This document shows, piece after piece, positions 1-64,000 of a stretch of DNA of 64,000 bases. Every line of letters begins with the position of its first letter. Within the stretch, counting starts at the first letter, position 1. The translations under genes were made by a program, and so were the position numbers. Under the pieces are notes generated by a model, which did no database searches, was not told the DNA's origin, and saw only the letters and a list, made by a program, of their open reading frames with translations. This stretch comes from Bacteroidota bacterium (GTDB taxonomy: Bacteria; Bacteroidota; Bacteroidia; Flavobacteriales; Schleiferiaceae), in contig JANSYJ010000001.1 of assembly GCA_024742495.1 (NCBI GenBank), positions 186,001 to 250,000 on the forward strand. The letters are read 5' to 3'.

Positions 1-152
1 CCATGCTTTTCTGGAATCATGCCGCTTATGGCTACATTTTTACCAGTAGTGAACCAACGGAAGAATTAAGTCCAACCGGCTTCTTCTTTACTCTAAAACT
101 TAATTACCGATTTAACTATCGCAGTAATTATGGTCGAATGCTAGACTTATAA
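1..152 (+). CDS. C-terminal end of an outer-membrane-like protein (5' truncated)
   Basis: An open frame runs from the window edge (codons in phase with base 3) to TAA at 150-152. The last ~49 residues alternate aromatic and polar residues (for example GFFFTLKLNYRFNY), which resembles the final strands of an outer-membrane beta-barrel. It ends in Leu, whereas barrel proteins usually end in Phe or Trp, so the assignment to a receptor or porin is an inference. The gene starts outside the window, and the ATG at base 3 need not be the real start. About 150 bases without a gene separate it from the next start; no clear terminator was seen there. Confidence 0.45.
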   Translation, partial: MLFWNHAAYGYIFTSSEPTEELSPTGFFFTLKLNYRFNYRSNYGRMLDL

Positions 153-302
153 ATAACAATTTTAGGCGCCAATTGCAGTGGCAATGCTAAGTGCCTATCG
201 TATTAAGTGAAAATTTAAAAGAAACTGAAGGCAAACTTGCATTGGCCTAGCCCATGTTATAAATTGTAAAGGTCATTTTCACCAGACCTTTAATGCCTTT
301 CT

Positions 303-3300
303 ATGTTCCGTAAGTTCCTTCTTGCCAGCCTTTGCCTATTTGCTGCAATCTCCTGTTCCAATCAGCCCGAGCCTCCAGAAAACGATCCCGGTTTTTCGGA
401 TTACATTGCTGCCCATAGTTCGGGTATGATTTCCGCTTATTCCCCGATTGAGATTCATTTTAATCAAGATCTAAACCCAGGCGTAGAACCCGGCACTGCC
501 CTCGAAGCGGATCTTTTCGACTTTAGTCCGAGCATCAAAGGGCAGGCAGTTTGGCAGAATAGCCATCAAATACAGTTTATTCCCGATGAAGCCTTGGAGG
601 GAGGTCAATACTACCGAGCAAGTTTTAACCTGGGCAGCCTCACTCCTGTTTCGGCCGAATTAAAAAGCTTTGAATTTGACTTTCAAGCCATCGAACAGAG
701 TTATGCACTGCTGAGCTATCAAATAAAAAATTACAGCTCCAAGGATTTAGTATGGAACAAACTCCAAGGTGAAGTTAGCACCGCCGACCTCAGTAATACC
801 AAGGAACTCAATGAAAAGTTAAGCTTTAGCGGTATTTCGGCAGATCGCGTGCAATGGCAGGCAGGAACCGGAGAACACCGCTGGCATTTTACCATCGATT
901 CCATTGAGCGCAAAAAAGAGAGCTACGAAATTGAATTTGTTCAAGCGGACAAAGAAACTAAAGCCCTTCGGATACCCAGTCTTTCGGACTTTGAAGTAAT
1001 AGATGTTTATGTGCAACAACTGCCTTCACAAAAGGTAAGCATCTCCTTTTCCGATCCCCTTAGTGCCAATCAAAATGCCAATGGCATGTTTCAAATTGGC
1101 AATCAAGATGTGGCCTCTTTTGAAATTGAAGGATCGGTGGTGCATCTCTATCCCAAAAACCGCCTTACCGGTAATGTGGTACTTAAAGTCTTCCCTGGAA
1201 TTAAAAATATTCTCGGCTTTAAATTCCCCAAAGAGTATAGTACCCAAATCAGCTTCCAAGCTCGTAAACCCGAAATCAGTTTTGTAAATAGCGGAACCAT
1301 CATACCCAATCAAGGTAGCGTAGAAATCCCCTTTAGGGCCGTGAGCTTAAGAGCGGTGGATATAAAGATTTACCAGGTTTTTGCCGATAATGTGCATCAG
1401 TTTTTACAGGTTAATGACTTAGATGGGGAACGCGAATTACGCCGGGTTGCACGGCCCGTTCATCGCCAACGCATTAATTTAGAAACCAGTGGCTTAAACC
1501 CTCTCGACTGGAACAATTATTCCATCGATCTCGATCAGATCATTCAGCGTGACCCAGGAGCGATCTACCGCATAGAATTGGATTTTAAAAAGAGCTATTC
1601 TCTTTATCCTTGTGAAGGAGATGAAAACGGGGACCTTCAAAGTTTAGATACGGAAACTTGGGAGGAAGAAGAAGAACAGTTCCAATCGGATTACTACGAT
1701 TACTGGTATTTTCCCGGTTATGATTACAATGAGCGAGATAATCCCTGCAGCCCCTCCTACTACACCAGTCGCCGCAGGATTTCGAGGAATGTGCTCGCTT
1801 CTGACATTGGCCTCATTATTAAAGGTGCCGACAAGCAATTTTATGCCTATACCCAAAGCCTAAGTACTACCGAGGCCCTGAGTGGGATACCGGTGAAGTT
1901 TTACAACTATCAAGGTCAGCTTGTTGGCGAAGGTAATACCAATGGCGATGGTTTTGTTAAAGTGAAAACTACTGTTCAACCTTATCTCGCTGTTGCTGAA
2001 AAAGGTGATCAACGTGCCTATATCAGCCTTGAAAATAGCTCCAGCCTATCGGTTTCGAGCTTTGCGGTTGGGGGCAGAGATATTAGCGATGGCATCGAGG
2101 GGATGATTTATACCGAGCGCGGAATTTGGCGCCCGGGCGATACTATTTTTCTAGATTTTATCCTCAATGATAAAAAGAACCCTTTACCGCCTAATCACCC
2201 TATTGTACTAAGCATCAACGACCCAAAAGGTCAGGAAATGTTCCGCAGCATACAGAGGCGCCAAGATCAACAGATTTTTAGCTTTCCAGTAATAACAGGC
2301 AAGGAGGCTTTAACCGGAAATTACTCGGCCACGGTTAAGGTAGGGGGTAAGAATTTCTACAAATCACTTTCCATTGAAACCATCCAGCCCAATCGTTTAG
2401 ACATTAGCGTAAGCGGTCCGGAGGACATAATTGATGGCAGCAAAAAAGGAGAAACACATATTGAAATAGAAGCTGAATGGCTCACAGGAGCATTAGCAGG
2501 GAACCTTCAAGCCGAAATGCGGGCTTCCATTTCTGGTAATTCGGGCGCATTTGCTGCCGACTATGAGGATTTTGATTTTTACGATGACACGCGCAGTGTT
2601 CCCAATATTTCGGGTAAAGAATTATTTAAGGATGCCCTGGATGCCGCTGGCCATGCCGATGTATATGCCGACCTTGGTTATTTGGAAAACAGCCCGGGAA
2701 TGCTTCGTTTAAATCTGGGTACCAAGGTTTACGAACCCAGCGGAAGGTTTAGCATTAATAGCAGTTCCTTAGACCTCGCTCCTTTCAGTCATTTCGTGGG
2801 ACTAAAAATGCCAGAAACCAATCAATACGGCTATTTAGAAACCGAAAAAAATCATCAATTGCAATTGCTTAGGCTAAAGCCTGATGGGCAAAAAGCCGGC
2901 GGTAAAGTGCGGGTAAGCATCTACAAGGTTAATTGGTCATGGTGGTGGTCGGCACAGCGAGGGCGAGCCTCCTACCTAAATAATGATGTGAGCACCCAAT
3001 TGAGCTCGGAAGTGGTTGACCTAAAGGATGGTGCTGGACAATATAGCTTGCAAGTGCCCGATGATCATTGGGGTCGACTATTTGTAATGGTTGAAGATTT
3101 AGAGAGTGGACATCGCTCTTCGGCCTTGGGCTATGTTGATTGGGCTTATGGGCGAGACCGCAGTGGAAGAGCCGGCGGAGAGTCGGTAAGTGTGCTAAAT
3201 GTGCAAAGCGACAAAGAAAGTTACGAAGTAGGAGAAACCGCAAAAATTAGTGTGCCTAGTGCTGCTGGTGGTCGATTGATCTTAAGTTTTGAGAACGGTC

Positions 3301-5780
3301 GTGGCCAAGTAAGCCAAAAGGTGCTGAGCACCAAGGAAGGCAGCACCGCCTATTCGCTTGAAATCACTTCAGAAATGGCCCCCAACTGCTATGCCCATGC
3401 CATGATTTTGCAGCCGCATAATAGCAAAGGAAATGACCTTCCCCTTAGGCTTTATGGTATTATCCCCATAATGGTGGAAGATCCTGCCAGTCATTTAGAG
3501 CCCCTAATTGAGGCGCCTGGTGAAATTCGCCCCAATTCCGAATACAGCATCAGCCTAAGCGAGAAAAACGGAAAGGAAATGGAGTACACCCTGGCCGTGG
3601 TTGATGAAGGCCTTTTGGGCCTCAGTAATTTTAAAAGCCCCGATCCCTGGAGTCGCTTTTACAGCAAAGTAGCGCTCGGTGTGCGAACTTGGGATTTATA
3701 CGATGAAGTGATTGGCGGATTTAGCGGGGAAATCGCTAAAATGCTAGCGGTTGGTGGTGATGCCGCCTTGCTCGATCAAAATGAGGAAGATGCCGATCGC
3801 TTTATTCCTGTAGTGCGCCACCTTGGTCCATTTAAATTAGAGGCAGGCCAAGAAGCGGAACACAAATTACAAATGCCAAACTATGTTGGTAAGGTAAGAG
3901 TGATGGTGGTTGCAGCTAACAATAATGAAGCCTATGGGGCGGCCGACACCAATATTAGCGTGCGGCAACCGCTAATGGTACAAATGACTTTACCACGCGT
4001 GCTTGGCCCCGAGGAAGAGCTGCTGGTGCCGGTTACCGTTTTCGCCATGAAGGATAAGATTAAAGAGGTAAAGCTAAACTTAGAATCAAGCGGGAAAATT
4101 AAGCTTCTTGAAAAATCAAAGACCATCAGCTTTAGAGAGCAGGGACAAAAAACCGTTTACTTTAAAGCCAAGGTCGACCGAGCCCTCGGTAAAGGCAGTG
4201 TTAAAGTTAATGCTAGCTCCGCCGGCGAAAAAAGCTTTGAAGAAATAGAAATTGCCGTGCGAAGCCCAATGCGGAGGCAGCAAAAAATTCATACTGCGGT
4301 GGTCGATCAAAATCCCGCTGCCTATACCTCTGAACCCTTTGGAATTGAAGGTAGCAACCGCTTGCTTGTTGAGTTGAGCCGCCTGCCGAAAATGAATTTA
4401 AATGAACGCTTAGAATACCTTATTCAATATCCGCATGGTTGTTTGGAGCAAACCACCTCCAAGTGCTTTGCCCAGCTTAATCTAGCCAAATGGGTAAGCT
4501 TAAATAATGACCAAAAAGTGGCCATCCAAAAGTTTATTGAAGCCGGATTAAGCAAGCTCAGGAATATGCAATTGGGTGAAGGTGGCTTCCGCTATTGGCC
4601 CGGGAATAATCACCCTGATGCTTGGTCGAGCACCTATGTTGGTCATTTCATGCTTTCGGCAGAAAGTGCCGGATATAATTTGCCTGCGGGAATGAAAGAT
4701 GCCTATCTCCGATTTGCCCGCAAGCAAGCGCGGGAATGGAGTGGCAGCTCTATTTACTACCGCTACAATAATGATCTTAATCAGGCCTATCGCCTTTATG
4801 TTCTGGCCTTAGCAGGGAAAGCTGAAATGGGCGCCATGACCCGTTTAAAAAACCGCAAGGATCTTAGTAAAATGGCGGCTTATAGACTCGCAGGGGCCTA
4901 TGCTTTAGTTGGTGAAAAAGAAGCGGCAAGGGAATTACTCTTGCAGGATTATGCCAATCCCGACGGGCGTTACTACTACTATTGTTATGGCAGTAGCAGT
5001 CGCGATTTAGCCATGCAAATGGAAACCTTTTATGATTTAGGAAACAAACAGGAGGCTTTAAAATTAGCGCAAGAACTCGCGGAGCAACTAAGCGAGGGCT
5101 GGCATAGCACACAAACTTTGGCCTATTCTTTACAGGCTTTAAGCAAGGTATTTGAAGAAGGTAGCGACAGGATCGAAGCGAGAATTACGATTAATGGAAA
5201 GGCTAAAGAATTAAGTAGCGACCTAAGTGTTTACCAATGGGAAACCGCCAATTTTAAAAGTCAGAGCCTGAAGGTAGAATCGCTTGATGGAAGTCCACTT
5301 TATTTTAATGTAGTACGCGAAGGTCTGCCCGTTTATGGAACCGAAGAGGCCCAAAGTAATCGCATTTCCATGGAGGTTCGCTACATCGATCAGGCTGGGA
5401 ATAGCCTCGATCCAAGCGCCCTAAAAGTAGGTACCCTAGTGGTTGCAGAAGTCACTTTAAAACGACCCAGCTTATCTAAGGATTATGAGAATCTGGCCCT
5501 TAGTCAGATTTTCCCTAGTGGCTGGGAAATCACGAATAATCGCGTTTTAGCTGGGGGCTCTACTGAGGATTTACCTCAACTAGACTATCAAGATATTCGC
5601 GATGATCGGGTACTGAGCTATTACAATGGCTATCGCCATTCTTCCATGGTGATTCGAGTGGAACTTACCGCTACCTATCCAGGAAAGTGGTATTTACCGC
5701 CCGCCACGGTGGAAGCGATGTATGAAGGCTCTGTATATGCTAATAATAAAGGGCAATGGGTAGAGGTAATCGTAGATTAA
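303..5780 (+). CDS. Alpha-2-macroglobulin family lipoprotein (YfhM type)
   Basis: A giant 1825-residue envelope lipoprotein of the bacterial alpha-2-macroglobulin family, thought to trap proteases that breach the outer membrane. The N-terminus is a lipoprotein signal with lipobox AISC and lipidated Cys18. A macroglobulin N-domain lies near residues 600-700 (starting GMIYTERG), the A2M domain near 1175-1260, and the thioester motif CLEQ at residues 1380-1383 within PHGCLEQTTSK, followed by the alpha/alpha-toroid thioester domain. The intact Cys and Gln imply covalent trapping. It overlaps pbpC by 25 bases; the pairing with a class C penicillin-binding protein is the classical arrangement and suggests coupled defence and wall repair. 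An acidic, aromatic insertion (EEEEEQ followed by Tyr-rich sequence) lies near residues 450-480. ATG start at 303. Confidence 0.96.
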   Translation: MFRKFLLASLCLFAAISCSNQPEPPENDPGFSDYIAAHSSGMISAYSPIEIHFNQDLNPGVEPGTALEADLFDFSPSIKGQAVWQNSHQIQFIPDEALEGGQYYRASFNLGSLTPVSAELKSFEFDFQAIEQSYALLSYQIKNYSSKDLVWNKLQGEVSTADLSNTKELNEKLSFSGISADRVQWQAGTGEHRWHFTIDSIERKKESYEIEFVQADKETKALRIPSLSDFEVIDVYVQQLPSQKVSISFSDPLSANQNANGMFQIGNQDVASFEIEGSVVHLYPKNRLTGNVVLKVFPGIKNILGFKFPKEYSTQISFQARKPEISFVNSGTIIPNQGSVEIPFRAVSLRAVDIKIYQVFADNVHQFLQVNDLDGERELRRVARPVHRQRINLETSGLNPLDWNNYSIDLDQIIQRDPGAIYRIELDFKKSYSLYPCEGDENGDLQSLDTETWEEEEEQFQSDYYDYWYFPGYDYNERDNPCSPSYYTSRRRISRNVLASDIGLIIKGADKQFYAYTQSLSTTEALSGIPVKFYNYQGQLVGEGNTNGDGFVKVKTTVQPYLAVAEKGDQRAYISLENSSSLSVSSFAVGGRDISDGIEGMIYTERGIWRPGDTIFLDFILNDKKNPLPPNHPIVLSINDPKGQEMFRSIQRRQDQQIFSFPVITGKEALTGNYSATVKVGGKNFYKSLSIETIQPNRLDISVSGPEDIIDGSKKGETHIEIEAEWLTGALAGNLQAEMRASISGNSGAFAADYEDFDFYDDTRSVPNISGKELFKDALDAAGHADVYADLGYLENSPGMLRLNLGTKVYEPSGRFSINSSSLDLAPFSHFVGLKMPETNQYGYLETEKNHQLQLLRLKPDGQKAGGKVRVSIYKVNWSWWWSAQRGRASYLNNDVSTQLSSEVVDLKDGAGQYSLQVPDDHWGRLFVMVEDLESGHRSSALGYVDWAYGRDRSGRAGGESVSVLNVQSDKESYEVGETAKISVPSAAGGRLILSFENGRGQVSQKVLSTKEGSTAYSLEITSEMAPNCYAHAMILQPHNSKGNDLPLRLYGIIPIMVEDPASHLEPLIEAPGEIRPNSEYSISLSEKNGKEMEYTLAVVDEGLLGLSNFKSPDPWSRFYSKVALGVRTWDLYDEVIGGFSGEIAKMLAVGGDAALLDQNEEDADRFIPVVRHLGPFKLEAGQEAEHKLQMPNYVGKVRVMVVAANNNEAYGAADTNISVRQPLMVQMTLPRVLGPEEELLVPVTVFAMKDKIKEVKLNLESSGKIKLLEKSKTISFREQGQKTVYFKAKVDRALGKGSVKVNASSAGEKSFEEIEIAVRSPMRRQQKIHTAVVDQNPAAYTSEPFGIEGSNRLLVELSRLPKMNLNERLEYLIQYPHGCLEQTTSKCFAQLNLAKWVSLNNDQKVAIQKFIEAGLSKLRNMQLGEGGFRYWPGNNHPDAWSSTYVGHFMLSAESAGYNLPAGMKDAYLRFARKQAREWSGSSIYYRYNNDLNQAYRLYVLALAGKAEMGAMTRLKNRKDLSKMAAYRLAGAYALVGEKEAARELLLQDYANPDGRYYYYCYGSSSRDLAMQMETFYDLGNKQEALKLAQELAEQLSEGWHSTQTLAYSLQALSKVFEEGSDRIEARITINGKAKELSSDLSVYQWETANFKSQSLKVESLDGSPLYFNVVREGLPVYGTEEAQSNRISMEVRYIDQAGNSLDPSALKVGTLVVAEVTLKRPSLSKDYENLALSQIFPSGWEITNNRVLAGGSTEDLPQLDYQDIRDDRVLSYYNGYRHSSMVIRVELTATYPGKWYLPPATVEAMYEGSVYANNKGQWVEVIVD

Positions 5781-8038
5781 CCTTTAAGAGGCTTAGTCTA
5801 GTTGCCTTTTTTATTTTCGGTATTTGGTGGTGGAACTGTTTACCCGAGCCGCTTTTTAACAGACCCTACAGCACCGTTACAGAGGCTGAAGATGGGCAAT
5901 TATTAGGTGCTCGAATTGCGGCGGATGAACAGTGGCGCTTTCCTCCTGCCGATTCCATCCCCTGGCGTTTTAAACGCTGCATTGTGCTTTTTGAAGATGC
6001 CAATTTTTACTATCACCCCGGTTTTGATCCGCTTGCCATTTTTAGAGCACTAAGGCAAAATTGGAGAGCTGGTGGCATCGTTTCTGGGGGCTCTACCATT
6101 AGTATGCAATGCATTCGTTTAGCACGAGGAAATCCACCGCGTACCTATTGGGAAAAAGTCACCGAAATTTTAAGGGCTATGCGCCTGGAGTTGGCCTACT
6201 CCAAGGAGGAGATCCTCGCTCTTTATTGCAGTCAGGCTCCTTTTGGCGGAAATGTTGTAGGCCTTGAGGCCGCGGCATGGCGCTATTTCGGACTGGCCCC
6301 ACATCAATTATCTTGGTCGGAATGTGCCGCTTTGGCTGTTTTACCCAATGCCCCAGGAATCATTCATCCTGGCCGCAACCGCGATCAATTTAGAGTGAAG
6401 CGCAATCGATTGCTGGCCAAGATCATTGACGAGCAGGAAATGGACTCCCTAAGCTACCGCCTTTCCTTAATGGAACCCTTACCTGCGCAACCCTATCCCC
6501 TTCCTGATATCGCCCATCACCTCAGTCAATATCAAGCCAAGCTTAAACCTCAAAGCCGGCTGAAAAGCAGTCTCAATGCCCAATGGCAAAGAAGGGTTCA
6601 GGAACTAACCGATTTACACCTCAACAAATGGCGAGGTAATCAGGTCCACAATGCCGCTGCTTTGGTAATGGACCTTAAAGATGGTTCGATAAAGGCCTAT
6701 GTTGGAAACAGCTCTAATCGCAAAGTTGATGGCAGTGCCTACAATATGCTACTGGAGCCTCGCAGTACGGGTAGCCTCTTAAAGCCCATCCTCTATGCCG
6801 ATGCCATGGCGCAGGGGCAATTATCTCCCTCCTCTATAATTCCAGACATTCCCACGCGCTTTGGCGATTTCACTCCCAGTAATTTCGATCAGCGCTATCG
6901 CGGCGCCACCCGAACTAGCGAAGCCCTTCAAAAGTCGCTAAATGTTCCCGCCGCTCGGGTTTTACGCGATATGGGCGTAGCCATTTTCCTGCATCGCTTA
7001 CAAGCTTATGGCTTAAAAGACTTAAATAGCGACCCCAACCATTACGGCTTATCCCTAATTCTTGGTGGTGCCGAGGTTAATGCCGAGCAATTGGCGCATA
7101 TGTATCGCCGCTGGATATGGGCCATGCAAGAGCGCAAGGCAGATACGGTTTATGATATTCTAGGAAGGCCTAAGAGCTATGGCCCAATTCCCAATTCCGA
7201 TCCTGCGGCAATTTATGCTAGTTTAAATATTATGGAAGGCTTAAACCGGCCCTCCGCTTGGAAGCAATGGAATAATCGCATGGCCTGGAAAACCGGAACC
7301 TCTTATGGCTTTCGCGATGCTTGGGCCATTGGCACTAATGGTCGTTGGCTGGTAATCTGTTGGACGGGAAATGCAAATTACGAAGGGCGACCAGGAGTTA
7401 TCGGCGTTGAAACCTCGGCACCCTTGCTCTTTCAGATAATGGACTTTTTACCGCGGGCCAAGTTTTTTGAAAGCCCTTTTGATTGGCAATATCAAAAAGT
7501 AATCTGCGCTGAGAGTGGCTTTCAGGCCGGGGCCCATTGTACTTTTAAAGACACCATTTATGGCGCCAAAGCCCCCTTAAAGAACTGCTCCTATTGTCAA
7601 GCTATTTTTCTGAATTCCAAGGGCCTGCGAATTCACCGCGATTGCCAAGCGGAAGAGCTGATTGACACTTCTTGGATGATACTTTCTCCGGCTATGGCTT
7701 GGTATGCCCAACGTTCTGAGGCCAATTATAATGTCCCTCCTCCTTGGGACCCCAATTGCAATTCTATTAGTGAGGCCAATTTGGAATTTATTTACCCCGA
7801 GCATTTCGAGGTGGTGCAAAGAACCCGCGACTTTGAAGGTAAATTGGGTAAAATAATCCTGGAAGCCGGGCATCGTTTTGGCGAGGCAGAAGTGTTTTGG
7901 TATGCCGATGATGTTTATTTAGGCATGACCCGCTTAAGGCATCGTTTAGAGGTAGCTCTTGATGCTGGTACACATCAACTGTTGATTATGGACGAGCAAG
8001 GGAATATCGCTCGATCGAAAATTAAAGTTGTTGAATAA
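5756..8038 (+). CDS. pbpC: Penicillin-binding protein 1C (bifunctional)
   Basis: Inner-membrane peptidoglycan synthase of class A, PBP1C type, 760 residues. A signal anchor occupies roughly residues 11-27. The GT51 transglycosylase follows, with catalytic Glu80 in EDANFYYHPGFD and the GGSTISMQ motif at 111-118. The transpeptidase has the SxxK motif SLLK with nucleophile Ser340 and Lys343, an SLN motif, and KTGT at 512-515. The C-terminal ~90 residues match the beta-sandwich domain found at the end of PBP1C proteins. The start ATG lies 25 bases inside the upstream macroglobulin gene, so the two are almost certainly one transcript. In this family the enzyme is thought to repair the wall where the neighbouring macroglobulin acts. 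All catalytic motifs are present. Confidence 0.96.
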   Translation: MGRGNRRLTFKRLSLVAFFIFGIWWWNCLPEPLFNRPYSTVTEAEDGQLLGARIAADEQWRFPPADSIPWRFKRCIVLFEDANFYYHPGFDPLAIFRALRQNWRAGGIVSGGSTISMQCIRLARGNPPRTYWEKVTEILRAMRLELAYSKEEILALYCSQAPFGGNVVGLEAAAWRYFGLAPHQLSWSECAALAVLPNAPGIIHPGRNRDQFRVKRNRLLAKIIDEQEMDSLSYRLSLMEPLPAQPYPLPDIAHHLSQYQAKLKPQSRLKSSLNAQWQRRVQELTDLHLNKWRGNQVHNAAALVMDLKDGSIKAYVGNSSNRKVDGSAYNMLLEPRSTGSLLKPILYADAMAQGQLSPSSIIPDIPTRFGDFTPSNFDQRYRGATRTSEALQKSLNVPAARVLRDMGVAIFLHRLQAYGLKDLNSDPNHYGLSLILGGAEVNAEQLAHMYRRWIWAMQERKADTVYDILGRPKSYGPIPNSDPAAIYASLNIMEGLNRPSAWKQWNNRMAWKTGTSYGFRDAWAIGTNGRWLVICWTGNANYEGRPGVIGVETSAPLLFQIMDFLPRAKFFESPFDWQYQKVICAESGFQAGAHCTFKDTIYGAKAPLKNCSYCQAIFLNSKGLRIHRDCQAEELIDTSWMILSPAMAWYAQRSEANYNVPPPWDPNCNSISEANLEFIYPEHFEVVQRTRDFEGKLGKIILEAGHRFGEAEVFWYADDVYLGMTRLRHRLEVALDAGTHQLLIMDEQGNIARSKIKVVE

Positions 8039-8096
8039 AGAAGGGATTTTTGATAAGGCTTTGCCAATCTCTTTAATGCCTAAATAGCGAACCTCT

Positions 8097-8113
8097 AGCT
8101 ACGAAAAGTAGCT
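8097..8113. other. Small hairpin between convergent genes
   Basis: AGCTAC and GTAGCT form a perfect 6-bp stem around a GAAAA loop in the 114-base gap between the ends of pbpC and the small minus-strand gene. No clear T-run follows on either strand, so it is at best a weak terminator; the rest of the gap shows nothing recognisable. Confidence 0.25.
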
Positions 8114-8152
8114 TGAAATTTGTGGGGATGTTGGTGAAAGGCGGTCGAGGTT

Positions 8153-8359
8153 TTACATTGCGTTAAACCAGACTTGACTTTTTTTATGGGCGTCGGTTGC
8201 GGATAAAAGATGGTTTCCTCTTCTCTTAGCGAAACCTTGTTCAACGAGTTTGTCGAACTCCTTGGATGCTTCTTGAAATCGCTTAAATTCATCACTATCT
8301 GCAAATTTATTTTCTAAGCTCCCAACTTGCTCAATGAGTTTTTTTTCTAAGGTTTCCAT
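8153..8359 (-). CDS. Small protein translationally coupled to the protease gene
   Basis: A 68-residue charged, probably helical protein with no signal peptide or membrane segment; I do not recognise the family. The frame is open further upstream, to 8425, but that part overlaps the protease gene. The ATG at 8359-8357 sits one base after the protease stop (TGAGATG on the minus strand), the usual mark of translational coupling, so I chose it. Lys/Glu-rich helices dominate residues 1-45, then a basic KRRGN stretch and an aromatic tail. Its position suggests an adaptor, regulator or partner of the upstream protease. That role is inference from position only. Confidence 0.6.
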   Translation of the reverse strand: METLEKKLIEQVGSLENKFADSDEFKRFQEASKEFDKLVEQGFAKRRGNHLLSATDAHKKSQVWFNAM

Positions 8360-8360
8360 C

Positions 8361-9230
8361 TCAAATGAATTTGCGTGTGTGAACAAAGTTACGAAATCCT
8401 CTTCTCGAGACAAAGTCAGCAACAAGCTCAGAGTAGTCCCTAATCAATGTCCTTCGCTCTTGATAATCACTGTAGTCATCTATTTCTAATCTTAATTCTT
8501 TCAAGGCATGAAGATCAATGGGGCGGCCATGCGACTTCCATTTATTGTTATCACTTAGATGCCCTGCAATTTCTTTCGCCCTTGCAATTTTTTCGACTTC
8601 AGTAACCTCCCTGCCGATAAGGGCTGGATCCGTTCTATGCTTATCCCAGTTTTTAAACTTGTATTTTACCAGCCACTTTTCTAAAAGAGCAATTGTCAGA
8701 TCCTTAGCTTGTTCATAGCCTCTTAATTCTGCTAGGTCGAAATCCTTCAAGATTATAAATTCAGCTTGTGTTAGCGTGTTATTCTGAGCCTTCGCAAGAA
8801 GTTCATTTATCTTGTCTAGATATCCCAAAGCAGCCACTAATTTTCCTTCTCGGTTTTGGACTTGAGGGTCAATTGGTCCTAAAACTGAAAAGTAGTCCAT
8901 GAATATACTATCACCACTCATGCAGAATATTGTTCCTGCACTGTAGGCATAATCGGGAACTATGAAATTCACTTCTTCATAGTGGTTCCTTAATATGTTC
9001 ACAAAACGTTCGACAACGTTCGCGCTGCCACCACCAGTTGTTAGCACGATAAAAATTTTCTCCTTTTTATTTTCATCCTCTGCCAGTTCCTCCACAACCT
9101 TTAAAAAGAAGTTCTCTCCGCCTTCAAAGGGACCAAAATAAGTCAGGAAGTCCCCGTCAAAATGATTCTCTAAGGCCTTAAGCCTCTCATTTAAAAGTCT
9201 ATGAATTTTGTCGTCTAATGCTGGTTTCAT
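8361..9230 (-). CDS. SppA/ClpP-fold serine protease, serine dehydrogenase proteinase (SDH) type
   Basis: A 289-residue protein that resembles the SDH_protease branch of the ClpP/crotonase-fold peptidases. It has no signal peptide, so it is probably cytoplasmic. The oxyanion-type glycine run TTGGGSANV lies at residues 64-71. The sequence around YAYSAGTIFCMSGD contains the likely nucleophile Ser97, followed by the DYFSVLGPIDPQ segment usual in this group. The C-terminal third is helical and charged. The gene is AT-richer than pbpC upstream and sits alone with a coupled 68-residue protein, so it may be an accessory insertion between core genes. The substrate is unknown. A catalytic Lys or His-Asp pair cannot be assigned confidently by eye. 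ATG start at 9230. Confidence 0.8.
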   Translation of the reverse strand: MKPALDDKIHRLLNERLKALENHFDGDFLTYFGPFEGGENFFLKVVEELAEDENKKEKIFIVLTTGGGSANVVERFVNILRNHYEEVNFIVPDYAYSAGTIFCMSGDSIFMDYFSVLGPIDPQVQNREGKLVAALGYLDKINELLAKAQNNTLTQAEFIILKDFDLAELRGYEQAKDLTIALLEKWLVKYKFKNWDKHRTDPALIGREVTEVEKIARAKEIAGHLSDNNKWKSHGRPIDLHALKELRLEIDDYSDYQERRTLIRDYSELVADFVSRRGFRNFVHTRKFI

Positions 9231-9377
9231 TCTTGGGAATTATAATTTCATTAATTATGGCTACCTGGATAAAAAATTACGCCCCTATTCCTATCCCGCT
9301 TTACTTCCCCCAGTCTAGGCATTACCAAATGCTGCTGCGGTCCTTTGTCGGATTGTCTAATTAGTCGCATAAAAGAT

Positions 9378-10202
9378 TTATTGATTTAGTAATGTGATGC
9401 CCAATGCTCCTTCAGCCCCGCCTCCTCGCCTTTTAAAAATCTCATCAATGGATAAGCTGAGGCCAAAGCCTAGGGAGAAATTGTTGATCGGAAGATCGCT
9501 ATAGGCTATAAGGCTGTAATTCAAACGGAAATCAACATTAAGAGCTTTATAGTGTAGCATTAACCTTAGGCCCGGTTCTACTGCAAAGTGCGTCGGGTTT
9601 CGATCCAAAGCATATTGGAAGTCATACGGCTGGTTCCAAGGCCAAAAGGGCCAAAAGCTTTGTGGCTCGCCTGTCATTTTAATATTAGAATAGTGTAGTC
9701 GGCTCAAACGAATACTGCCAATTATTTTCGTTTTAAAATGTTTTTTATCGGATACGAAACCGATAGCCCCTTGAATGAAGTGGCTCTCTAAATCAAAGCG
9801 AGTTTCATATTGATTCAACTTGGCGAAACCATCCCCCAAGCCATAGCCGGCATAGCCTTCAACGATTACAGTTTTACTTTTTCCCGGTGAAAAATAGCCT
9901 CCCATTAAGACTTCAGTCATTTGCCCTTTCAAAGGCCTATCGGCTTGAATAAAGTCGTTATCATAGTCCATATAGCTCGCGGCTATTCCAAAATGATTAA
10001 ATGGACTATAAGCGAATTGGCCTCCTAAATAAGAGTTTTGTACCAATCCTCCTTTTACAATACTTATAGTAGCTTGAGAAGCGGAATCCAGCATGGGCAC
10101 TACTGGTAGCGGACTTTGATATAAGGCTCCGCTGCATGAAGATAGGCCGTAAAGCAAAAGAAAAAAGCCACTTAAATGAGCTAAAAGATTAGAGGATTTC
10201 AT
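9378..10202 (-). CDS. Outer-membrane beta-barrel-like lipoprotein, unknown function
   Basis: A 274-residue exported protein. The N-terminal hydrophobic stretch ends in a lipobox-like LSSCSG (Cys23), suggesting a lipoprotein. The remainder alternates polar and hydrophobic residues with many Tyr, Phe and Gly, as in small outer-membrane barrels (for example GGYFSPGKSKTVIVEGYAGYG). An aromatic-proline patch (FWPFWPWNQPYDF) lies near residue 195. A Gly/Arg-rich RRGGGAEG segment precedes the C-terminus. It is transcribed alone, opposite to the oxidoreductase at 10294. I do not recognise a named family; similar barrel lipoproteins are common in Bacteroidota. Confidence 0.7.
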   Translation of the reverse strand: MKSSNLLAHLSGFFLLLYGLSSCSGALYQSPLPVVPMLDSASQATISIVKGGLVQNSYLGGQFAYSPFNHFGIAASYMDYDNDFIQADRPLKGQMTEVLMGGYFSPGKSKTVIVEGYAGYGLGDGFAKLNQYETRFDLESHFIQGAIGFVSDKKHFKTKIIGSIRLSRLHYSNIKMTGEPQSFWPFWPWNQPYDFQYALDRNPTHFAVEPGLRLMLHYKALNVDFRLNYSLIAYSDLPINNFSLGFGLSLSIDEIFKRRGGGAEGALGITLLNQ

Positions 10203-10293
10203 AGGTTTAGGTCTTGATGCTTAAGACATCAATTTAGCAATGCTTATGCTGCCTTCCTAGGGGTAGAAAAGCTAGCCTCAATCCAATACAGCT

Positions 10294-11259
10294 ATGAAGG
10301 CAATTACGCGCAGGCAATATGGCAATGCCCAAAGAATATTCTTTAAAGATCTACCCATCCCAAAACCGGGAGAACAAGAATTACTAATCAAGGTGCATTG
10401 CCATACGATTAACCGTACCGACTGTGCTATTCTTCATGGCAAGCCTTATCTCTTTCGTTTCTTCATCGGCTGGCCAAAACCTAAAAAGCAAATTCTAGGG
10501 ACGGATTTCGCGGGAGAGGTTGTTAAAGTGGGATCTGGCGTAAAAGAGTTTAAGCCAGGAGATCGGGTGTTTGGGTTTAATGACCAAGGATTAGCGAGCC
10601 AAGCGGAGTATTGCTGTATTTCCCAATCGGAGCCAATTATAGGAATACCTGATGGCATAAGCTACCGAGCAGCAGCAGCCTCCATTGAAGGGGCACATTA
10701 TGCGATAAATTTCCTGCGCTATACCAAACTGCGGAAAGGGGAAAAGGTATTGGTGCTGGGTGCCACAGGCGCTATTGGCTCGGCTTTAATTCAAATCCTT
10801 AAAGCGCGTGGAATTCGGGTTGACGCCGTGGGACCAGAAAATTATCGAGATTATTGGCAGTCAAGAGGAGTGGAGCGCTATTGGGATTATAAAAGCAAAA
10901 GCCCATTACCAAAAAACAAAGCCTATGTCGCGGTTTTTGATGCGGTAGGGAAATCAAGCTTTTTCCAATGCCGTTCAGTATTGCAAAAAGGTGGGCTGTA
11001 CATCTCCTCCGAATTAGGACCTTTTGCCTCCAATTTGTTCTTAGCTCTTTTCGCAGGATTAATGCCTAAAGCCAAAGTAAAATTCCCTTACCCATTGGGA
11101 CTTATGGAGAGCTTAAGCACCATGCAAAATCTTTTGGCCGAAGGAAAATATCGACCCCTAATCGACCCTATAAAATTGGGGCCCAGCGCTGCAGAAGAAG
11201 CATACAACTACGTTGACTCCGGCGAAAAAATTGGCAATTTCATTATGGAATGGTCTTAG
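10294..11259 (+). CDS. MDR-family NAD(P)-dependent oxidoreductase (quinone-oxidoreductase-like)
   Basis: A 321-residue member of the medium-chain dehydrogenase/reductase superfamily. The N-terminal GroES-like domain (about 1-115) has the sequence GTDFAGEVVKVGSGV and PGDRVFGF. The Rossmann domain follows with VLGATGAIGSALIQ near residue 155, which matches the AxxGxxG cofactor loop. No structural zinc Cys cluster or catalytic zinc ligand set is apparent, so it fits the zinc-independent quinone oxidoreductase / reticulon-4-interacting branch rather than true alcohol dehydrogenases. The substrate cannot be told from sequence. It is monocistronic or the first gene of the plus-strand run reaching 16.0 kb. 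ATG start at 10294. Confidence 0.88.
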   Translation: MKAITRRQYGNAQRIFFKDLPIPKPGEQELLIKVHCHTINRTDCAILHGKPYLFRFFIGWPKPKKQILGTDFAGEVVKVGSGVKEFKPGDRVFGFNDQGLASQAEYCCISQSEPIIGIPDGISYRAAAASIEGAHYAINFLRYTKLRKGEKVLVLGATGAIGSALIQILKARGIRVDAVGPENYRDYWQSRGVERYWDYKSKSPLPKNKAYVAVFDAVGKSSFFQCRSVLQKGGLYISSELGPFASNLFLALFAGLMPKAKVKFPYPLGLMESLSTMQNLLAEGKYRPLIDPIKLGPSAAEEAYNYVDSGEKIGNFIMEWS

Positions 11260-11333
11260 GATAAAAGCCCAATCTGAAATTGAAATTCCTAGGCGACTAC
11301 CTTTCCTAGCTTCAATTAGTACCTTCGTTGCCT

Positions 11334-11978
11334 ATGCCATTACAGGACTTAATTTTCGTCTTAGATTTACTCGGCACCTTGGTATTTGCCATCTCGGGAG
11401 TTATTGCTGCTGTAGATCGGAAGTTTGATTTAGTAGGTGCCTTTATTATAGGTTTTGTAACTGCTTTGGGCGGTGGTACTACCCGCGATTTACTGATGGG
11501 AAATACCCCCGTTACCTGGATGTTAGAGCCACACTATTTGTTGGTCATCCTAATGGCCATGCTCCTTTGCTACTTCTTTTTCCCCAAGTTAAATAAGATC
11601 CGCCGCAGTCTATTTATTTTCGATTCAATCGGTTTAGGCCTGTTTAGCATTCTTGGTTTGCAAAAGGCATTGGTGGCCGATTTAAGCGTTCCCATTGCCT
11701 TAATTCTGGGTATGGTTTCGGCTGTTTTCGGAGGGGTTATTCGCGATGTGCTCACCAATCAAGTCCCTTTAATTTTTAGAAAAGAGATTTATGCCCTAGC
11801 GGCTTTAGCCGGAGCCTTGCTTTATTGGGTCGGCACCTTGCTCAATTTTAGTTCTTCCTTAAATGCCCTTATCTCCATCAGTTTGGTGGTGCTCATCCGC
11901 AGTTTAGCGGTGTCCAGATGCTGGGAAAGTCCCTTTCTTCCGCGCGGGCAACAACAGGAGAAACCCTCATCAGACTAA
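11334..11978 (+). CDS. TRIC-family (YicG/UPF0126) membrane channel-like protein
   Basis: A 214-residue inner-membrane protein with about seven hydrophobic segments and two copies of the UPF0126 repeat. Each repeat carries the glycine-rich motif followed by an acidic or arginine pair: ALGGGTTRDLLMG near residue 45 and VFGGVIRDVLTNQ near 135. Members of this family are bacterial homologues of the trimeric intracellular cation channels. The frame is open from a TTG at 11328, but I prefer the ATG at 11334 because it lies two codons later and leaves a normal N-terminus. The next gene starts three bases after the stop, so the two are probably cotranscribed. Confidence 0.9.
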   Translation: MPLQDLIFVLDLLGTLVFAISGVIAAVDRKFDLVGAFIIGFVTALGGGTTRDLLMGNTPVTWMLEPHYLLVILMAMLLCYFFFPKLNKIRRSLFIFDSIGLGLFSILGLQKALVADLSVPIALILGMVSAVFGGVIRDVLTNQVPLIFRKEIYALAALAGALLYWVGTLLNFSSSLNALISISLVVLIRSLAVSRCWESPFLPRGQQQEKPSSD

Positions 11979-11981
11979 ATT

Positions 11982-12911
11982 GTGTCAGCGCTAACTAGTC
12001 ATAAAAGTATTGATGAAGCATCGCTGCTAAATGTTCATTTACGTCGAATTTGGTGGGCCTTGGATAGTCCTTCCTTTTTAAGTATTCCGGAAACGGCAGG
12101 CTACTTCCACAATGAAGAGCATCGCCAAGCTATTTGGCAAAGCCTATTGGACTTAGACCAAAATGAAGCGGAGGTTAACAGCTACTTTGATAGCTTGGGT
12201 CACATGCCCATGGGGCGCTACTTCGAGCAGTTATTATTCTTTATTCTTCAGCGCGACGAAGGCTACGATATTTTGGCTTTTAATGAGCAAATCGTAGAAT
12301 CGAAAATTACCTTGGGCGAACTGGATTTGGTCCTTTATAATCATAATACCAAACAGAAAGAGCATTGGGAGTTAGCCTTAAAATACTACCTCCAAGTAGC
12401 TAATAGTGGTGCTCACGATAATTTCCTAGGGCCAAGTAAACGCGATTACTTAGGGCGTAAAATGACTAAACTTTTCGATCGGCAAATGCCCCTATCACAG
12501 CATCCTCAGATTAAGCAGCAATATGGCCCTCTCCAATCTAAACTCTTTTTAAAAGGTCAACTTTTTTACCCCACATCCAAAGCGATTGTAGCGCCCTTAC
12601 AGGCAAATCCACAAATGCCCGCCTATGAATATATTGACCTTAAAAGGCTTTCTCAATTGGAGCGTTCCGAGGCAAAGCATTTTAAAATATTAAAGAAACC
12701 CGATTGGATTGGTGTCAACCTCCTTCGAAGTTCCGAATCGCTATTAGACTATTCCGAACTTGAAGATAGCCTCATCCTCGAAATCCAAAGAATTGATAGA
12801 CCGCAGCTTTTAGCCTTGTTTAAAGAAGTGGACCAAGGCTATCTTGAGTATAAAAGGCTCTTCGTGTGTCCGGATGCTTGGCCGCTTTCACAGACCACCT
12901 CAAATTTATAA
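11982..12911 (+). CDS. DUF1853 family protein
   Basis: A 309-residue cytoplasmic protein that matches the DUF1853 pattern: MGRYFEQLLFFILQ near residue 72, ITLGELDLVLYNH near 105, HWELALKYYLQ, then FLGPSKRDYLGRKM and a KLFDRQMPLS segment. The central GELD ... WELALK arrangement resembles a nuclease-type acidic/lysine core, but this is only a resemblance and no activity is established to my knowledge. The frame begins with GTG at 11982, three bases after the upstream stop. No in-frame ATG occurs until past residue 70, which would cut into the conserved region, so GTG is the likely start. Confidence 0.82.
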   Translation: MSALTSHKSIDEASLLNVHLRRIWWALDSPSFLSIPETAGYFHNEEHRQAIWQSLLDLDQNEAEVNSYFDSLGHMPMGRYFEQLLFFILQRDEGYDILAFNEQIVESKITLGELDLVLYNHNTKQKEHWELALKYYLQVANSGAHDNFLGPSKRDYLGRKMTKLFDRQMPLSQHPQIKQQYGPLQSKLFLKGQLFYPTSKAIVAPLQANPQMPAYEYIDLKRLSQLERSEAKHFKILKKPDWIGVNLLRSSESLLDYSELEDSLILEIQRIDRPQLLALFKEVDQGYLEYKRLFVCPDAWPLSQTTSNL

Positions 12912-12930
12912 ATTCGCCTAAAGCCTTGCC

Positions 12931-13422
12931 ATGTATCCGCTGCGCTCCTTTTTAGTTTTATGCCTCTTTTTTTTCGGATTAAGCTTTGTTGGCGAGTTTG
13001 TACTAGGTCCTTTAATGGGCGATGATGTGCCTTTCTGGAAAATTAGCGCGGTAAGTCTTATAACTGCAATTGGCAGCACTATTCCCCTGCAAAAAAGAGG
13101 TCTTAGGCCTGGTGATATCTTCAAGTATTTTAAGAGGAGCTATATCGTTCAAGATTTTAAAATTGCCCATCTCATCCCGGAATTAAGGACTCAATTTCCC
13201 GAGCATCTTTTTAACTTTCGCTTTGATGAAAAACGAGATCGGATATACATCAGCCGAAAGGCAAATTGGCGAAGCTTTGGGGAAGTGCTTAAACTGGAGT
13301 TTGAAGAAGGAGAACTTCGGCTTTCAATTCGTCCCAAATATTATATCGATCTACTGGATCAAGGGCAGGCGCATGAAAGCCTGCTAAAGCTTGAAGAAAT
13401 TATCCAAACCTATACCGCATGA
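12931..13422 (+). CDS. Small membrane protein, unknown function
   Basis: A 163-residue protein with two N-terminal hydrophobic segments (about 6-28 and 38-53) and a cytoplasm-type hydrophilic domain of about 100 residues rich in charged beta-like sequence (for example RDRIYISRKANWRSFGEVLKLEF). I do not recognise the family. It lies 19 bases after the DUF1853 gene and its stop overlaps the start of the MBL gene in an ATGA arrangement, so it belongs to the same operon. The soluble domain could sense or bind something at the membrane, but nothing in the sequence shows what. Confidence 0.7.
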   Translation: MYPLRSFLVLCLFFFGLSFVGEFVLGPLMGDDVPFWKISAVSLITAIGSTIPLQKRGLRPGDIFKYFKRSYIVQDFKIAHLIPELRTQFPEHLFNFRFDEKRDRIYISRKANWRSFGEVLKLEFEEGELRLSIRPKYYIDLLDQGQAHESLLKLEEIIQTYTA

Positions 13423-14318
13423 GAAATAGCTTATTTTTCGTTTTCTGTCTTCTTTTCGGAAATCTTTACGGTCAGAAATTGATGATTTTAGGAACCGCAC
13501 AGGATGCTGGGAAACCCCAAATTGCCTGTGAAAAGGAATGTTGTAAAGCGGGCAGCCCAGAAGGGAAAGTAGTTTCCCTAGCCTTGCTTGATCCCGAAAA
13601 CATGACTTGGACCTTATTTGAGGCCACGCCAGACATTGGCGAACAACTGCGAATGATTCCACCGGGCTACCCCGCTCTACCGCAGTCAGTAGCGCTAAGT
13701 CATGCTCATATCGGACACTATACGGGCTTGATGTATTTTGGAAGAGAGGCTTGCAATAGCGCCAATATTCCGGTTCTCTGTGGACCAAGAATGGCCAATT
13801 TCCTAAGAACGAATGGACCGTGGTCGCAATTGGAAAAACTTAAAAACGTAAAGTTAAATAGCGTCAATGCCGCGAACAATAAGCCCTTCATTTCCAATAA
13901 AGGGGAAGTGGGTATTTATGTTTTTACCGTTCCACATCGTGATGAATTTTCGGAAACCCTAGGCTTTATAATTAGGGGTAAAAACAAGTCGGCCCTTTTT
14001 ATTCCCGACATTGATAAATGGGAAAAATGGGACTATGACCTAGTAGAGGTTTTGGCTCAAGTGGATTATGCCTTTATTGATGGGACCTTTTTTGATGGCA
14101 CGGAATTACCCGGGCGTAATATGAATGAAATTCCACATCCTTTTATTGTAGAAAGCATGGACTACCTAAAGGCCATTGCTCCAGCCGAAAAAGCTAAGGT
14201 GCATTTTATTCACTTCAACCATACTAATCCGCTTTGGGATCCCGATTCTGAAGCGAGTCAGAAAGTATTGGGTGCCGGTTTTAACATTGCCCGTGAGGGT
14301 TTAATCTTTGACCTATAA
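13419..14318 (+). CDS. PqqB-like MBL-fold metallo-hydrolase, exported
   Basis: A 299-residue metallo-beta-lactamase-fold protein resembling PqqB. A signal peptide of about 18 residues ends FGNLYGQ. The opening strand LGTAQDAGKPQIAC with Cys37 and the following Cys41-Cys42 pair matches the PqqB-type N-terminus. The metal motif is SHAHIGHYTG: His95, His97 and His100 are present, but the usual Asp of HxHxDH is Gly99. Later motifs FIPDIDKW, FIDGTFFDGTELP and FIHFNHTNP supply further candidate ligands. No other pqq genes are nearby, so a role in cofactor synthesis is unlikely, and export argues for an envelope hydrolase. The start overlaps the upstream stop (ATGA) and the stop overlaps the next ATG by one base (TAATG). 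Confidence 0.85.
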   Translation: MRNSLFFVFCLLFGNLYGQKLMILGTAQDAGKPQIACEKECCKAGSPEGKVVSLALLDPENMTWTLFEATPDIGEQLRMIPPGYPALPQSVALSHAHIGHYTGLMYFGREACNSANIPVLCGPRMANFLRTNGPWSQLEKLKNVKLNSVNAANNKPFISNKGEVGIYVFTVPHRDEFSETLGFIIRGKNKSALFIPDIDKWEKWDYDLVEVLAQVDYAFIDGTFFDGTELPGRNMNEIPHPFIVESMDYLKAIAPAEKAKVHFIHFNHTNPLWDPDSEASQKVLGAGFNIAREGLIFDL

Positions 14319-16030
14319 TGTCTCTTAAACGACTAATCCTTCGCGGCATAGGACTACTTTTAATTCTTGGTTTCTTAGCCCTTGCTGGGGGCTACTTTTG
14401 GGCCAAGCAGAAATATCCGGCCTATGCTAAAGATTTCTACATCTCCAATAAATGGTTCCCAAGCGAAGAAAAAGTACTGGCCCAGGTAGAGATCGCCAAT
14501 TGGGCGAATCATCGTTATGCCCCCAAAACAAGACATCGCGTTCTACGCTTTAATCAAAGTGACGATTGGGAGATTCCAGCACAATTGTTTCAGGGAATAA
14601 AAGAAGGGGAATCGCTTATCCTAAGCTTGGAGTGCTGGGGTAGTAAATACTGGCCTGTTTATCGCAGCCAGCCTTTGCAGTCTATTAAAGATGGTGCTTA
14701 CGATCTAAAACTTCAAAAGCTAGCCCAAGCATTGGCCGCTTTAAATTATCCCGTTTACCTGCGTTTTAACCCGCAAATGGAGGTGCCTGGTCGTTATTAC
14801 CCTTGGCAGGAATATCCCTCGATTTATATCGATGCTTATCGGCATGTCCATCAGCAAATTAAAAATACGGCTCCCAAAACTAAAATGCTTTGGGGACCCT
14901 CGGGCTACCCTGGTTTAGAGGAATTTTACCCCGGCCGAAACTATGTAGATGCCCTCAGCATTAACCTTATTGGCGATTCGGAATCCATCCTATCGGTTTA
15001 TCCAAAAAACAATCCGAAACAGGAGCTTTATCGACGCTTACATCGCCTGCGTTTCTTTAATCACCCTTGCTTTATCCTTAGTGGAAGTCACAATTCCATT
15101 AATAAAATGAAGCTCAAGGAATTGGCGCGATATCAACAAGAAAACCGACCTATTTACGGGGAAAGGCTTTGGCAATATCCCGAAGAAAAACAAGTTGAAG
15201 ACTCCATTTTTAAACTGGGTGTTTATGATCCCGATGAAAAGCTTGTGGCCTTAGAGGCTCTTAATGTGGAGCATCTTTTCACCAATATTACCAGTCTTAT
15301 AGAGGAAAAACTTCCCGAGCAGGTAGCGGCCGTTCAAGCCCGTGGTCACGATGTAATTGTGACCCTAGAATTGCATAATGACTCTAATAATTTGCGGGAG
15401 GAAGCTGGACTAGAGAAGCTCCTCGCTGGTACCTATGACCCCTGTTTAGCGCAGCTTTGTAGCATCTTAGATAGCTTCCCGCATCAGGTTTACCTGCGTT
15501 TTTCCCAAGAAATGGAAATTCCCATTGAGCGCTATCCCTGGCAAAGCAAAGACCCAAAATTGTACATAGACGCCTACCGCTACTGCATGAATTATGTGGA
15601 CACGGCCCTAAAGGATGTAAAAATGGTTTGGGGACCAGCCGGCGATAGAGGTTCTCTAGAATGGTATCCCGGTGATGACCTGGTGGATTACATTAGCATA
15701 GCCATTTATGGTTTGCCCGATAAAAACATAACAGATCCTACTAAGCAGGAGAGCTTTGCGCAGATCTATAAACGTAAATCATGGCGTATGCGGCAAGCTC
15801 CAAAGGCCATCTTTATAACTGAATTCGGTGTAAAAGGACCAGAAGATTATCAAAAACAATGGTTGCTAAAAGCCGCGGAAACCATAAACAGTGCACCGGA
15901 GCTGATTGGAATCAATTACTTTAATATGCATGATGTGCCCAAAGCTTGGGGCGATATTGAACCACCCAATTGGAGTGTAGAGCAAGCCACCTACCGCGAT
16001 TTTCTAAGCGCCATCAAAGCAAAGTATTGA
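14318..16030 (+). CDS. Membrane-anchored tandem GH26-like glycoside hydrolase
   Basis: A 570-residue protein with one N-terminal membrane anchor (about 8-28) and two related TIM-barrel-like halves. Paired motifs are VYLRFNPQMEVPG / VYLRFSQEMEIP, YIDAYRHVHQQ / YIDAYRYCMNY, MLWGPSGYPG / MVWGPAGDRG and EFYPGRNYVDALSI / EWYPGDDLVDYISI. These resemble GH26 beta-mannanase-type enzymes. The second half keeps a candidate acid/base Glu398 and nucleophile Glu502 (in FITEFGVKG). The first half has Gln153 at the acid/base position and LSGS instead of TEFG, so it looks catalytically dead and may bind glycan. The family call rests on motifs alone; another clan GH-A family is possible. It is coupled to the upstream gene by a one-base overlap. 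Confidence 0.75.
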   Translation: MSLKRLILRGIGLLLILGFLALAGGYFWAKQKYPAYAKDFYISNKWFPSEEKVLAQVEIANWANHRYAPKTRHRVLRFNQSDDWEIPAQLFQGIKEGESLILSLECWGSKYWPVYRSQPLQSIKDGAYDLKLQKLAQALAALNYPVYLRFNPQMEVPGRYYPWQEYPSIYIDAYRHVHQQIKNTAPKTKMLWGPSGYPGLEEFYPGRNYVDALSINLIGDSESILSVYPKNNPKQELYRRLHRLRFFNHPCFILSGSHNSINKMKLKELARYQQENRPIYGERLWQYPEEKQVEDSIFKLGVYDPDEKLVALEALNVEHLFTNITSLIEEKLPEQVAAVQARGHDVIVTLELHNDSNNLREEAGLEKLLAGTYDPCLAQLCSILDSFPHQVYLRFSQEMEIPIERYPWQSKDPKLYIDAYRYCMNYVDTALKDVKMVWGPAGDRGSLEWYPGDDLVDYISIAIYGLPDKNITDPTKQESFAQIYKRKSWRMRQAPKAIFITEFGVKGPEDYQKQWLLKAAETINSAPELIGINYFNMHDVPKAWGDIEPPNWSVEQATYRDFLSAIKAKY

Positions 16031-16095
16031 TAAAATCAATAAGCGACCGCCTCTAAAGAAATCGCTTTATCTTAGGGCACCCTAAATTCAGTGCT

Positions 16096-19000
16096 ATGAA
16101 TGTCCGATATGCCCTTTGGGCCATGCTGCTTATTGGCAGCCTAAGTCTATATGCCCAAAATGAAAATCGCTCTGATTTAAAATCACTCGAAGTTGAAGAC
16201 TGGTACCTTTATACCGGCTCCGAAAAACTATCAGCGGAAGCTTTTTTACAATCCTATAAAGAAGAACTTGGCTTTGGCCCCCTGGATCAATTGCTGCTTA
16301 AACGCACTAGCTATGGTAAAGATGGCTCGCTTCATTTGCATTATCAGCAAATGCATAAAAACGTTCCGGTAAGAGGAGGAGCCTTTATCTTACACCTTAA
16401 AGGTGATGGGGTTTATATGGCCAATGGTGAGGTAGTTCGCGATCTCGACCAGGATGTTAGTCCCGTTTTAAATGAGGCGGAAGCTTTTCGTAAAGCCTTA
16501 AGCGCTTATCCATCCGATCAATACTATTGGGAGCTACAAGGCAAAAGTCGACCCCTCGGCGAACTCTTTTTGCTCGATCCTCAATTTTCAAAAATTGGAT
16601 CGGAATACAATCTTTGTTATCGCTTTGATATCCACAGCGTTTTTCCAGAAGACCGAAATTGGGTGTACATCAATGCCCATAGTGGTGAATTTGAAATGGC
16701 AGTTAGTCGCATTCATAGCCATGATACAGGCACGGCGGTAACCAAATACTCTGGTAACCAAACCATTTACACTTCTTACGATTCCGACTCTATGATGTAT
16801 GTATTGCACGACAGCTTAACCGGTGGCGGCATCTTTACCTACAACATGCAACAGCGCACCAATAAAAATACCGCCATCGATTTTTACGATGATGATAACC
16901 ATTGGAATAACTTCAATGCCAATTTTGATGAGGCGGCAACCGATGCCCACTGGGGAACCGAACGCGTTTACCACTACTTTAAAGACAATCATAACTGGTT
17001 AAGCTATAATAATTTAGACTCGGCATTGCGTTCCTATGTGCACTACGACTCCAATTATGTGAATGCCTTTTGGAATGGCAGCCACATGACCTACGGAGAT
17101 GGAAATGGCACCGGTTTTTTCCCTTTAATTTCATTGGATGTAGTGGCCCATGAAATTGCCCATGGTGTTACCCAAAATTCTGCCGGCTTAATTTACATGG
17201 AAGAAGCAGGTTCTCTAAACGAATCCTTCAGCGATATTTTTGGCGCGGCAGTGGAGTTTGCCTATGATCCCAATGGCGGCGACTGGAAAATGGGTGAAGA
17301 CTTTATGAATACCGGCAATGGCTTACGGAATATGAAAAACCCGGGTCTTTTCAATCACCCGCATACTTATAAGGGCAACAATTGGGGAATTGGCTTCTTT
17401 GAAGATAATGGCTATGTGCACAGCAATAGCGGCGTTCAAAATTTTTGGTACTACCTCCTTAGTGATGGCGATGTCGGCGTGAATGATAATGGTGATGCCT
17501 ATGAAGTGGAAGGATTGGGCTACCAAAAGGCGGCGGATATTGCCTTTTATAATCTCAGTAATCACCTCACGGTTTTCTCCGATCACGATGATGCGCGCAT
17601 GGGAGCCATAGCGGGAGCCATAGCATTATACGGACCTTGTTCCAATGAGTATATTCAAACCGCTAATGCCTGGTATGCAGTAGGAGTGGGCAAGCCCACC
17701 GGAAGCATCGACTTAAGTGTGGAGGATATTCTTCTGCCCAATCGCGATTGTGGTTTAGGCGCTAGTGAAAGCCTCATTGTTGCTTTAAAGAATAATAGTT
17801 GCGCGCAGAGCATTCCCGCTGGTACCAACCTCAGCTTTAGCTATACCCTAAATAATGGCAGCCCTCAAATTATGAGTGTAAGCTTAAGCAACGCCTTATT
17901 GGCCGATAGCATCATCTACCTACAGCACAATCAAAGTTTAGATCTTAGTCAGGTTGGAAATTATGATATCGAAGTTGAAATCAGCTACAGCGCCGACACC
18001 TTGGAATACAATAATAGTTTGGAGCAACGTGTGCGTCATGAGAGCTACCAAAACGCCGAATGGAAATTATTAAGGGTTATTTCGCCACAGTCGAGCTGTG
18101 ATTTAGGAGATAGCACGCTAATCGAATTGTCCGCGGTTTTCTTGGGTTGCGATAGCCTTGTGGCTGGCACCAATATCGATTTAGATTATAGCGGAGCGAA
18201 CGGAAGTCAAAGCATCAGCACCGCTATTGGAAGCGATGTCTTTTACGGGGATACCATCAGCCTAAGCTTTAACAGTTTGGAAGACTTAAGTGCTCGAGGT
18301 GCCTATACTTTTAATTTTACTTTAAACTACCCTGGCGACCCCAACCCAGGCAATAATCGAATTTTTAACTACGGCGTTTTAAAGCCTTATGAGCTGCTAG
18401 GCGGTAAAATTGGTTTTGAAGATTTCGCCTATTTGGATTCACTCATCATTCGCCAAGCTCCAAATAATGGCAGCCGCCGAAATAGCGTGGCTAGTCAAGG
18501 TAATAGAGGCTTTGAGATTGTAGGCGGTGCTTTTGTGAACTATCCCGAATTAGTGCCCATTCCCACCAGCGACAGTGCCGTTTGGCAAGGCAATGAAGAT
18601 TTTCGTTCCACTTTCTGTACTTGCGTAGATGCTACAAATGAAAGTGCACTAGCCTTAAATTTCGACTTACAACAGGCCTACACTCGCTTGATTAGAAGAA
18701 GGCGAAATGAATCACAAAACAGACCCCAAACCAGTAGTTTAAGGGTATTGGTGAATGGACAACAAGTAAGTGAAACCTATACCCCTCAAAGTTTTGATAG
18801 TGACACTTTCCAAACTCAAGTGGTAGATCTTTCGGCTTATGCCGGGCAGTATTTTGAGCTTTGTTTTGAAACGCATTTGCTAGTAGATGAACGCACCAAT
18901 GGTATTACCAATGATGGCGATATTATTAACCTTGATAATATTTATTTGAGCAATAGCGGGATAGGCCTTGTAGAGCAAAACCCGGCGGAGGCAGCAGGCT

Positions 19001-19242
19001 TTAGTTTATTCCCTAATCCCAATAGTGGCCACTTTAAAATTCACTGGCGTTCCGCGCAAGCAGGAAGTTATAAAATGTGGGTGCAGGACGCTCAAGGTCG
19101 GATTGTATTCCGCCGAAATATTGAGACCAAATCTGGCGAACAAGCTTGGGATTTTAGCGCAAAAATGCCTGCCGGACTATACTTTGTGCAGGTGCAAATG
19201 CCCAATGGGCAGGTGGAAACCAAGGAAATGCTTATTCAGTAA
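16096..19242 (+). CDS. Secreted M4 (thermolysin-like) metallopeptidase with T9SS sorting domain
   Basis: A 1048-residue secreted zinc protease. A signal peptide (1-20, ending LYAQ) is followed by an FTP-type propeptide (HYQQMHKNVPVRGGAF). The catalytic domain has zinc ligands His352 and His356 in HEIAH, the third ligand Glu376 exactly 20 residues on in NESFSD, and His442 in GYVHSNSG, matching the thermolysin layout. After residue ~540 come two CARDB-like repeats with matching openings (NRDCGLGASESL and SSCDLGDSTLIEL), a jellyroll-like region, and a C-terminal sorting domain beginning SLFPNPNSGHF. It is expected to be exported by the type IX system and matured by propeptide removal. Its 3' end overlaps the convergent lipoprotein gene by 11 bases. 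Confidence 0.95.
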   Translation: MNVRYALWAMLLIGSLSLYAQNENRSDLKSLEVEDWYLYTGSEKLSAEAFLQSYKEELGFGPLDQLLLKRTSYGKDGSLHLHYQQMHKNVPVRGGAFILHLKGDGVYMANGEVVRDLDQDVSPVLNEAEAFRKALSAYPSDQYYWELQGKSRPLGELFLLDPQFSKIGSEYNLCYRFDIHSVFPEDRNWVYINAHSGEFEMAVSRIHSHDTGTAVTKYSGNQTIYTSYDSDSMMYVLHDSLTGGGIFTYNMQQRTNKNTAIDFYDDDNHWNNFNANFDEAATDAHWGTERVYHYFKDNHNWLSYNNLDSALRSYVHYDSNYVNAFWNGSHMTYGDGNGTGFFPLISLDVVAHEIAHGVTQNSAGLIYMEEAGSLNESFSDIFGAAVEFAYDPNGGDWKMGEDFMNTGNGLRNMKNPGLFNHPHTYKGNNWGIGFFEDNGYVHSNSGVQNFWYYLLSDGDVGVNDNGDAYEVEGLGYQKAADIAFYNLSNHLTVFSDHDDARMGAIAGAIALYGPCSNEYIQTANAWYAVGVGKPTGSIDLSVEDILLPNRDCGLGASESLIVALKNNSCAQSIPAGTNLSFSYTLNNGSPQIMSVSLSNALLADSIIYLQHNQSLDLSQVGNYDIEVEISYSADTLEYNNSLEQRVRHESYQNAEWKLLRVISPQSSCDLGDSTLIELSAVFLGCDSLVAGTNIDLDYSGANGSQSISTAIGSDVFYGDTISLSFNSLEDLSARGAYTFNFTLNYPGDPNPGNNRIFNYGVLKPYELLGGKIGFEDFAYLDSLIIRQAPNNGSRRNSVASQGNRGFEIVGGAFVNYPELVPIPTSDSAVWQGNEDFRSTFCTCVDATNESALALNFDLQQAYTRLIRRRRNESQNRPQTSSLRVLVNGQQVSETYTPQSFDSDTFQTQVVDLSAYAGQYFELCFETHLLVDERTNGITNDGDIINLDNIYLSNSGIGLVEQNPAEAAGFSLFPNPNSGHFKIHWRSAQAGSYKMWVQDAQGRIVFRRNIETKSGEQAWDFSAKMPAGLYFVQVQMPNGQVETKEMLIQ

Positions 19243-19639
19243 TACTCAGTTGATGGAGCTTACGCCAAACTTGATTATGAGAGGTGGCGGTAGGATCTTC
19301 AATTGACCAATAATACTGAATAGTATCGCTTTCGCTGATGAGTTTTATGCTGCGACTAAGCAAAGACTGGCCATTAAAACTGATGGGATCGAGCGCCATT
19401 ATCCTTGCGGCAATTTGCTGAAGGTCTCTTTGCTTTTCCGCGCTAAGGATGGCAGTCTGGACTTGATTTTTCAATAGCCGGCCATCGGCATAAAAGGCAA
19501 TTTGTGGCGTACCTCCAGTAAAGCCACCCGTTTCCTTGATGTGAATTTCGGTGAAAGCTGTTTTTTGCGAAATCGGGAGATCTTGGCTGCCACCGCATGC
19601 AAAGAGAATAAATAGAAGAGGAAAAAGCCTGCGCATCAT
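19232..19639 (-). CDS. Small lipoprotein with emfourin-like GGFTG motif
   Basis: A 135-residue lipoprotein. The frame is open from a TTG at 19690, but the double ATG at 19639/19636 begins a clean lipoprotein signal (MMRRLFPLLFILFACGG, lipidated Cys15), so I start there. The mature part reads IHIKETGGFTGGTPQIAFY, then a helix LSAEKQRDLQQIAARIMAL and a beta-rich end. The ETGGFTG opening followed by helix and sheet resembles emfourin, a proteinaceous inhibitor encoded beside protealysin-type M4 peptidases. This gene ends inside the last 11 bases of an M4 peptidase gene, on the other strand. The inhibitor idea is an inference; similar GGFTG lipoproteins also occur in Bacteroidota without such neighbours. 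Confidence 0.6.
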   Translation of the reverse strand: MMRRLFPLLFILFACGGSQDLPISQKTAFTEIHIKETGGFTGGTPQIAFYADGRLLKNQVQTAILSAEKQRDLQQIAARIMALDPISFNGQSLLSRSIKLISESDTIQYYWSIEDPTATSHNQVWRKLHQLSITE

Positions 19640-19701
19640 GATCGAAAGATAAAAGGAATTTAGCAATGGGCTATTTAAGATAAAGATCAATAATACAGCT
19701 T

Positions 19702-21387
19702 ATGAAACAGTTCTATATCACCGTGCTTATAAGTGTGACATTGGGCCTAAATGCCCAAGATCGAGTAACGGGAAAAACCTTCGCCACCCGTTCGGAGGTA
19801 ATTGCCAGTGAAGGTATGGCCTGCACCAGTCATCCCCTCGCCAGTCAAATTGCAATTGATATTTTAAAAAATGGTGGTAATGCCATTGATGCCGCTATTG
19901 GTGCCAATGCCGCTTTAGGCTTAATGGAACCTACCGGTTGTGGCATTGGTGGCGACCTCTTTGCAATAGTTTGGAATGCGAAAGAGCAAAAGCTATACGG
20001 ACTTAATGCCAGTGGACGATCCCCTCAAGGCTTAAGCTTATCCTATTTTAAAGAAAATGGCTACTCAAAAATCCCTGCAACAGGACCTCTTCCGGTAAGC
20101 GTTCCCGGAGCGGTTGATGGATGGTTTAGCCTACATGAAAAGTTTGGTTCTATGCCGATGGATCAAATATTAGCGCCGGCGATTCACTACGCGGAAAAGG
20201 GTTTTCCCTTAACGGAGCTTATTGCCTATTATCTGCAGCGCTCTGCTAAAATTTTTGGAGCATACCCCAACTTTAATGAAACCTATCTTTTTGAAGGTCA
20301 GAAACTTGAAAAGGGCGCTATTTATAAAAACCCTGCTTTAGCTTCCACTTATCGGCAGCTAGCTAAAGATGGAAGGGCGGCTTTTTACCAAGGCGAAATT
20401 GCAGATGTAATTGCTCAATTTATCGCGGAGCAAGGTGGCTTTTTAAGCCGGGAAGATTTGGCCCAGCATCAAAGCGAATGGGTGGAACCGCTATCGGTAG
20501 ATTACCGCGGTTATCAAGTTTGGGAATTACCGCCGAATGGGCAAGGTATTGCCGCCTTGCAAATTCTCAAGATCTTAGAAGCTTATGATTTGCGATCCAT
20601 GGGTTTTGGTTCGGCAGATTATATCCATCACTTTGTGGAAGCTAAAAAACTAGCCTTTGAAGATCGCGCAAAGTATTATGCCGATCCCGACTTCAATACT
20701 ATCGATTATCGAGAGTTGCTTAGTGAAGACTATGCCGCCCAAAGACGCGCCTTAATTAAGGATCGTGCTTCTCGTCGTTTTGATGCCGGCAAGCTCGAAC
20801 AAGGCAATACCATTTACCTAACCGTTGCTGATGCCGATGGAAATATGGTTTCACTGATTCAGAGTAATTACCGCGGTATGGGCAGTGGCATGGTTCCTCC
20901 CGGCCTGGGCTTTATGCTACAAGACAGAGGAGAGCTTTTTAGTCTCGAGGAAGGTCATCACAATGTATATGCTCCGGGCAAACGTCCTTTTCATACCATC
21001 ATCCCCGCCTTTATTAGTAAGGATGGAAAACCTTGGGTGAGTTTCGGATTAATGGGCGGCGCAATGCAGCCTCAAGGTCATGCCCAAATTGTGATTAACC
21101 TCGTGGATTTCGATATGAATCTTCAAGAAGCAGGCGATGCCCCGCGTATTCAGCACGAGGGTTCTACTGAACCCACCGGTGGCGCTAAAATGACCGACGG
21201 TGGTCGGGTCTTATTAGAGTCGGGAATCGATTATTCGCAAATACGAAGCTTATTAAAACGTGGACATAAAGTAGGCTTTAGCTTAGGCTCTTATGGCGGT
21301 TATCAAGCCATTCGTTTTGATCCAGAAACAGGGGTGTATTATGGGGCCAGTGAATCGCGTAAGGACGGCATGGCCATTGGGTATTAG
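19702..21387 (+). CDS. ggt: Gamma-glutamyltransferase family protein
   Basis: A 561-residue exported N-terminal-nucleophile hydrolase of the gamma-glutamyltransferase family, which cleaves gamma-glutamyl bonds such as that of glutathione. A signal peptide ends near GLNAQ (about residue 19). The conserved block ILKNGGNAIDAAIGANAAL and GCGIGGDLFAIV are present. Autocatalytic cleavage is expected before Thr370 in GNTIYLTVADADGNM, giving large and small subunits. The downstream SNYRGMGSGMVPPGLGF segment supplies the glycine-rich oxyanion region and is closer to the YwrD-like subgroup than to E. coli Ggt. The substrate preference is therefore uncertain. It is transcribed divergently from the small lipoprotein gene. 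ATG start at 19702. Confidence 0.92.
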   Translation: MKQFYITVLISVTLGLNAQDRVTGKTFATRSEVIASEGMACTSHPLASQIAIDILKNGGNAIDAAIGANAALGLMEPTGCGIGGDLFAIVWNAKEQKLYGLNASGRSPQGLSLSYFKENGYSKIPATGPLPVSVPGAVDGWFSLHEKFGSMPMDQILAPAIHYAEKGFPLTELIAYYLQRSAKIFGAYPNFNETYLFEGQKLEKGAIYKNPALASTYRQLAKDGRAAFYQGEIADVIAQFIAEQGGFLSREDLAQHQSEWVEPLSVDYRGYQVWELPPNGQGIAALQILKILEAYDLRSMGFGSADYIHHFVEAKKLAFEDRAKYYADPDFNTIDYRELLSEDYAAQRRALIKDRASRRFDAGKLEQGNTIYLTVADADGNMVSLIQSNYRGMGSGMVPPGLGFMLQDRGELFSLEEGHHNVYAPGKRPFHTIIPAFISKDGKPWVSFGLMGGAMQPQGHAQIVINLVDFDMNLQEAGDAPRIQHEGSTEPTGGAKMTDGGRVLLESGIDYSQIRSLLKRGHKVGFSLGSYGGYQAIRFDPETGVYYGASESRKDGMAIGY

Positions 21388-21459
21388 CGCCTAAATGACG
21401 CTTATTTAGACTGCCTTTACCCTGCTTTATTTTGTACCTTAGTATGCATCCAAACCTAT

Positions 21460-22314
21460 ATGCCTATGTTTACACGTGATGACCTACAAAAGGTTAAACA
21501 GCGTAAAGACCTCATACCCATTGCCGAGGAAAACGGAACGGATCTCCGCAAGGTAATTCGCAATCAGCGCTACGAAGAAGAGCTGAAACTCCTGCAAACC
21601 GAATTAGTGAATTTACAACGCTGGGTAGCGCAAAAAAAACTGCGAGTTGCCATTTTGTTTGAAGGCCGAGACGCTGCCGGAAAAGGTGGATCTATAAAAC
21701 GTTTTGCCGAACATTTAAACCCCCGTTCCATGCGGGTAGTGGCACTTAGTAAACCCACCGAAGTAGAAAAAGGACAGTGGTATTTCCGCCGTTATATAAA
21801 AGAGCTACCCAATCCGGGGGAGATTGTATTCTTTGATCGTTCCTGGTATAACCGCGCGGTGGTAGAGCCGGTAATGGGTTTTTGCAGCGATGCCGAGTAT
21901 GATCGCTTTATGGTGCAGGTTCCGGGCTTTGAGCACATGCTCTATGAAGATGGCGTAATACTGATCAAATTTTGGTTTTCAATTTCCAAAGACGAACAGA
22001 AAAAGCGCTTTAAATCGCGGATGAAAAATCCTTTGAAGCAATGGAAATTTTCCCCAGTGGATATGAAAGGCCAGGAACTCTGGGCGCGATACACTCACTT
22101 TAAAGAACAAATGTTCTCTAAAACCCATACCACCTTTAGTCCATGGATAATTGTGAAAACCAATAACAAGCGTGAAGCGCGTTTGGAGAGTATCCGATAC
22201 GTCCTCTCCAAGTTTCCTTATCAAGAAGACCAAGGCCAAGGGAAAACCAGCATTTTACCCGACCCAAATGTTGTGGCCCGTTATTACCGACATATTGAAC
22301 AAATCGACATCTAA
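21460..22314 (+). CDS. ppk2: Polyphosphate kinase 2 family protein (first of a tandem pair)
   Basis: A 284-residue cytoplasmic PPK2-fold kinase, which moves phosphate between polyphosphate and nucleotides. The Walker A motif is FEGRDAAGKGG near residue 68-78 and the Walker B / lid segment FFDRSWYNRAVVEPV near 125-140, both typical. The C-terminal RYYRHIEQIDI extension is longer than in the second copy. A start at ATG 21460 or 21466 is possible; I use the first. The second PPK2 gene begins one base after this stop (TAAGATG), so they are one operon and probably one duplication. Whether it prefers AMP, ADP or GDP cannot be read from motifs. Confidence 0.93.
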   Translation: MPMFTRDDLQKVKQRKDLIPIAEENGTDLRKVIRNQRYEEELKLLQTELVNLQRWVAQKKLRVAILFEGRDAAGKGGSIKRFAEHLNPRSMRVVALSKPTEVEKGQWYFRRYIKELPNPGEIVFFDRSWYNRAVVEPVMGFCSDAEYDRFMVQVPGFEHMLYEDGVILIKFWFSISKDEQKKRFKSRMKNPLKQWKFSPVDMKGQELWARYTHFKEQMFSKTHTTFSPWIIVKTNNKREARLESIRYVLSKFPYQEDQGQGKTSILPDPNVVARYYRHIEQIDI

Positions 22315-22315
22315 G

Positions 22316-23098
22316 ATGAGTGCAGCAGAAATTAAAACCATAAGCGACGAAGACTTGGCCCTGATTAATTCACCGCTGGGGCTTAAATATCTTTTTGCCG
22401 ATAAAAAAACAGATCTTCAGAAGGCCTTGCGTTTAGCCAAATACGAGGAGCGCTTGCGGGAGCTACAAGCGGAGTTAATCCAGTTACAAGAATGGGTGAT
22501 AAAGGAAGGTAAGAAGGTGGTGATACTCTTTGAAGGGCGAGATGCCGCGGGAAAAGGGGGCGCTATTCGTCGGATTACCGCCCATATAAATCCCCGCCAG
22601 TACAAGATTGTGGCCTTGCCGAAACCTACTGAAGAGGAAGCAGGGCAATGGTATTTTCAGCGCTATGTTAATCGCTTACCTAAACCTGGTGAGATGGTGT
22701 TTTTCGATCGATCATGGTATAACCGTGCCGTGGTAGAACCCGTGAATGGCTTTTGTACCAAAGAGGAATATGAGACCTTTATGGCGCAAGTTAACCACTT
22801 TGAAGAGATGGTGCAGAGCGCCGATACCTATCTGATAAAATTTTACTTCTCCATTTCGAAGAAGGAACAAGCGCGGCGCTTTGCCGACATAAAAAGCAGT
22901 CCTTTGAAACGCTGGAAAATGAGCAAGGTTGACGAGCAAGCTCAGGACTTATGGGATGAGTACACCGCTTACAAGGAACGTATGTTTAAGGAAACCGACA
23001 CCGAGAAGGCGCCTTGGAAAGTAATATCTGCTGATCAAAAAACCAGCGCGCGATTAGAAGCGCTGGAGCATATATTAAAAGTTCTGCCTTATAAATAA
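22316..23098 (+). CDS. ppk2: Polyphosphate kinase 2 family protein (second of a tandem pair)
   Basis: A 260-residue PPK2-fold kinase. The frame is open further upstream inside the first ppk2 gene, but the N-terminus MSAAEIKTISDEDL begins at ATG 22316, one base past the upstream stop, and gives the normal family length. Walker A FEGRDAAGKGG and FFDRSWYNRAVVEPVNGFC are almost identical to those of the first copy, while the N- and C-termini diverge. Two active-looking copies suggest division of labour, for example mono- versus diphosphate acceptors, or a heteromeric enzyme. That is inference. The gene ends 135 bases before the convergent pth gene; the gap shows no strong terminator to my eye. 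Confidence 0.93.
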   Translation: MSAAEIKTISDEDLALINSPLGLKYLFADKKTDLQKALRLAKYEERLRELQAELIQLQEWVIKEGKKVVILFEGRDAAGKGGAIRRITAHINPRQYKIVALPKPTEEEAGQWYFQRYVNRLPKPGEMVFFDRSWYNRAVVEPVNGFCTKEEYETFMAQVNHFEEMVQSADTYLIKFYFSISKKEQARRFADIKSSPLKRWKMSKVDEQAQDLWDEYTAYKERMFKETDTEKAPWKVISADQKTSARLEALEHILKVLPYK

Positions 23099-23233
23099 GC
23101 AACAAACCAGGCCCTTCCCGCGATTGTATTGATCAAGGGAAATCAGTCAGTAATTAAAATACCACTGCTTTTAAAAGACAAACAAAAGGGCTTCGCAGAT
23201 ATCTAGCTAGCTTTAAGCACGATGTAAAAAAGC

Positions 23234-23797
23234 CTAGCCATTAAATTGATTCATAGTAATCTGCGGTCCAGCAAGAGCAAAGCTCTTTATCGCCTCAGCT
23301 GCCTTATCGATTTTGGGATCAATGACATCCCATTGGGAAGGACTCCAGGGACCTAGCACATAATCCACTTGTTTGCCCCGAGGAAAATTATTTCCAATAC
23401 CAAAACGCAGACGGGCATAATCCTGGCGACCCAAAACTTGGTTGATGTTCTTAAGTCCATTTTGGCCACCATCGCTGCCTTTTAGCTTGAGTCGAATTGT
23501 CCCTTCATCGAGGGCCAAATCATCCACAACCACTAAAAGGTGACTTAAGGGAATGCGTTCTTGTTGCAGCCAGTAATTCACCGCTTTACCACTAAGGTTC
23601 ATATAAGTGGTGGGTTGAATGAGGATGAGCTGCTTGTTTTTAAGCTTTAGCTCCGCGCGCCGGGCATAGCGTTCGGTGGAAAAAGAAGTGCCGGAGCCAG
23701 CTAAAAGCCGGTCCAGCACATCAAATCCTATATTATGACGGGTTCCTTCGTACTCTGGCCCAATATTTCCTAATCCGGCTATGAGGTACTTATTCAC
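23234..23797 (-). CDS. pth: Peptidyl-tRNA hydrolase
   Basis: A 187-residue enzyme that frees tRNA from prematurely released peptidyl-tRNA. The N-terminus YLIAGLGNIGPEYEGTRHN carries conserved Asn11 and catalytic His21; VVDDLALDEG and RLKLKGSDGGQNGLK match the family, which is normally about 185-195 residues. The start codon is GTG at 23797: the only upstream in-frame codons before a stop are GCG, TTT, ATT and ACC, so no ATG is possible. It lies 12 bases after rplY and is third in the minus-strand prs-rplY-pth run, a gene order well known in bacteria. Confidence 0.96.
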   Translation of the reverse strand: MNKYLIAGLGNIGPEYEGTRHNIGFDVLDRLLAGSGTSFSTERYARRAELKLKNKQLILIQPTTYMNLSGKAVNYWLQQERIPLSHLLVVVDDLALDEGTIRLKLKGSDGGQNGLKNINQVLGRQDYARLRFGIGNNFPRGKQVDYVLGPWSPSQWDVIDPKIDKAAEAIKSFALAGPQITMNQFNG

Positions 23798-23809
23798 CGC
23801 AAAAATGGT

Positions 23810-24433
23810 TTAGGCTTCTGCAGACTCTTCAGCTGCTGCTTCAGTGCCTTCACCTTCTTCGCCATCTTCGTCTTCATCCTCGTCCACTGCGTTACGAGAA
23901 GTTTTAACAGCAACAAGGGTACGACCCGGATCACCTAATACCTCATAACCTTCGGTATTAAGATCACTTACACGCATAGACTGACCAATGCGAAGCTCCT
24001 CCACATTTAGGTCAATAACGCCTGGCATGTTTTCTTCGGTTCCTAAAACCTTCACTTTGCGCAAGCTTGATTTTAACTTACCACCATTACGAACCCCACG
24101 GGCATTACCCACAAGATTAATAGGTACTACCACTTCAAATGGTTTACCATCGGTGATCTGGAAAAAATCTACGTGCTCTACAGTACTTGTCACTGGGTGA
24201 AACTGACTGTCGCGAACTACGGTTTTGTACTCTTTACCATCTATATTGATTACACAAAGCAAAGCTTCGGCGGTGTAAAGAATTTCTTTGAAGTTACGGC
24301 TATCGGTATAGAAGTGAATGTTCTCTCCTGCTCCATAAATCACGCAAGGAACCATTCCTTCACGACGCAATTGCTTGGCGTTTTTGGTGCCGAGCTCTTC
24401 TCTTGATTTACCCTCGATGCTTACTGATCTCAT
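23810..24433 (-). CDS. rplY: 50S ribosomal protein L25/general stress protein Ctc
   Basis: A 207-residue L25 of the long Ctc/TL5 type, which binds 5S rRNA. The N-terminal L25 domain (about 1-90) begins MRSVSIEGKSREELGTKNAK, and a second beta domain (about 95-180) follows with FEVVVPINLVGNARGVRNGG. The last ~25 residues are a very acidic low-complexity tail (Asp, Glu, Gly, Ala), a frequent feature in Bacteroidota. It sits 13 bases after prs and 12 before pth, so the three are expected to be cotranscribed from the promoter upstream of prs. ATG start at 24433. Confidence 0.96.
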   Translation of the reverse strand: MRSVSIEGKSREELGTKNAKQLRREGMVPCVIYGAGENIHFYTDSRNFKEILYTAEALLCVINIDGKEYKTVVRDSQFHPVTSTVEHVDFFQITDGKPFEVVVPINLVGNARGVRNGGKLKSSLRKVKVLGTEENMPGVIDLNVEELRIGQSMRVSDLNTEGYEVLGDPGRTLVAVKTSRNAVDEDEDEDGEEGEGTEAAAEESAEA

Positions 24434-24446
24434 TGTATCTGGGAAT

Positions 24447-25382
24447 TTAGTTTTCTAAAAAATGTGAACTGATTGATTCATGCAGATGTACTTTTTTCAT
24501 TACATCAGCAAATAGATCAGCGATAGGAAGAACCAGAATCTTATCGCTGTTATGCTTTTGGGGGATGGTATCGGTTACCACCAAACGATCCAGCTTGGAA
24601 TTTTCAATACGCTCTATGGCCTTACCCGATAAAACACCGTGGGTACAATAGGCTTGTACACTTTTAGCGCCTTTCTCCAGTAACATATCGGCCGCCTTGG
24701 TTAAAGTTCCAGCGGTATCTACCATGTCATCAATTAAAACCACATTGCGATCAGTAACATCACCAATCACTGTCATTTTATCAATAACATTAGCCTTCTT
24801 ACGTTGCTTATAACAAATCACTACCTCGCTTTCTAACCACTTAGCATAGTTATTAGCGCGCTTGGAACCTCCCATATCAGGAGAAGCAATAGTGAGGTCT
24901 TCTATATTTTGAGCCTTTAAATGGGGAACAAAAATGCTTGAGGCAAAAACATGATCCACAGGAACTTCAAAAAAGCCCTGAATCTGATCCGCGTGCAAGT
25001 CCATAGTCATAATGCGCGTTGCACCGGCAGCGGTCATTAAATTGGCTACCAACTTCGCTCCAATGGGCACCCTCGGCTTATCCTTGCGATCCTGACGAGC
25101 CCAACCAAAATAAGGCATTACTACCGTAATGTGCTTAGCCGAAGCACGCTTGGCCGCATCAATCATTAGTAGTAATTCCATCAGGTTATTGGAAGGCTGC
25201 ATGGTGGAACCCACAAGGAATACCCGACCACCGCGAATGCTTTCTTCGAAGGAAGGTTGAAACTCTCCATCACTGAATTCATTAATCTCCACCTTACCCA
25301 TCTCCATACCGTAGGATTTGGCGATGCGCTTGGCGATTTCTAAGGAACCGCGTGTAGAAAATATTTTAGCTTGTGGTGCCAA
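24447..25382 (-). CDS. prs: Ribose-phosphate pyrophosphokinase
   Basis: A 311-residue PRPP synthase, which makes phosphoribosyl pyrophosphate from ribose 5-phosphate and ATP for purine, pyrimidine, NAD and His/Trp synthesis. Motifs include FSDGEFQP near residue 36, MPYFGWARQDRKDKPR near 95-110, TMDLHADQIQGFF near 125 and the PRPP loop NVVLIDDMVDTAGTL near 215. The start appears to be TTG at 25382: an in-frame TAA lies 33 bases upstream with no ATG or GTG between, and the next internal ATG (codon 25) would remove the conserved first strand. A good Bacteroidota-type promoter lies 52-83 bases upstream. Confidence 0.95.
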   Translation of the reverse strand: MAPQAKIFSTRGSLEIAKRIAKSYGMEMGKVEINEFSDGEFQPSFEESIRGGRVFLVGSTMQPSNNLMELLLMIDAAKRASAKHITVVMPYFGWARQDRKDKPRVPIGAKLVANLMTAAGATRIMTMDLHADQIQGFFEVPVDHVFASSIFVPHLKAQNIEDLTIASPDMGGSKRANNYAKWLESEVVICYKQRKKANVIDKMTVIGDVTDRNVVLIDDMVDTAGTLTKAADMLLEKGAKSVQAYCTHGVLSGKAIERIENSKLDRLVVTDTIPQKHNSDKILVLPIADLFADVMKKVHLHESISSHFLEN

Positions 25383-25433
25383 GTGTCTAAAACTTTGGAA
25401 TTGACTAATTTATGTCCCCTTAAAAAAGGGCTG

Positions 25434-25465
25434 CAAATGTAACTAATTCTCTATTAAGTTATCAA
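25434..25465 (-). promoter_or_regulatory. Bacteroidota-type promoter for prs-rplY-pth
   Basis: On the minus strand a TTG at 25465-25463 is followed, after 21 bases, by TACATTTG at 25441-25434. This fits the TTG-N17-23-TAnnTTTG pattern of the Bacteroidota primary sigma factor. The transcript would carry a leader of about 45 bases before the TTG start of prs, containing a short CCCTT/AAGGG hairpin. Confidence 0.65.
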
Positions 25466-25534
25466 CATCCTTCCCAAAATATCTGTAGAGAAATTTAAGC
25501 GCCCCACTCCTATGGGAATTTTTAAATTTGGGGC

Positions 25535-26587
25535 ATGCTGAAAATAGACATGCACACCCACATTCTCCCGAAGAACTTACCAAACTTCGCCGATAAGTTT
25601 GGTTATGGAGATTTCATTTACCTCATGCACAATCAGGATGGTTCTGCGAATATGATGCAAGGCGATAAGTTTTTTCGCCGCATACAGCCTAATTGCTGGG
25701 ACCCGAGCACACGTATAAATGAGTATGAGCAATTTAAAACTCAAGTGCAGGTGGTATGCACTATTCCGGTAATGTTTTCCTACTGGGCTAAAGCGCAGGA
25801 TGCTAAGGCATTGAGTGAGTTTTTAAATGACGATTTAGCACAGCTATCCCATGATTACCCGCAGAACTATCTCGGCTTGGGCACCTTACCGATGCAGGAT
25901 GCAGATTTGGCAATAGCGGAGTTAGAGCGCTGTAAGGAGATTGGTTTATTAGGGGTTCAAATTGGTTCTAATATCAACGATAAAAATCTTAGCGAGCCGG
26001 AGTTTTTTCCAATTTTTGAGGCGGCCCAAGAATTAGACATGGCCATTATGATTCACCCTTGGAATATGATGGGCATGGAATCGATGCGGAAATATTGGCT
26101 CCCTTGGTTAGTGGGCATGCCCGCCGAAACATCGCGTGCCGCCTGCTCCTTAATATTTGGAGGGGTATTAGAACGCTTGCCTCAGTTAAGAGTTTGTTTG
26201 TCGCATGCCGGAGGCTCCTTCCTTCCCACTCTTGGTCGGGTAGAGCATGGTTATAATTGCCGTCCCGACTTGGTTGCCATCCATAATAATGTAAACCCCC
26301 GCCAATATGTAGGGGAGTTTTGGGTGGATAGTATTACCCACGATCCTAAACTGCTCGACTATATCCTAAGCATGCAGGGCTCTAAAAGAGTGATGTTAGG
26401 TAGCGACTATCCTTTTCCGCTTGGCGATTTGGAAATTGGTGCCTTTATAGAAGAAATGGATTTAGCCCCTAATGTAGTTGAAGATATTTTCGCCAATGCC
26501 GCCTTAGAATGGCTAAACATTGATAAAAGTAGATTTGATTTAGGAAGCACCGACAAAGACCGATTGCGGGTCTCGGAAAAGGGCTAA
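25535..26587 (+). CDS. ACMSD-type amidohydrolase (2-amino-3-carboxymuconate-6-semialdehyde decarboxylase)
   Basis: A 350-residue zinc amidohydrolase-fold decarboxylase. It closely follows the ACMSD pattern: metal ligands His7 and His9 in DMHTHILPK, the substrate block FFRRIQPNCWDP (46-57), VPVMFSYWAK-like IPVMFSYWAK, LGLGTLPMQ, a third ligand His174 in IHPWNM, LSHAGGSF, and the C-terminal metal Asp in MLGSDYPFPLGD. ACMSD acts in the kynurenine branch of tryptophan degradation. No other kynurenine-pathway gene is in the window. A related gamma-resorcylate or nitrobenzoate-pathway decarboxylase is possible but fits the NCWDP block less well. A TAAATTTG box lies 5 bases before the ATG. Confidence 0.85.
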   Translation: MLKIDMHTHILPKNLPNFADKFGYGDFIYLMHNQDGSANMMQGDKFFRRIQPNCWDPSTRINEYEQFKTQVQVVCTIPVMFSYWAKAQDAKALSEFLNDDLAQLSHDYPQNYLGLGTLPMQDADLAIAELERCKEIGLLGVQIGSNINDKNLSEPEFFPIFEAAQELDMAIMIHPWNMMGMESMRKYWLPWLVGMPAETSRAACSLIFGGVLERLPQLRVCLSHAGGSFLPTLGRVEHGYNCRPDLVAIHNNVNPRQYVGEFWVDSITHDPKLLDYILSMQGSKRVMLGSDYPFPLGDLEIGAFIEEMDLAPNVVEDIFANAALEWLNIDKSRFDLGSTDKDRLRVSEKG

Positions 26588-26592
26588 ATTTG
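26564..26592 (+). promoter_or_regulatory. Bacteroidota-type promoter for purF
   Basis: TTG at 26564-26566, 18 bases, then TAAATTTG at 26585-26592, overlapping the stop codon of the upstream decarboxylase gene. The ATG of the purF-like gene lies 20 bases further on, so this promoter would uncouple purF from its upstream neighbour. Confidence 0.55.
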
Positions 26593-26612
26593 CCTGCTGT
26601 AAAAGATCCTTC

Positions 26613-28511
26613 ATGAGCGATGCATTAACCCACGAATGCGGCATAGCGCTGGTTCGTTTGAAAAAGCCCCTTTCTTATTTTCACGAGAAATATGGATCGG
26701 CCCTCTACGGAATAAATAAAATGTATGTGCTGATGGAAAAGCAGCACAACCGTGGACAAGATGGCGCGGGTTTGGCAAATATTAAATTGGACATGCCTCC
26801 GGGCAAGCGCTACATTAGTCGCTATCGTTCCAATGATAAAACGCCCATTCAAGATTTATTTGAACGCATAAACCAAAGGGTATATGAAGGCCTCGACGGC
26901 GATGATTCGCGCATTCACGATGCCGAATGGATGAAGCAGAATGTCCCTTTTATGGGCGAACTCTATTTAGGCCATTTACGCTACGGTACTTATGGAGGAC
27001 AAAGCATCGAAACCATACATCCCTTTTTACGTCAAAATAATTGGCTTACCCGCAATTTAATCTTAGCGGGGAATTTCAATATGACTAATGTCGATGAGCT
27101 TTTCGATAATTTAGTACAACTGGGTCAGCATCCTAAAGAAAAAGCAGATACGGTAACCATCCTCGAAAAGATTGGTCATTTCTTAGATGAGCAAAACGAG
27201 AAACTTTATCGCAAATACAAAAAGCAGGGCTTGACTAAGGCGGATATCAGTCCGCGCATTGCCCAAGAAATCGACATCCCAAAAATTTTACGCAAGAGCG
27301 CCAAGCGCTGGGACGGAGGCTATGCTATGGCCGGGCTATTTGGTCATGGCGATGCTTTTGTTTTACGCGATCCCAATGGCATTCGTCCGGCCTTTTATTA
27401 TGATGATGATGAGGTTTGTGTAGTGGCCAGCGAGCGTCCGGTAATTCAAACCGCCTTTAATGTACCTTTTGAGGAGATTAAAGAGATTGATCCCGGTCAT
27501 GCCTTGATTATTAAGAAATCGGGCGAAACCCGCATGGAAGAGGTGCGCAAGCCAGGGAAAAGAACCGCCTGCTCTTTTGAGCGAATCTATTTCTCCCGTG
27601 GCAATGATGCGGATATATACCGCGAACGTATCGAGCTAGGACGTAGGGTTTGCCCGGCGATTTTAGAAGAAGTGGATAAGGATCTTCGTCATACCGTTTT
27701 CTCTTTTATTCCCAATACCGCTGAAATTAGCTTCTATGGGATGATGAAGGGAATGGAAGAATATTTAAACGATGTTAAGCGCGATAAGATTCTCAAATTC
27801 GAAGGTGTACTGGATTCCGAAAAATTGAGTCAGTTACTATCCTACCGTCCGCGCATTGAAAAATCGCTGTGGAAGGATGTAAAGATGCGCACCTTTATTA
27901 CCCAAGATAATAGCCGCGATGAACTGGTAAGTCATGTTTATGACATCACCTATGAAACCGTATCTGATGAAGATACCTTGGTGGTTATTGACGACAGCAT
28001 TGTTCGAGGCACAACATTAAAGCAAAGTATCCTGAGCATTTTGGATCGCTTAAACCCTAAGAAAATTGTGGTGGTGAGCTCTGCTCCGCAGATTCGCTAC
28101 CCGGATTGCTATGGGATTAATATGTCATTGCTGGAAGACTTCGCTGCTTTTAGAGCGGCCATTGCTCTGTTAAAAGAGCGCGGTATGTCGGAGCTAATTG
28201 AAGATACTTATGCTAAATGTCAAGCGCAAAAAGACCTTCCCGAAGCCGAAGTGCAAAACTTCGTAAAGCAGATTTACGCTCCATTTAGCCCCCAAGAGAT
28301 TTCAGATAAGATTGCCGAAATGCTAACCCCGCTTGGCATGAAAGCGGAGGTGAAAATTTTATTCCAGCGTATCGAAGACTTTCATAAATCTGCCCCAAAT
28401 AACACGGGCGATTGGTATTTCACAGGGAACTTCCCTACCCCTGGCGGCATGCGGGTGGTAAACAAAGCCTTTTTAAATTACTACGAAGGAAAAAGAGAAA
28501 GAGCTTATTAA
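26613..28511 (+). CDS. purF: Amidophosphoribosyltransferase-like class II amidotransferase, long form
   Basis: A 632-residue glutamine amidotransferase/phosphoribosyltransferase, the first committed step of purine synthesis. Catalytic Cys9 lies in HECGIALVRL behind an eight-residue leader that is presumably removed. The glutaminase domain contains HLRYGTYGG and GNFNMTN; the PRPP loop VVIDDSIVRGTT is at 457-468. At 632 residues it is about 130 longer than the E. coli or B. subtilis enzyme, with extra sequence between the glutaminase and transferase domains and at the C-terminus. Long forms of this kind occur in Bacteroidota, sometimes beside a second, standard-length purF, so its exact role is less certain than the fold. 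Confidence 0.88.
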   Translation: MSDALTHECGIALVRLKKPLSYFHEKYGSALYGINKMYVLMEKQHNRGQDGAGLANIKLDMPPGKRYISRYRSNDKTPIQDLFERINQRVYEGLDGDDSRIHDAEWMKQNVPFMGELYLGHLRYGTYGGQSIETIHPFLRQNNWLTRNLILAGNFNMTNVDELFDNLVQLGQHPKEKADTVTILEKIGHFLDEQNEKLYRKYKKQGLTKADISPRIAQEIDIPKILRKSAKRWDGGYAMAGLFGHGDAFVLRDPNGIRPAFYYDDDEVCVVASERPVIQTAFNVPFEEIKEIDPGHALIIKKSGETRMEEVRKPGKRTACSFERIYFSRGNDADIYRERIELGRRVCPAILEEVDKDLRHTVFSFIPNTAEISFYGMMKGMEEYLNDVKRDKILKFEGVLDSEKLSQLLSYRPRIEKSLWKDVKMRTFITQDNSRDELVSHVYDITYETVSDEDTLVVIDDSIVRGTTLKQSILSILDRLNPKKIVVVSSAPQIRYPDCYGINMSLLEDFAAFRAAIALLKERGMSELIEDTYAKCQAQKDLPEAEVQNFVKQIYAPFSPQEISDKIAEMLTPLGMKAEVKILFQRIEDFHKSAPNNTGDWYFTGNFPTPGGMRVVNKAFLNYYEGKRERAY

Positions 28512-28603
28512 TTTGAGTTTTGCTTTTAGGCCTATTAGAATTGATTAGGGAAAGATTTAGCGGTCCTTTTTCCTGCTTAGCTTGTATTTACGATCTTTAA
28601 ATC

Positions 28604-29347
28604 ATGAAATACGGATTTCCGCTGTTTATCCTTTTGGCCTTTTCCTGCCAAAGCTCCATTGAAAAGGAAAGCTCAACTAAGCCTATTAGCCCAAGGGCGG
28701 AGATCGCAGAAGTGAGCAGCTATACGGAAATTGCACCGGTGGACACCCTAAAATCTTGGGAGGGAATACCGGAACAAAGTTTTGGCGATACCAGCATTTT
28801 CGACTTTAACTCTTTTCAATTATGGTTCGAAGGTCCAATTAGCCGTTTCGAAAATAGCGATACCCTCATCCTGGAAGAAATGCCAGGGAACTACCTTTAT
28901 CAGCGCAAGCTTGAGCTAAAACTAGCCGACTCCCTGTACAGCGTAAAATCCTATTTGAGCGTACATAAAAGTTTAGAGCAAGTTTATCCCTATCACGCCA
29001 GTGATACCAGCGGACCGCCTTATTCGGTTTGGCAAGAAGGACAGCAAAAGTGGCAAGCTTGGTCCGATTATAAATACCTGCCGCTAGAAAGTGGAGAATT
29101 TCGTTTCCCCATGCTCAATAGAGGGCATAACCAAGATCCGCCAGCAGAAATCGTAAAGGCCCTGGCTTTGCGCGATACCTTCATTGATTTTGAAGGCGAA
29201 ATGGGAGGCACCCAGGCAGAAGTGCTCTTTTTGGGTAAACCTGCGGCCTACTACATTCACAAGGCCATTATGAAGCTAGAGCTTTATCGCGATGGCCTTT
29301 TGGAGAATGAATATTACGTTTTATTGCTCTTCAGCTATGGCTGTTAG
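28604..29347 (+). CDS. Lipoprotein of unknown function
   Basis: A 247-residue exported protein with a lipoprotein signal (MKYGFPLFILLAFSCQSS, lipidated Cys15). The mature part starts with a Ser/Glu/Thr-rich linker and then a mixed beta-type domain with many Tyr, Trp and Asp. I do not recognise the family. It overlaps the next gene by 11 bases, and that gene overlaps the following DUF3820 gene, so the three form a tight cluster. ATG start at 28604, after a 92-base gap from the purF-like gene. Confidence 0.65.
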   Translation: MKYGFPLFILLAFSCQSSIEKESSTKPISPRAEIAEVSSYTEIAPVDTLKSWEGIPEQSFGDTSIFDFNSFQLWFEGPISRFENSDTLILEEMPGNYLYQRKLELKLADSLYSVKSYLSVHKSLEQVYPYHASDTSGPPYSVWQEGQQKWQAWSDYKYLPLESGEFRFPMLNRGHNQDPPAEIVKALALRDTFIDFEGEMGGTQAEVLFLGKPAAYYIHKAIMKLELYRDGLLENEYYVLLLFSYGC

Positions 29348-29819
29348 AAGAACCATATTGTTGTTAAGCCAGCTGCATTGCAGTGCCTGTTCATGGGATT
29401 ATCATCGCAGTCATTACGAAACGCCCTTTCACAATCCCCAACCAGGGGAGTTTTATGCTAAGGCAGATAGTCTTACTACCAAAAGCCACGGCACTTGCGA
29501 GAGAAGCCGCTACTTTATTAAGGATGGCGATTGGCTGCACATGTCTTCTTGCTACTGCAGCGATGGCTGGAAAGCAGATAGTGCCTTTGATCGCAAGGGG
29601 CGACTTTACTTGCTAAACAAATCTTACTTCGGACAAAGAGCGGGGGCCTTGTATGATAGTTCCTACACCTTTTACTTCGATCGACGGCAACGCCCCCTTA
29701 AACGTTATACATCGGTAAGCACCGCCGATACCAGTTATGAGTATTGGCAGTACTATGATGCGAAAGGAAATTTAGAGAAAGAGCGGCGACCGATAATCTA
29801 TTATTTAGAAAATGAATGA
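29337..29819 (+). CDS. Cys-containing exported protein, unknown function
   Basis: A 160-residue protein if started at ATG 29337. The frame is open 45 bases further upstream, but that ATG lies inside the preceding gene, and 29337 directly begins a short hydrophobic, basic-headed segment (MAVRRTILLLSQLHCSAC) that looks like a signal or lipoprotein leader. The body has repeated Tyr/Asp/Arg pairs and FYFDRRQRPLKRY, reminiscent of MORN-like or YD-type beta-hairpin repeats. Cysteines at GTCERS and SSCYCSDGW could form disulfides. No family recognised. It overlaps both neighbours, so coexpression is likely. Confidence 0.55.
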   Translation: MAVRRTILLLSQLHCSACSWDYHRSHYETPFHNPQPGEFYAKADSLTTKSHGTCERSRYFIKDGDWLHMSSCYCSDGWKADSAFDRKGRLYLLNKSYFGQRAGALYDSSYTFYFDRRQRPLKRYTSVSTADTSYEYWQYYDAKGNLEKERRPIIYYLENE

Positions 29820-30054
29820 GCCCTTGGGCGATCGGCAAATCCTAATTGACATTGTGCAAAAGGAAATGCCTTTTGGTAAATATGCCGGTCGAAAACTTTG
29901 CGATGTTCCGACCTACTACCTGGAGTGGTTTGCCGCTAAAGGCTGGCCAAGTGGGCGTTTAGGTATTATGCTCGAAACCCTCTTTGTAATCCGCACCGAA
30001 GGTTTACACGATATATTGCTGGAACTAAAAAAGCGATATGGGGCTCGATCGTAA
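29812..30054 (+). CDS. DUF3820 family protein
   Basis: An 80-residue cytoplasmic protein matching DUF3820: MPFGKYAGRKLCDVPTYYLEWF near residues 19-40, then GWPSGRLG and a helical C-terminus. Members are small, widespread and of unsettled role; some are described as putative quorum-sensing-regulated virulence factors, and the fold also appears fused to exonuclease-type proteins. ATG at 29812 overlaps the upstream stop by eight bases. Confidence 0.85.
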   Translation: MNEPLGDRQILIDIVQKEMPFGKYAGRKLCDVPTYYLEWFAAKGWPSGRLGIMLETLFVIRTEGLHDILLELKKRYGARS

Positions 30055-30085
30055 CACTATATTTAGTCCGGCTTCAGATTTAAGG

Positions 30086-30108
30086 CAATACTCTAAATTG
30101 CAGTATTG
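30086..30108. repeat. Perfect 7-bp inverted repeat upstream of the ECF sigma gene
   Basis: CAATACT (30086-30092) and AGTATTG (30102-30108) pair perfectly around a nine-base spacer and end 10 bases before the TTG start of the sigma gene. It could be an operator or a leader hairpin. Confidence 0.4.
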
Positions 30109-30118
30109 TATTTAAAGT

Positions 30119-30715
30119 TTGTCGAACACCAATCCTGATAATACCCATAAAGCCGCAGATGATTTAAAGGATCACGAATTACTTGCGGCCATCGCTAGCT
30201 CGGACGAGAAAGCGCTGCAGCAGTTTTTCAATCGGTATTATAAAACCTTGGTGGGTACCGCCTTTAATATTTTAAAAGATGAAGAGCAGGCTAAAGATAT
30301 AGTGCAAGACCTCTTCTTTTGGTTGTGGAAAAATCGTGAAAGCCTAAGTATAAAAAGCTCGGTTCTAGCCTACTTCAAAAGGGCCACCATTAACCGCTGT
30401 TTAAACCTTCTAAAAAAGAACCAAAAATTTAGCGATCAAGAGGATTGGCAGGAACCTATACAGGCTAGCCCAAACCCTCAGGAACTAATGGAAGCCCAGG
30501 AGCTTGAGGCATTTGTAGCCCAAGCGCTTTTGCAATTACCCGAACGCTGTAGGTTAATATTTACCTTAAAACGACTAGAAGGCCTGTCGGTAAAGGAGAT
30601 TGCTGAAAAACTGGAAATTTCACCAAAAACAGTTGAAAACCAAATTACCAAAGCTCTCAAGCATCTCAGCTCAAGTTTAAAACCCTATTTGGCAAAAAAC
30701 AACAGTCCTCCATAG
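30119..30715 (+). CDS. ECF sigma factor (Bacteroidota FecI-like)
   Basis: A 198-residue RNA polymerase sigma-70 factor of ECF type. Region 2 contains FNRYYKTLVGTAFNILKDEEQAKDIVQDLFFWLW (split here over residues about 38-72), and region 4 has the helix-turn-helix LPERCRLIFTLKRLEGLSVK followed by EIAEKLEISPKTVENQI. The start is TTG at 30119: an in-frame TAA lies six bases upstream and there is no ATG before region 2. It is followed by FecR and an STN-type TonB receptor, the standard surface-signalling set in which the receptor signals through FecR to free the sigma factor. Confidence 0.93.
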   Translation: MSNTNPDNTHKAADDLKDHELLAAIASSDEKALQQFFNRYYKTLVGTAFNILKDEEQAKDIVQDLFFWLWKNRESLSIKSSVLAYFKRATINRCLNLLKKNQKFSDQEDWQEPIQASPNPQELMEAQELEAFVAQALLQLPERCRLIFTLKRLEGLSVKEIAEKLEISPKTVENQITKALKHLSSSLKPYLAKNNSPP

Positions 30716-30766
30716 GGGATTTCCCGCCTTAAACGGTCCTAATACCGATACTAGAAATTTTTGCCG

Positions 30767-31828
30767 ATGATTGAAGAATACCATATAAATCTTATTTACA
30801 AATACTTAAGCGAAGAGTGCTCTCCAGAAGAAAAGCTGGAGCTAGAGACTTGGCGCGATGCATCGCCCTTGCACCTAAAACGTTTTAAGGAAGAGCAGCA
30901 AGTGTGGGACTTAAGCGGAAAAGCGATAGCCGATGAAGCGACCCTGTCTATTGATTTGGAGGCGGACTTTGCCAAACTACAGCAACGCATCAAAGCAGAC
31001 CGACTTGACACCCCAAAGGAGCCTGAAGAGCCTACCACAGCTAAGCTTATTAATCTTGAGAAAAAGGAAGATCATCGCGAAGACGCACCAAGTAAAAAAT
31101 GGAATTATGGCTTAATAGCGGCTTCCATGGTCGTGTTAATTGGCCTTTCCTTTTTCCTTAGGTATAGCCTTGGGGCTGATGAATTAATAGAATTAAGAAG
31201 TGGCGAGCAACAAAAGAGCATCACCTTAGCGGATGGAAGCAAGGTCCTTTTAAATGCAAACAGCCTTTTGAAATATCCGGAGGAATTCGGGCCTGATGAT
31301 CGGCAAATATGGCTGGAAGGGGAAGCCTATTTTGAAGTAAGCCCAGATGCTAATCGGCCTTTTTCAATAGAAACCAAATTGGAGCTTATTAAGGTTATTG
31401 GCACTTCATTTAATGTTCTAGCCCTCGGTGACGCTGATGAAGCTAGCGTTTTCGTGGTGGAGGGCTTAGTGGAATTCTCATCCGCAAAAGGAAAAAGGAT
31501 GCGCTTAGCTGCAAATGAAAAAGGACAATTCAATCGAAGCAATGGTGGCATGTTAAAACTGATAAATCAGAAAGCAAACGATTTGGCTTGGTTTAAGAAG
31601 GAACTCCATTTTGAAGATGCCGCCTTGCAAGAAGTGCTGACCGCCTTGGAAAAACTGCATGCCGCCCAGATTACATATTCCCAAGAGGCCCTTGCGAATT
31701 GCAGGTTTTCTGGGTCTTTTAAAGAGCAAGATTTAGCTAGTTCCTTGGAAGTTCTGGCTTTGATTTACAATTTTGAGATTGAGCAGCAAGGTGAAGTCTA
31801 TCAACTAAAGAACATAATGTGCAAGTAA
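30767..31828 (+). CDS. FecR-family anti-sigma factor
   Basis: A 353-residue inner-membrane regulator. The cytoplasmic N-terminus (YKYLSEECSPEEKLELETW) binds sigma in this family; a transmembrane segment follows near residues 112-130 (GLIAASMVVLIGLSFFL). The periplasmic FecR domain has ITLADGSKVLLNANSLLKYP and IWLEGEAYFEVSPD, and a C-terminal DUF4974-like STN-interacting domain has HFEDAALQEVLTALEKLH. The frame is open from TTG 30761; ATG 30767 is two codons on and is my choice. It partners the sigma factor 51 bases upstream and overlaps the receptor gene by 10 bases. Confidence 0.93.
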   Translation: MIEEYHINLIYKYLSEECSPEEKLELETWRDASPLHLKRFKEEQQVWDLSGKAIADEATLSIDLEADFAKLQQRIKADRLDTPKEPEEPTTAKLINLEKKEDHREDAPSKKWNYGLIAASMVVLIGLSFFLRYSLGADELIELRSGEQQKSITLADGSKVLLNANSLLKYPEEFGPDDRQIWLEGEAYFEVSPDANRPFSIETKLELIKVIGTSFNVLALGDADEASVFVVEGLVEFSSAKGKRMRLAANEKGQFNRSNGGMLKLINQKANDLAWFKKELHFEDAALQEVLTALEKLHAAQITYSQEALANCRFSGSFKEQDLASSLEVLALIYNFEIEQQGEVYQLKNIMCK

Positions 31829-34422
31829 AGGGATGGGCCTTACTGGTATTTAACCTAATCTCCATCGGCTTGGTTTGGGGGCAGATAGACCTAAATCAGA
31901 AAGTTAATCTTCATGCGGCTAAGCTCAATCAAAGTGAGGCTTTGCAGTTGCTTTCTGAAAATACCGGCCTTGGCATTTCTTTTAGCAGCAATTTTTTCGA
32001 TCGTCAAATAACAAGGGATTACCATTTTAAGGATCTGGCATTGGGCAAGGCGCTTGAGCAAATCTTAGAAGGCAGTAACCTGAGCTTTAAACCCCTAGGT
32101 GATCAAATAATTATTTTTAAATCCAGGTCAATTCTTATTAGCGGATTTATTGTTGACGCTGAAAATGGCGAGTTTTTGGTGAATGCTAGCATTTACGACC
32201 AAGTGCAAAATGTGGGTATAACAACAAATGAATATGGCTTTTTCAGCATCAGTGTTTTAAGCGATAGTTATAGCTTGGTCGCTAGCTATGTAGGCTATAA
32301 AGCAGCCAATATTGCTCCAAATGGACTTAGCACTAAAGAGGATCTTCGCATCGAATTAGAAAGAGATGACATTTTAGCCGAAGTGGAGGTGCGCGCCACT
32401 CCCAATGCAGCGCTTCTCGCACGAGATGCCAATCAATCCATTGATTTGCAAAACTCCCTTTTAAAGCTCAGTCCAAGTTTAGGAGGCACCGAAGATTATT
32501 TGCGCTCAGCCCAGCTGCTTCCTGGAGTAAATGGCGGCATCGATGGCTTTGGCGGCTTGCAGGTTCGCGGCGGTGATGCGGGCCAAAATATGATGCTATT
32601 AGATGGGGTTACGGTCTTCCTGCCTTATCATTTACTGGGGGCCTTTTCGGTATATAATCCCCAAACGGTAAATTCCGCCAAGCTCATTCAGGGGGCTTTT
32701 CCCGCCCGATATGGAGGTCGTGTAGCGTCGATTTTTGATGTGCGCACCCGCGAAGGAAATCAAGAAAATTGGCAATCTCACTTTAGTCTTAACCTCATTA
32801 ATGCTAATGCAGTGGTAGAAGGCCCCATTGCCGAGGGCAAAGGCGCTTTGCTAATTGCCGCACGCTATTCGCCTTCGGGAGCCCTATTTAATCCCTTCTT
32901 TAAAAACACCATTTTTCAAAATGATGAATTATCAGTTAATAGTAATTTTTACGACCTCAATCTGAAGCTGAATTACAAACTAGGCTTAAAAGACCGACTT
33001 TACCTCAGTGTTTTCAATGGTCGCGATCAACTTGCCAATAGCTTTTCCGACACCTTGGATCTTGAGGTTCTAGAATCGGAAACCAACTTTAACTGGAATA
33101 ATACCATTGCTTCGCTGCGCTGGAACCACATTTACAATAAGAGTTTGTTTTCCAACAGCACCTTAACTTTTAGCGATTATGGTTTTGAATTAAACAGTTT
33201 CGAATTGAATGCCTTCACCAATGGCGATTTCGATGACTTTTACCTCTACACCAACTTAGCGCGCAACTCCGAACTAGGGCTAAGCAGCGATTTCGATTAT
33301 TACCACAGCAATCGCTTACACTTTCGTTTTGGCGGGTCTGCCTCTCGTTCATTATTTAATTTGGAGCTTTCCTTTATTGATGATGAAGATGCGGACACGG
33401 AAGACCTTGAAGACATTGACCTCGATGCTTTGGGGGCCTTATCTATTCCCGTAGAGATGGCCGCCTATCAAGCGCAGCTTTATGCGGAAAGCATTTGGAA
33501 ATGGTCACCGAGCTGGGAAGCTAATTTTGGTTTGCGCCTTAGTTCCTTTTATTCGGACGGACAGGCCTATTTCAATCCCGAGCCTCGCCTGGCCTTGACT
33601 TATCGCCCCAATGCTAAAAGCCTATGGCAGGCTTCTGCAACGCGCATGATTCAATATATCCACCTTATTTCCAGCACCGCTTTACGCTTACCAAGCGACC
33701 TTTGGTTACCCTCCTCCAAAAACATAAAGCCCCAAGATGCCTGGCAAGGGGAATTAACTTACGAGTATGCCTTGGGCAAAGGCCTTAGCTTTCGCAGTAG
33801 CGCCTACATTCGTAACATTAGCAATATGCAAGCTTATGTGGATAGCACCTCCTATTTAGAAGACATTGAAGAGGATTCTACCCAATCCTTTTTAACGGGG
33901 GGCTCTGGCCGAAGTATTGGCTGGGAAAGCAGTCTAAACTATCAGGGTGCACGGAATGGTTTCATGCTTTCCTATACCCTCTCGCAAGCGAATCGCCGCT
34001 TTGATGCCCATAATTTGGGGCAAGTTTATCCTTTTGACTTCGACCAAAGACATCAAGTGAAGGTCTTTGCCTATCAGGCTTATAAAGATTGGAGTATCAG
34101 CTTTAACTGGCTTTATTTTTCACCAAATCCAAGAATAAGCTTTATTGCTTTGGAGGGCAGTGAAATTAGTCGAGTAGAGCTCAATGAACTAGGGCGAAAA
34201 AATGAACTTCGGGGCGAAGCTTATCATCGTTTAGACATCAGCCTTAGCTATAAATTTAAAATAAAAGGCAGCCGACATCGCTTAAAACTTGGCGCTTACA
34301 ATGTGTATAATCGCGATAATGTGGCCCTCTATGAAGTGGATGATGAAAATGGCATTTTTCAAAGCTTCCCCATCGGATCCCTGGGCTTTTTACCTTCCTT
34401 CTACTATAGCTTACAGTTTTAG
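31819..34422 (+). CDS. STN-domain TonB-dependent receptor (signal transducing)
   Basis: An 867-residue outer-membrane receptor. A signal peptide ends near residue 22 (GLVWGQ). An STN domain follows (about 28-98, LNQSEALQLLSENTGL ... GDQIIIFKS), then a carboxypeptidase-regulatory-like beta sandwich (about 105-190) and a TonB plug (LLPGVNGGIDGFGGLQVRGG near 235) and barrel ending YYSLQF. The STN domain is what contacts FecR. The start is GTG at 31819 within the last codons of fecR; no ATG gives a signal peptide. It lacks a SusD-type partner; instead a repeat lipoprotein follows, so ligand uptake probably differs from glycan-type systems. Confidence 0.92.
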   Translation: MQVKGWALLVFNLISIGLVWGQIDLNQKVNLHAAKLNQSEALQLLSENTGLGISFSSNFFDRQITRDYHFKDLALGKALEQILEGSNLSFKPLGDQIIIFKSRSILISGFIVDAENGEFLVNASIYDQVQNVGITTNEYGFFSISVLSDSYSLVASYVGYKAANIAPNGLSTKEDLRIELERDDILAEVEVRATPNAALLARDANQSIDLQNSLLKLSPSLGGTEDYLRSAQLLPGVNGGIDGFGGLQVRGGDAGQNMMLLDGVTVFLPYHLLGAFSVYNPQTVNSAKLIQGAFPARYGGRVASIFDVRTREGNQENWQSHFSLNLINANAVVEGPIAEGKGALLIAARYSPSGALFNPFFKNTIFQNDELSVNSNFYDLNLKLNYKLGLKDRLYLSVFNGRDQLANSFSDTLDLEVLESETNFNWNNTIASLRWNHIYNKSLFSNSTLTFSDYGFELNSFELNAFTNGDFDDFYLYTNLARNSELGLSSDFDYYHSNRLHFRFGGSASRSLFNLELSFIDDEDADTEDLEDIDLDALGALSIPVEMAAYQAQLYAESIWKWSPSWEANFGLRLSSFYSDGQAYFNPEPRLALTYRPNAKSLWQASATRMIQYIHLISSTALRLPSDLWLPSSKNIKPQDAWQGELTYEYALGKGLSFRSSAYIRNISNMQAYVDSTSYLEDIEEDSTQSFLTGGSGRSIGWESSLNYQGARNGFMLSYTLSQANRRFDAHNLGQVYPFDFDQRHQVKVFAYQAYKDWSISFNWLYFSPNPRISFIALEGSEISRVELNELGRKNELRGEAYHRLDISLSYKFKIKGSRHRLKLGAYNVYNRDNVALYEVDDENGIFQSFPIGSLGFLPSFYYSLQF

Positions 34423-34616
34423 GTCGGAGAACTTCTAATTCTTTTTCATTTCTAACACATCCTTTAAGCCTTGTTTTTCAGTGCCTTTAAATGAATGCGC
34501 TCACTTTAGTCTGCTCATAAAAAAATATTTTGCTCGGGGCATAGGGGATAATCCAGCCTTGCTGGTCTTAATAGGGAAGCCTCCAAAATGAAGGCTCGAA
34601 ATTAAAATGAAATGAA

Positions 34617-35525
34617 ATGAGAAATTCAAAATCGATCAGCCTTAAATGGTCCTTTATCCTAGCTCTAAGCCTCAGTGTTTTAATTGTATCCTGCAGTAAG
34701 GACAAGGATACTTCTTTGCAAAGTCCGGCCCAACTGAACAACAGCACAAGCAGCACCAATATTGCAAAAGTGAATAAGGACAGCATCGACTGTTTTCGTT
34801 TCGATTATCCAATTACGGTTAATATTCCGGATAGTAGCGCGGTAATCGTGTATGATGACTCGAGCCTATTTGAGCTCTTTGAAGAGCATTTTGATATTGA
34901 TGAAGATTTCGATTGCTATGATGATCCCATTCTGGGCTTTCCGGTTACAGCCACCCTTGAAGATGGCGAAACGGTTCGACTGGAAGAGAACGATGATTTA
35001 TTTGAATTGATAGAAAGTTGCTTTTGCCATGGCGATGACGACGATTACGAGGAATGCTTTAGCTACAATTTCCCGATTTCGGTTTTACTGCCCGATGGGC
35101 GCACCATAGTTAGCAATGACGAAGATGAGCTGGAAGAAACTTTTGAGGACTGGTATGATACGCATGGCGATAGCTTAGATCCTCTTTTGGTTTTCCCTAT
35201 TAGTGTAACCATGGAAGAAGACGGAACAGTGATTACGCTTCAGGATGATGATGAACTGGAAGAATTGGAGGAAGATTGCGAAGGAGATGAAGAGGATTGC
35301 TTCGACTTTGTATATCCCATTACGGTTTTAAACCCCGATGGAACATCGATTGTGGTGAATGATTTTGACGAATTAGAAGAAGCATTTGAGGATTGGTTTG
35401 ACCAGCACGGAGACCAGCAGGAGCCAAGCTTAGAATTTCCCGTAACGGTTATTTATGACGATGGGAGCACGGATGTAGCAAATGATGAGGATGAGTTGGA
35501 GGACTTATATGATGAATGTGACTAA
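34617..35525 (+). CDS. Acidic lipoprotein with three A/B repeat pairs
   Basis: A 302-residue lipoprotein (LIVSCSKDKD, lipidated Cys near 26) made of six related units in three A/B pairs. A units start with Cys-Phe and YPITV or FPISV, contain DG, then DELEE.FEDW and HGD (clearest at about 147-190 and 235-280). B units start with FPVTV or FPISV, contain DG, and end in ELE plus a Cys. The protein is extremely rich in Asp and Glu, suggesting calcium or other cation binding. The unit Cys residues could form disulfides. It follows the STN receptor and precedes a strong terminator, so it closes this locus and is a candidate ligand carrier or surface partner. Function unknown. ATG at 34617; two nearby ATGs upstream stop at once. 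Confidence 0.75.
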   Translation: MRNSKSISLKWSFILALSLSVLIVSCSKDKDTSLQSPAQLNNSTSSTNIAKVNKDSIDCFRFDYPITVNIPDSSAVIVYDDSSLFELFEEHFDIDEDFDCYDDPILGFPVTATLEDGETVRLEENDDLFELIESCFCHGDDDDYEECFSYNFPISVLLPDGRTIVSNDEDELEETFEDWYDTHGDSLDPLLVFPISVTMEEDGTVITLQDDDELEELEEDCEGDEEDCFDFVYPITVLNPDGTSIVVNDFDELEEAFEDWFDQHGDQQEPSLEFPVTVIYDDGSTDVANDEDELEDLYDECD

Positions 35526-35557
35526 AAGTAAAAGCACAAGTTTCTAGCGCTGTAATA

Positions 35558-35591
35558 AAGCCGTTCCGATGAATATTGGAACGGCTTTTTT
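35558..35591 (+). terminator. Strong intrinsic terminator of the sigma/FecR/receptor/lipoprotein locus
   Basis: AAGCCGTTCC (35558-35567) and GGAACGGCTT (35578-35587) form a perfect 10-bp stem around a 10-base loop, followed directly by T residues to 35591. It lies 33 bases after the lipoprotein stop. Confidence 0.85.
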
Positions 35592-35724
35592 GCATTAGGT
35601 ACTTTAAAACGCGCAAAGCATCTTTTCCTGGCTTAACCACAATTCTCACTTAAAAGCTGCATTAAGCCAAATCCGCCCATTCTATTGCGGGCTCAAGCTT
35701 GACCACCAATTTTTGTGAGCCTAA

Positions 35725-35807
35725 TTGGTAAAAGCCTAGCCGCTAAATTGACGGTCTTTTTGGGTAATTTCCTAAAATAAGGCCCACTACCTTGGTAAAA
35801 GCCTAGC
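35725..35807. repeat. 16-bp direct repeat, TTGGTAAAAGCCTAGC
   Basis: The 16-mer occurs at 35725-35740 and 35792-35807. The first copy continues as CGCTAAATTGA and resembles AAAAGCCTAGCCATTAAATTGA at the 3' end of pth (from 23227). The 289-base stretch 35592-35880 holds these repeats and no gene that I can support. Confidence 0.5.
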
Positions 35808-35880
35808 GATTTCCTCTGGGATATTGGGTGAAGTATAAACGCCGTTCTATGAGAGACCTTCAGTGGTAGTAAATAAATTA

Positions 35881-36345
35881 TTAATCGCTTTCTTTTAGTC
35901 TAGGATCTATTGCTAAATCGAAATATTCACTAATTGCCACTTTTCCAAAATCTTTATAGAGCGGGTTTAGAATATAATTGTATTCCATCCTTACAATAGA
36001 AGAAGGGACTTTAAGGGCAAAAAAATCTCGGCTTTTAGCCAAATGGGTGAAAATTGAGGTGGTTTTAGAGGAGTAGGGATATTGATCCCACTTTTCGGGC
36101 AATTTGTCTAATTCTTCAATTGCAAAGTCATCAGGTATTTCAATCTTGGCAACCAAAATATTCTTTGGTAGACTGGCGATATTTTCTGAATGAATGTAAT
36201 ATTCTAAGAGCGCCAGGGAGATATTTTCTGAACAATAAACCGCTCTTGTGCCCACTTCATTCCATCTTCCTCCAACTTTTTCTGCACCTATCCCAGACAA
36301 GGTAAAATCTTTACACTTAAGGTTTGCAAGCCGGTATAAAAACAT
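35881..36345 (-). CDS. RES-domain toxin
   Basis: A 154-residue RES-domain protein, the toxin of a type II toxin-antitoxin pair; characterised members act on NAD+. The conserved block GGRWNEVGTRAVYCSENISLAL lies near residues 25-46 (Arg, Tyr, Ser) with the acidic residue in LLEYYIH just after. The usual length is about 150-160. The frame is open one codon earlier (TTG 36348), but ATG 36345 overlaps the antitoxin TGA by one base (TGATG), so I chose it. The antitoxin is directly upstream in the same operon. AT-rich sequence and its place in a decayed region suggest horizontal acquisition. Confidence 0.88.
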   Translation of the reverse strand: MFLYRLANLKCKDFTLSGIGAEKVGGRWNEVGTRAVYCSENISLALLEYYIHSENIASLPKNILVAKIEIPDDFAIEELDKLPEKWDQYPYSSKTTSIFTHLAKSRDFFALKVPSSIVRMEYNYILNPLYKDFGKVAISEYFDLAIDPRLKESD

Positions 36346-36845
36346 CAACTGTACACATTAAATTGAATGCGTATAATCTCGCTTTCTATTACTTGAAAGC
36401 CCAAACTGCTATCGAGCAAATCAAATGGTTTCTTTCCACCTAATGATTTAGATGGTGACTTCAGCCATTGTTTGAAGCTTAGCTCTGAATCAAAAACCTC
36501 ATAGCCTAGACTATAAAGCTTGGCTAATTCGTAAATTCTCTCAGAAGTTTCTTTTCCATAAACCGATTTCTTCTGCATGCTACTAATAGAAGTTGGAAGT
36601 ACAGGTTCTAGGTCCTTTTCAGAATGACCAATTTTTACAATTAAATCCTTCCATTCCGATTTTTTAACCCCAAGTCGAATGCGATTAATCAACTCCAAAT
36701 TATATCCTTGAGCATCTTTTGAGTGAGCAACAACCCAAGCAGGTGAAAACTTTGAGAAAGACTTATTGATCCCTCTTTCGCGACTAAGCGCCACTTTTGT
36801 CCCGCGCGCTTTGGATTTTTTTCTGCCCGCTAATTTCTCACTCAT
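36345..36845 (-). CDS. Xre/MbcA/ParS-type antitoxin
   Basis: A 166-residue antitoxin. It has a very basic N-terminus (RKKSKARGTK). A helix-turn-helix-like region follows near residues 50-90, where GVKKSEWKDLIVKIGHSEKDLEPVLP fits the Xre-like part. The C-terminal MbcA/ParS-type domain (ERIYELAKLYSLGYEVFDS, FKQWLKSPSKSLGGKKPFDLLDS) is the typical toxin-binding module of RES antitoxins. It precedes the RES toxin with one base of overlap. Two 12-bp dyads directly upstream are plausible sites for its own repression. ATG start at 36845. Confidence 0.88.
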   Translation of the reverse strand: MSEKLAGRKKSKARGTKVALSRERGINKSFSKFSPAWVVAHSKDAQGYNLELINRIRLGVKKSEWKDLIVKIGHSEKDLEPVLPTSISSMQKKSVYGKETSERIYELAKLYSLGYEVFDSELSFKQWLKSPSKSLGGKKPFDLLDSSLGFQVIESEIIRIQFNVYS

Positions 36846-36848
36846 AAC

Positions 36849-36882
36849 TGTACTTTTACAAGGGTATAACTGTAAATATACA
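36849..36882. promoter_or_regulatory. Two tandem dyads (TGTA-N4-TACA), likely antitoxin operators
   Basis: TGTACTTTTACA (36849-36860) and TGTAAATATACA (36871-36882) are each inverted repeats with half site TGTA, and their centres are exactly 22 bp apart, two helical turns. They sit within a longer 17-base direct repeat (ATAACTGTA...TACA) with three mismatches, starting three bases before the antitoxin ATG. Autoregulation by the antitoxin is the natural reading. Confidence 0.6.
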
Positions 36883-37058
36883 ATTAGCGTTTCAATTGAT
36901 CACGATAAAAGCCGCTGCCTTAGGACGATTAAAATGGAGCTTCGGTAAAATCAAGAGAAAAATCTATACTTCCAAAAGGCATTAGGGCTTAGATTTTAGC
37001 ACCTGATATAGCTCAAAATTCACGTACCACTTTTCTCTTCAAATTCAACTGAGAAGCT

Positions 37059-37311
37059 TTAGGAATAGTTCTGTTTTGAACTAGGCTTAACTAGAGTCCT
37101 TTCCATTATCACCGTAGGATGCTGCCACTCAACTGGATTGTTTTGCATCCGACTGAGGCAGACAGACATAATTGTAGGGACTAATCCAGCTTCGGTAGGC
37201 ATGCATGGGATCTGGACTGGTGAAAATGGAAATTGTGGGCTGTAATACCGGGCTCCCATATAAACCAGCTCAGGAATGGCATCGTAGGTGCGAGCACCAG
37301 AGGCCTCTGAC
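37059..37311 (-). pseudogene. RHS-repeat-associated core remnant 1 (frameshifted)
   Basis: On the minus strand the frame reads AIPELVYMGARYYSPQF, the hallmark of an RHS core, then loses one base in a T-run (compare remnant 2) and changes frame. The next frame gives DPMHAYRSWISPYNYV. This is interrupted by a 19-base palindromic insertion, after which QNNPVEWQHPT continues in yet another frame to a stop at 37059. No long RHS gene precedes it, so it is a duplicated, decayed 3' end. The rest of the gap 36846-37333 shows the antitoxin operators and nothing else clear. Confidence 0.7.
37148..37166. repeat. 19-bp palindromic insertion, copy 1
   Basis: TCCGACTGAGGCAGACAGA on the plus strand, a diverged copy of the element at 41017-41035, inserted in the same RHS codon (after the G of the Val codon that follows PYNY). 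Confidence 0.6.
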
Positions 37312-37333
37312 TATTCTGTGCTTTTGCACACTG

Positions 37334-37927
37334 CTATTGCCTCAGTCTTTCACATGACCATTTATCAGTAAGGGAGTAATGCCATTGATCATTTTCATTT
37401 CGCAGATATAAATGAATAGAACTTGGCAAATCCGCTTTATTAAATAACTCTATGCCCACATTCAACCTGTAGACAAGAAGGCTTTCGTTATCCTCCCAAG
37501 CAATTGCATAGTGAGAAAAACTATAAAAGGAATCCGTTTTTTGCAGCAGTTCTAAATCACTCCGATGTGAAACAAAAACCGGCTGACCCTTATAGAGTAT
37601 AATGGCTTTATAGCGTCTCTTTATTGGTGCCATGCTATCCGCTACCCCAAAGGCATTATGAATAAGATTTAGGCTAATCAAATTTCTATCTTCAGTGGTA
37701 TCCTCCTTAACCAAGCTAAATTTATCATGGTTATAGACCAAAATCCTTTTACTAATATGTGCCTTAGGTACCCAACAGTCCTTAATAGCGGCAATTGAAG
37801 TATCAAGCATATTGGCCACCACGCTATCCTTAAATTCGTATACTGGATAGTATAACTTTACTTCAACCTGAGCGATAGCTGAATAAGTACAAAAAATACC
37901 TATCAACAAAAATCTAATTTCCTTCAT
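37334..37927 (-). CDS. Exported protein of unknown function
   Basis: A 197-residue protein with a signal peptide (MKEIRFLLIGIFCTYSAIAQ). The mature part is beta-rich with two Cys (KDCWVP and WSCERL) that may pair. I do not recognise the family. It lies on the minus strand between two RHS remnants, where C-terminal toxin or immunity cassettes are normally found, but its signal peptide is unlike a cytoplasmic immunity protein. It ends 23 bases before RHS remnant 1. ATG start at 37927. Confidence 0.6.
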   Translation of the reverse strand: MKEIRFLLIGIFCTYSAIAQVEVKLYYPVYEFKDSVVANMLDTSIAAIKDCWVPKAHISKRILVYNHDKFSLVKEDTTEDRNLISLNLIHNAFGVADSMAPIKRRYKAIILYKGQPVFVSHRSDLELLQKTDSFYSFSHYAIAWEDNESLLVYRLNVGIELFNKADLPSSIHLYLRNENDQWHYSLTDKWSCERLRQ

Positions 37928-38373
37928 TGTAAGATGGTTTTATTGTCCCTCCGCTGCTAATATTCGGTGTTGTACTTGCCTTATGACCGGGATAATAACG
38001 TAGCTACGGTCCACCTTCTGCTGTTAAAGATGCAAATAAGGTTTATGAATCAGCACCAAAATCGGAAATTTTTAGTTGCGCAGCATTTCGCACATTTGCT
38101 GGTTCAAAATAGTTGATAAAAGGTATCATTTGGACCGCGGCCAAATAATTACTCATATAAACTACGGGATGGCAAATTAAACATTTAGTACAGTTTAAGA
38201 TTTGATGATTTCACTATTAGCCAGGAATTAATACTCTACCCTATTGCGGCTTATTTTGCTTCCTCCTGAGGCGAACAGGCCCTATAGAAGGACTACCCAC
38301 ATAGGCCATAAGAGCAAAATCCTTGATCAGGGTTGACAGTAATGGATAGTGCCCAAAGAACCACCAGAACAAA
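37928..38373. other. Gene-free AT-rich stretch in the RHS region
   Basis: 446 bases with no supportable gene. It contains a diverged copy of the 19-bp palindromic element (38261-38279). On the minus strand a short open stretch reading YYPGHKASTTPNISSGG runs into the signal-peptide gene region from about 38010 and could be debris of a former coding region. No promoter or terminator is convincing. Confidence 0.4.
38261..38279. repeat. 19-bp palindromic element, copy 3 (diverged)
   Basis: TCCTCCTGAGGCGAACAGG differs at two positions from the copy at 41017-41035. It is not flanked by RHS sequence, so it seems to be an independent copy. Confidence 0.5.
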
Positions 38374-38877
38374 CTATTCCTTTAGTCGAAACTCTTCACT
38401 CCAAGTGAGTTCTTTCTTAATAACCTCTTTTACACTGTTATTTAATGGTTGATCTGCCCATGTATAAAACAACAAACATTTATCATGACCGAATTCAACA
38501 AAGAACTTATGCTTTGAGCAATAAAGGACCGTGTGGCCCAGCTCGGTATACCCTTCCATAGCGATCTCAATCAAATGATTCCCGTCTGAAATTTCATAAA
38601 AACCAGGTGTTTTCATTTTACGGTACACCATAACAGGAGGGAATACAGACTCATAGAAATCGCAATGTTCTCTTAACTTTAGCAGTGATTCAACTAGATC
38701 TACAAAATATGGGTCACTATTCGCTTGCCCCTGTTCTATATTATCTCTACGCTTGGCATAAAGCTCTAAAAATACTTCGAAATTGAACCGCTCGCTATCG
38801 GATAAAAGTGCGTAAATATCAATTTCGAAATGTACCGGAGCACCCACTTTTCCTAATAATTCACTAAAATTTTTCAT
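38374..38877 (-). CDS. Cytoplasmic protein of unknown function, immunity-like
   Basis: A 167-residue acidic protein with no signal peptide or membrane segment. It starts with a helical half (FSELLGKVGAPVHFEIDIYALLSDSERFN, over residues 4-32) followed by a beta-rich half with several His and Cys (HTVLYCSKHKFFVEFGHDKCLLFY near 115-138). I do not recognise the family. Its size, acidity and place downstream of an RHS remnant are like those of polymorphic-toxin immunity proteins. That is inference from context; no matching toxin gene is intact here. ATG start at 38877. The 277 bases upstream of it (38878-39154) show no gene. Confidence 0.55.
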   Translation of the reverse strand: MKNFSELLGKVGAPVHFEIDIYALLSDSERFNFEVFLELYAKRRDNIEQGQANSDPYFVDLVESLLKLREHCDFYESVFPPVMVYRKMKTPGFYEISDGNHLIEIAMEGYTELGHTVLYCSKHKFFVEFGHDKCLLFYTWADQPLNNSVKEVIKKELTWSEEFRLKE

Positions 38878-39154
38878 TCTCCAATCATTAAACCTACACT
38901 ATCCAGTGTCTTTGTTCTTTTACCGTGCTTTAAAGCTTATAAATAGCGGTTTTTAGTGGGAATATCGCTAGTTTTTTAATACGGTAGCGTCTAAACATTA
39001 CCTTCATCTTTAGGCTCGGACTATGCCATGAAAAGCAGCATTAGACCTAGGAGTTTCAGCAGAGAAAGGAAAGGTTTAATTCGTATCATTTAAACTGCAC
39101 CAAATTCTTTTTCTCGCTACGAATTATGAAAAAAATCTGTTACCGCAAATCCCT

Positions 39155-39925
39155 TTATTTTAAGGAGTTTCCTTCTAGACACCTGAGCACCTCAGGATCG
39201 ATCTTGTTTTTAAAAAACGTTGAGCTATTGTCCCGCAGGCCGCTCGGAAACGCTAGTAAGTCACTGAAGTCAACAAGTCTAGAATAATTAATATTCACAA
39301 ACACAACAATTACCTCGAGGATTCCGCTATCTGTATATGACCCTGGTTTATAAATTGCTAAGCGACCCTTACAATCCCTATCCAAGGCTTCCAACTCTGA
39401 GATTGGTAACTTAAGAACAAAACCTTTACTCGAAGATATCCAATCTCCGCACCAAAATAAACCAATGGAGTCCACTTCTTGCGCAAAGCCATTAGTCCAT
39501 ATATGCATCCAATCATCCTTGATCTCAACAAGCAAAAATTGACTGGCGCTGGTGTCTATGCTTCTCAAGTTCTTGGTATAATTTATCACTTCAAAGTTTT
39601 GCTTTGAACCAAGTTCAGATTCTTCATCAAACGAACGAAAAACCACCTGACCTGACGAATTACTATACAAGCTTGATTGTTTACTGTAGCCATTCAAGCG
39701 GTCTATTTGACTAAGCACAGTATCTCCTCTCAGCCTAACTCGTAAAAAACCACCCTGAGGTACTTCATTCTCGAATATACCAATCAATTCCTCACCAGTT
39801 GAAGCTTCCAAAGTTTCAATGCTAGAACAGTAGTTCTCACCGATGAAATACTTTTCCTTCTTTGTGTTGCAAGAAGGTATTATTGCAATTACAAATAATA
39901 AACGTACTATTCTATTTTTCTTCAT
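39155..39925 (-). CDS. Lipoprotein of unknown function
   Basis: A 256-residue lipoprotein. The frame is open to an ATG at 39946, but ATG 39925 begins the proper signal MKKNRIVRLLFVIAIIPSCN with lipidated Cys19, so I start there. The mature domain is beta-rich with several Cys and Trp residues (IGLFWCGDWISSS, EALDRDCKGRLA). No family recognised. The start overlaps by 14 bases a coding-like extension of the upstream lipoprotein gene, suggesting the two were once a tightly coupled operon with the 122-residue gene upstream. Confidence 0.6.
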   Translation of the reverse strand: MKKNRIVRLLFVIAIIPSCNTKKEKYFIGENYCSSIETLEASTGEELIGIFENEVPQGGFLRVRLRGDTVLSQIDRLNGYSKQSSLYSNSSGQVVFRSFDEESELGSKQNFEVINYTKNLRSIDTSASQFLLVEIKDDWMHIWTNGFAQEVDSIGLFWCGDWISSSKGFVLKLPISELEALDRDCKGRLAIYKPGSYTDSGILEVIVVFVNINYSRLVDFSDLLAFPSGLRDNSSTFFKNKIDPEVLRCLEGNSLK

Positions 39926-40130
39926 ACCAAGGGATTGAATCAACATAATTACTCATGGGCTTTCTATATATCACCACGTCTTTATAAACGAATATCGAAT
40001 CGCTTCCATCCTTGGATTGCCCGGGGTAAGTTCTATGCTCATAAACATTGAATGAGTCGTCTTTGTTGACCTTTTTTACTACAGCTAAAGGTTTGTCTTG
40101 CTCGACGGCGGCCTTACGATAAAGTCACAC
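39912..40130 (-). pseudogene. Out-of-frame continuation of the upstream lipoprotein gene
   Basis: A different frame of the same strand stays open across the supposed gap after the lipoprotein stop. It reads LYRKAAVEQDKPLAVV and later YEHRTYPGQSKDGSDSIFVYKD, ending in a TAG at 39914-39912, about 70 codons in all. Its composition is protein-like, and it ends in a coupled overlap with the next start. A single -1 slip near 40110-40130 would join it to the lipoprotein. This looks like a recent frameshift or an assembly error. Confidence 0.55.
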
Positions 40131-40573
40131 TGAATCCTCATAGTGTCTTGTCCATTATTATAAGTGACCAAGCCATAACATTCATTCTTACCTATCTCTG
40201 TTGGTCTATAGTTTATGATATGGCCATTAACCAAAGAGTCATACTTTAAGGACATAACGGAATCATTTATAATCACGGCTGCTTTTCTTTGGTCTAAAGG
40301 ATTAAACCGCCTTACCATAATTGTAGCTTTGAAGGTATCGCCACTGTCTATTTCAAATCCCTTGTCAGGAAGGACATATGTTACATCCCTCCGATTAGCT
40401 AAGGCCTGCTCAATATCTTTTAATCTTTCATGAATTGACTTTTCATCGGGAGAATTCAAGCCTAGAGTCTCCTCTATCCGAATTACAGTATCCCCTAACT
40501 TATCTTCACTCTTTTTTGAATCACATGCGCAGTTACAAATCAGAACAATGAATACAATTACCTTATTTTTCAT
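40085..40573 (-). CDS. Lipoprotein, probably truncated by a frameshift
   Basis: A 162-residue lipoprotein as read: signal MKNKVIVFIVLICNCACDSK with lipidated Cys near 17, a short helical part (HERLKDIEQALANRRD), then an immunoglobulin-like beta domain (GDTFKATIMVRRFNPL ... CYGLVTYNNGQDTMRIQCDF). The last ten residues after DFIV look unnatural and a coding-like frame continues for about 70 codons beyond the stop. The beta domain recalls GldM-type domains only loosely. The start overlaps the upstream 122-residue gene (ATGA). Confidence 0.55.
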   Translation of the reverse strand: MKNKVIVFIVLICNCACDSKKSEDKLGDTVIRIEETLGLNSPDEKSIHERLKDIEQALANRRDVTYVLPDKGFEIDSGDTFKATIMVRRFNPLDQRKAAVIINDSVMSLKYDSLVNGHIINYRPTEIGKNECYGLVTYNNGQDTMRIQCDFIVRPPSSKTNL

Positions 40574-40938
40574 TTACCTATAACTTGATTTGGTTTTAAA
40601 ATAGCTTTCAAACTATCTAAACTTTCCTTGGGAACTTCCACCTCGGAACCCTGTGAACTCCCTTCAAAATAAGTCCAAACTAGCACTAATGTATCCCTTT
40701 CGGCAGAAGGGATTTTATTCACTTGTCGTTTTTTTGGTCGATGTGCTTTAATAACAGGAGCTTTCTGAAGTGCATCCCTTGAAGTTTTTTTTTCCTCATC
40801 TAATGATAAAACAATCGAATTTGCATCTGTAACCGACTTAATGAATGTGGTAATTTTTTCATTTAGGGTGCCTAAACAATCTTTGAATAGCCCTTTCTGG
40901 CCCCAACCAAGGAATGGATTCCAAAATGGATCATTCAT
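40570..40938 (-). CDS. Small protein downstream of an RHS remnant, possible former RHS tip
   Basis: A 122-residue cytoplasmic protein starting MNDPFWNPFLGWGQKG, with a very basic middle (HRPKKRQVNK) and an acidic end. No family recognised. It begins 29 bases after the stop of RHS remnant 2 and overlaps the lipoprotein start by four bases (ATGA). It may be what is left of a C-terminal RHS tip or its cargo, but nothing in the sequence proves this. Confidence 0.5.
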   Translation of the reverse strand: MNDPFWNPFLGWGQKGLFKDCLGTLNEKITTFIKSVTDANSIVLSLDEEKKTSRDALQKAPVIKAHRPKKRQVNKIPSAERDTLVLVWTYFEGSSQGSEVEVPKESLDSLKAILKPNQVIGK

Positions 40939-40966
40939 ATCTGCATAGGTGGCAGGCTAAAAACCC

Positions 40967-41140
40967 TCAATCCAACATCCCCGTCGGATCCTGCCGCATA
41001 ATCGGGTTGTTCTGGATCCGCCTGAGGCGGACAGGCGTAATTGTAGGGACTAATCCAGCTTCGGTAGGCATGCATGGGATCTGGACTGGTGAAAATGGAA
41101 AATTGCGGGCTGTAAAATCGAGCAAGGCGAAAAGCCAGTT
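40967..41140 (-). pseudogene. RHS-repeat-associated core remnant 2
   Basis: On the minus strand an open frame reads LARFYSPQFSIFTSPDPMH then AYRSWISPYNY, a clear RHS core. A 19-base palindromic insertion follows in the Val codon. Downstream, in a shifted frame, QNNPIMRQDPTGMLD and TGA (40969-40967) complete the core. No full-length RHS gene lies upstream, as the EamA gene starts at 41304 on the other strand, so this is a detached 3' fragment. It is more intact than remnant 1. Confidence 0.75.
41017..41035. repeat. 19-bp palindromic insertion, copy 2
   Basis: TCCGCCTGAGGCGGACAGG contains the perfect 15-base palindrome TCCGCCTGAGGCGGA (one-base centre excluded by odd length) and interrupts the RHS core between PYNY and QNNP. 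It breaks the reading frame, because 19 is not a multiple of three. Confidence 0.65.
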
Positions 41141-41303
41141 CGGCTAACTGATGGCAGCTATTGGCGCTAAAAAGATTTGCTTTAGGAATTAAAGCCTTTC
41201 AATTGCGTCCAATTCAAAACCCCCGCCCCTACAATTCTGCTTTCGTTTAATCTTGCTGGTGTTTGGCAGCACATTTTTCAGCAATTTTGCCGCAAAGAAA
41301 GGC

Positions 41304-42209
41304 ATGAGTAAATCCACGAAAATTAAAGCGCATCTCGCCCTTTTGGCAGTGGCGCTCATCTATGGGCTTAATTACTCTGTAGCCAAAGATGTGATGCCCA
41401 ACTTTGTGCAGCCTCGTGCTTTTATTCTGATGCGGGCTACTGGTGCGGTAATACTTTTCTTCGCTTTAGGGCTTAGCTTTAAAAAAGAGCACATCCAATC
41501 GAAACACTGGTTGCGCATTATTGCCGCTGGCTTTTTCGGGGTTGCCGCTAATCAACTGCTTTTCTTTGAAGGTCTTAATATTACCACCCCCATTAGTGCC
41601 TCGGTAATTATGACCACCAATCCCATTATGGTCCTTAGCTTATCGGCGGTTTTCCTAAAAGTGCCATTAACCTGGCCGCGTATTTTTGGCATTAGCCTCG
41701 GAATTAGTGGCGCCCTCTACCTCATCTCCCAAGGAGGTTCTCTCCAATCGGTTTTTAATGAAGGGGAATCTCTAGGGAATTTATTGGTGATGCTCAATGC
41801 CCTTTCCTATGCGGCCTATTTAGTAGTGGTAAAACCCTTGATGGCGATTTACCGTCCTTTTACGGTAATTAAGTGGGTGTTTTTAGCGGGCTTCCTCATT
41901 GTAATTCCCTTTGGAGCCCCGCAGGTTCCCAACATCGACTGGATGGCCATGCCGGCCAAAATTTACTGGGAAATTGGCTTTGTGATTATTTGCACCACCT
42001 TTTTGGCCTACCTGCTAAATATTTACGCCCTTAAAACCGTGAGTTCAACTACGGTGAGTTTCTATATTTATTTGCAACCCCTAGTAGCTACTGGAGCGGC
42101 AATTATGCTTGGCACCGATGAACCTAATCGCCATCTTCTCTTTGCGGCATTGCTCATCTTCCTAGGGGTTTACTTGGTCTCATTTTACCGAAGAAGCAAA
42201 GCCCAATAA
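41304..42209 (+). CDS. EamA-family (DMT superfamily) transporter
   Basis: A 301-residue inner-membrane permease with ten hydrophobic segments in two EamA repeats. The first begins LALLAVALIYGLNYSVAKDV and the second near residue 165 (LLVMLNALSYAAYLVVVKPL). It probably exports or imports a small metabolite; the substrate is unknown. The frame is open from a TTG at 41253, but the ATG at 41304 leaves the standard short cytoplasmic N-terminus MSKSTKIKAH. It is the first core gene after the accessory region and is followed 17 bases later by yicC. Confidence 0.92.
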   Translation: MSKSTKIKAHLALLAVALIYGLNYSVAKDVMPNFVQPRAFILMRATGAVILFFALGLSFKKEHIQSKHWLRIIAAGFFGVAANQLLFFEGLNITTPISASVIMTTNPIMVLSLSAVFLKVPLTWPRIFGISLGISGALYLISQGGSLQSVFNEGESLGNLLVMLNALSYAAYLVVVKPLMAIYRPFTVIKWVFLAGFLIVIPFGAPQVPNIDWMAMPAKIYWEIGFVIICTTFLAYLLNIYALKTVSSTTVSFYIYLQPLVATGAAIMLGTDEPNRHLLFAALLIFLGVYLVSFYRRSKAQ

Positions 42210-42226
42210 GTTTACCTTTGCCGGCT

Positions 42227-43096
42227 ATGATGCCATTGTACTCCATGACCGGCTTCGGAAAGAAGATCCTGAAACTATCAGGGAAGAAGGTCACCATTGA
42301 AATTAAAAGTCTAAATAGTAAGCAGGCCGACATCAACTTGCGCCTACCCTCCTTTTACCGCAGTAAGGAAGGGGATATTCGACAGCTAATTTCAGAAACC
42401 CTCCTAAGGGGAAAGATTGATTGCAATATCAATATGGAAATTACCGGGATGGAAAGCGCGCCCCAAATTAACAGCGATTTAGCGGAAGGCTATTTGCAGC
42501 AATTGAAGGCACTGTCGGAAAAAACCGGCACTACGGGTGATGCACTCGGCGCCATCCTAAGAATGCCGGATGTAATGCAAAGTCAGGAAGATGAAGTAAG
42601 TCCCGAAGAATGGCAAAAGGTGCAGGCCGGGCTTAAAGACACCCTAGCCAAGCTGATGGAATTCCGCGGAAGCGAAGGAGGCCGCTTAGTTGAAGACTTG
42701 ACTTTACGCCTAAAAAATATTGAAGATTTCCTGCATCAGGTTGAACCGCTGGAAGAAGAGCGTCGCCAAAGAGTGAAGGATAAATTACAGCGCAGTTTAG
42801 ATCAACTTAAAGCAGAGGTAGATCAAGATCGCTTCGAGCAGGAATTGATCTACTACCTCGAAAAATACGATATCACCGAAGAGAAAGTGCGCTTACAAGC
42901 TCATCTTGATTATTTCCGTGAATTGATGGAAGCCGGTAATATGGCCGGTAAAAAGTTGGGCTTTGTAAGTCAGGAAATTGGTCGTGAAATAAACACCCTC
43001 GGCAGTAAAGCCAATCATGCGGAAATGCAACGCATCGTTGTGAATATGAAGGATGAATTGGAAAAAATCAAAGAACAAGCTTTGAACATCCTCTAA
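42227..43096 (+). CDS. YicC-family endoribonuclease
   Basis: A 289-residue YicC-family protein, a family with members shown to be endoribonucleases. The N-terminal MPLYSMTGFGK and IEIKSLNSKQADINLRLP are characteristic; the C-terminal DUF1732 part has FEQELIYYLEKYDITEEKVRL, then HLDYFRELM and GKKLGFVSQEIGREINTLGSK. The frame is open from TTG 42218; ATG 42227 or 42230 fits the family N-terminus. It precedes gmk, a conserved pairing. A TACCTTTG box (42213-42220) lies seven bases before the ATG. Confidence 0.94.
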   Translation: MMPLYSMTGFGKKILKLSGKKVTIEIKSLNSKQADINLRLPSFYRSKEGDIRQLISETLLRGKIDCNINMEITGMESAPQINSDLAEGYLQQLKALSEKTGTTGDALGAILRMPDVMQSQEDEVSPEEWQKVQAGLKDTLAKLMEFRGSEGGRLVEDLTLRLKNIEDFLHQVEPLEEERRQRVKDKLQRSLDQLKAEVDQDRFEQELIYYLEKYDITEEKVRLQAHLDYFRELMEAGNMAGKKLGFVSQEIGREINTLGSKANHAEMQRIVVNMKDELEKIKEQALNIL

Positions 43097-43115
43097 GCTT
43101 AGACCTTATACTAGC

Positions 43116-43691
43116 ATGGCCTCGCAAAACAAAATGATCATTTTCTCGGCTCCCTCCGGAGCAGGAAAAACCACCTTGGTTCGCCACCTCCTAGAACAAG
43201 AAGAATTGGAACTTGCCTTTAGCATTTCGGCCACGAGCCGGGCGGCTAGAGGAGCGGAAGTAGATGGAAAAGACTACTATTTCTTGAGCAATGATGACTT
43301 TAATACCAAGATCGAAAAGGGCGCTTTCCTAGAATGGGAGGAGGTATATGCGGGCACCAAATATGGAACCTTAAGATCGGAGATTGAACGTTTATGGGAC
43401 CTGGGTAAAAATGTAATTTTCGATATCGACGTAGTGGGCGGACTCAATTTAAAGAGTTTATATGGCGATCGGGCCCTCGCGGTTTTTGTAATGCCCCCCG
43501 ATGAAGTGGAATTGGAAAAACGCTTGCGCGGAAGAGGAACCGATTCTGAAGATAAAATCCGACAACGCATGGCCAAGGCGCGCAAGGAAATTGGCCGCTC
43601 CGATCGATTCGATCATATTATTTTAAACCGTGATTTAGATAAGGCGAAGACCGAAGCAAAGTCGCTGGTCAAGCTATTTGTAGGCGCATGA
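43116..43691 (+). CDS. gmk: Guanylate kinase
   Basis: A 191-residue nucleoside monophosphate kinase converting GMP to GDP. The P-loop SAPSGAGKTTLV lies near residues 11-22, the GMP-binding region SATSRAARGAEVDGKDYYF near 38-56, with the Glu and Tyr of EWEEVYAGTKYGT, and the lid region RLRGRGTDSEDKIRQRM near 136-152. Length is normal for the family. It follows yicC and overlaps nadD by four bases (ATGA), so yicC-gmk-nadD is an operon. Confidence 0.97.
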   Translation: MASQNKMIIFSAPSGAGKTTLVRHLLEQEELELAFSISATSRAARGAEVDGKDYYFLSNDDFNTKIEKGAFLEWEEVYAGTKYGTLRSEIERLWDLGKNVIFDIDVVGGLNLKSLYGDRALAVFVMPPDEVELEKRLRGRGTDSEDKIRQRMAKARKEIGRSDRFDHIILNRDLDKAKTEAKSLVKLFVGA

Positions 43692-44266
43692 AAAAGGTGG
43701 GACTCTATTTTGGGACCTTCAATCCCATTCACGTTGGACACTGCATTATTGCGCAGTACATGTTGGAATTCACCGATTTGGATGAAGTATGGTTTGTGGT
43801 TACCCCTCACAATCCCCACAAAAAGAAAAGCAGTTTATTAGATGATCGTCAGCGCTTGCACATGGTTAATTTGGCCATTGGCGATCATTATAAATTAAGA
43901 GTAAGTGATGTGGAGTTTGAGCTTCCGCAACCTTCCTATACCGCCAATACCCTGGTGCATTTAGAGGAAGCGCATCCCGATGTTAGCTTCCACCTTATTA
44001 TGGGCGCCGATAATTTAGAAAGCTTTCCAAGGTGGCGCAATCATGAGGCTATTCTTGAAAACCGCGAATTATACGTTTATCCGCGCATTGGCAATGAAGG
44101 TGGCGCCTTGGCGAATCATCCTAAGGTAAATGTTACCCAAGCTCCGATTATTGAAATCGCTGCCACAGATATCCGTAATGCCATCAAAGAAGGTAAAGAT
44201 GTAAGCTATATGCTTCCTCCACGAGTATGGGAGTATATTGATGAAGAACTCTTCTACCGTACTTAA
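43688..44266 (+). CDS. nadD: Nicotinate-nucleotide adenylyltransferase
   Basis: A 192-residue enzyme joining nicotinate mononucleotide to AMP in NAD synthesis. The nucleotidyltransferase signature GTFNPIHVGH lies at residues 9-18, with VTPHNPHKKKSSLLDDRQRL, then FHLIMGADNLESFPRW and the C-terminal IEIAATDIRNAIKEGKDVSYMLP, all typical. The ATG overlaps the gmk stop (ATGA). A hairpin 12 bases downstream separates it from the convergent DinB gene. Confidence 0.97.
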   Translation: MKKVGLYFGTFNPIHVGHCIIAQYMLEFTDLDEVWFVVTPHNPHKKKSSLLDDRQRLHMVNLAIGDHYKLRVSDVEFELPQPSYTANTLVHLEEAHPDVSFHLIMGADNLESFPRWRNHEAILENRELYVYPRIGNEGGALANHPKVNVTQAPIIEIAATDIRNAIKEGKDVSYMLPPRVWEYIDEELFYRT

Positions 44267-44278
44267 CTATCAAAAAAA

Positions 44279-44314
44279 TTTTCCCGACCTAAACCGAAGT
44301 TTAAACCGGGAAAA
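44279..44314 (-). terminator. Probable terminator for the menB-DinB transcript
   Basis: TTTTCCCG (44279-44286) pairs with CGGGAAAA (44307-44314), with an inner AAAC/GTTT stem. On the minus strand it is followed by a run of T (complement of CAAAAAAA at 44271-44278), which fits termination of the minus-strand genes; it may also slow nadD transcription. Confidence 0.5.
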
Positions 44315-44350
44315 AATTTCGTGATGAAGGGACTCTAGTGTTAATACGCC

Positions 44351-44389
44351 CTCTACATCAACTATCCTATTTCAATAGCTAATGTAGAG
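44351..44389. repeat. Nested inverted repeat between nadD and DinB
   Basis: CTCTACAT (44351-44358) and ATGTAGAG (44382-44389) are perfectly complementary, and inside them CTAT and ATAG pair with three-base gaps on both sides. No T-run follows. It could be a cruciform or an RNA structure; role unknown. Confidence 0.4.
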
Positions 44390-44410
44390 TGCCATTCCAC
44401 TTTTCCCTTG

Positions 44411-44962
44411 TCAGCTATTGCGCAATTTGCTTAAGTATCGGCTTTTAACAATTTCTTGATGATGCTTGTCGTGGCCGGGCATTACATAAGCTAGGGCGGC
44501 AACGCTAATTGGGCCTGCTTCCGTTTGGCCGCTGATGCTCCATTGTTGCTCATTTAAGCCCGCGAAAAAATCTAAACTTGCTTGCTTCACTTGTTGATAC
44601 TCCTGTAAAATGGAGGCCCAAGAGCGCTTATTAGCACCGCTATGCGCTACATAGCTATTGTGATCAAATCCCGGCAAGGGCCTGGTTTCCCCGCGAGAAA
44701 GGCATAAGGCGCGGTACACAAAAATTCGCTCGGTGTCCGTAATATGACTAAGCATTTCCCGGATGGTCCATTTAGAACTTTCATAAGCGAAGCTGGACTC
44801 CTCTTCCGAAAGGCTATTCCAAAATTCAATCGCATCCTGCATCTGATAGCGGAGGGCCTCTAAAATGGGCAAATCAAAATTGCTCCATTTGTAGTAGTTC
44901 TCGTAATAATCGGGATAAGTGCCTTTTTCTGGTTTGGGAAGTTTATAATTTAAGGGATCCAT
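44411..44962 (-). CDS. DinB-family putative metal-dependent protein
   Basis: A 183-residue four-helix-bundle protein of the DinB/YfiT type. Candidate metal-binding histidines lie in REMLSHITDTERIF (His near 75) and in MPGHDKHHQEIVKSRYL (His near 165-169), the usual three-His pattern. Members include thiol transferases and stress-induced proteins; the reaction here is unknown. It overlaps the menB stop by 13 bases, so it is probably cotranscribed with menB. Confidence 0.87.
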   Translation of the reverse strand: MDPLNYKLPKPEKGTYPDYYENYYKWSNFDLPILEALRYQMQDAIEFWNSLSEEESSFAYESSKWTIREMLSHITDTERIFVYRALCLSRGETRPLPGFDHNSYVAHSGANKRSWASILQEYQQVKQASLDFFAGLNEQQWSISGQTEAGPISVAALAYVMPGHDKHHQEIVKSRYLSKLRNS

Positions 44963-45792
44963 TTGATGTCTTTAAAGTTAGGTTTACGCTTTTCAAGAAA
45001 GGCATTTCTACCTTCTTTGGCTTCTTCTGTCATATAGGCCAAGCGCGTTGCCTCACCTGCAAAAACTTGTTGGCCCACCATACCGTCGTCGGTAAGGTTA
45101 AAGGCAAATTTTAGCATCTTAATCGAGGTGGGCGATTTTTCTAATATTTCCTGGGCCCACTGGTAGGCGGTATCTTCCAGTTCATCATGTGGAATGGAGG
45201 CATTGGCCATACCCATGTCTACCGCATCATCAGCGGAGTAGTTTCTGCCCAGGAAGAAGATTTCCCTCGCTTTCTTTTGGCCCACCATCTTGGCTAAATA
45301 AGCCGATCCATAACCACCATCAAAGCTGGTTACATCGGCATCCGTTTGTTTAAAGATGGCGTGCTCTTTACTGGCCAGAGTGAGGTCGCAAACCACGTGT
45401 AGGCTATGGCCCCCACCAACCGACCATCCCGGTACCACGGCGATTACCACCTTGGGCATAAAACGAATAAGGCGCTGTACTTCCAAAATATTTAGTCGGG
45501 GCATGCCCTCTTCATCCACATAGCCTTGATGTCCGCGGGCGTTTTGATCGCCACCACTGCAAAAGGAATAAATACCATCTTTAGGTGAAGGCCCTTCGGC
45601 ACTAAAAAGCACCACCCCTATTGAGGTATCCTCTCTAGCGTCTAAGAAAGCCTCATAAAGCTCGGCCACCGTTTTGGGGCGAAAGGCATTTCGAACCTCG
45701 GGGCGGTTAAAAGCAATGCGCGCTACGCCATCACCCGATTTCTTATAAGTAATGTCTTGGTATTCTTTTACCGTAGTCCAGTTTGCTGGCAT
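44950..45792 (-). CDS. menB: 1,4-dihydroxy-2-naphthoyl-CoA synthase
   Basis: A 280-residue crotonase-fold enzyme of menaquinone synthesis that closes the naphthoquinone ring of o-succinylbenzoyl-CoA. The family block FCSGGDQNARG, then VPGWSVGGGHSLHVVCDLTL and SFDGGYGSAYLA, are diagnostic for MenB among crotonases. An in-frame ATG at 45864 exists, but that extension runs through a terminator hairpin; ATG 45792 (MPANWTTVKEYQDITY) matches the family start. No other men gene is in the window. Confidence 0.95.
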   Translation of the reverse strand: MPANWTTVKEYQDITYKKSGDGVARIAFNRPEVRNAFRPKTVAELYEAFLDAREDTSIGVVLFSAEGPSPKDGIYSFCSGGDQNARGHQGYVDEEGMPRLNILEVQRLIRFMPKVVIAVVPGWSVGGGHSLHVVCDLTLASKEHAIFKQTDADVTSFDGGYGSAYLAKMVGQKKAREIFFLGRNYSADDAVDMGMANASIPHDELEDTAYQWAQEILEKSPTSIKMLKFAFNLTDDGMVGQQVFAGEATRLAYMTEEAKEGRNAFLEKRKPNFKDIKWIP

Positions 45793-45843
45793 ATTTGAGA
45801 TTTTTAACAAAGATACATTCCAGCGCGGGCAATGGTTCAAGGC

Positions 45844-45878
45844 AAAGAAAAAGGTCCTCCACATTTCTATGGAAGACC
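45844..45878 (-). terminator. Intrinsic terminator of ssb
   Basis: On the minus strand GGTCTTCCA (45878-45870) pairs with TGGAGGACC (45861-45853), nine pairs including one T-G wobble around an eight-base loop, followed by TTTTTCTTT. It lies just after the ssb stop and before the menB start. Confidence 0.75.
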
Positions 45879-45898
45879 CTCAATAATAGCGCAAGTCC

Positions 45899-46240
45899 CT
45901 AACTTTGTTTAGGCCCTAAAAAGTTCATGCTATGGGCCACTATTTCGGTGATGTAGCGTTTCTCGCCTTCTTTGTCATTATAACTGCGGTTTACAATTTT
46001 GCCCTCTATAATCACAAAGCTGCCTTTGTTTAGATGCTTTTCAATGATGGTGGCCAGTCGGTTCCAAGCGACAATGTTATGCCATTGGGTTTCCTCAATT
46101 TTCTCGCCTTTTCCATTTTGATAGGTTTCATTGGTAGCGAGGGAGAACTTGGCCAATTTAGCTTTAGAGTCAAAGCTCTTCACTTCTGGGTCGGCCCCAA
46201 CATGACCGATAAGACTCACCCGGTTTTTTAAATCACTCAT
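45899..46240 (-). CDS. ssb: Single-stranded DNA-binding protein, short form
   Basis: A 113-residue OB-fold protein. Family motifs are VSLIGHVGADPEVK, FSLATNETYQN and TQWHNIVAWNRLATIIEKHL, followed by GSFVIIEGKIVNRSYNDKEG. It lacks the long flexible acidic tail of the main SSB and ends soon after the OB domain with FLGPKQS, so it may be an accessory SSB alongside a longer one elsewhere. The frame is open to 46297, but ATG 46240 (MSDLKNRVSLIG) fits the family. It has its own terminator. Confidence 0.92.
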   Translation of the reverse strand: MSDLKNRVSLIGHVGADPEVKSFDSKAKLAKFSLATNETYQNGKGEKIEETQWHNIVAWNRLATIIEKHLNKGSFVIIEGKIVNRSYNDKEGEKRYITEIVAHSMNFLGPKQS

Positions 46241-46380
46241 AGTTACAGATATAAATTCGAAGGGCGAATCTCTCTTAAATCTACTGCCTACTATCATAGA
46301 AAGTACTTACAAACGTTTGTAGAAGAGCCGCGGCACAATTAATTCGAATTCGTGCAGTTTGGAAGCTTTACCTTTGCCCC

Positions 46381-46854
46381 ATGTGGAAACGCACCTTCTT
46401 AATACTCTTCTTTAGTAGTCTTTACGGCGGTCTTTATGCGCAGGAGCAGAGTCCTTTGCGGGTGGAGTCGAATATTTGGGCTTTGAAGTTTTATGAGAAG
46501 GATAGCAGCGAATACAAGCTTTCGGAACTTATTCCACTTTTTGAAAACCGAGATCGGAAAGCTTTGACCTTAATTCGAAAGGCCAACAACCAACACGACC
46601 TCGCTACATTTTGCCAAATTTCGGGCGTTTTTCTCGCCCTCTATCCGGTGATTAGTGAAACCATCGGTAGAGAGCCAAACTATGTAATGAGCGCTATCGG
46701 AATTGGGCTGATTGGTATTTCCGTTCCCCTGGAAATACAGTCGCGACGAAAAGCCACCCAAGCGGTTATGCTCTATAATTCTAGCTTGGCGGCAAAACCT
46801 CAGGCCTCTTTACAAATTAGCCCTCTGGGCTTGGGCTTTAAGCTGAAATTTTAA
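46381..46854 (+). CDS. Exported or membrane protein of unknown function
   Basis: A 157-residue protein with a signal peptide (MWKRTFLILFFSSLYGGLYAQ) and two hydrophobic segments near residues 78-95 and 103-120 with Gly and Pro. The end SPLGLGFKLKF has the aromatic C-terminus typical of small outer-membrane or membrane proteins in this phylum. No named family recognised. A TACCTTTG box (46369-46376) lies four bases before the ATG. It ends 16 bases before a bidirectional terminator. Confidence 0.7.
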   Translation: MWKRTFLILFFSSLYGGLYAQEQSPLRVESNIWALKFYEKDSSEYKLSELIPLFENRDRKALTLIRKANNQHDLATFCQISGVFLALYPVISETIGREPNYVMSAIGIGLIGISVPLEIQSRRKATQAVMLYNSSLAAKPQASLQISPLGLGFKLKF

Positions 46855-46870
46855 GACTAATCATCAAAAA

Positions 46871-46904
46871 AAAAGACCATCCTACCGCAGCAGAATGGCC
46901 TTTT
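46871..46904. terminator. Bidirectional terminator between convergent genes
   Basis: AAAAGACCAT (46871-46880) and ATGGCCTTTT (46895-46904) form a 10-bp stem with one mismatch around a 14-base loop, with an A-run on the left and T-run on the right, so it can serve both convergent genes. Confidence 0.7.
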
Positions 46905-46921
46905 CTTGAGAGAAAAATAAT

Positions 46922-48916
46922 CTATTTACGAATGGTAAGTTTTACCGTACGCTCTAAATCTTCATCATTACGAAGGCGGATTAAGTAAACCCCATCAGGT
47001 AAATCTAAATTTAGATCCACTTTTTCGTGGGCATTAATACTTAAGCTTTGCTCATATAGTTTTTGGCCGTTCAAATTTAGAACGGTGTAAACATAATGTC
47101 CTGCATTAGCCATCTCTAAAGTGGTATTGCCATTGGATGGATTGGGATAAAGTTTAAACTCTTCCAATTGAGTCTCTACCAGGGAAACATCAGAATTTAC
47201 TACTCTTAGGCGGTAATGGGGCGCTTCAAAGGTGGTGCTATTTGAGAAACCGCTAAACCAAGAACCATTCTGGTTTTGGAATATGGAAGCTGAACCTGGC
47301 TGATTCCAATTGGCACTATTGGCGAATCGAATTACACCATTGGTAGCATTTGGAAACAAACTGGTAACTACATAATAGGCTCCTTCGGGAACGGCCTGAG
47401 GGTTTCCATTGGCATCTTCAAAAGAGAAGTTGTGAAGATTACATGGAACGGAACCATCTAGGCTGAATACCTTGCGATAGATTGCCATAGCACCAGCCGG
47501 AAATCCAGCGTTGAACTCAAATCCGGTAGTATCGTAAATGGCAATTTCCATATCTGCGGTAGAATCTGTTAAACAGCTCATTTGCATATCTATCCCCTGA
47601 AGGAAAACATCGCCATTGGCATTGCCATTATTTAGGTGGTACAAGACTCCGATCGCGATCATACCATTGGTACCGGTATTGGTTCCAAAGTAATTGTCCA
47701 CCTCATCATCATCAATACTGTATTCCTCGCCAAAAGCAAACATAAAGGTATCGGCCGTAGCGGTTGTAGAAACCGGAATACTATCCGAGAACGCTTTATA
47801 CACGAAGTTAAACTCACCTTCAAATGGAGGAGTCCAAGCCGTAGTGGTAAGGGTCGTATAATAGGCCGTATCAAAAGAAGCCAAGGTGGCCACCGTTGGC
47901 GACATAACCGTATTAACCACTGCTCCAGTAGAATCTAGGATTTCCACCGCTAAGCCAACATTAGTTTGAGTGGCGGTTCCATAGTTATAAATATTACTAT
48001 CGAAGGTAATGGGTACTGCATTCTTATCAGAAAGGTGCATATACTTTGGATAAGCCCCATCATTGTTAAAAAGGATGTCATGCGCTGGTGCTTCACCGGT
48101 AGTTCCCGGAGCGGTTGCGGTGGTAAAGAGTAGCAAATTCTCTGGAGGTGTTACTAACTCAATATCATCAATCATCCAATAGTAGCGACCCGAGCCATTA
48201 CTATTACTTACGGCGCCATCAAATACAAACTCTAAAACTACCTCGCTTTGGTTCGCTACAATATTGGAGATATTGGCGCGGTAAAAGGCATTCTGATCAG
48301 TAGATGAGTTTACCGGCAATTCGCTGGCGGGAAAGGCCTCCACCGTATCGGGGAAAGTAGCGCCACCATCGATGCTAATAGCCACATACCATGCCGATTG
48401 AAAACGACGGGCATACATGTAAAAGCTGAGTTCTGCTCCCGACTCATTGCTAAGGTCAATCGTATCTGTTCTTAACCTTCCTACATGAGGGGCGGGCACA
48501 GCACCTTGACCATTAGTAGCGCGATCGCCATCCGAGTGGAGGTAATCCGAATCGAAGATCATAAAGCCATTGCTGCGACTCGGAGAATTAATCGGATCAC
48601 CTAAGTTTCCCGATTGATTAGGACCAGCCCAGCAACCTCTAGATCCAACGGAATCTGGTGGTGCGGTATTGGGTCCGCGATACTCCCATAAAGCCAAAGC
48701 GGGAGTGCCATTTTGAGTCCAGTCTTGGGGAATGCCATTGGCAAAATCTTCCGACCAGATTACAGTTTGGCTTGATGATTCGCTGCGATACTGGAATGGA
48801 GCCAATTTCGGTTTCGCTTCATTAAAGGTTTCCGAAGGCTCCTGCAAAGCTTCGTTTTGAGCACTAAGGCTAAAACTGGCCATTGCGGCAAGAGAAAAGA
48901 GTAATTGTTTCTTCAT
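46922..48916 (-). CDS. Secreted T9SS cargo protein with type A sorting domain
   Basis: A 664-residue secreted protein. The signal peptide is MKKQLLFSLAAMASFSLSAQ. A jellyroll-like domain (about 50-255) ends in the characteristic YYWMIDDIELV. A CARDB/Ig-like middle follows (about 260-400), then a second beta domain, and a C-terminal sorting domain starting FKLYPNPSNGN near residue 590 and ending VKLTIRK. No catalytic motif was seen, so it may be an adhesin or scaffold. Type IX export and surface attachment are expected from the sorting domain. ATG at 48916. Confidence 0.88.
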   Translation of the reverse strand: MKKQLLFSLAAMASFSLSAQNEALQEPSETFNEAKPKLAPFQYRSESSSQTVIWSEDFANGIPQDWTQNGTPALALWEYRGPNTAPPDSVGSRGCWAGPNQSGNLGDPINSPSRSNGFMIFDSDYLHSDGDRATNGQGAVPAPHVGRLRTDTIDLSNESGAELSFYMYARRFQSAWYVAISIDGGATFPDTVEAFPASELPVNSSTDQNAFYRANISNIVANQSEVVLEFVFDGAVSNSNGSGRYYWMIDDIELVTPPENLLLFTTATAPGTTGEAPAHDILFNNDGAYPKYMHLSDKNAVPITFDSNIYNYGTATQTNVGLAVEILDSTGAVVNTVMSPTVATLASFDTAYYTTLTTTAWTPPFEGEFNFVYKAFSDSIPVSTTATADTFMFAFGEEYSIDDDEVDNYFGTNTGTNGMIAIGVLYHLNNGNANGDVFLQGIDMQMSCLTDSTADMEIAIYDTTGFEFNAGFPAGAMAIYRKVFSLDGSVPCNLHNFSFEDANGNPQAVPEGAYYVVTSLFPNATNGVIRFANSANWNQPGSASIFQNQNGSWFSGFSNSTTFEAPHYRLRVVNSDVSLVETQLEEFKLYPNPSNGNTTLEMANAGHYVYTVLNLNGQKLYEQSLSINAHEKVDLNLDLPDGVYLIRLRNDEDLERTVKLTIRK

Positions 48917-49010
48917 TAGTTTGATTTAAAAGGAGTTTGAAATTAGCTTTTTTTTGAGAGCAACAAGCAATCGCCTATAACTTTAACATGTTTCCTCGCT
49001 TTTCAATTTG

Positions 49011-49040
49011 TTGATTTAGCTGCGATAATGCCTATTTTAG
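49011..49040 (+). promoter_or_regulatory. Bacteroidota-type promoter for the DoxX gene
   Basis: TTG (49011-49013), 19 bases, then TATTTTAG (49033-49040), close to TAnnTTTG. The ATG follows 20 bases later. Confidence 0.5.
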
Positions 49041-49060
49041 TTGCAACCAAATAAAACAGT

Positions 49061-49432
49061 ATGCGCATTCTTAAACTAGTAGTACAAATAATTTTAGCCT
49101 TACTCTTTATCATGTCTGGTGCCATGAAAGCAATGAGTCCTTATGAAGAGTTACTGGCTATGGATAATATGGGCTGGGTAGCCGATTTTTCGGCAATGAA
49201 CGTAAAAACCATCGGTGTTTTAGAACTACTTGCTGGCTTGGGCTTGGTGCTGCCTTTATTAATCAAGCGCTGGTATGTGCTTGTTCCACTTTCCGCTTTG
49301 GGCTTGATGGCGACCATGATTGGCGCGGCTTGGGTGCATATTAATCGAGAAGAAAGCATTATCCCCAATGTGATGCTTTTTGTGGTTTCAGCCTTAGTAT
49401 TTTGGTTAAACCGACATTTCTTCAAAAAATAA
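49061..49432 (+). CDS. DoxX-family membrane protein
   Basis: A 123-residue inner-membrane protein with four hydrophobic segments. The N-terminal helix LVVQIILALLFIMSGAMKA and the GVLELLAGLGLVLPLL second helix are typical of DoxX-like proteins, whose role is mostly unknown, though some relate to redox metabolism. Transcribed alone and ended by a terminator that overlaps its stop codon. Confidence 0.9.
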   Translation: MRILKLVVQIILALLFIMSGAMKAMSPYEELLAMDNMGWVADFSAMNVKTIGVLELLAGLGLVLPLLIKRWYVLVPLSALGLMATMIGAAWVHINREESIIPNVMLFVVSALVFWLNRHFFKK

Positions 49433-49467
49433 TTTCCTCCCCCAAAGTTTAGATTGGGGAAGGAAAT
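49432..49467. terminator. Bidirectional terminator between DoxX and SDR genes
   Basis: ATTTCCTCCCCCA (49432-49444) and TGGGGAAGGAAAT (49455-49467) form a 13-bp stem with a single mismatch. It separates the convergent DoxX and SDR genes. Confidence 0.65.
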
Positions 49468-49483
49468 CACTTGTACAGGACCC

Positions 49484-50305
49484 TTATTTAATTTGACTGA
49501 GAATTATACGGTCGAAAAAACGATCGCTAAAAAAGCGACGAATAAATAATAGGGGTTTTGCCATACGGCCACCGGCGTATCGGGTTTTGGGCTTAGGGCT
49601 ATTGATGGCTTTATTTACTAAAGCTGTAATTACCGAAGCGGGAGACCCTTGTCCTTTATCATAGGCCTCTTTGGTGGCTTTAGCGAGTTTAGTACTCATG
49701 CTTTCATAGGCCGTCCCTTTAGCGCGGGCCACCATGGGTTCATACATCACGTCGCCAAATTCGGTTAGGATGATTCCCGGTTCAATGAGCACTACGTCGA
49801 TATTAAATGGTTTCAGCTCCAAGCGTAAACAGTCCGACCAGCCCTCCAAGGCGTGTTTGCTAGCGTGATACCAGGAACCAAGCGGGGTATATATCTTACC
49901 TCCCACCGACGAAATATTAATGATTTTACCAGAATTTGCCGCCCTCATTGCCGGAATCACTTTTTGGCTAATCGCTGCCAGTCCGAATATATTTACCTCA
50001 AACTGACGACGAGCATCCTCCATGGAAACCGTCTCAACCGCACCGTACACGGCATAGCCAGCATTATTTATCAGCACATCTATCCGTCCTTGTTCATCCA
50101 AAATACTTTGCACCACCTTTTCGATTTGCTGCTCATCCGTAACGTCCATGGCTAAGGCATGGCCACCCGCTTCTTCCAGGTCCTTCATTTTATCGAGCCT
50201 ACGAGCGGCACCATAAACGATATGACCTTTTTTAATCAAGTCGAGGGCAAAATCTTTTCCCATTCCCGAACTAGCTCCCGTTATAAAAATTACTTGTTGC
50301 TTCAT
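49484..50305 (-). CDS. Short-chain dehydrogenase/reductase
   Basis: A 273-residue classical SDR oxidoreductase. The cofactor loop TGASSGMG is near residues 9-16, NNAG near 80, the catalytic Ser in NISSVGG near 132, and YHASKHALEG supplies the catalytic Tyr and Lys near 146-150. The C-terminal basic part with FIRRFFSDRFFDRI is longer than the minimal SDR core and may be a substrate or membrane contact. Cofactor is probably NADP(H), judging from the Arg-Arg after the second strand (GAARRLDKM). It is downstream of a TetR gene and both share similar palindromes upstream. Confidence 0.92.
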   Translation of the reverse strand: MKQQVIFITGASSGMGKDFALDLIKKGHIVYGAARRLDKMKDLEEAGGHALAMDVTDEQQIEKVVQSILDEQGRIDVLINNAGYAVYGAVETVSMEDARRQFEVNIFGLAAISQKVIPAMRAANSGKIINISSVGGKIYTPLGSWYHASKHALEGWSDCLRLELKPFNIDVVLIEPGIILTEFGDVMYEPMVARAKGTAYESMSTKLAKATKEAYDKGQGSPASVITALVNKAINSPKPKTRYAGGRMAKPLLFIRRFFSDRFFDRIILSQIK

Positions 50306-50318
50306 TGCTTATTAAATT

Positions 50319-50338
50319 GTGAGTGATTAATTACTTAC
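50319..50338. promoter_or_regulatory. Operator-like palindrome upstream of the SDR gene
   Basis: A 20-base near-palindrome GTGAGTGATTAATTACTTAC: half sites GTRAGTRA around TTAA. The same half site occurs upstream of tetR. Confidence 0.5.
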
Positions 50339-50356
50339 TATTTTGATTAAATTTTT

Positions 50357-50878
50357 TTAGAGCATATACCTACGATGCAATAAGGATTGCAAGCGATTGA
50401 GCTCTTTTGGTTTTCGTAAAAGTATGGCCGTAACTAGCCCGTCGAGCAGCACCATAATGAGTTCGGCCTCCGCACTAGGGTCTTCATAGTGCATGGCCTC
50501 AAAGGTTTCTACTAACAATGCCTTCATGGCTGCGCTGCCACTATCATCATAAGCATCAGTTTGCCATTTAAGGGCATAGATTAATCGCCAAAAAACGTAC
50601 TCTTCGCTCGGTACTTCAAAAGTCATGTCTATAACTCTTTCTAAGCGCTTGCGCGGATTAAATTCCTGTTCCAAGCTATTGTAAATCGCAGCAAGCTTTT
50701 CTTGCCCCTGCGCCAGAACCGCGCTTAAGAGTCCTTCCTTATTCCCAAAATGACGAAAAATGAGACCTTCTGAAACGCCCGCTTCACGTGCAACCTTAGC
50801 GGTTGAAGTTGCTGCATAGCCTTTAGTAGCAAATAATTCTAAGGCTTTGGCCAGAATATTTTCCTGTTTCTCCGTCAT
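50357..50878 (-). CDS. TetR-family transcriptional regulator
   Basis: A 173-residue repressor. The N-terminal helix-turn-helix is typical: ALELFATKGYAATSTAKVAR followed by EAGVSEGLIFRHFGNKEGLL (residues about 11-52). The ligand-binding helices follow without a recognisable subfamily signature. It lies 51 bases before the SDR gene on the same strand, with palindromes upstream of each, suggesting it represses itself and the SDR. ATG at 50878. Confidence 0.93.
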   Translation of the reverse strand: MTEKQENILAKALELFATKGYAATSTAKVAREAGVSEGLIFRHFGNKEGLLSAVLAQGQEKLAAIYNSLEQEFNPRKRLERVIDMTFEVPSEEYVFWRLIYALKWQTDAYDDSGSAAMKALLVETFEAMHYEDPSAEAELIMVLLDGLVTAILLRKPKELNRLQSLLHRRYML

Positions 50879-50879
50879 A

Positions 50880-50895
50880 GTGAGTAATCACTTAC
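50880..50895. promoter_or_regulatory. Operator-like palindrome upstream of tetR
   Basis: GTGAGTAATCACTTAC: half sites GTGAGTAA and (reverse) GTAAGTGA abut. The same GTRAGTRA half site recurs at 50319-50338. It begins two bases before the tetR ATG, where binding would block expression. Confidence 0.5.
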
Positions 50896-50965
50896 AAAAG
50901 TATTAAGCTTTTTTAAAGCACCAAATAATTCATTAAAAAATTCTTTGCTTAGTTTCGGCCCTTGT

Positions 50966-51529
50966 ATGGAAAGCACAGAGCTTGAAAAATGGATAGACGA
51001 CTACAGCGATGATCTTTTGCGTTGGGCAGAGTATCGCGTAGGTGATGCCAGCCTAGCCCAGGACATGGTGCAAGAGACCTTTATTGCGGCCTTCGAAAAC
51101 TTGCATCAGTTTAAGGGCGACAGCAATCCAAAGACTTGGTTATCGCGCATACTACGCAATAAGATTGTAGATTATTTCCGCTCGGCTTATTACCGAAAAA
51201 ATGTATTTGAGGGGCAAAGTCAAGATGGTGATGCGGTAGAAAGTCAGTTCTTCGAAAAGGACCATTGGAAAGGCTCCGCATTCGACGGCAGCTCCTGGGA
51301 AGAGGAAGAAGCCCTAATGGACCGTGAAGACTTTCGTGATTTATTTCAGCAGTGCCTTCAAAATTTACCCAGTTTATGGCGCGATATCATGGCCGCAAAA
51401 TTCTTCTCCGGTGAAAAAGGTCAAGAAATTAGTCAGGAGTTTGAAATAAGCACGTCGAATTATTGGCAAATCATTCATCGCGCTAAACTTTCGTTGAAGA
51501 ATTGCCTTCAAGTATATTGGAAATCATGA
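50966..51529 (+). CDS. ECF sigma factor (SigR/SigW-like arrangement)
   Basis: A 187-residue ECF sigma factor. Region 2 contains DDLLRWAEYRVGDASLAQDM then VQETFIAAFENLHQFKG, NPKTWLSRILRNKIVDYFR; region 4 has LPSLWRDIMAAKFFSGEKGQ and a helix-turn-helix with ISQEFEISTSNYWQIIHRAK. The frame is open from TTG 50945, but ATG 50966 gives the family N-terminus MESTELEKWIDDY. The stop overlaps the start of a zinc anti-sigma gene (ATGA). Confidence 0.93.
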   Translation: MESTELEKWIDDYSDDLLRWAEYRVGDASLAQDMVQETFIAAFENLHQFKGDSNPKTWLSRILRNKIVDYFRSAYYRKNVFEGQSQDGDAVESQFFEKDHWKGSAFDGSSWEEEEALMDREDFRDLFQQCLQNLPSLWRDIMAAKFFSGEKGQEISQEFEISTSNYWQIIHRAKLSLKNCLQVYWKS

Positions 51530-51780
51530 AATTAATGCAAGCCATCATCCTCAGTTGCCGGGAGGCCAGTACGCTCATTCAAAAAAATGAGGCGGGCACT
51601 TTGGGCCTTATTGAAGGAGTCCAATTAAAAATGCACCTTTCTATTTGTAAGCTTTGCCGCCAGTATGAAAAACAAAGCGCACGCTTAAATGAATTTTTAG
51701 ATCAGCATTTTAAGCAGGATAAGCCTCGCGACAATAGCGCCTTCAAATCAAAACTTAAGCAGGAAATCCGAAAAAAGTAA
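51526..51780 (+). CDS. Zinc-finger (ZAS) anti-sigma factor
   Basis: An 84-residue soluble anti-sigma factor. The ATG at 51526 overlaps the sigma stop. It carries a ZAS-type zinc motif: Cys11, then 25 residues, His37, three residues, Cys41, two residues, Cys44 (HLSICKLC). This is the C-x25-H-x3-C-x2-C pattern of RsrA-type anti-sigma factors, whose zinc site can be opened by thiol oxidation. There is no membrane segment. Downstream genes encode thioredoxin-fold proteins, which supports a redox-responsive switch; the response itself is inferred. Confidence 0.85.
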   Translation: MKLMQAIILSCREASTLIQKNEAGTLGLIEGVQLKMHLSICKLCRQYEKQSARLNEFLDQHFKQDKPRDNSAFKSKLKQEIRKK

Positions 51781-51839
51781 TTATTCGCTTGTAAGGTTTC
51801 AAAAGCCCTCTCGTCCAAAGAGCGAACAAAATTACAGCT

Positions 51840-52250
51840 ATGTACAATTTAATTCTCAGCCTACTCATCTTAGTGGCTAGCCCTCTACAAACAGAAAACC
51901 CTGCCTCCGCACCCGCCGAATCCGCCCTTATCGTGGTGGTGAATACCGCCGATTGGTGCCCTCTTTGTCAGAAAAATGGCGAAAGAGTAGAAAAAGAATT
52001 ACTCTCCAAATTGATGAAAGATGATCACTATATGATTATCGTGAACGACCTCAGCAATGAAGAGACCAAAATGGCCAGCCAGATGAAGCTAAAAGAGGCG
52101 GGCATAGAAAACTTCACCGCAGAAAATAATGGAACCGGACGTATTTACATGGTTCACCCAGAAAGCAAGAAAGTACTCGATAAAATTAGCGTTCGCAAAA
52201 GCACCGATAAGCTAATGATGGCCTTAAAAGAAGCTTATAAAGAAATCTAA
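51840..52250 (+). CDS. Exported thioredoxin-fold protein
   Basis: A 136-residue protein with an N-terminal signal-like segment (MYNLILSLLILVASPLQTEN) and a thioredoxin-like fold. The redox motif is NTADWCPLCQKNG with a CPLC pair near residues 40-43. The rest is smaller than a full thioredoxin and lacks a clear cis-Pro loop. It may be a periplasmic thiol oxidoreductase. It lies 59 bases after the anti-sigma gene and is followed by a strong terminator, so it may belong to the sigma operon. Confidence 0.78.
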   Translation: MYNLILSLLILVASPLQTENPASAPAESALIVVVNTADWCPLCQKNGERVEKELLSKLMKDDHYMIIVNDLSNEETKMASQMKLKEAGIENFTAENNGTGRIYMVHPESKKVLDKISVRKSTDKLMMALKEAYKEI

Positions 52251-52260
52251 ATGTGGTTTG

Positions 52261-52320
52261 GTTTAGTTTCGAGCCGGACATTTGTTGGTTCTTCTCGTTC
52301 GGCTCGAGCTAAACTTTTTT
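52261..52320 (+). terminator. Intrinsic terminator after the thioredoxin-fold gene
   Basis: GTTTAGTTTCGAGCCG (52261-52276) pairs with CGGCTCGAGCTAAAC (52300-52314), a long stem with one bulge, followed by six T (52315-52320). Confidence 0.85.
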
Positions 52321-52329
52321 AAATTGATT

Positions 52330-52932
52330 ATGAAGCAGCTTATTACCTTAGTCTTTACCTTTCTATTTCTCTCCCTTTCAGCTCAAGAACTGGAGCAGGC
52401 CAAAGGCCTTTCTATTGGCGATAAAGCCCCTTTAGGGCAATTGCAAAATGCAGATGGTGAGAGCATTGACCTCCAAGAAGCTTTAAAGGAAGGGCCCCTA
52501 ATTCTGGTTTTTTACCGCGGCCAATGGTGTCCGTATTGCAATCGCCACATGGCAGCCCTAAGCGAAATTGCCGATTCATTAAAAGGTATCGGCGTTCAGC
52601 TATTTGCCATTTCTCCCGAAAACCCTGAATACCTAAAAATGATGGAGGAGAAAAGCGAAAGTCGTTTCGATTTGCTTTACGATTCCCACTATACCACAAT
52701 TGAAGCTTTCGATCTAGCCTTTCTTCCCAGCAAGGCCAAAAGACTCAAATACAACTCAATTTTAGGCGCCAATTTAGCAGAAGCGCATGGCGATTCTCGT
52801 GAATTATTGCCGGTTCCTGCTACCTTTCTAATTGATCAAAAAGGAATCATTCGCTGGCGCCATTTTGATCCCGATTACCGCGAGCGCTCAAAGCCAGAAG
52901 AGCTTTTGGCTGAAGCACAAAAATTGCGCTAG
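52330..52932 (+). CDS. AhpC/TSA-type peroxiredoxin, exported
   Basis: A 200-residue thiol peroxidase-like protein of the AhpC/TSA (bacterioferritin comigratory) type. A signal peptide (MKQLITLVFTFLFLSLSAQ) precedes the domain. The peroxidatic site FYRGQWCPYCNRH has a CPYC pair. The conserved VQLFAISPENPE, then PVPATFLIDQKGIIRWRH follow. The frame is open to 52282, but that extension overlaps the terminator; ATG 52330 starts the signal peptide. It sits after the redox sigma genes, but the terminator suggests its own promoter. Confidence 0.9.
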   Translation: MKQLITLVFTFLFLSLSAQELEQAKGLSIGDKAPLGQLQNADGESIDLQEALKEGPLILVFYRGQWCPYCNRHMAALSEIADSLKGIGVQLFAISPENPEYLKMMEEKSESRFDLLYDSHYTTIEAFDLAFLPSKAKRLKYNSILGANLAEAHGDSRELLPVPATFLIDQKGIIRWRHFDPDYRERSKPEELLAEAQKLR

Positions 52933-52993
52933 TTCTAATGCTTTAATTGTAAGCCAAGCGCATTTTCCCTTACTTCGTGGAAAACAGTTTGAC

Positions 52994-55756
52994 TTGCGCC
53001 CATTTCTTGATCAAGTAGCAAAATTTCTTTTAAAGGAGGATCGTCCCTTACATCGGCAAACGGTTATTTTACCCAGTCGCAGAGCGGCGGTATTTCTCCA
53101 AAGATCCCTGCAGGAACAATTGACTAAACCCGCTCTGGCTCCGCGTATGCTGAGCATTGAAGATTTAGTTATTGAGCGCACCGGCCTGGAGCTCATTGCC
53201 CGTCCTACTTTGTATTTCCGGCTTTACGAAACCTTCATTGAAGGCTTGCGTCCCAAATTGAATTTTAGCGAATTCGCCCGTTGGGGGATGAGTTTAATTC
53301 AAGACTTTAATGAGATTGATCGCTACCTGGTAGACCCCGAGGAAGTATTTAGCTATTTGGGCGATTTAAAACGCATTGAACAATGGAACCTGGAGCCCGG
53401 TGAGCATACAAAAATGCTTGATGACTACCTGCGCTTTTGGCCCGACCTCAGCCAGGTTTACCAAGATTTAAGCGAAAAGTTATTAAAAGAAGGATTGGCC
53501 TGGCAAGGTTTGGCTTATCGCCAATTTGCCGAAAAATCGGTCCGTGAAATTGATTCCGATGAACACTTTTATTTCGTTGGTTTTAATGCTTTAAATAAGG
53601 CGGAAGAGAAGGCCCTGCTGCACCTTTATAATCAAGGCAAAGCCAGTTTCTTTTGGGATATTGATGAATACTATTTCAATAATCCGGAGCAAGAAGCGGG
53701 GCATTTCTTGCGACGCTCCCCCTTGCTAAAGCAATTGCGGAAGAGGGACGATTTTCACGGATTACATCAAAAGCTTAGCGAAAATGCTCGTGAAGTGCGC
53801 AGCATCGCAGTTGCAGGGAATAACCTTCAAGCGGTGGTAGCTTCGAATATTATTTCTGAGAAAAGCGAAATTGAGAAGGCTAATACCGCCTTGATATTAA
53901 GTGATGAGGCCCTGCTGCCGGCCTTTCTCAATAATATCTCCGCTGACTTTCCCAGCCTAAACCTAAGTATGGGCTTAAGTCTGCAGCATTCCCCCTTAGC
54001 GGGATTTTTTGAGGTTTTACTCGATTTCCCCTTGGATGCCGAGCGCCACTTGAAGAAAAGTAAGAATGGGCAGGCACGATACCATTACAAGCGCTGGGAG
54101 TCTTTAATGCAGCATCCGATAAGTCAAAGCTTAGCCCCCAATAATTCTGGTATTTTACAAACGGCTCGGCAAAAAATGCTCAGTCGCAATGCCCTCTACC
54201 CGAATTTGGCGGAACTAGGTATTGCCGCCGCTTTTCCCGGCTTAGATGCGGCTTACTTTATGGCGGAGCAAAGTCCGGCGGAGCAATACCAAAGGCTCTC
54301 GGATTTTTGCAAAAACAATATGGAGCAATTAATTGGCAACAATCCATTGAGCGAAGCCCTATTTGGCTTTCATCAGATGTTCCAGCAAACCGCGGAGCTA
54401 CTTCGATCTTATCCTTATTTGGAAAATTTTGAACAAAGTTTGCAATTTTACCGCGAGCTATTACCTGAATTAAGCATCGACCTAAAGGGGGAGCCTTTAA
54501 AAGGAATGCAGGTTATGGGCTGGCTCGAGACCCGCTGCCTCGACTTTGATCATTTAGTGATACTCAGCTTAAATGAAGGCATCCTGCCAAAGGGCAGATC
54601 GGAAAACAGCCTGCTGCCCTTTGAAGTAAAACGTAAATTTCAGATTCCTACCTTCCTAGAGAAGGATGCCATTTTCGCTTATCACTTTTATCGCTTAATG
54701 CAAGGAGGGCAAAAAATAGACCTACTGTATAGCACCTCCGAAAGTGGTATGGGGGTGGTAGAACCCTCTCGATTTATTCGCCAGCTTGAATTAGAATGGC
54801 CATTGAAAAATCGCCGTTTGAGCTTTGAGAACAAGATTGCTACCGGCCAGGCCAAGCCCAATAAAATGGAAGAAGAGGTCGCTAAGACCGAAGCAGTAAT
54901 GAAGCGCCTGCAAGAAATTGCAGAACAAGGCTTTTCACCGAGTGCCTTATACATTTACCTCAAAAACCCCTTGAAATTTTATTATGAGCGGGTATTGGGC
55001 TTAAGGCCAGAAGATGGCTTAATGGAGGAACTGGATTTACCCGCACAGGGTAGTGCTATCCATGGCCTATTGGAATATGGTTTTAGCATTGCCGACCCCA
55101 AAGATCCTACAAAGCGAATAGCCCAGAAACCCGATTTAGAAGGTGCCTTTTTTAAGCAATCTAAGGATGTGCTTAAAGCCAAATTAAAAGACTTTATGCT
55201 GGCGGAAACGCCTGGCCTTCCTTTAGACTCGGGACCCAATTTGCTCCACTTGGAAAATATGGCCATCATGCTGGAGCAGTTTTTAAAGGCCGAAAAAAAA
55301 CGACTTCAAAAAATTGCCCCTAATTGGGATGTGCTGGCGGTAGAGCAAAACTTAAGTAGCGCTTTAAAATTGGCCAATGGTCAAATAATCAAGCTTCACG
55401 GCAATGCCGACCGCATTGATCAGCTAAAAGATGGCATTCACATCATTGATTATAAAACCGGGTCTAAGCAAGCTCAAGAATATCAAATAAAGGAACTAAG
55501 CCTTGAAAGCCTTATTGCCAAACCCAATGCCGTACAGCTACCGGTTTATGCCTGGATGTATCAGCAGGAAAATCCACAAAGCAAAGTAAGAGCCTCCATC
55601 CTGAGCCTGAAGAAGCTTAAGGGCGGGCCTATTGATATGAAACTGGAAAGCGAGTATTTCTTGCAGGAGACTAATCAGGATTCGGTAAAAGCGATGTTGC
55701 AAGATCTCTTTATGGAACTTTTCGACCCTAGTATCCCATTTAAAGCACGATCATGA
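52994..55756 (+). CDS. PD-(D/E)XK nuclease family protein, AddB-like
   Basis: A ~920-residue protein with an inactive-helicase-like front and a C-terminal PD-(D/E)XK nuclease, the organisation of AddB/RexB-type recombination nucleases. Helicase-like motifs include LILSLNEGILPKG-type sequence VILSLNEGILPKG near residue 575, and FLEKDAIFAYHFYRLMQ. The nuclease core has GSAIHGLLEYG, ADRIDQLKDGIHIIDYKTG and VQLPVYAWMY near the end. I place the start at TTG 52994 (LRPFLDQVAKFLLKE), just after the peroxiredoxin stop, because the frame upstream overlaps that gene. No AddA partner is in the window. The overlap with the dehydratase start is ATGA. Confidence 0.82.
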   Translation: MRPFLDQVAKFLLKEDRPLHRQTVILPSRRAAVFLQRSLQEQLTKPALAPRMLSIEDLVIERTGLELIARPTLYFRLYETFIEGLRPKLNFSEFARWGMSLIQDFNEIDRYLVDPEEVFSYLGDLKRIEQWNLEPGEHTKMLDDYLRFWPDLSQVYQDLSEKLLKEGLAWQGLAYRQFAEKSVREIDSDEHFYFVGFNALNKAEEKALLHLYNQGKASFFWDIDEYYFNNPEQEAGHFLRRSPLLKQLRKRDDFHGLHQKLSENAREVRSIAVAGNNLQAVVASNIISEKSEIEKANTALILSDEALLPAFLNNISADFPSLNLSMGLSLQHSPLAGFFEVLLDFPLDAERHLKKSKNGQARYHYKRWESLMQHPISQSLAPNNSGILQTARQKMLSRNALYPNLAELGIAAAFPGLDAAYFMAEQSPAEQYQRLSDFCKNNMEQLIGNNPLSEALFGFHQMFQQTAELLRSYPYLENFEQSLQFYRELLPELSIDLKGEPLKGMQVMGWLETRCLDFDHLVILSLNEGILPKGRSENSLLPFEVKRKFQIPTFLEKDAIFAYHFYRLMQGGQKIDLLYSTSESGMGVVEPSRFIRQLELEWPLKNRRLSFENKIATGQAKPNKMEEEVAKTEAVMKRLQEIAEQGFSPSALYIYLKNPLKFYYERVLGLRPEDGLMEELDLPAQGSAIHGLLEYGFSIADPKDPTKRIAQKPDLEGAFFKQSKDVLKAKLKDFMLAETPGLPLDSGPNLLHLENMAIMLEQFLKAEKKRLQKIAPNWDVLAVEQNLSSALKLANGQIIKLHGNADRIDQLKDGIHIIDYKTGSKQAQEYQIKELSLESLIAKPNAVQLPVYAWMYQQENPQSKVRASILSLKKLKGGPIDMKLESEYFLQETNQDSVKAMLQDLFMELFDPSIPFKARS

Positions 55757-56703
55757 TAAACAAGCTCATAAGCGAAGTTGACCTCAAAAACGCCCACGAT
55801 AGAATTGGTCCTCACCTTCATCGCACGCCAGTTTTAAAAAGTGCCCAGCTAAATGCCATCAGCGAAAGCGAAGTGTTTTTTAAATGCGAGAATTTCCAAA
55901 AAACCGGCTCCTTTAAAGCTAGGGGAGCCACCAACGCTCTATTGCAATTAAAGGAAAGCGCAGCGGCAAAAGGAGTGGTCACCCATAGTTCTGGTAATCA
56001 TGGACAAGCTTTGGCTTGGGCGGCGCAAAACTTAGGCCTGCCTTGCGACGTGATAATGCCCGAAAATGCCCCTTTGGTGAAGGTTGCAGCGGTAAAAGGT
56101 TACGGGGCACAGGTTCATTTCTGCAAGCCCAATCTGGCGGCTAGGGAAGAGGGATTAGCCGAGATTCAAAATAAAAAGGGATCCACCTTTATTCCCCCCT
56201 ACGATCATCCGCACATTATTGCTGGTCAAGCTAGTGCTGCCATGGAGCTTCTTGAAGAAGTGCCCGATCTCGATTTAATTATGGCCCCAGTAGGCGGCGG
56301 TGGTTTATTGGCAGGAACGGCATTGGCAAGCCATTACTTTGCTCCTAGGGCGGCAGTTGTGGCCGGCGAGCCAGCTGGGGCTGATGATGCTTTTCGTTCC
56401 TTTTACAGCGGTGAACGCGTAAGTAGTCATCAGCCAAATACTTTAGCCGATGGTTTGCTTACCACCCTGGGGGAACATAACTTTCCCATTATTCAAGATT
56501 TGGTGCAAGGGATTATTTGCGTGGAAGACCCTGAAATAATTGATGCCATGAAGCTCATTTACCAAAGGTTAAAGATTGTTATTGAGCCCAGTTGTGCGGT
56601 TCCCTTCGCGGCCCTTTTACAGCAAAAGGAGCGCTTCAAAAACCGCCGCATCGGAATAATCCTCAGCGGCGGTAATGTTGATCTTGCTAAACTTCCCTTT
56701 TAA
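55753..56703 (+). CDS. Threonine/serine dehydratase (PLP-dependent, fold type II)
   Basis: A 316-residue PLP enzyme of the threonine dehydratase / serine racemase group. The PLP Lys55 lies in QKTGSFKARGA, the SSGNHGQALA loop near 79, the phosphate-binding GGGGLLAG near 182-190, and SGGNVDLAKL at the end. There is no C-terminal ACT domain, so it is the short catabolic or racemase type rather than allosteric IlvA. It starts inside the AddB-like stop (ATGA) and overlaps the convergent receptor gene by four bases. Confidence 0.9.
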   Translation: MINKLISEVDLKNAHDRIGPHLHRTPVLKSAQLNAISESEVFFKCENFQKTGSFKARGATNALLQLKESAAAKGVVTHSSGNHGQALAWAAQNLGLPCDVIMPENAPLVKVAAVKGYGAQVHFCKPNLAAREEGLAEIQNKKGSTFIPPYDHPHIIAGQASAAMELLEEVPDLDLIMAPVGGGGLLAGTALASHYFAPRAAVVAGEPAGADDAFRSFYSGERVSSHQPNTLADGLLTTLGEHNFPIIQDLVQGIICVEDPEIIDAMKLIYQRLKIVIEPSCAVPFAALLQQKERFKNRRIGIILSGGNVDLAKLPF

Positions 56704-59390
56704 AGGTCGTAGCGCACTCCCAGTAAAACATAACGCGGAAGTACATTATAAGAAGTGGTAGAAATTAAGTTAGCACTTAAACCATCTTCGCGAATAAAAG
56801 TGGTGTTTAAAAGGTTTAAGCCTTCCAGACTAAACACCCATTTACTATCCTTTTTGCGATACTCTAAGCTACTGTTTAGGAAATCGTAAACCGTGCGTAT
56901 TCCTCCTGGGTTTCCATAATTGTTATAGCTGTAATCGGCTCGCCAAACAAAGTCGGAGAAGAAAACATAAGAGAGTTCTAAACGCGGTGAGTGGTTGGTG
57001 AAAACTTGATTATTGGCGGCGCCACTGTAGTCGTTTTGCGAAAAGGAATAGCGCAACTCAATGTTAGGGTACTTATTAAAGTTTGTACCAAACTCCGCTC
57101 GGTAATTTTGAGTGAAGGTATTATTGGTATTTACCCGATCGTTAACCTCATTCTCTACCGTATTGTAGCTCAGGTTAACCCGACTATCTAAACGAATCCA
57201 TTTCCACTTCTTGGACCATGATCCAAAGGCGCTTATGTTCTCGTTATAACCTACTGCATTAATCGGGTTAAATACTTGTTGGAAACCAAAATACTGCACC
57301 GCGTTATTTATCGGATCTAAACTGCGAGAATAGTTTACACCCCCAAAAATTGTGGTGAAGTTAAAGAGATTGAAGTCGCGGTAAAACAGACTTACATTGT
57401 GAATTCGAGCAAAGTTGAGGCTGTCATTTCCAGTAAACAAACTATTGTAGGAACGAAGAATAATACCGTCCATAATTTGATTTACATCATTGAACTGCGC
57501 CGACATATTATAGCGTAAATCTAAGTTTTTACTGCTGCTAAACTCGTAGCTTAACAATGCATCTGGCAATAAGGCTTGAAAATCTCGCAGGTCTTCAGCT
57601 CCCGCTTGTTGGTCGCGAACTTGATAGTAATGATAGTTAAAACCCGGGCGGAAAGTTAGTTTGCCGATTTTGGTTTTGTAGTGCATTCCTGCAAAACCAT
57701 CCAAGAGGGCAAAATCCACATCATTCTGCAGGTTGGGATCATTAAATTCGCTAGCATCCGAAACGCTACCTTCTGCTAAGCGGTTGCTGTAATCCTGGGT
57801 ATTATAAACCGATCCCGCATTAAACTCAAAATGGTTATTGCCGTTTAGCACCCAATAGTAGCTGGTTCGTCCTTCGATGCTTTCGCTAAAAACTTCCCGA
57901 GTTTGAACTATATCATAAGAGTTGGTATCGCTAAAAACGAAAGGGAATAAAAAGGGTTGCTGCTGCGATTGCATCGCAAAAATCGGATCTTGGAACTTGC
58001 GTTGATGTTGTAATTCAACCGCAAAAACATCATCACCAATATTTTTAAAGAACTCTAAACTTTGATCGACGGACCAAGGCCTTTTCGTCTCTTGGCTAGC
58101 GAGATTATTGCTAAAGCCAAAATCACTGAAGGTCGAATAAAGGTTCTGAATATTTGTTTGATCGGATATTTTTAGAAAAATATCATAGTTGAAGTACATG
58201 CCTTCACTAGGCTCATAGGTGGCCGAAAATTTTGCTAATGCGGCCGTTGCCTGTTGCTGGTTTTCGGTTACCAATTGCTCCACTCCACTTGTGCCGGTGC
58301 TATCTAAACCAATATAGGTTCGGGTGGTGGTATAGGGACTGGTAACATCATTATTACTGCCAATAACAAATCCCGATAGGGTTAAATCTTTACGAGGATT
58401 GTAGCTAAAGTTAGCGGCGCCAAATCGCCCAATTACTTCATCGGCTCGATTATTCTGCCCCAGGGGGATACCTAAATCGTCTTGAGCAAAGTTAAAATTG
58501 AAGCCCGAGCGACTACTCAATCGACGTAGGCCTCCGCTAAAGCGGAAATAGTCCCTAGCGGTAAATGCCGATCGCCCAATATTATTTACATCGCCAATAA
58601 AATTAAAGCTGGCCTTAGGGCTGTAGTAAAAGGCATTAGAATGCGCATAATAACGAGAGGGATCTCCCACTTTGGCTTCTGCATCGCCAAACCAAAGGTT
58701 CTTCTTTCCTTCCTTTAGTTTGATGTTTAAGGCCACGCGATCATCTGAACTTAAACCCTGTAGTGGTGATATTTCTTCATAGTTGCGAAGAACTTGCACC
58801 TTATCAATGGCATCGGCGGGAATGTTTTTGGTTGCGACTTTTGTGTCTCCATCAAAAAACTCCTTCCCTTCTACCAGGACCTTCTCCACTGGTTTACCTT
58901 CAACCGTAACCTGACCGTCATCATCCACTTCAAAGCCGGGGAGTTTCTCTAAAATATTCTCCAGTTTTTGTTCCTCGCCATTGGTAAAGGCATCCGCTTT
59001 ATAGCTGATGGTATCTCCGCTAATCATAATGGGCATCTCTTCAACAATTTCCACTTGATTGAGGAGTTCATTGTCTTCCACCAAGGGTATTTTCCCAAGA
59101 TCTCGATCTTCCTCATTAAGCTTAATGAGCAGCTCTTTTGGCTGATAGCCCAAGTAGCTCATTTTTAAAATCACGGATTTATTAGCCTCTACTTTAAAGC
59201 GAAATTGACCAGCTGAATTGGTGAAACCATAGGTTACCATGCTGCTGTCCTTGGCGTCTAGAACTAAGACGTTCGCCATTTCCAGGCCCGCTTCTTCGGC
59301 GCCAATAATTCTACCGGTAAGTTCTACGTTTTGAGCCTGCCCTATAAAACCCAATAAGGCAAAGCTGAAGGTGTACAGTAAGTTTTTCAC
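56700..59390 (-). CDS. TonB-dependent receptor-like outer-membrane protein (carboxypeptidase-regulatory domain)
   Basis: An 896-residue outer-membrane protein. A signal peptide ends LLGFIGQAQ. A carboxypeptidase-regulatory-like beta sandwich (about 22-105) is followed by a plug-like region (ENILEKLPGFEVDDDGQVTV near 145) and a large barrel that ends NVLPRYVLLGVRYDL with many Tyr/Phe strands. It belongs to the outer-membrane beta-barrel family often paired with GLPGLI proteins, and the GLPGLI gene is directly upstream (eight bases). The start is GTG at 59390; no upstream ATG exists. The substrate is unknown. Confidence 0.9.
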   Translation of the reverse strand: MKNLLYTFSFALLGFIGQAQNVELTGRIIGAEEAGLEMANVLVLDAKDSSMVTYGFTNSAGQFRFKVEANKSVILKMSYLGYQPKELLIKLNEEDRDLGKIPLVEDNELLNQVEIVEEMPIMISGDTISYKADAFTNGEEQKLENILEKLPGFEVDDDGQVTVEGKPVEKVLVEGKEFFDGDTKVATKNIPADAIDKVQVLRNYEEISPLQGLSSDDRVALNIKLKEGKKNLWFGDAEAKVGDPSRYYAHSNAFYYSPKASFNFIGDVNNIGRSAFTARDYFRFSGGLRRLSSRSGFNFNFAQDDLGIPLGQNNRADEVIGRFGAANFSYNPRKDLTLSGFVIGSNNDVTSPYTTTRTYIGLDSTGTSGVEQLVTENQQQATAALAKFSATYEPSEGMYFNYDIFLKISDQTNIQNLYSTFSDFGFSNNLASQETKRPWSVDQSLEFFKNIGDDVFAVELQHQRKFQDPIFAMQSQQQPFLFPFVFSDTNSYDIVQTREVFSESIEGRTSYYWVLNGNNHFEFNAGSVYNTQDYSNRLAEGSVSDASEFNDPNLQNDVDFALLDGFAGMHYKTKIGKLTFRPGFNYHYYQVRDQQAGAEDLRDFQALLPDALLSYEFSSSKNLDLRYNMSAQFNDVNQIMDGIILRSYNSLFTGNDSLNFARIHNVSLFYRDFNLFNFTTIFGGVNYSRSLDPINNAVQYFGFQQVFNPINAVGYNENISAFGSWSKKWKWIRLDSRVNLSYNTVENEVNDRVNTNNTFTQNYRAEFGTNFNKYPNIELRYSFSQNDYSGAANNQVFTNHSPRLELSYVFFSDFVWRADYSYNNYGNPGGIRTVYDFLNSSLEYRKKDSKWVFSLEGLNLLNTTFIREDGLSANLISTTSYNVLPRYVLLGVRYDL

Positions 59391-59398
59391 AGGAGTAT

Positions 59399-60229
59399 TT
59401 ATCGACCGATGGTAATTTCAAAATTGCCTCCGCCGCCTCGGCCTCCGCGACCATTGCCGAAGTTTTGTCGCATTTCCTCCATTTTCTTCTGGGTGATTTC
59501 TGCAAACTCCTCTTCGTTCACCTCATCACCGCTGTCTGGCTCCTTAATCTCAACCGTCTCTTTGGTATTAAGGCTAACCTTGGTGCAAAGAATGGTGACA
59601 TCTCCATCATTGAGCTCCAATATTAAACCCGGTAGGCCATGGTATTGTCCGGGGCCATGTGATACTGGAATTTGCATACTAAACCAAGCGGTAAGAAATA
59701 CGGTGTCCACAATGGCACTATCTTTCATTCCTTCTCTTCTATTACCAGAAATTGTAACCGCGTCGCGGATTCGCATAGCCGTTGCCTTTTGGCAGATATA
59801 ATTTCCAATTGATTTGGTTTCTTTTCCAATCTTCCAATCTAATGTCTCTAGTTCGTCCTTTATCAGAAATGCTTTACCAAAAATCTCCGTTTGATCGGTG
59901 TAACGCTTCTCCGAAAGGTTGCGGTAGTAATTGCCACTTCCACCGCTAAACATAGCCATGAAACGCATTCCTCTTTGACCTTCTTTTTCGAGCTCAACCA
60001 CCTCTTCGTAGAGGGACTCATTGCGGTTAAATATGAGTTTAAACTCCTTCTGCATGGCCTTGGCCATGCGCTCTTCTATCATCTTCTTTTGTTCGGGGGG
60101 CATCTGACTTCCTTCAAACTTAAAAGGAAGTTTACCGGCCGTTTTATAGGTGGCTTCACCACTTATATTTTGCGCATTAATTGTAAGGCCCGCGGCAATA
60201 AAGAGGCCTAATAGCAAAAACTTTTTCAT
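59399..60229 (-). CDS. GLPGLI family protein
   Basis: A 276-residue exported protein of the GLPGLI family. The signal peptide (MKKFLLLGLFIAAGLTINAQ) is followed by a beta-rich domain and the family signature GPGQYHGLPGLILELN near residue 200. The C-terminus ends in Gly/Arg-rich NGRGGRGGGGNFEITIGR. Such proteins commonly precede an outer-membrane receptor in Bacteroidota, as here, but their role is unknown. ATG at 60229. Confidence 0.93.
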   Translation of the reverse strand: MKKFLLLGLFIAAGLTINAQNISGEATYKTAGKLPFKFEGSQMPPEQKKMIEERMAKAMQKEFKLIFNRNESLYEEVVELEKEGQRGMRFMAMFSGGSGNYYRNLSEKRYTDQTEIFGKAFLIKDELETLDWKIGKETKSIGNYICQKATAMRIRDAVTISGNRREGMKDSAIVDTVFLTAWFSMQIPVSHGPGQYHGLPGLILELNDGDVTILCTKVSLNTKETVEIKEPDSGDEVNEEEFAEITQKKMEEMRQNFGNGRGGRGGGGNFEITIGR

Positions 60230-60342
60230 ATAATAATGGTCTGAAATTGAGATTCAAAGGTCATTTTTTCAAAAAACAACCACTGTTAGAAGCCTGTTAA
60301 AAAGAAAGGTTTAAGGCAATAATGCTTTATTCCTAAAAAAAT

Positions 60343-60714
60343 TTAGGCACTATGATTTTCAATTATAGCATTGAGGGCCGAAATGTCAATTGGCTTGGTA
60401 AGATAGTCGGTCATACCTGCTTCCATAAACCGTTCGCGATCGCCGTCCATGGCGTGGGCGGTTAAGGCTACATTAGGTGGGGCGGCCTCTCCTAAATCAC
60501 GACGGATCGCTTCAGTGGCCTCCAAGCCGCTCATTACGGGCATTTCAATATCCATAAATACCAAATCGTATTTATGCTCTTTTACCTTTTGCAAGGCAAT
60601 TTCTCCATTCTCCGCGAAGTCAAGATTTAAACCTTGTCGCTTAAATAAAAGATCGGCCAGTTTGCGATTAATCTCGTTGTCCTCGGCCATTAAAAGTCTA
60701 AGATGTTCCCCCAT
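60343..60714 (-). CDS. Stand-alone response-regulator receiver domain
   Basis: A 123-residue single receiver (CheY-like) domain with phospho-acceptor Asp55 in LVFMDIEMPVMSG, the acidic pair Glu11-Asp12, the Thr/Ala in VALTAHAM and Lys in LTKPIDIS. The sequence is closest to receiver domains of hybrid histidine kinases, so it probably takes phosphate from a kinase elsewhere. No output domain and no kinase neighbour. ATG at 60714. Confidence 0.93.
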   Translation of the reverse strand: MGEHLRLLMAEDNEINRKLADLLFKRQGLNLDFAENGEIALQKVKEHKYDLVFMDIEMPVMSGLEATEAIRRDLGEAAPPNVALTAHAMDGDRERFMEAGMTDYLTKPIDISALNAIIENHSA

Positions 60715-60761
60715 TTAAGACAATTTCTGCGTCAAAGCTAGGTCTTTTTTCGAAGACTGCC

Positions 60762-61880
60762 TTAGCTTCTTAAACGATATCGCGGTCCAGGTAGCGTTTC
60801 AATTACCGACTTTAGCTCTAAGGTCATTAAGGTGCTAAGTAATTCGGCCGCAGATACCTTGAGTTCCACAACTAAAACATCGAGCACCTTTCCTCCCTTG
60901 GCATTTGATAAAGCTTGAACCAGATTGGCTTCTTGCGGATTTAAGTTTTGGAATAATTCCAGCTGCACTTTCCGCTTAATGGGATTGTTTTCTTCCCAAC
61001 GCATGATGTAACTCAAATCTGAAACGCCTTCCAACAAATGGGCACGTTGACTTTTAATAAGCAGATTGCAGCCCTCACTTTTCTCATCATAAAAGCGTCC
61101 CGGTAGGGCAAAGACATCCCTATTGTAGGAATTTGCAATTCCCGCGGTAATTAGGGCCCCACCTTTTCGTGCTGCCTCTACCACTAAAACGGCATCACTA
61201 AGGGCCGCTATTATGCGATTTCGCTTGGGGAAGTTTTCACGGTCGGGATTGGTATCACTGGGGAATTCGCTCAACCAGGATCCCCCTTTATCAATAATTT
61301 CTTCGGCCAGCTTGCGATTTGAGTAGGGGTAAATACGATCTAAACCATGGGCTAGAACGGCGGAATTCACAATGCCATTTTCCAAGCAACCGCGATGAGC
61401 TTGAGCATCAACTCCGTAGGCCAAACCACTAAATACCTGCAATCCTAAACTTTGAAGGTCCCTGGTAAACACCGCTAAAAAATCACGGCCATAATCGCTC
61501 ATCTGTCGCGTTCCGACTATGGCTAAAGTTCGGGGTAGGTTTAAATTGGTATTTCCTTTTTGAAAGAGTAATAGGGGGCCATCTTCACAATGCCCCATTC
61601 GCCAGGGATAGGCACTATCCTTAAAGTAGTGAACCTGCCAACCGCGCTTAGTTGCCAAGTCCATTTCCGCCTCTGCCCGCCTGAGGAAAGAGGGCTCCTT
61701 TAACTGACTTAAAACCGCGCTTTGCATACCGGGGATTGCCGCCAAAACCTCAGGCTTAGCGGTAAATACCTCTTCGGGGCTGCCACAATAATGTATGAGC
61801 TTTTTGGCTCTAATAGGGCCAATTCCATCCATCAAACTCAAAGCCATGGCCGAGGCCTTTGCCGCCAAAGAAAAATTCAT
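60762..61880 (-). CDS. dprA: DNA-processing protein DprA
   Basis: A 372-residue DNA-binding protein that loads RecA on incoming single strands during natural transformation. The N-terminal helix-hairpin-helix-like segment (GIGPIRAKKLIHYCGSPEE) precedes the Rossmann domain with AIVGTRQMSDYGRDF, VFSGLAYGVDAQAH and GGALITAGIANSYNRDVFALPG. A C-terminal winged-helix-like DprA domain (ELFQNLNPQEANLVQAL ... ELKSVIETLPGPRYRLR) completes it. It is monocistronic here and divergent from the HU-SPOR gene. Confidence 0.96.
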   Translation of the reverse strand: MNFSLAAKASAMALSLMDGIGPIRAKKLIHYCGSPEEVFTAKPEVLAAIPGMQSAVLSQLKEPSFLRRAEAEMDLATKRGWQVHYFKDSAYPWRMGHCEDGPLLLFQKGNTNLNLPRTLAIVGTRQMSDYGRDFLAVFTRDLQSLGLQVFSGLAYGVDAQAHRGCLENGIVNSAVLAHGLDRIYPYSNRKLAEEIIDKGGSWLSEFPSDTNPDRENFPKRNRIIAALSDAVLVVEAARKGGALITAGIANSYNRDVFALPGRFYDEKSEGCNLLIKSQRAHLLEGVSDLSYIMRWEENNPIKRKVQLELFQNLNPQEANLVQALSNAKGGKVLDVLVVELKVSAAELLSTLMTLELKSVIETLPGPRYRLRS

Positions 61881-61970
61881 AATTCAGAATAAGGAGGCGA
61901 GAAATATACCCTTAATCGAAAAAAATACAGCCTACATAAGCGTTTGCTTACGATTCCCAAAGCATTTTTA

Positions 61971-61978
61971 CTATTTTT
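61971..61978 (+). promoter_or_regulatory. TAnnTTTG box upstream of the HU-SPOR gene
   Basis: TATTTTTG at 61971-61978, 28 bases before the ATG at 62007. A TTTG lies 25 bases further upstream (61942-61945), slightly longer spacing than usual. Confidence 0.45.
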
Positions 61979-62006
61979 GAAACTACGGAGAAAAGAAAAA
62001 TCTAAA

Positions 62007-63647
62007 ATGGTTAAGCACACGATCGATCACTACATAAGTAATTTGTTGTATTACAACGAATGTGTGGTGGTGCCTGGCTTTGGGGCCTTTATTACCCGCT
62101 ATTACCCAGCGGAGATCAACTCTGCTACCCATATGTTCCGTCCGCCATCCAAGCGCGTTACTTTTAATGCGCGCATCCATGAAAATGACGGCTTACTAGC
62201 AAAGCACATCGCACAAACCGATGAAGTAAGCTATGAGAAGGCGCTAGAAAGCATCGATATTTCAACCCGGAGTTGGAAAAAACTTCTTCGCGCAGGGAAG
62301 AAGGTAAACCTTAATGGAATTGGAAGATTATACATGAGTGATAAGGGTAAGCTACAGTTTAACCCAGCTCATGATATCAACTATGATATCAACTCATACG
62401 GCTTAAACATTTTTAGAGCCAACGCCATGGACAGAGACCTAGAGATAAAGCGCAGCGTGAATAAAGCTATTGAAAAGCATCAAGTTAAAAAAGGCAAAAA
62501 GCTTGAGCCTCAGAAGCCGGAAACAGTTGTTCGCGATATTAACTACCGTCGTTGGGTAGGAATCTTAGGGCCGGTTGCCGCCATGTTAGTGGTAGGGGTT
62601 TACCTTTATACCAATCCCGCCTCTGTAAATACGGTGCAACAACAAGTAAGTGGAATTTTCCTAAACGACAGCTCCTTCAAGATGGAGGAGAAATCGGATC
62701 TCGCCAATTTAACCGACGGTGAATCTTCAATCGGCTTTAGCGATGGGCCTCGCCTAAATGGTGATTTTGGTCCGGAAGATGACGTAATAAACGAAAGCCC
62801 CGCAGAAGAAACACTTGAAAAAGAAGAGGCCAAAGAGGCTGCCAAGCCAATTGAAAAAGAAATTGCTAGTCCTGAATCCAGTGTTGACATTCTTGCTTCC
62901 GCAGAAGAAGCACCGATAGAAAAACCCCTTATTGAAAGCCCCAGCATTGGAACTAAATTTCGGCCCGCAAGCCGAGAGGAGGAAGCCGAAGAAGCACTTG
63001 CCCTTCAGGAAAACCTCAACCCTAATAGCTCCGATAATGCGGTGAGCAATGACTTAGGCACCAAAGCGCTGAAGTCCAATAAAGGTCCCTCGGTGAAAAA
63101 TCTTGCTGAAGAACTTGATGAGGACAATTATTACCTTCCTGAAAAACCACTCTATCACGTTAAGAAACGTCCAGATGGTGAAAACTACCAGGAGGATAAC
63201 AGTTATAAGGATGACTACGGAAGTGGTTATACCAATACTTCTGGATTAGAATCTCAAGCCAAATTTGAAAACACTTCCAAGGCAGCTCCCGAAAAGGAGA
63301 TTGCAAAGCCTAAAACTAAGGCGCTAACAGAATCAAAAACCGTTTCTCCGGTAAAGCCCAGCCCATCTGCCACCGCCAGTACTAAGGTGGATAATGCAGC
63401 GAGCTCCAGCAAGCCGGTTTTAGAAAGTGGTGTGTACCAAGTTGTGGTGGGCGCCTTTTCTTCACAGGCTAATGCTTCTCGCTATGCAAAGCAACTACAA
63501 GGGAATGGTTGGGTAGCCTACAGCTACTTATCAGGGAACTTATATCGTGTAGCGGTAGGTAAGTTGGATAATCGCAGTCAGGCGGAGCGCTTATTGACTC
63601 AAATTAAACAGCAAGTTAACGCTCAAGCCTGGGTGAACCTTCAGTAA
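62007..63647 (+). CDS. HU-CCDC81 and SPOR domain membrane protein
   Basis: A 546-residue membrane protein. The N-terminal domain (about 1-160) resembles the two-part HU/CCDC81-type domain of Bacteroidota (HYISNLLYYNECVVVPGFGAF; VSYEKALESIDISTRSWKKLL). One transmembrane segment lies near 187-205 (GILGPVAAMLVVGVYLY). A long, highly charged linker follows, and a C-terminal SPOR domain (about 475-546, YQVVVGAFSSQANASRYAKQL) that binds denuded peptidoglycan at division sites. It may link DNA or a cytoplasmic partner to septal wall. The frame opens at 61944, but ATG 62007 gives MVKHTIDHYI, the family start. Confidence 0.9.
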   Translation: MVKHTIDHYISNLLYYNECVVVPGFGAFITRYYPAEINSATHMFRPPSKRVTFNARIHENDGLLAKHIAQTDEVSYEKALESIDISTRSWKKLLRAGKKVNLNGIGRLYMSDKGKLQFNPAHDINYDINSYGLNIFRANAMDRDLEIKRSVNKAIEKHQVKKGKKLEPQKPETVVRDINYRRWVGILGPVAAMLVVGVYLYTNPASVNTVQQQVSGIFLNDSSFKMEEKSDLANLTDGESSIGFSDGPRLNGDFGPEDDVINESPAEETLEKEEAKEAAKPIEKEIASPESSVDILASAEEAPIEKPLIESPSIGTKFRPASREEEAEEALALQENLNPNSSDNAVSNDLGTKALKSNKGPSVKNLAEELDEDNYYLPEKPLYHVKKRPDGENYQEDNSYKDDYGSGYTNTSGLESQAKFENTSKAAPEKEIAKPKTKALTESKTVSPVKPSPSATASTKVDNAASSSKPVLESGVYQVVVGAFSSQANASRYAKQLQGNGWVAYSYLSGNLYRVAVGKLDNRSQAERLLTQIKQQVNAQAWVNLQ

Positions 63648-63652
63648 TACCT

Positions 63653-63660
63653 TACTTTTG
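63653..63660 (+). promoter_or_regulatory. TAnnTTTG box before the thioesterase gene
   Basis: TACTTTTG, 14 bases before the ATG at 63675. No good TTG element at the usual distance. Confidence 0.35.
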
Positions 63661-63674
63661 CCGAAAATTCTGGC

Positions 63675-64000
63675 ATGAAAGCGAAAACTCCATCGGAGTC
63701 TCAGACGGTAATGACTGAGATCGTTCTACCTAACGATACTAATAATCTTAAAAATTTATTTGGCGGTCAACTCCTTAGTTGGATGGATCGCTGTGCCGCA
63801 ATAGCTGCGCATCGTCACTGCCGCCGGATTGTTGTTACCGCCTCGGTAAATAATGTATCCTTTAACAAAGCCATCCCACAGGGTGCCATCGTAACCTTAG
63901 AGGCTAAAGTATCACGTGCCTTTAGCTCCAGCATGGAGGTTTTTGTGGATGTTTATATCGAAGACCAAACCATCTCTGGAAAGAAAAGTAAGGCCAATGA
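63675..64000 (+). CDS. Acyl-CoA thioesterase, hotdog fold (3' truncated)
   Basis: The first ~108 residues of a YciA/ACOT-type acyl-CoA thioesterase run off the window end. NLFGGQLLSWMDRCAAIAAH near residues 29-48 is the hotdog helix signature with the catalytic Asp, followed by VTASVNNVSFNKAIPQGAIV and ALVSRAF-like KVSRAFSSSMEVFVDVYIED. Typical full length is 150-180. It hydrolyses fatty acyl-CoA esters. ATG start at 63675; the gene is too short for the track because of truncation. Confidence 0.85.
   Translation, partial: MKAKTPSESQTVMTEIVLPNDTNNLKNLFGGQLLSWMDRCAAIAAHRHCRRIVVTASVNNVSFNKAIPQGAIVTLEAKVSRAFSSSMEVFVDVYIEDQTISGKKSKAN

Follow-up and report, generated by a model that had tools for sequence, protein, structure and literature searches.

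A Cys-bracketed repeat lipoprotein as the probable partner of STN-type receptors in sigma/FecR modules of Bacteroidota

The window analysed here is a 64,000-nucleotide stretch of contig JANSYJ010000001.1. It carries a set of four open genes on the forward strand, and Pfam and NCBIfam identified the first three as the signalling genes named in a preliminary description of this DNA. The first gene (30119..30715) encodes an ECF sigma factor with Sigma70_r2 and Sigma70_r4_2 domains, which scored 156 bits against TIGR02985 (cut-off 126), a sigma group that we take to be FecI-like. The second (30761..31828) encodes a FecR-type anti-sigma factor or sigma regulator with Pfam matches to FecR (4.7e-15) and FecR_C (6.8e-12); its hydrophobic stretch was read directly in the sequence. 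The third (31819..34422) encodes an 867-amino-acid TonB-dependent receptor of the transducer type, with STN (3.5e-9), CarbopepD_reg_2 and Plug (8.6e-6) domains and no barrel family among its Pfam matches. The fourth (34617..35525) encodes an acidic repeat lipoprotein of 302 amino acids, here called LIP, with a signal peptide and lipobox Cys26 recognised by eye. The terminator described after this gene is present as a terminator-like hairpin of 14 pairs followed by a T run (35557..35588, forward strand). A stretch of about 11 kb (30052..41252) that holds the module together with a RES/Xre toxin-antitoxin pair is probably an insertion, since the genes flanking it are neighbours, with 0 to 2 genes between them, in five of the six same-genus genomes examined.

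LIP is built of six related units in the order A-B-A-B-A-B, as had been proposed. By unit alignment, all on the forward strand, these are A1 (residues 59-103, 34791..34925, also placed with the AF2 model), B1 (104-137, 34926..35027), A2 (147-189, 35055..35183), B2 (190-221, 35184..35279, scored to residue 220 with Cys221 added), A3 (226-272, 35292..35432) and B3 (273-301, 35433..35519), the last two also with a model of the A3-B3 pair (pLDDT 85.6). Mean global scores between units were 103 (A-A), 56 (B-B) and 47 (A-B), far above the maxima of 27.5, 26.7 and 9.1 reached in 300 composition-keeping shuffles. Contrary to the earlier description, A1 has no DG turn and no HGD motif, and the Cys assigned to the end of each B unit is more aptly seen as one of two that bracket each A-B pair (C59/C135, C147/C221 and C228/C301).

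The conserved part of the LIP family is a Cys-bracketed beta-beta-alpha-beta-beta-alpha domain of about 75 residues. The bracketing Cys residues are lost in pairs, and most losses fit disulfides within each A-B pair. As a strict rule this pairing was rejected, with the group L058 and L060-L063 losing the second and third Cys instead; the rows with a single loss (L033, the duplicate L018, L163 and the second LIP of L120) reflect an alignment offset, as judged by eye. A composition artefact was also rejected: the window LIP scored 111 bits against a profile built without it, and the best of 2000 shuffles scored 9.8. Only short DNA repeats are left in the gene, which indicates that the LIP repeats are old and excludes their recent duplication at the DNA level. 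Repeats of the LIP type also occur with long tails and in one protein of 2674 amino acids.

No Pfam or NCBIfam model matched the window LIP above its cut-off, and neither DUF4249 (PF14054) nor any SusD family was among its matches at E up to 1. Foldseek with the A3-B3 pair model found no PDB match at E up to 0.001, a sequence search of the PDB with the A-B pair profile gave a best E of 0.14, and no VIA-align hit to the pair or to the whole LIP model reached a Z of 5. This absence of a match to predicted models does not show that LIP has a new fold. PB1 domains (OPCA motif) consist of beta-beta-alpha pieces with an acidic DG..D/EEL motif, and LIP shares both features. Pfam PB1 (PF00564) matched six of 51 LIP members (best E 8e-5) and not the window LIP. 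However, PB1/OPCA structure entries aligned with LIP over only 39-47 residues (Z 2.1-2.9), and, unlike PB1, LIP is probably extracellular with disulfides. A description of LIP was absent from those parts of the literature that the search covered. The system may to this extent be called undescribed, as was suggested.

The extreme Asp/Glu content noted earlier is real in the window LIP, where Asp and Glu make up 87 of the 277 mature residues, Lys and Arg make up 7 and the net charge is about -80. Together with a similar extreme in the protein of genome G562 and the only metal-related family match, a weak one of a single member among 51 to the FPM13 metalloprotein (E 0.0013), it would suit the earlier view of LIP as a metal-loaded rod, taken here as an acidic rod carrying calcium or another metal that would serve to store cations or to present them. 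However, net acidity is not conserved in the family: it varies from near neutral (L149, L154 and L023, the last with 13% Lys+Arg) up to the window LIP, the highest of 62 genes. Calcium-binding families (EF-hand, RTX, TSP3 etc.) matched neither the window LIP at E up to 1 nor the 51 members at E up to 0.01. The whole AF2 model, weak between domains (pTM 0.34), lends no support to a rod shape. Acidity that varies and the lack of a calcium-binding family led us to reject a metal rod as the family-wide function, and for LIP in general we consider it very improbable.

Gene neighbourhoods were surveyed in overlapping samples of 196, 392 and 396 genomes, all including the window genome, in 60 genomes of the window's family and in 80 Flavobacteriaceae genomes. 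As a check on the family label f3, a stretch of the f3 genome G470 was located in a named Tenacibaculum contig. The first, order-level survey found the signalling linkage at 14 of 15 LIP loci. A set of 62 LIP genes was then counted, 39 of which are flanked by 4 kb or more on both sides. A few entries of the set (L241, L242) repeat one gene in truncated form, and all of these fall among the genes with shorter flanks. Ten distinct hits were left out because their E-value was weak or because they showed less than two unit motifs; nearly all are short tail-only proteins, but L152 is a genuine relative with a single pair, and the sigma gene next to it has no FecR. All three signalling genes lie within 6 kb of LIP in 31 of the 39 cases (L194 being counted through an adjoining second sigma/fecR set); three of the others have none, three have sigma only and two have sigma and receptor without FecR. 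A scan of named genomes, for which a closer alignment served as query (the first was too diverse) and whose sample lacks the window branch, gave 80 loci as the best of at least 537 relatives. Sigma is directly divergent from LIP in all 80, and fecR and the receptor are also present in 76, the other four being cut by a contig end. Because LIP is the usual partner of the STN receptor module in several Bacteroidota families, its homologues do not lie mostly away from sigma/FecR/TonB loci, and the suggested partnership with the receptor is upheld. The lipoprotein gene lies directly 3' of an STN-type receptor gene in the window, L194 and L224. One group of modules (L146-L148 and L225) adds a HELGH lipoprotein.

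LIP is present in 62 of the 80 Flavobacteriaceae genomes. Both LIP and a receptor of at least 450 bits are present in 56 of them, the receptor alone in 1, LIP alone in 6 and neither in 17 (Fisher p 1.6e-11). There is no listed receptor within 6 kb for 23 of the 108 LIP genes or pieces in these genomes. Over 42 modules, LIP and receptor distances correlated with a Spearman coefficient of 0.87; FecR and receptor distances correlated more strongly (0.91), in a comparison where the FecR of L194 may come from the adjoining second set, its own copy being cut by the contig end. In five genomes with paralogous modules, the true LIP-receptor pairing ranked first of 96. Correlated distances of this kind can stem either from contact or from a linked cassette that is inherited as one block.

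These data also bear on the possibility that LIP is a mere downstream effector of the sigma factor, such as an adhesin or a stress protein, that never touches the receptor. Sigma is the most constant neighbour of LIP (36 of the 39 well-flanked genes), some LIP genes adjoin sigma and no receptor, and the long tails and the 2674-residue protein would be compatible with such a role. However, receptors of one Flavobacteriaceae subfamily (at least 550 bits) are almost never without LIP, which lies within 6 kb of 76 of 79, and the pairing of paralogues follows the receptor. We therefore regard a pure effector as rather unlikely.

The window receptor falls in another clade than the LIP receptors of Flavobacteriaceae, and LIP therefore needs no single receptor type. 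The window receptor falls in one set, with 100% support, with 13 receptors of DUF4249 loci, and in 11 of these 13 loci the lipoprotein 3' of the receptor was confirmed as DUF4249 (6.9e-20 or better). DUF4249 lipoproteins stand beside TonB-dependent transporters (BT2172/BT2173) and were proposed as lids, according to work cited in PMC11003636, which also reports one receptor subfamily as almost always adjoining a DUF4249 gene. Like these lipoproteins, LIP is encoded directly 3' of a related receptor, and most likely it fills the position next to its receptor that DUF4249 proteins have in those related systems. LIP differs from them in its repeated beta-beta-alpha units and its lack of a DUF4249 match. 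The modules also differ: the relaxed promoter motif of the LIP modules, treated below, was upstream of no gene in the five DUF4249 modules scanned.

The gap between the receptor gene and LIP measures 194 bp. By motif comparison it contains a putative ECF promoter, TAGGGGATAA-N13-GTCTTAA (34542..34571, forward strand). LIP probably has its own promoter here, to judge from the sequence, and would therefore not simply be the last gene of one operon. TAGGGGATAA-N13-GTCTT also stands upstream of the LIP genes in G562 and G808, two genomes in which LIP again has three repeat pairs and follows the receptor gene on its strand. A second putative ECF promoter, TAGGGGAT-N15-GTCCT (30713..30742, forward strand), with three mismatches to the LIP-promoter pattern, lies 5' of fecR, and its position matches that of the fecR motif in 67 of 70 Flavobacteriaceae loci. 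In that family a GGGTAGGA-N16-TGTTTTAT-like motif was found upstream of LIP in 51 of 79 loci, always with a spacer of 16 bases where 13-19 were allowed; the stricter LIP motif was missed in the remaining 28. The same motif scored above the 95th percentile of shuffles upstream of fecR in 67 of 70 usable loci. Because an ECF-like motif precedes both fecR and LIP in the window, G808 and Flavobacteriaceae, LIP and the fecR-receptor unit look like one regulon.

The intergenic matches of a relaxed pattern in the window, G808 (L224) and G240 (L144) lie only at fecR and LIP. The simulated chance of the motif in the two window gaps was 0.002 and 0.006, for a pattern chosen after the sites had been seen. 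The relaxed pattern was absent upstream of the genes in six more distant LIP modules (L145-L148, L223 and L225). The 3.6-Mb window genome contains a single match to the strict pattern TAGGGGAT-N15-GTCTT. Over six genomes the strict window-type pattern gave six sites, compared with two for the reversed pattern; three belong to LIP promoters (window genome, G562 and G808), and three lie elsewhere, one in G574 (which lacks LIP) and two in G808. The Flavobacteriaceae pattern (up to two mismatches) matched in three of eight genomes, at two LIP promoters, one fecR promoter and one site elsewhere (G133). A regulon that consists of the module alone is only suggestive, because both patterns also match sites elsewhere.

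Such a narrow output would fit LIP being the signal itself. The cell would then make the surface ligand or plug for its own receptor, in a circuit that gauges the amount, export or integrity of the lipoprotein and no outside nutrient. The restriction of motif matches to fecR and LIP in the window, L224 and L144, the single strict site in the window genome and gene tables that by eye show no further constant gene in the module agree with this idea, and the HELGH lipoprotein could process LIP or FecR. However, the transducers known from this class sense ligands from outside, and a strict genome-wide motif search may miss other regulon members, which makes a self-made signal unlikely in our view. 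Slightly less probable again is a closed loop in which LIP docking on the receptor, or being cut from it, is the signal and the receptor operon and LIP are the main conserved output of the sigma factor. If this were true, the cell would use a protein that resembles a nutrient receptor to monitor its own surface, for instance contact, attack by proteases or the export of lipoproteins.

We favour LIP as a surface accessory of the sensing receptor. After the lipobox the window LIP reads CSKDKD, the lipidated Cys followed by acidic residues that resemble an export signal, and 124 of the 135 LIP-family N-termini with a lipobox have at least two acidic residues and a net negative charge after the Cys. 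A lipoprotein export signal of this kind is described in PMC5080379. LIP is thus probably on the cell surface. That it is the partner of the receptor and is co-regulated with it is very likely; we give the whole reading, including a role as capture protein or lid proposed by analogy, a probability of roughly 0.55. After export, LIP would be held by its lipid anchor on the outward-facing side of the outer membrane, beside the receptor barrel, a location suggested by the lipobox and the acidic export-signal-like start. Its disulfide-bracketed A-B domains may then touch the receptor, capture a ligand or both, as a lid or capture lipoprotein would. Engagement of the ligand would move the receptor STN domain, which would act on the C-terminal domain of FecR and free the ECF sigma factor. 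Relay from STN through FecR to sigma release is established for FecI/FecR-type systems. The freed sigma factor would transcribe the fecR-receptor and LIP units from the matching elements, if these are active. With two units behind matching promoters, the main visible output of the circuit would therefore be more receptor and more partner.

Like FecI-FecR-FecA signalling, the LIP module combines a TIGR02985 ECF sigma factor, a protein with FecR and FecR_C domains and a receptor with STN and Plug domains, with an apparent sigma-type promoter upstream of fecR-receptor. In contrast to it, the LIP module has a second, like element upstream of the repeat lipoprotein, no transport operon and a receptor with a CarbopepD_reg_2 domain. 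SusC/SusD and BtuB/BtuG are two-part devices of a receptor and a surface lipoprotein, and the LIP module shares this design; unlike SusC/SusD, its lipoprotein has no SusD family match, and its receptor has an STN domain and its own sigma/FecR pair. The steady linkage of LIP with the receptor and their apparent co-regulation point to an undescribed two-part sensing or uptake device. Bacteroidota commonly carry STN receptors with sigma/FecR sets, and to our knowledge neither the partner nor the ligand is known for most of them. One class of them now gains a defined lipoprotein partner and a candidate promoter element upstream of fecR and the partner, which makes ligand searches, reporter assays and structures of the complex directly feasible. 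The receptor-associated surface lipoproteins are extended by a family that no Pfam or NCBIfam model matches above its cut-off.

Cupredoxin, DUF5777, cytochrome-like and YceI genes near some LIP genes brought up a link with copper or electron transfer, which was set aside as a side lead, with DUF5777 matches at 5 of 35 diverse loci and at 1 of the 80 named loci. The modules L147, L148 and L225 have, as seen by eye, another shared element, GAGTACAAA, upstream of LIP.

The module in the window opens with an ECF sigma gene (30119-30715), fecR (30761-31828) and a receptor gene with STN, CarbopepD_reg_2 and Plug domains (31819-34422), all assigned with Pfam and NCBIfam. They are followed by the gene of an acidic repeat lipoprotein of 302 residues (34617-35525; LIP, a name also used here for its homologues). 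All four genes lie on the forward strand, and a terminator-like hairpin (35557-35588) closes the module after LIP. The lipobox was placed by eye at Cys26. Searched with the window LIP, Pfam and NCBIfam gave no model above its cut-off. The protein has six units whose order, A-B-A-B-A-B, was proposed in the preliminary description and is upheld by unit similarities of 103 (A-A), 56 (B-B) and 47 (A-B), far higher than the maxima of 27.5, 26.7 and 9.1 among 300 composition shuffles. From the lipidated Cys onward it reads CSKDKD, and a lipobox can be recognised in 135 of 138 family sequences, some of them tail-only matches; in 124 of the 135 the stretch after this Cys is net negative and includes two or more acidic residues. 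Because this acidic stretch agrees with the Bacteroidetes lipoprotein export signal as described in the accessible text of PMC5080379, LIP is likely located at the cell surface.

Sigma, fecR and an STN-type receptor gene adjoined LIP in 14 of 15 loci of a first survey. The survey genomes contain 62 LIP genes, and 39 of them are flanked by 4 kb or more both upstream and downstream. Within 6 kb, all three partners occur for 31 of the 39 (including L194, which qualifies by way of an adjacent second sigma/fecR set), sigma and receptor for two, sigma alone for three and no partner for three. Conversely, in 80 Flavobacteriaceae genomes, 79 receptors fall in the subfamily with scores of 550 bits or more, and 76 of these have LIP no more than 6 kb away, as do 6 of 16 receptors with lower scores. 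The recurrence of such repeats beside STN receptors, which the preliminary description had left to a neighbourhood survey, was thus confirmed in both directions. In the same 80 genomes, a listed receptor accompanies 85 of 108 complete or partial LIP genes at a distance of up to 6 kb, and none is listed that close to the other 23. Counting receptors from 450 bits upward, 56 genomes contain both, one the receptor only, six LIP only and 17 neither (Fisher p 1.6e-11). Named genomes, scanned separately, yielded at least 537 relatives. The loci of the best 80 of these all place sigma next to LIP in divergent orientation; 67 have the exact four-gene order, nine have one extra ORF and four are cut by a contig end.

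LIP was detected in 62 of the 80 Flavobacteriaceae genomes, a set whose family label was checked. The window protein itself matched 13 of 196 genomes sampled from the order and, among 60 genomes of its own family, two, namely the window genome and G562. A profile matched 44 of 392 genomes sampled from the phylum and 24 of 396 from the class; the order, phylum and class samples overlap and include the window genome. The titles of the best 80 of the at least 537 relatives name various genera, which we take to be Flavobacteriaceae, or unclassified Flavobacteriaceae, Flavobacteriales or Bacteroidetes assemblies. The Flavobacteriaceae LIPs inspected mostly have two A-B pairs and then at least one tail, named lipocalin-like by eye; Pfam gave no match for two such tailed proteins. 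Several LIPs outside this family have two pairs without a tail, and those of the window, G562 and G808 (locus L224) have three pairs without a tail. A 2674-residue protein in G808 (L226, 3042-11063) also matches the repeats, so the domain may occur inside a giant protein. In L152-L156 and L228, LIP relatives (with one pair in L152-L156, by eye) adjoin a sigma gene and a protein of about 450-520 residues without a FecR match, possibly another type of anti-sigma factor.

The sigma-LIP gap of 51 of 79 Flavobacteriaceae loci contains a GGGTAGGA-like and a TGTTTTAT-like sequence exactly 16 bases apart, facing LIP. The same element faces fecR-receptor in the sigma-fecR gap, where 67 of 70 usable loci exceed the 95th percentile of shuffles. 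In the window, the putative LIP promoter element TAGGGGATAATCCAGCCTTGCTGGTCTTAA (34542-34571) has a 3-mismatch copy upstream of fecR (30713-30742); the 3-mismatch search had an expectation of 0.33 matches, and two matches arose in 5 of 100 shuffles. G562 and G808 have TAGGGGATAA-N13-GTCTT upstream of LIP. The window's genome has one copy of the strict pattern, upstream of LIP; six genomes together gave 6 sites versus 2 for the control. A relaxed pattern occurs seven times across the whole window; its intergenic matches in the window (29-42 kb), L224 and L144 lie only at fecR and LIP, the L224 fecR match overlapping the first start codon of a mechanically called ORF by 8 bases and the L144 LIP match by 49. 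For the two window gaps the simulated chance was 0.002 and 0.006, with a pattern picked after the sites were seen. No relaxed match precedes the genes in six more distant LIP modules (L145-L148, L223, L225), which may use another sequence, or in five modules (L195-L199) with another lipoprotein, DUF4249 (PF14054). The element is distinct both from the primary-sigma box TAnnTTTG and from the CGT box, the one ECF motif that PMC9723704 reports in Flavobacterium psychrophilum. We read it as the putative recognition sequence of the sigma factor encoded in the module, which would act on LIP and fecR-receptor and leave its own gene outside the loop.

Across 42 modules (ten named loci at even steps, all others picked for completeness from survey loci), Spearman correlations of pairwise distances were 0.87 for LIP-receptor, 0.78 for LIP-FecR and 0.91 for receptor-FecR. 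In five genomes with two or three modules each, the true LIP-receptor pairing correlated best of the 96 possible. The window's nearest LIP and nearest receptor are both in L194 and the next nearest both in L224, with which L225 practically ties in LIP distance. These coupled distances support partnership and fall short of proving contact, because linked inheritance contributes. In the best reading, LIP is a surface lipoprotein that would capture a ligand for the TonB-dependent transducer, or act as its lid, both being produced by the same sigma-controlled loop. Its main rivals are that LIP is the signal itself, or a mere sigma-controlled effector. A third rival, the metal-loaded rod of the preliminary description, drew on the window protein, which has 87 Asp or Glu among its 277 mature residues; it is unlikely because net acidity in the family runs from near neutral to this extreme. 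The signalling frame is of the known FecI/FecR/FecA type; the partner family, repeat domain and regulation did not turn up in the licence-limited literature searched. With the partner rule and promoter element, the question of the ligand becomes testable.

An AlphaFold2 model of whole LIP shows beta-beta-alpha units and, with a mean pLDDT of 70 and a pTM of 0.34, does not fix the domain arrangement. The A3-B3 pair modelled alone (alignment with 122 other pairs, two from the window) is beta-beta-alpha-beta-beta-alpha with one short extra N-terminal strand (pLDDT 85.6, pTM 0.63). Solved structures gave no convincing match to LIP; PB1 was matched weakly by 6 of 51 members, perhaps through just a shared acidic beta-beta-alpha motif. 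Cysteines stand at both ends of each pair (C59/C135, C147/C221, C228/C301). Since they tend to disappear in twos among relatives, disulfides are likely; their exact pairing is less sure. Pair 1 has lost both its Cys in L120, L157 and L158, as has pair 2 in L052-L054, and L023 has lost all four; L058 and L060-L063 lack the second and third, contrary to a simple within-pair picture. With alignment offsets inspected by eye, no clear single-Cys loss was seen. The Lys-rich L023 homologue (8158-9153), without repeat Cys except near its end, has seven short units (by eye), yet the usual four-gene setting.

In a quick, unrooted receptor tree with long branches, the window and G562 receptors pair up inside a 100%-supported set that also holds 13 receptors of DUF4249 loci and the LIP-linked receptor of L156. 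Because this set lies apart from the Flavobacteriaceae LIP receptors, we infer that LIP accompanies several receptor lineages. For 11 of the 13, the downstream lipoprotein is DUF4249 by Pfam, in the place that LIP has beside the window-type receptor. According to the accessible text of PMC11003636, a DUF4249 protein was proposed to act with its neighbouring transporter, whose subfamily almost always adjoins such a gene; for lids the paper cites a preprint. L195-L199, from the window's family, are sigma-FecR-receptor-DUF4249 modules. Most of them have an additional gene for a small lipoprotein between sigma and fecR, and most a second receptor-DUF4249 pair; by eye, several lie next to argS or ffh. 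The latter gene also occurs in 66 of the 80 named LIP loci (best 80 of at least 537 relatives).

The stretch of about 11 kb carrying the window module is probably an insertion, judged from gene order, because its flanking genes are neighbours (0-2 genes between) in five of six same-genus genomes; on the sixth contig the other flank is not seen. Directly beyond the module, within the same stretch, lies a reverse-strand gene pair (35881-36845) for a RES-domain protein (PF08808) and a partner with an Xre/MbcA/ParS-type antitoxin domain.

In one branch of modules, sigma and fecR are separated by a gene for a small lipoprotein-like protein (reverse strand in L146, 7253-7747, L147, 6489-6944, and L148, 6917-7423; forward in L225, 9294-9791). 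All four proteins contain HELGH, the L148 protein weakly matches metallopeptidase families, and such a protein could process FecR or LIP. The LIP loci L029, L031, L032, L160 and L161 contain DUF5777-barrel and YceI matches, some adding cupredoxin, cytochrome-like and tRNA_anti-like genes, and perhaps represent a wider regulon.
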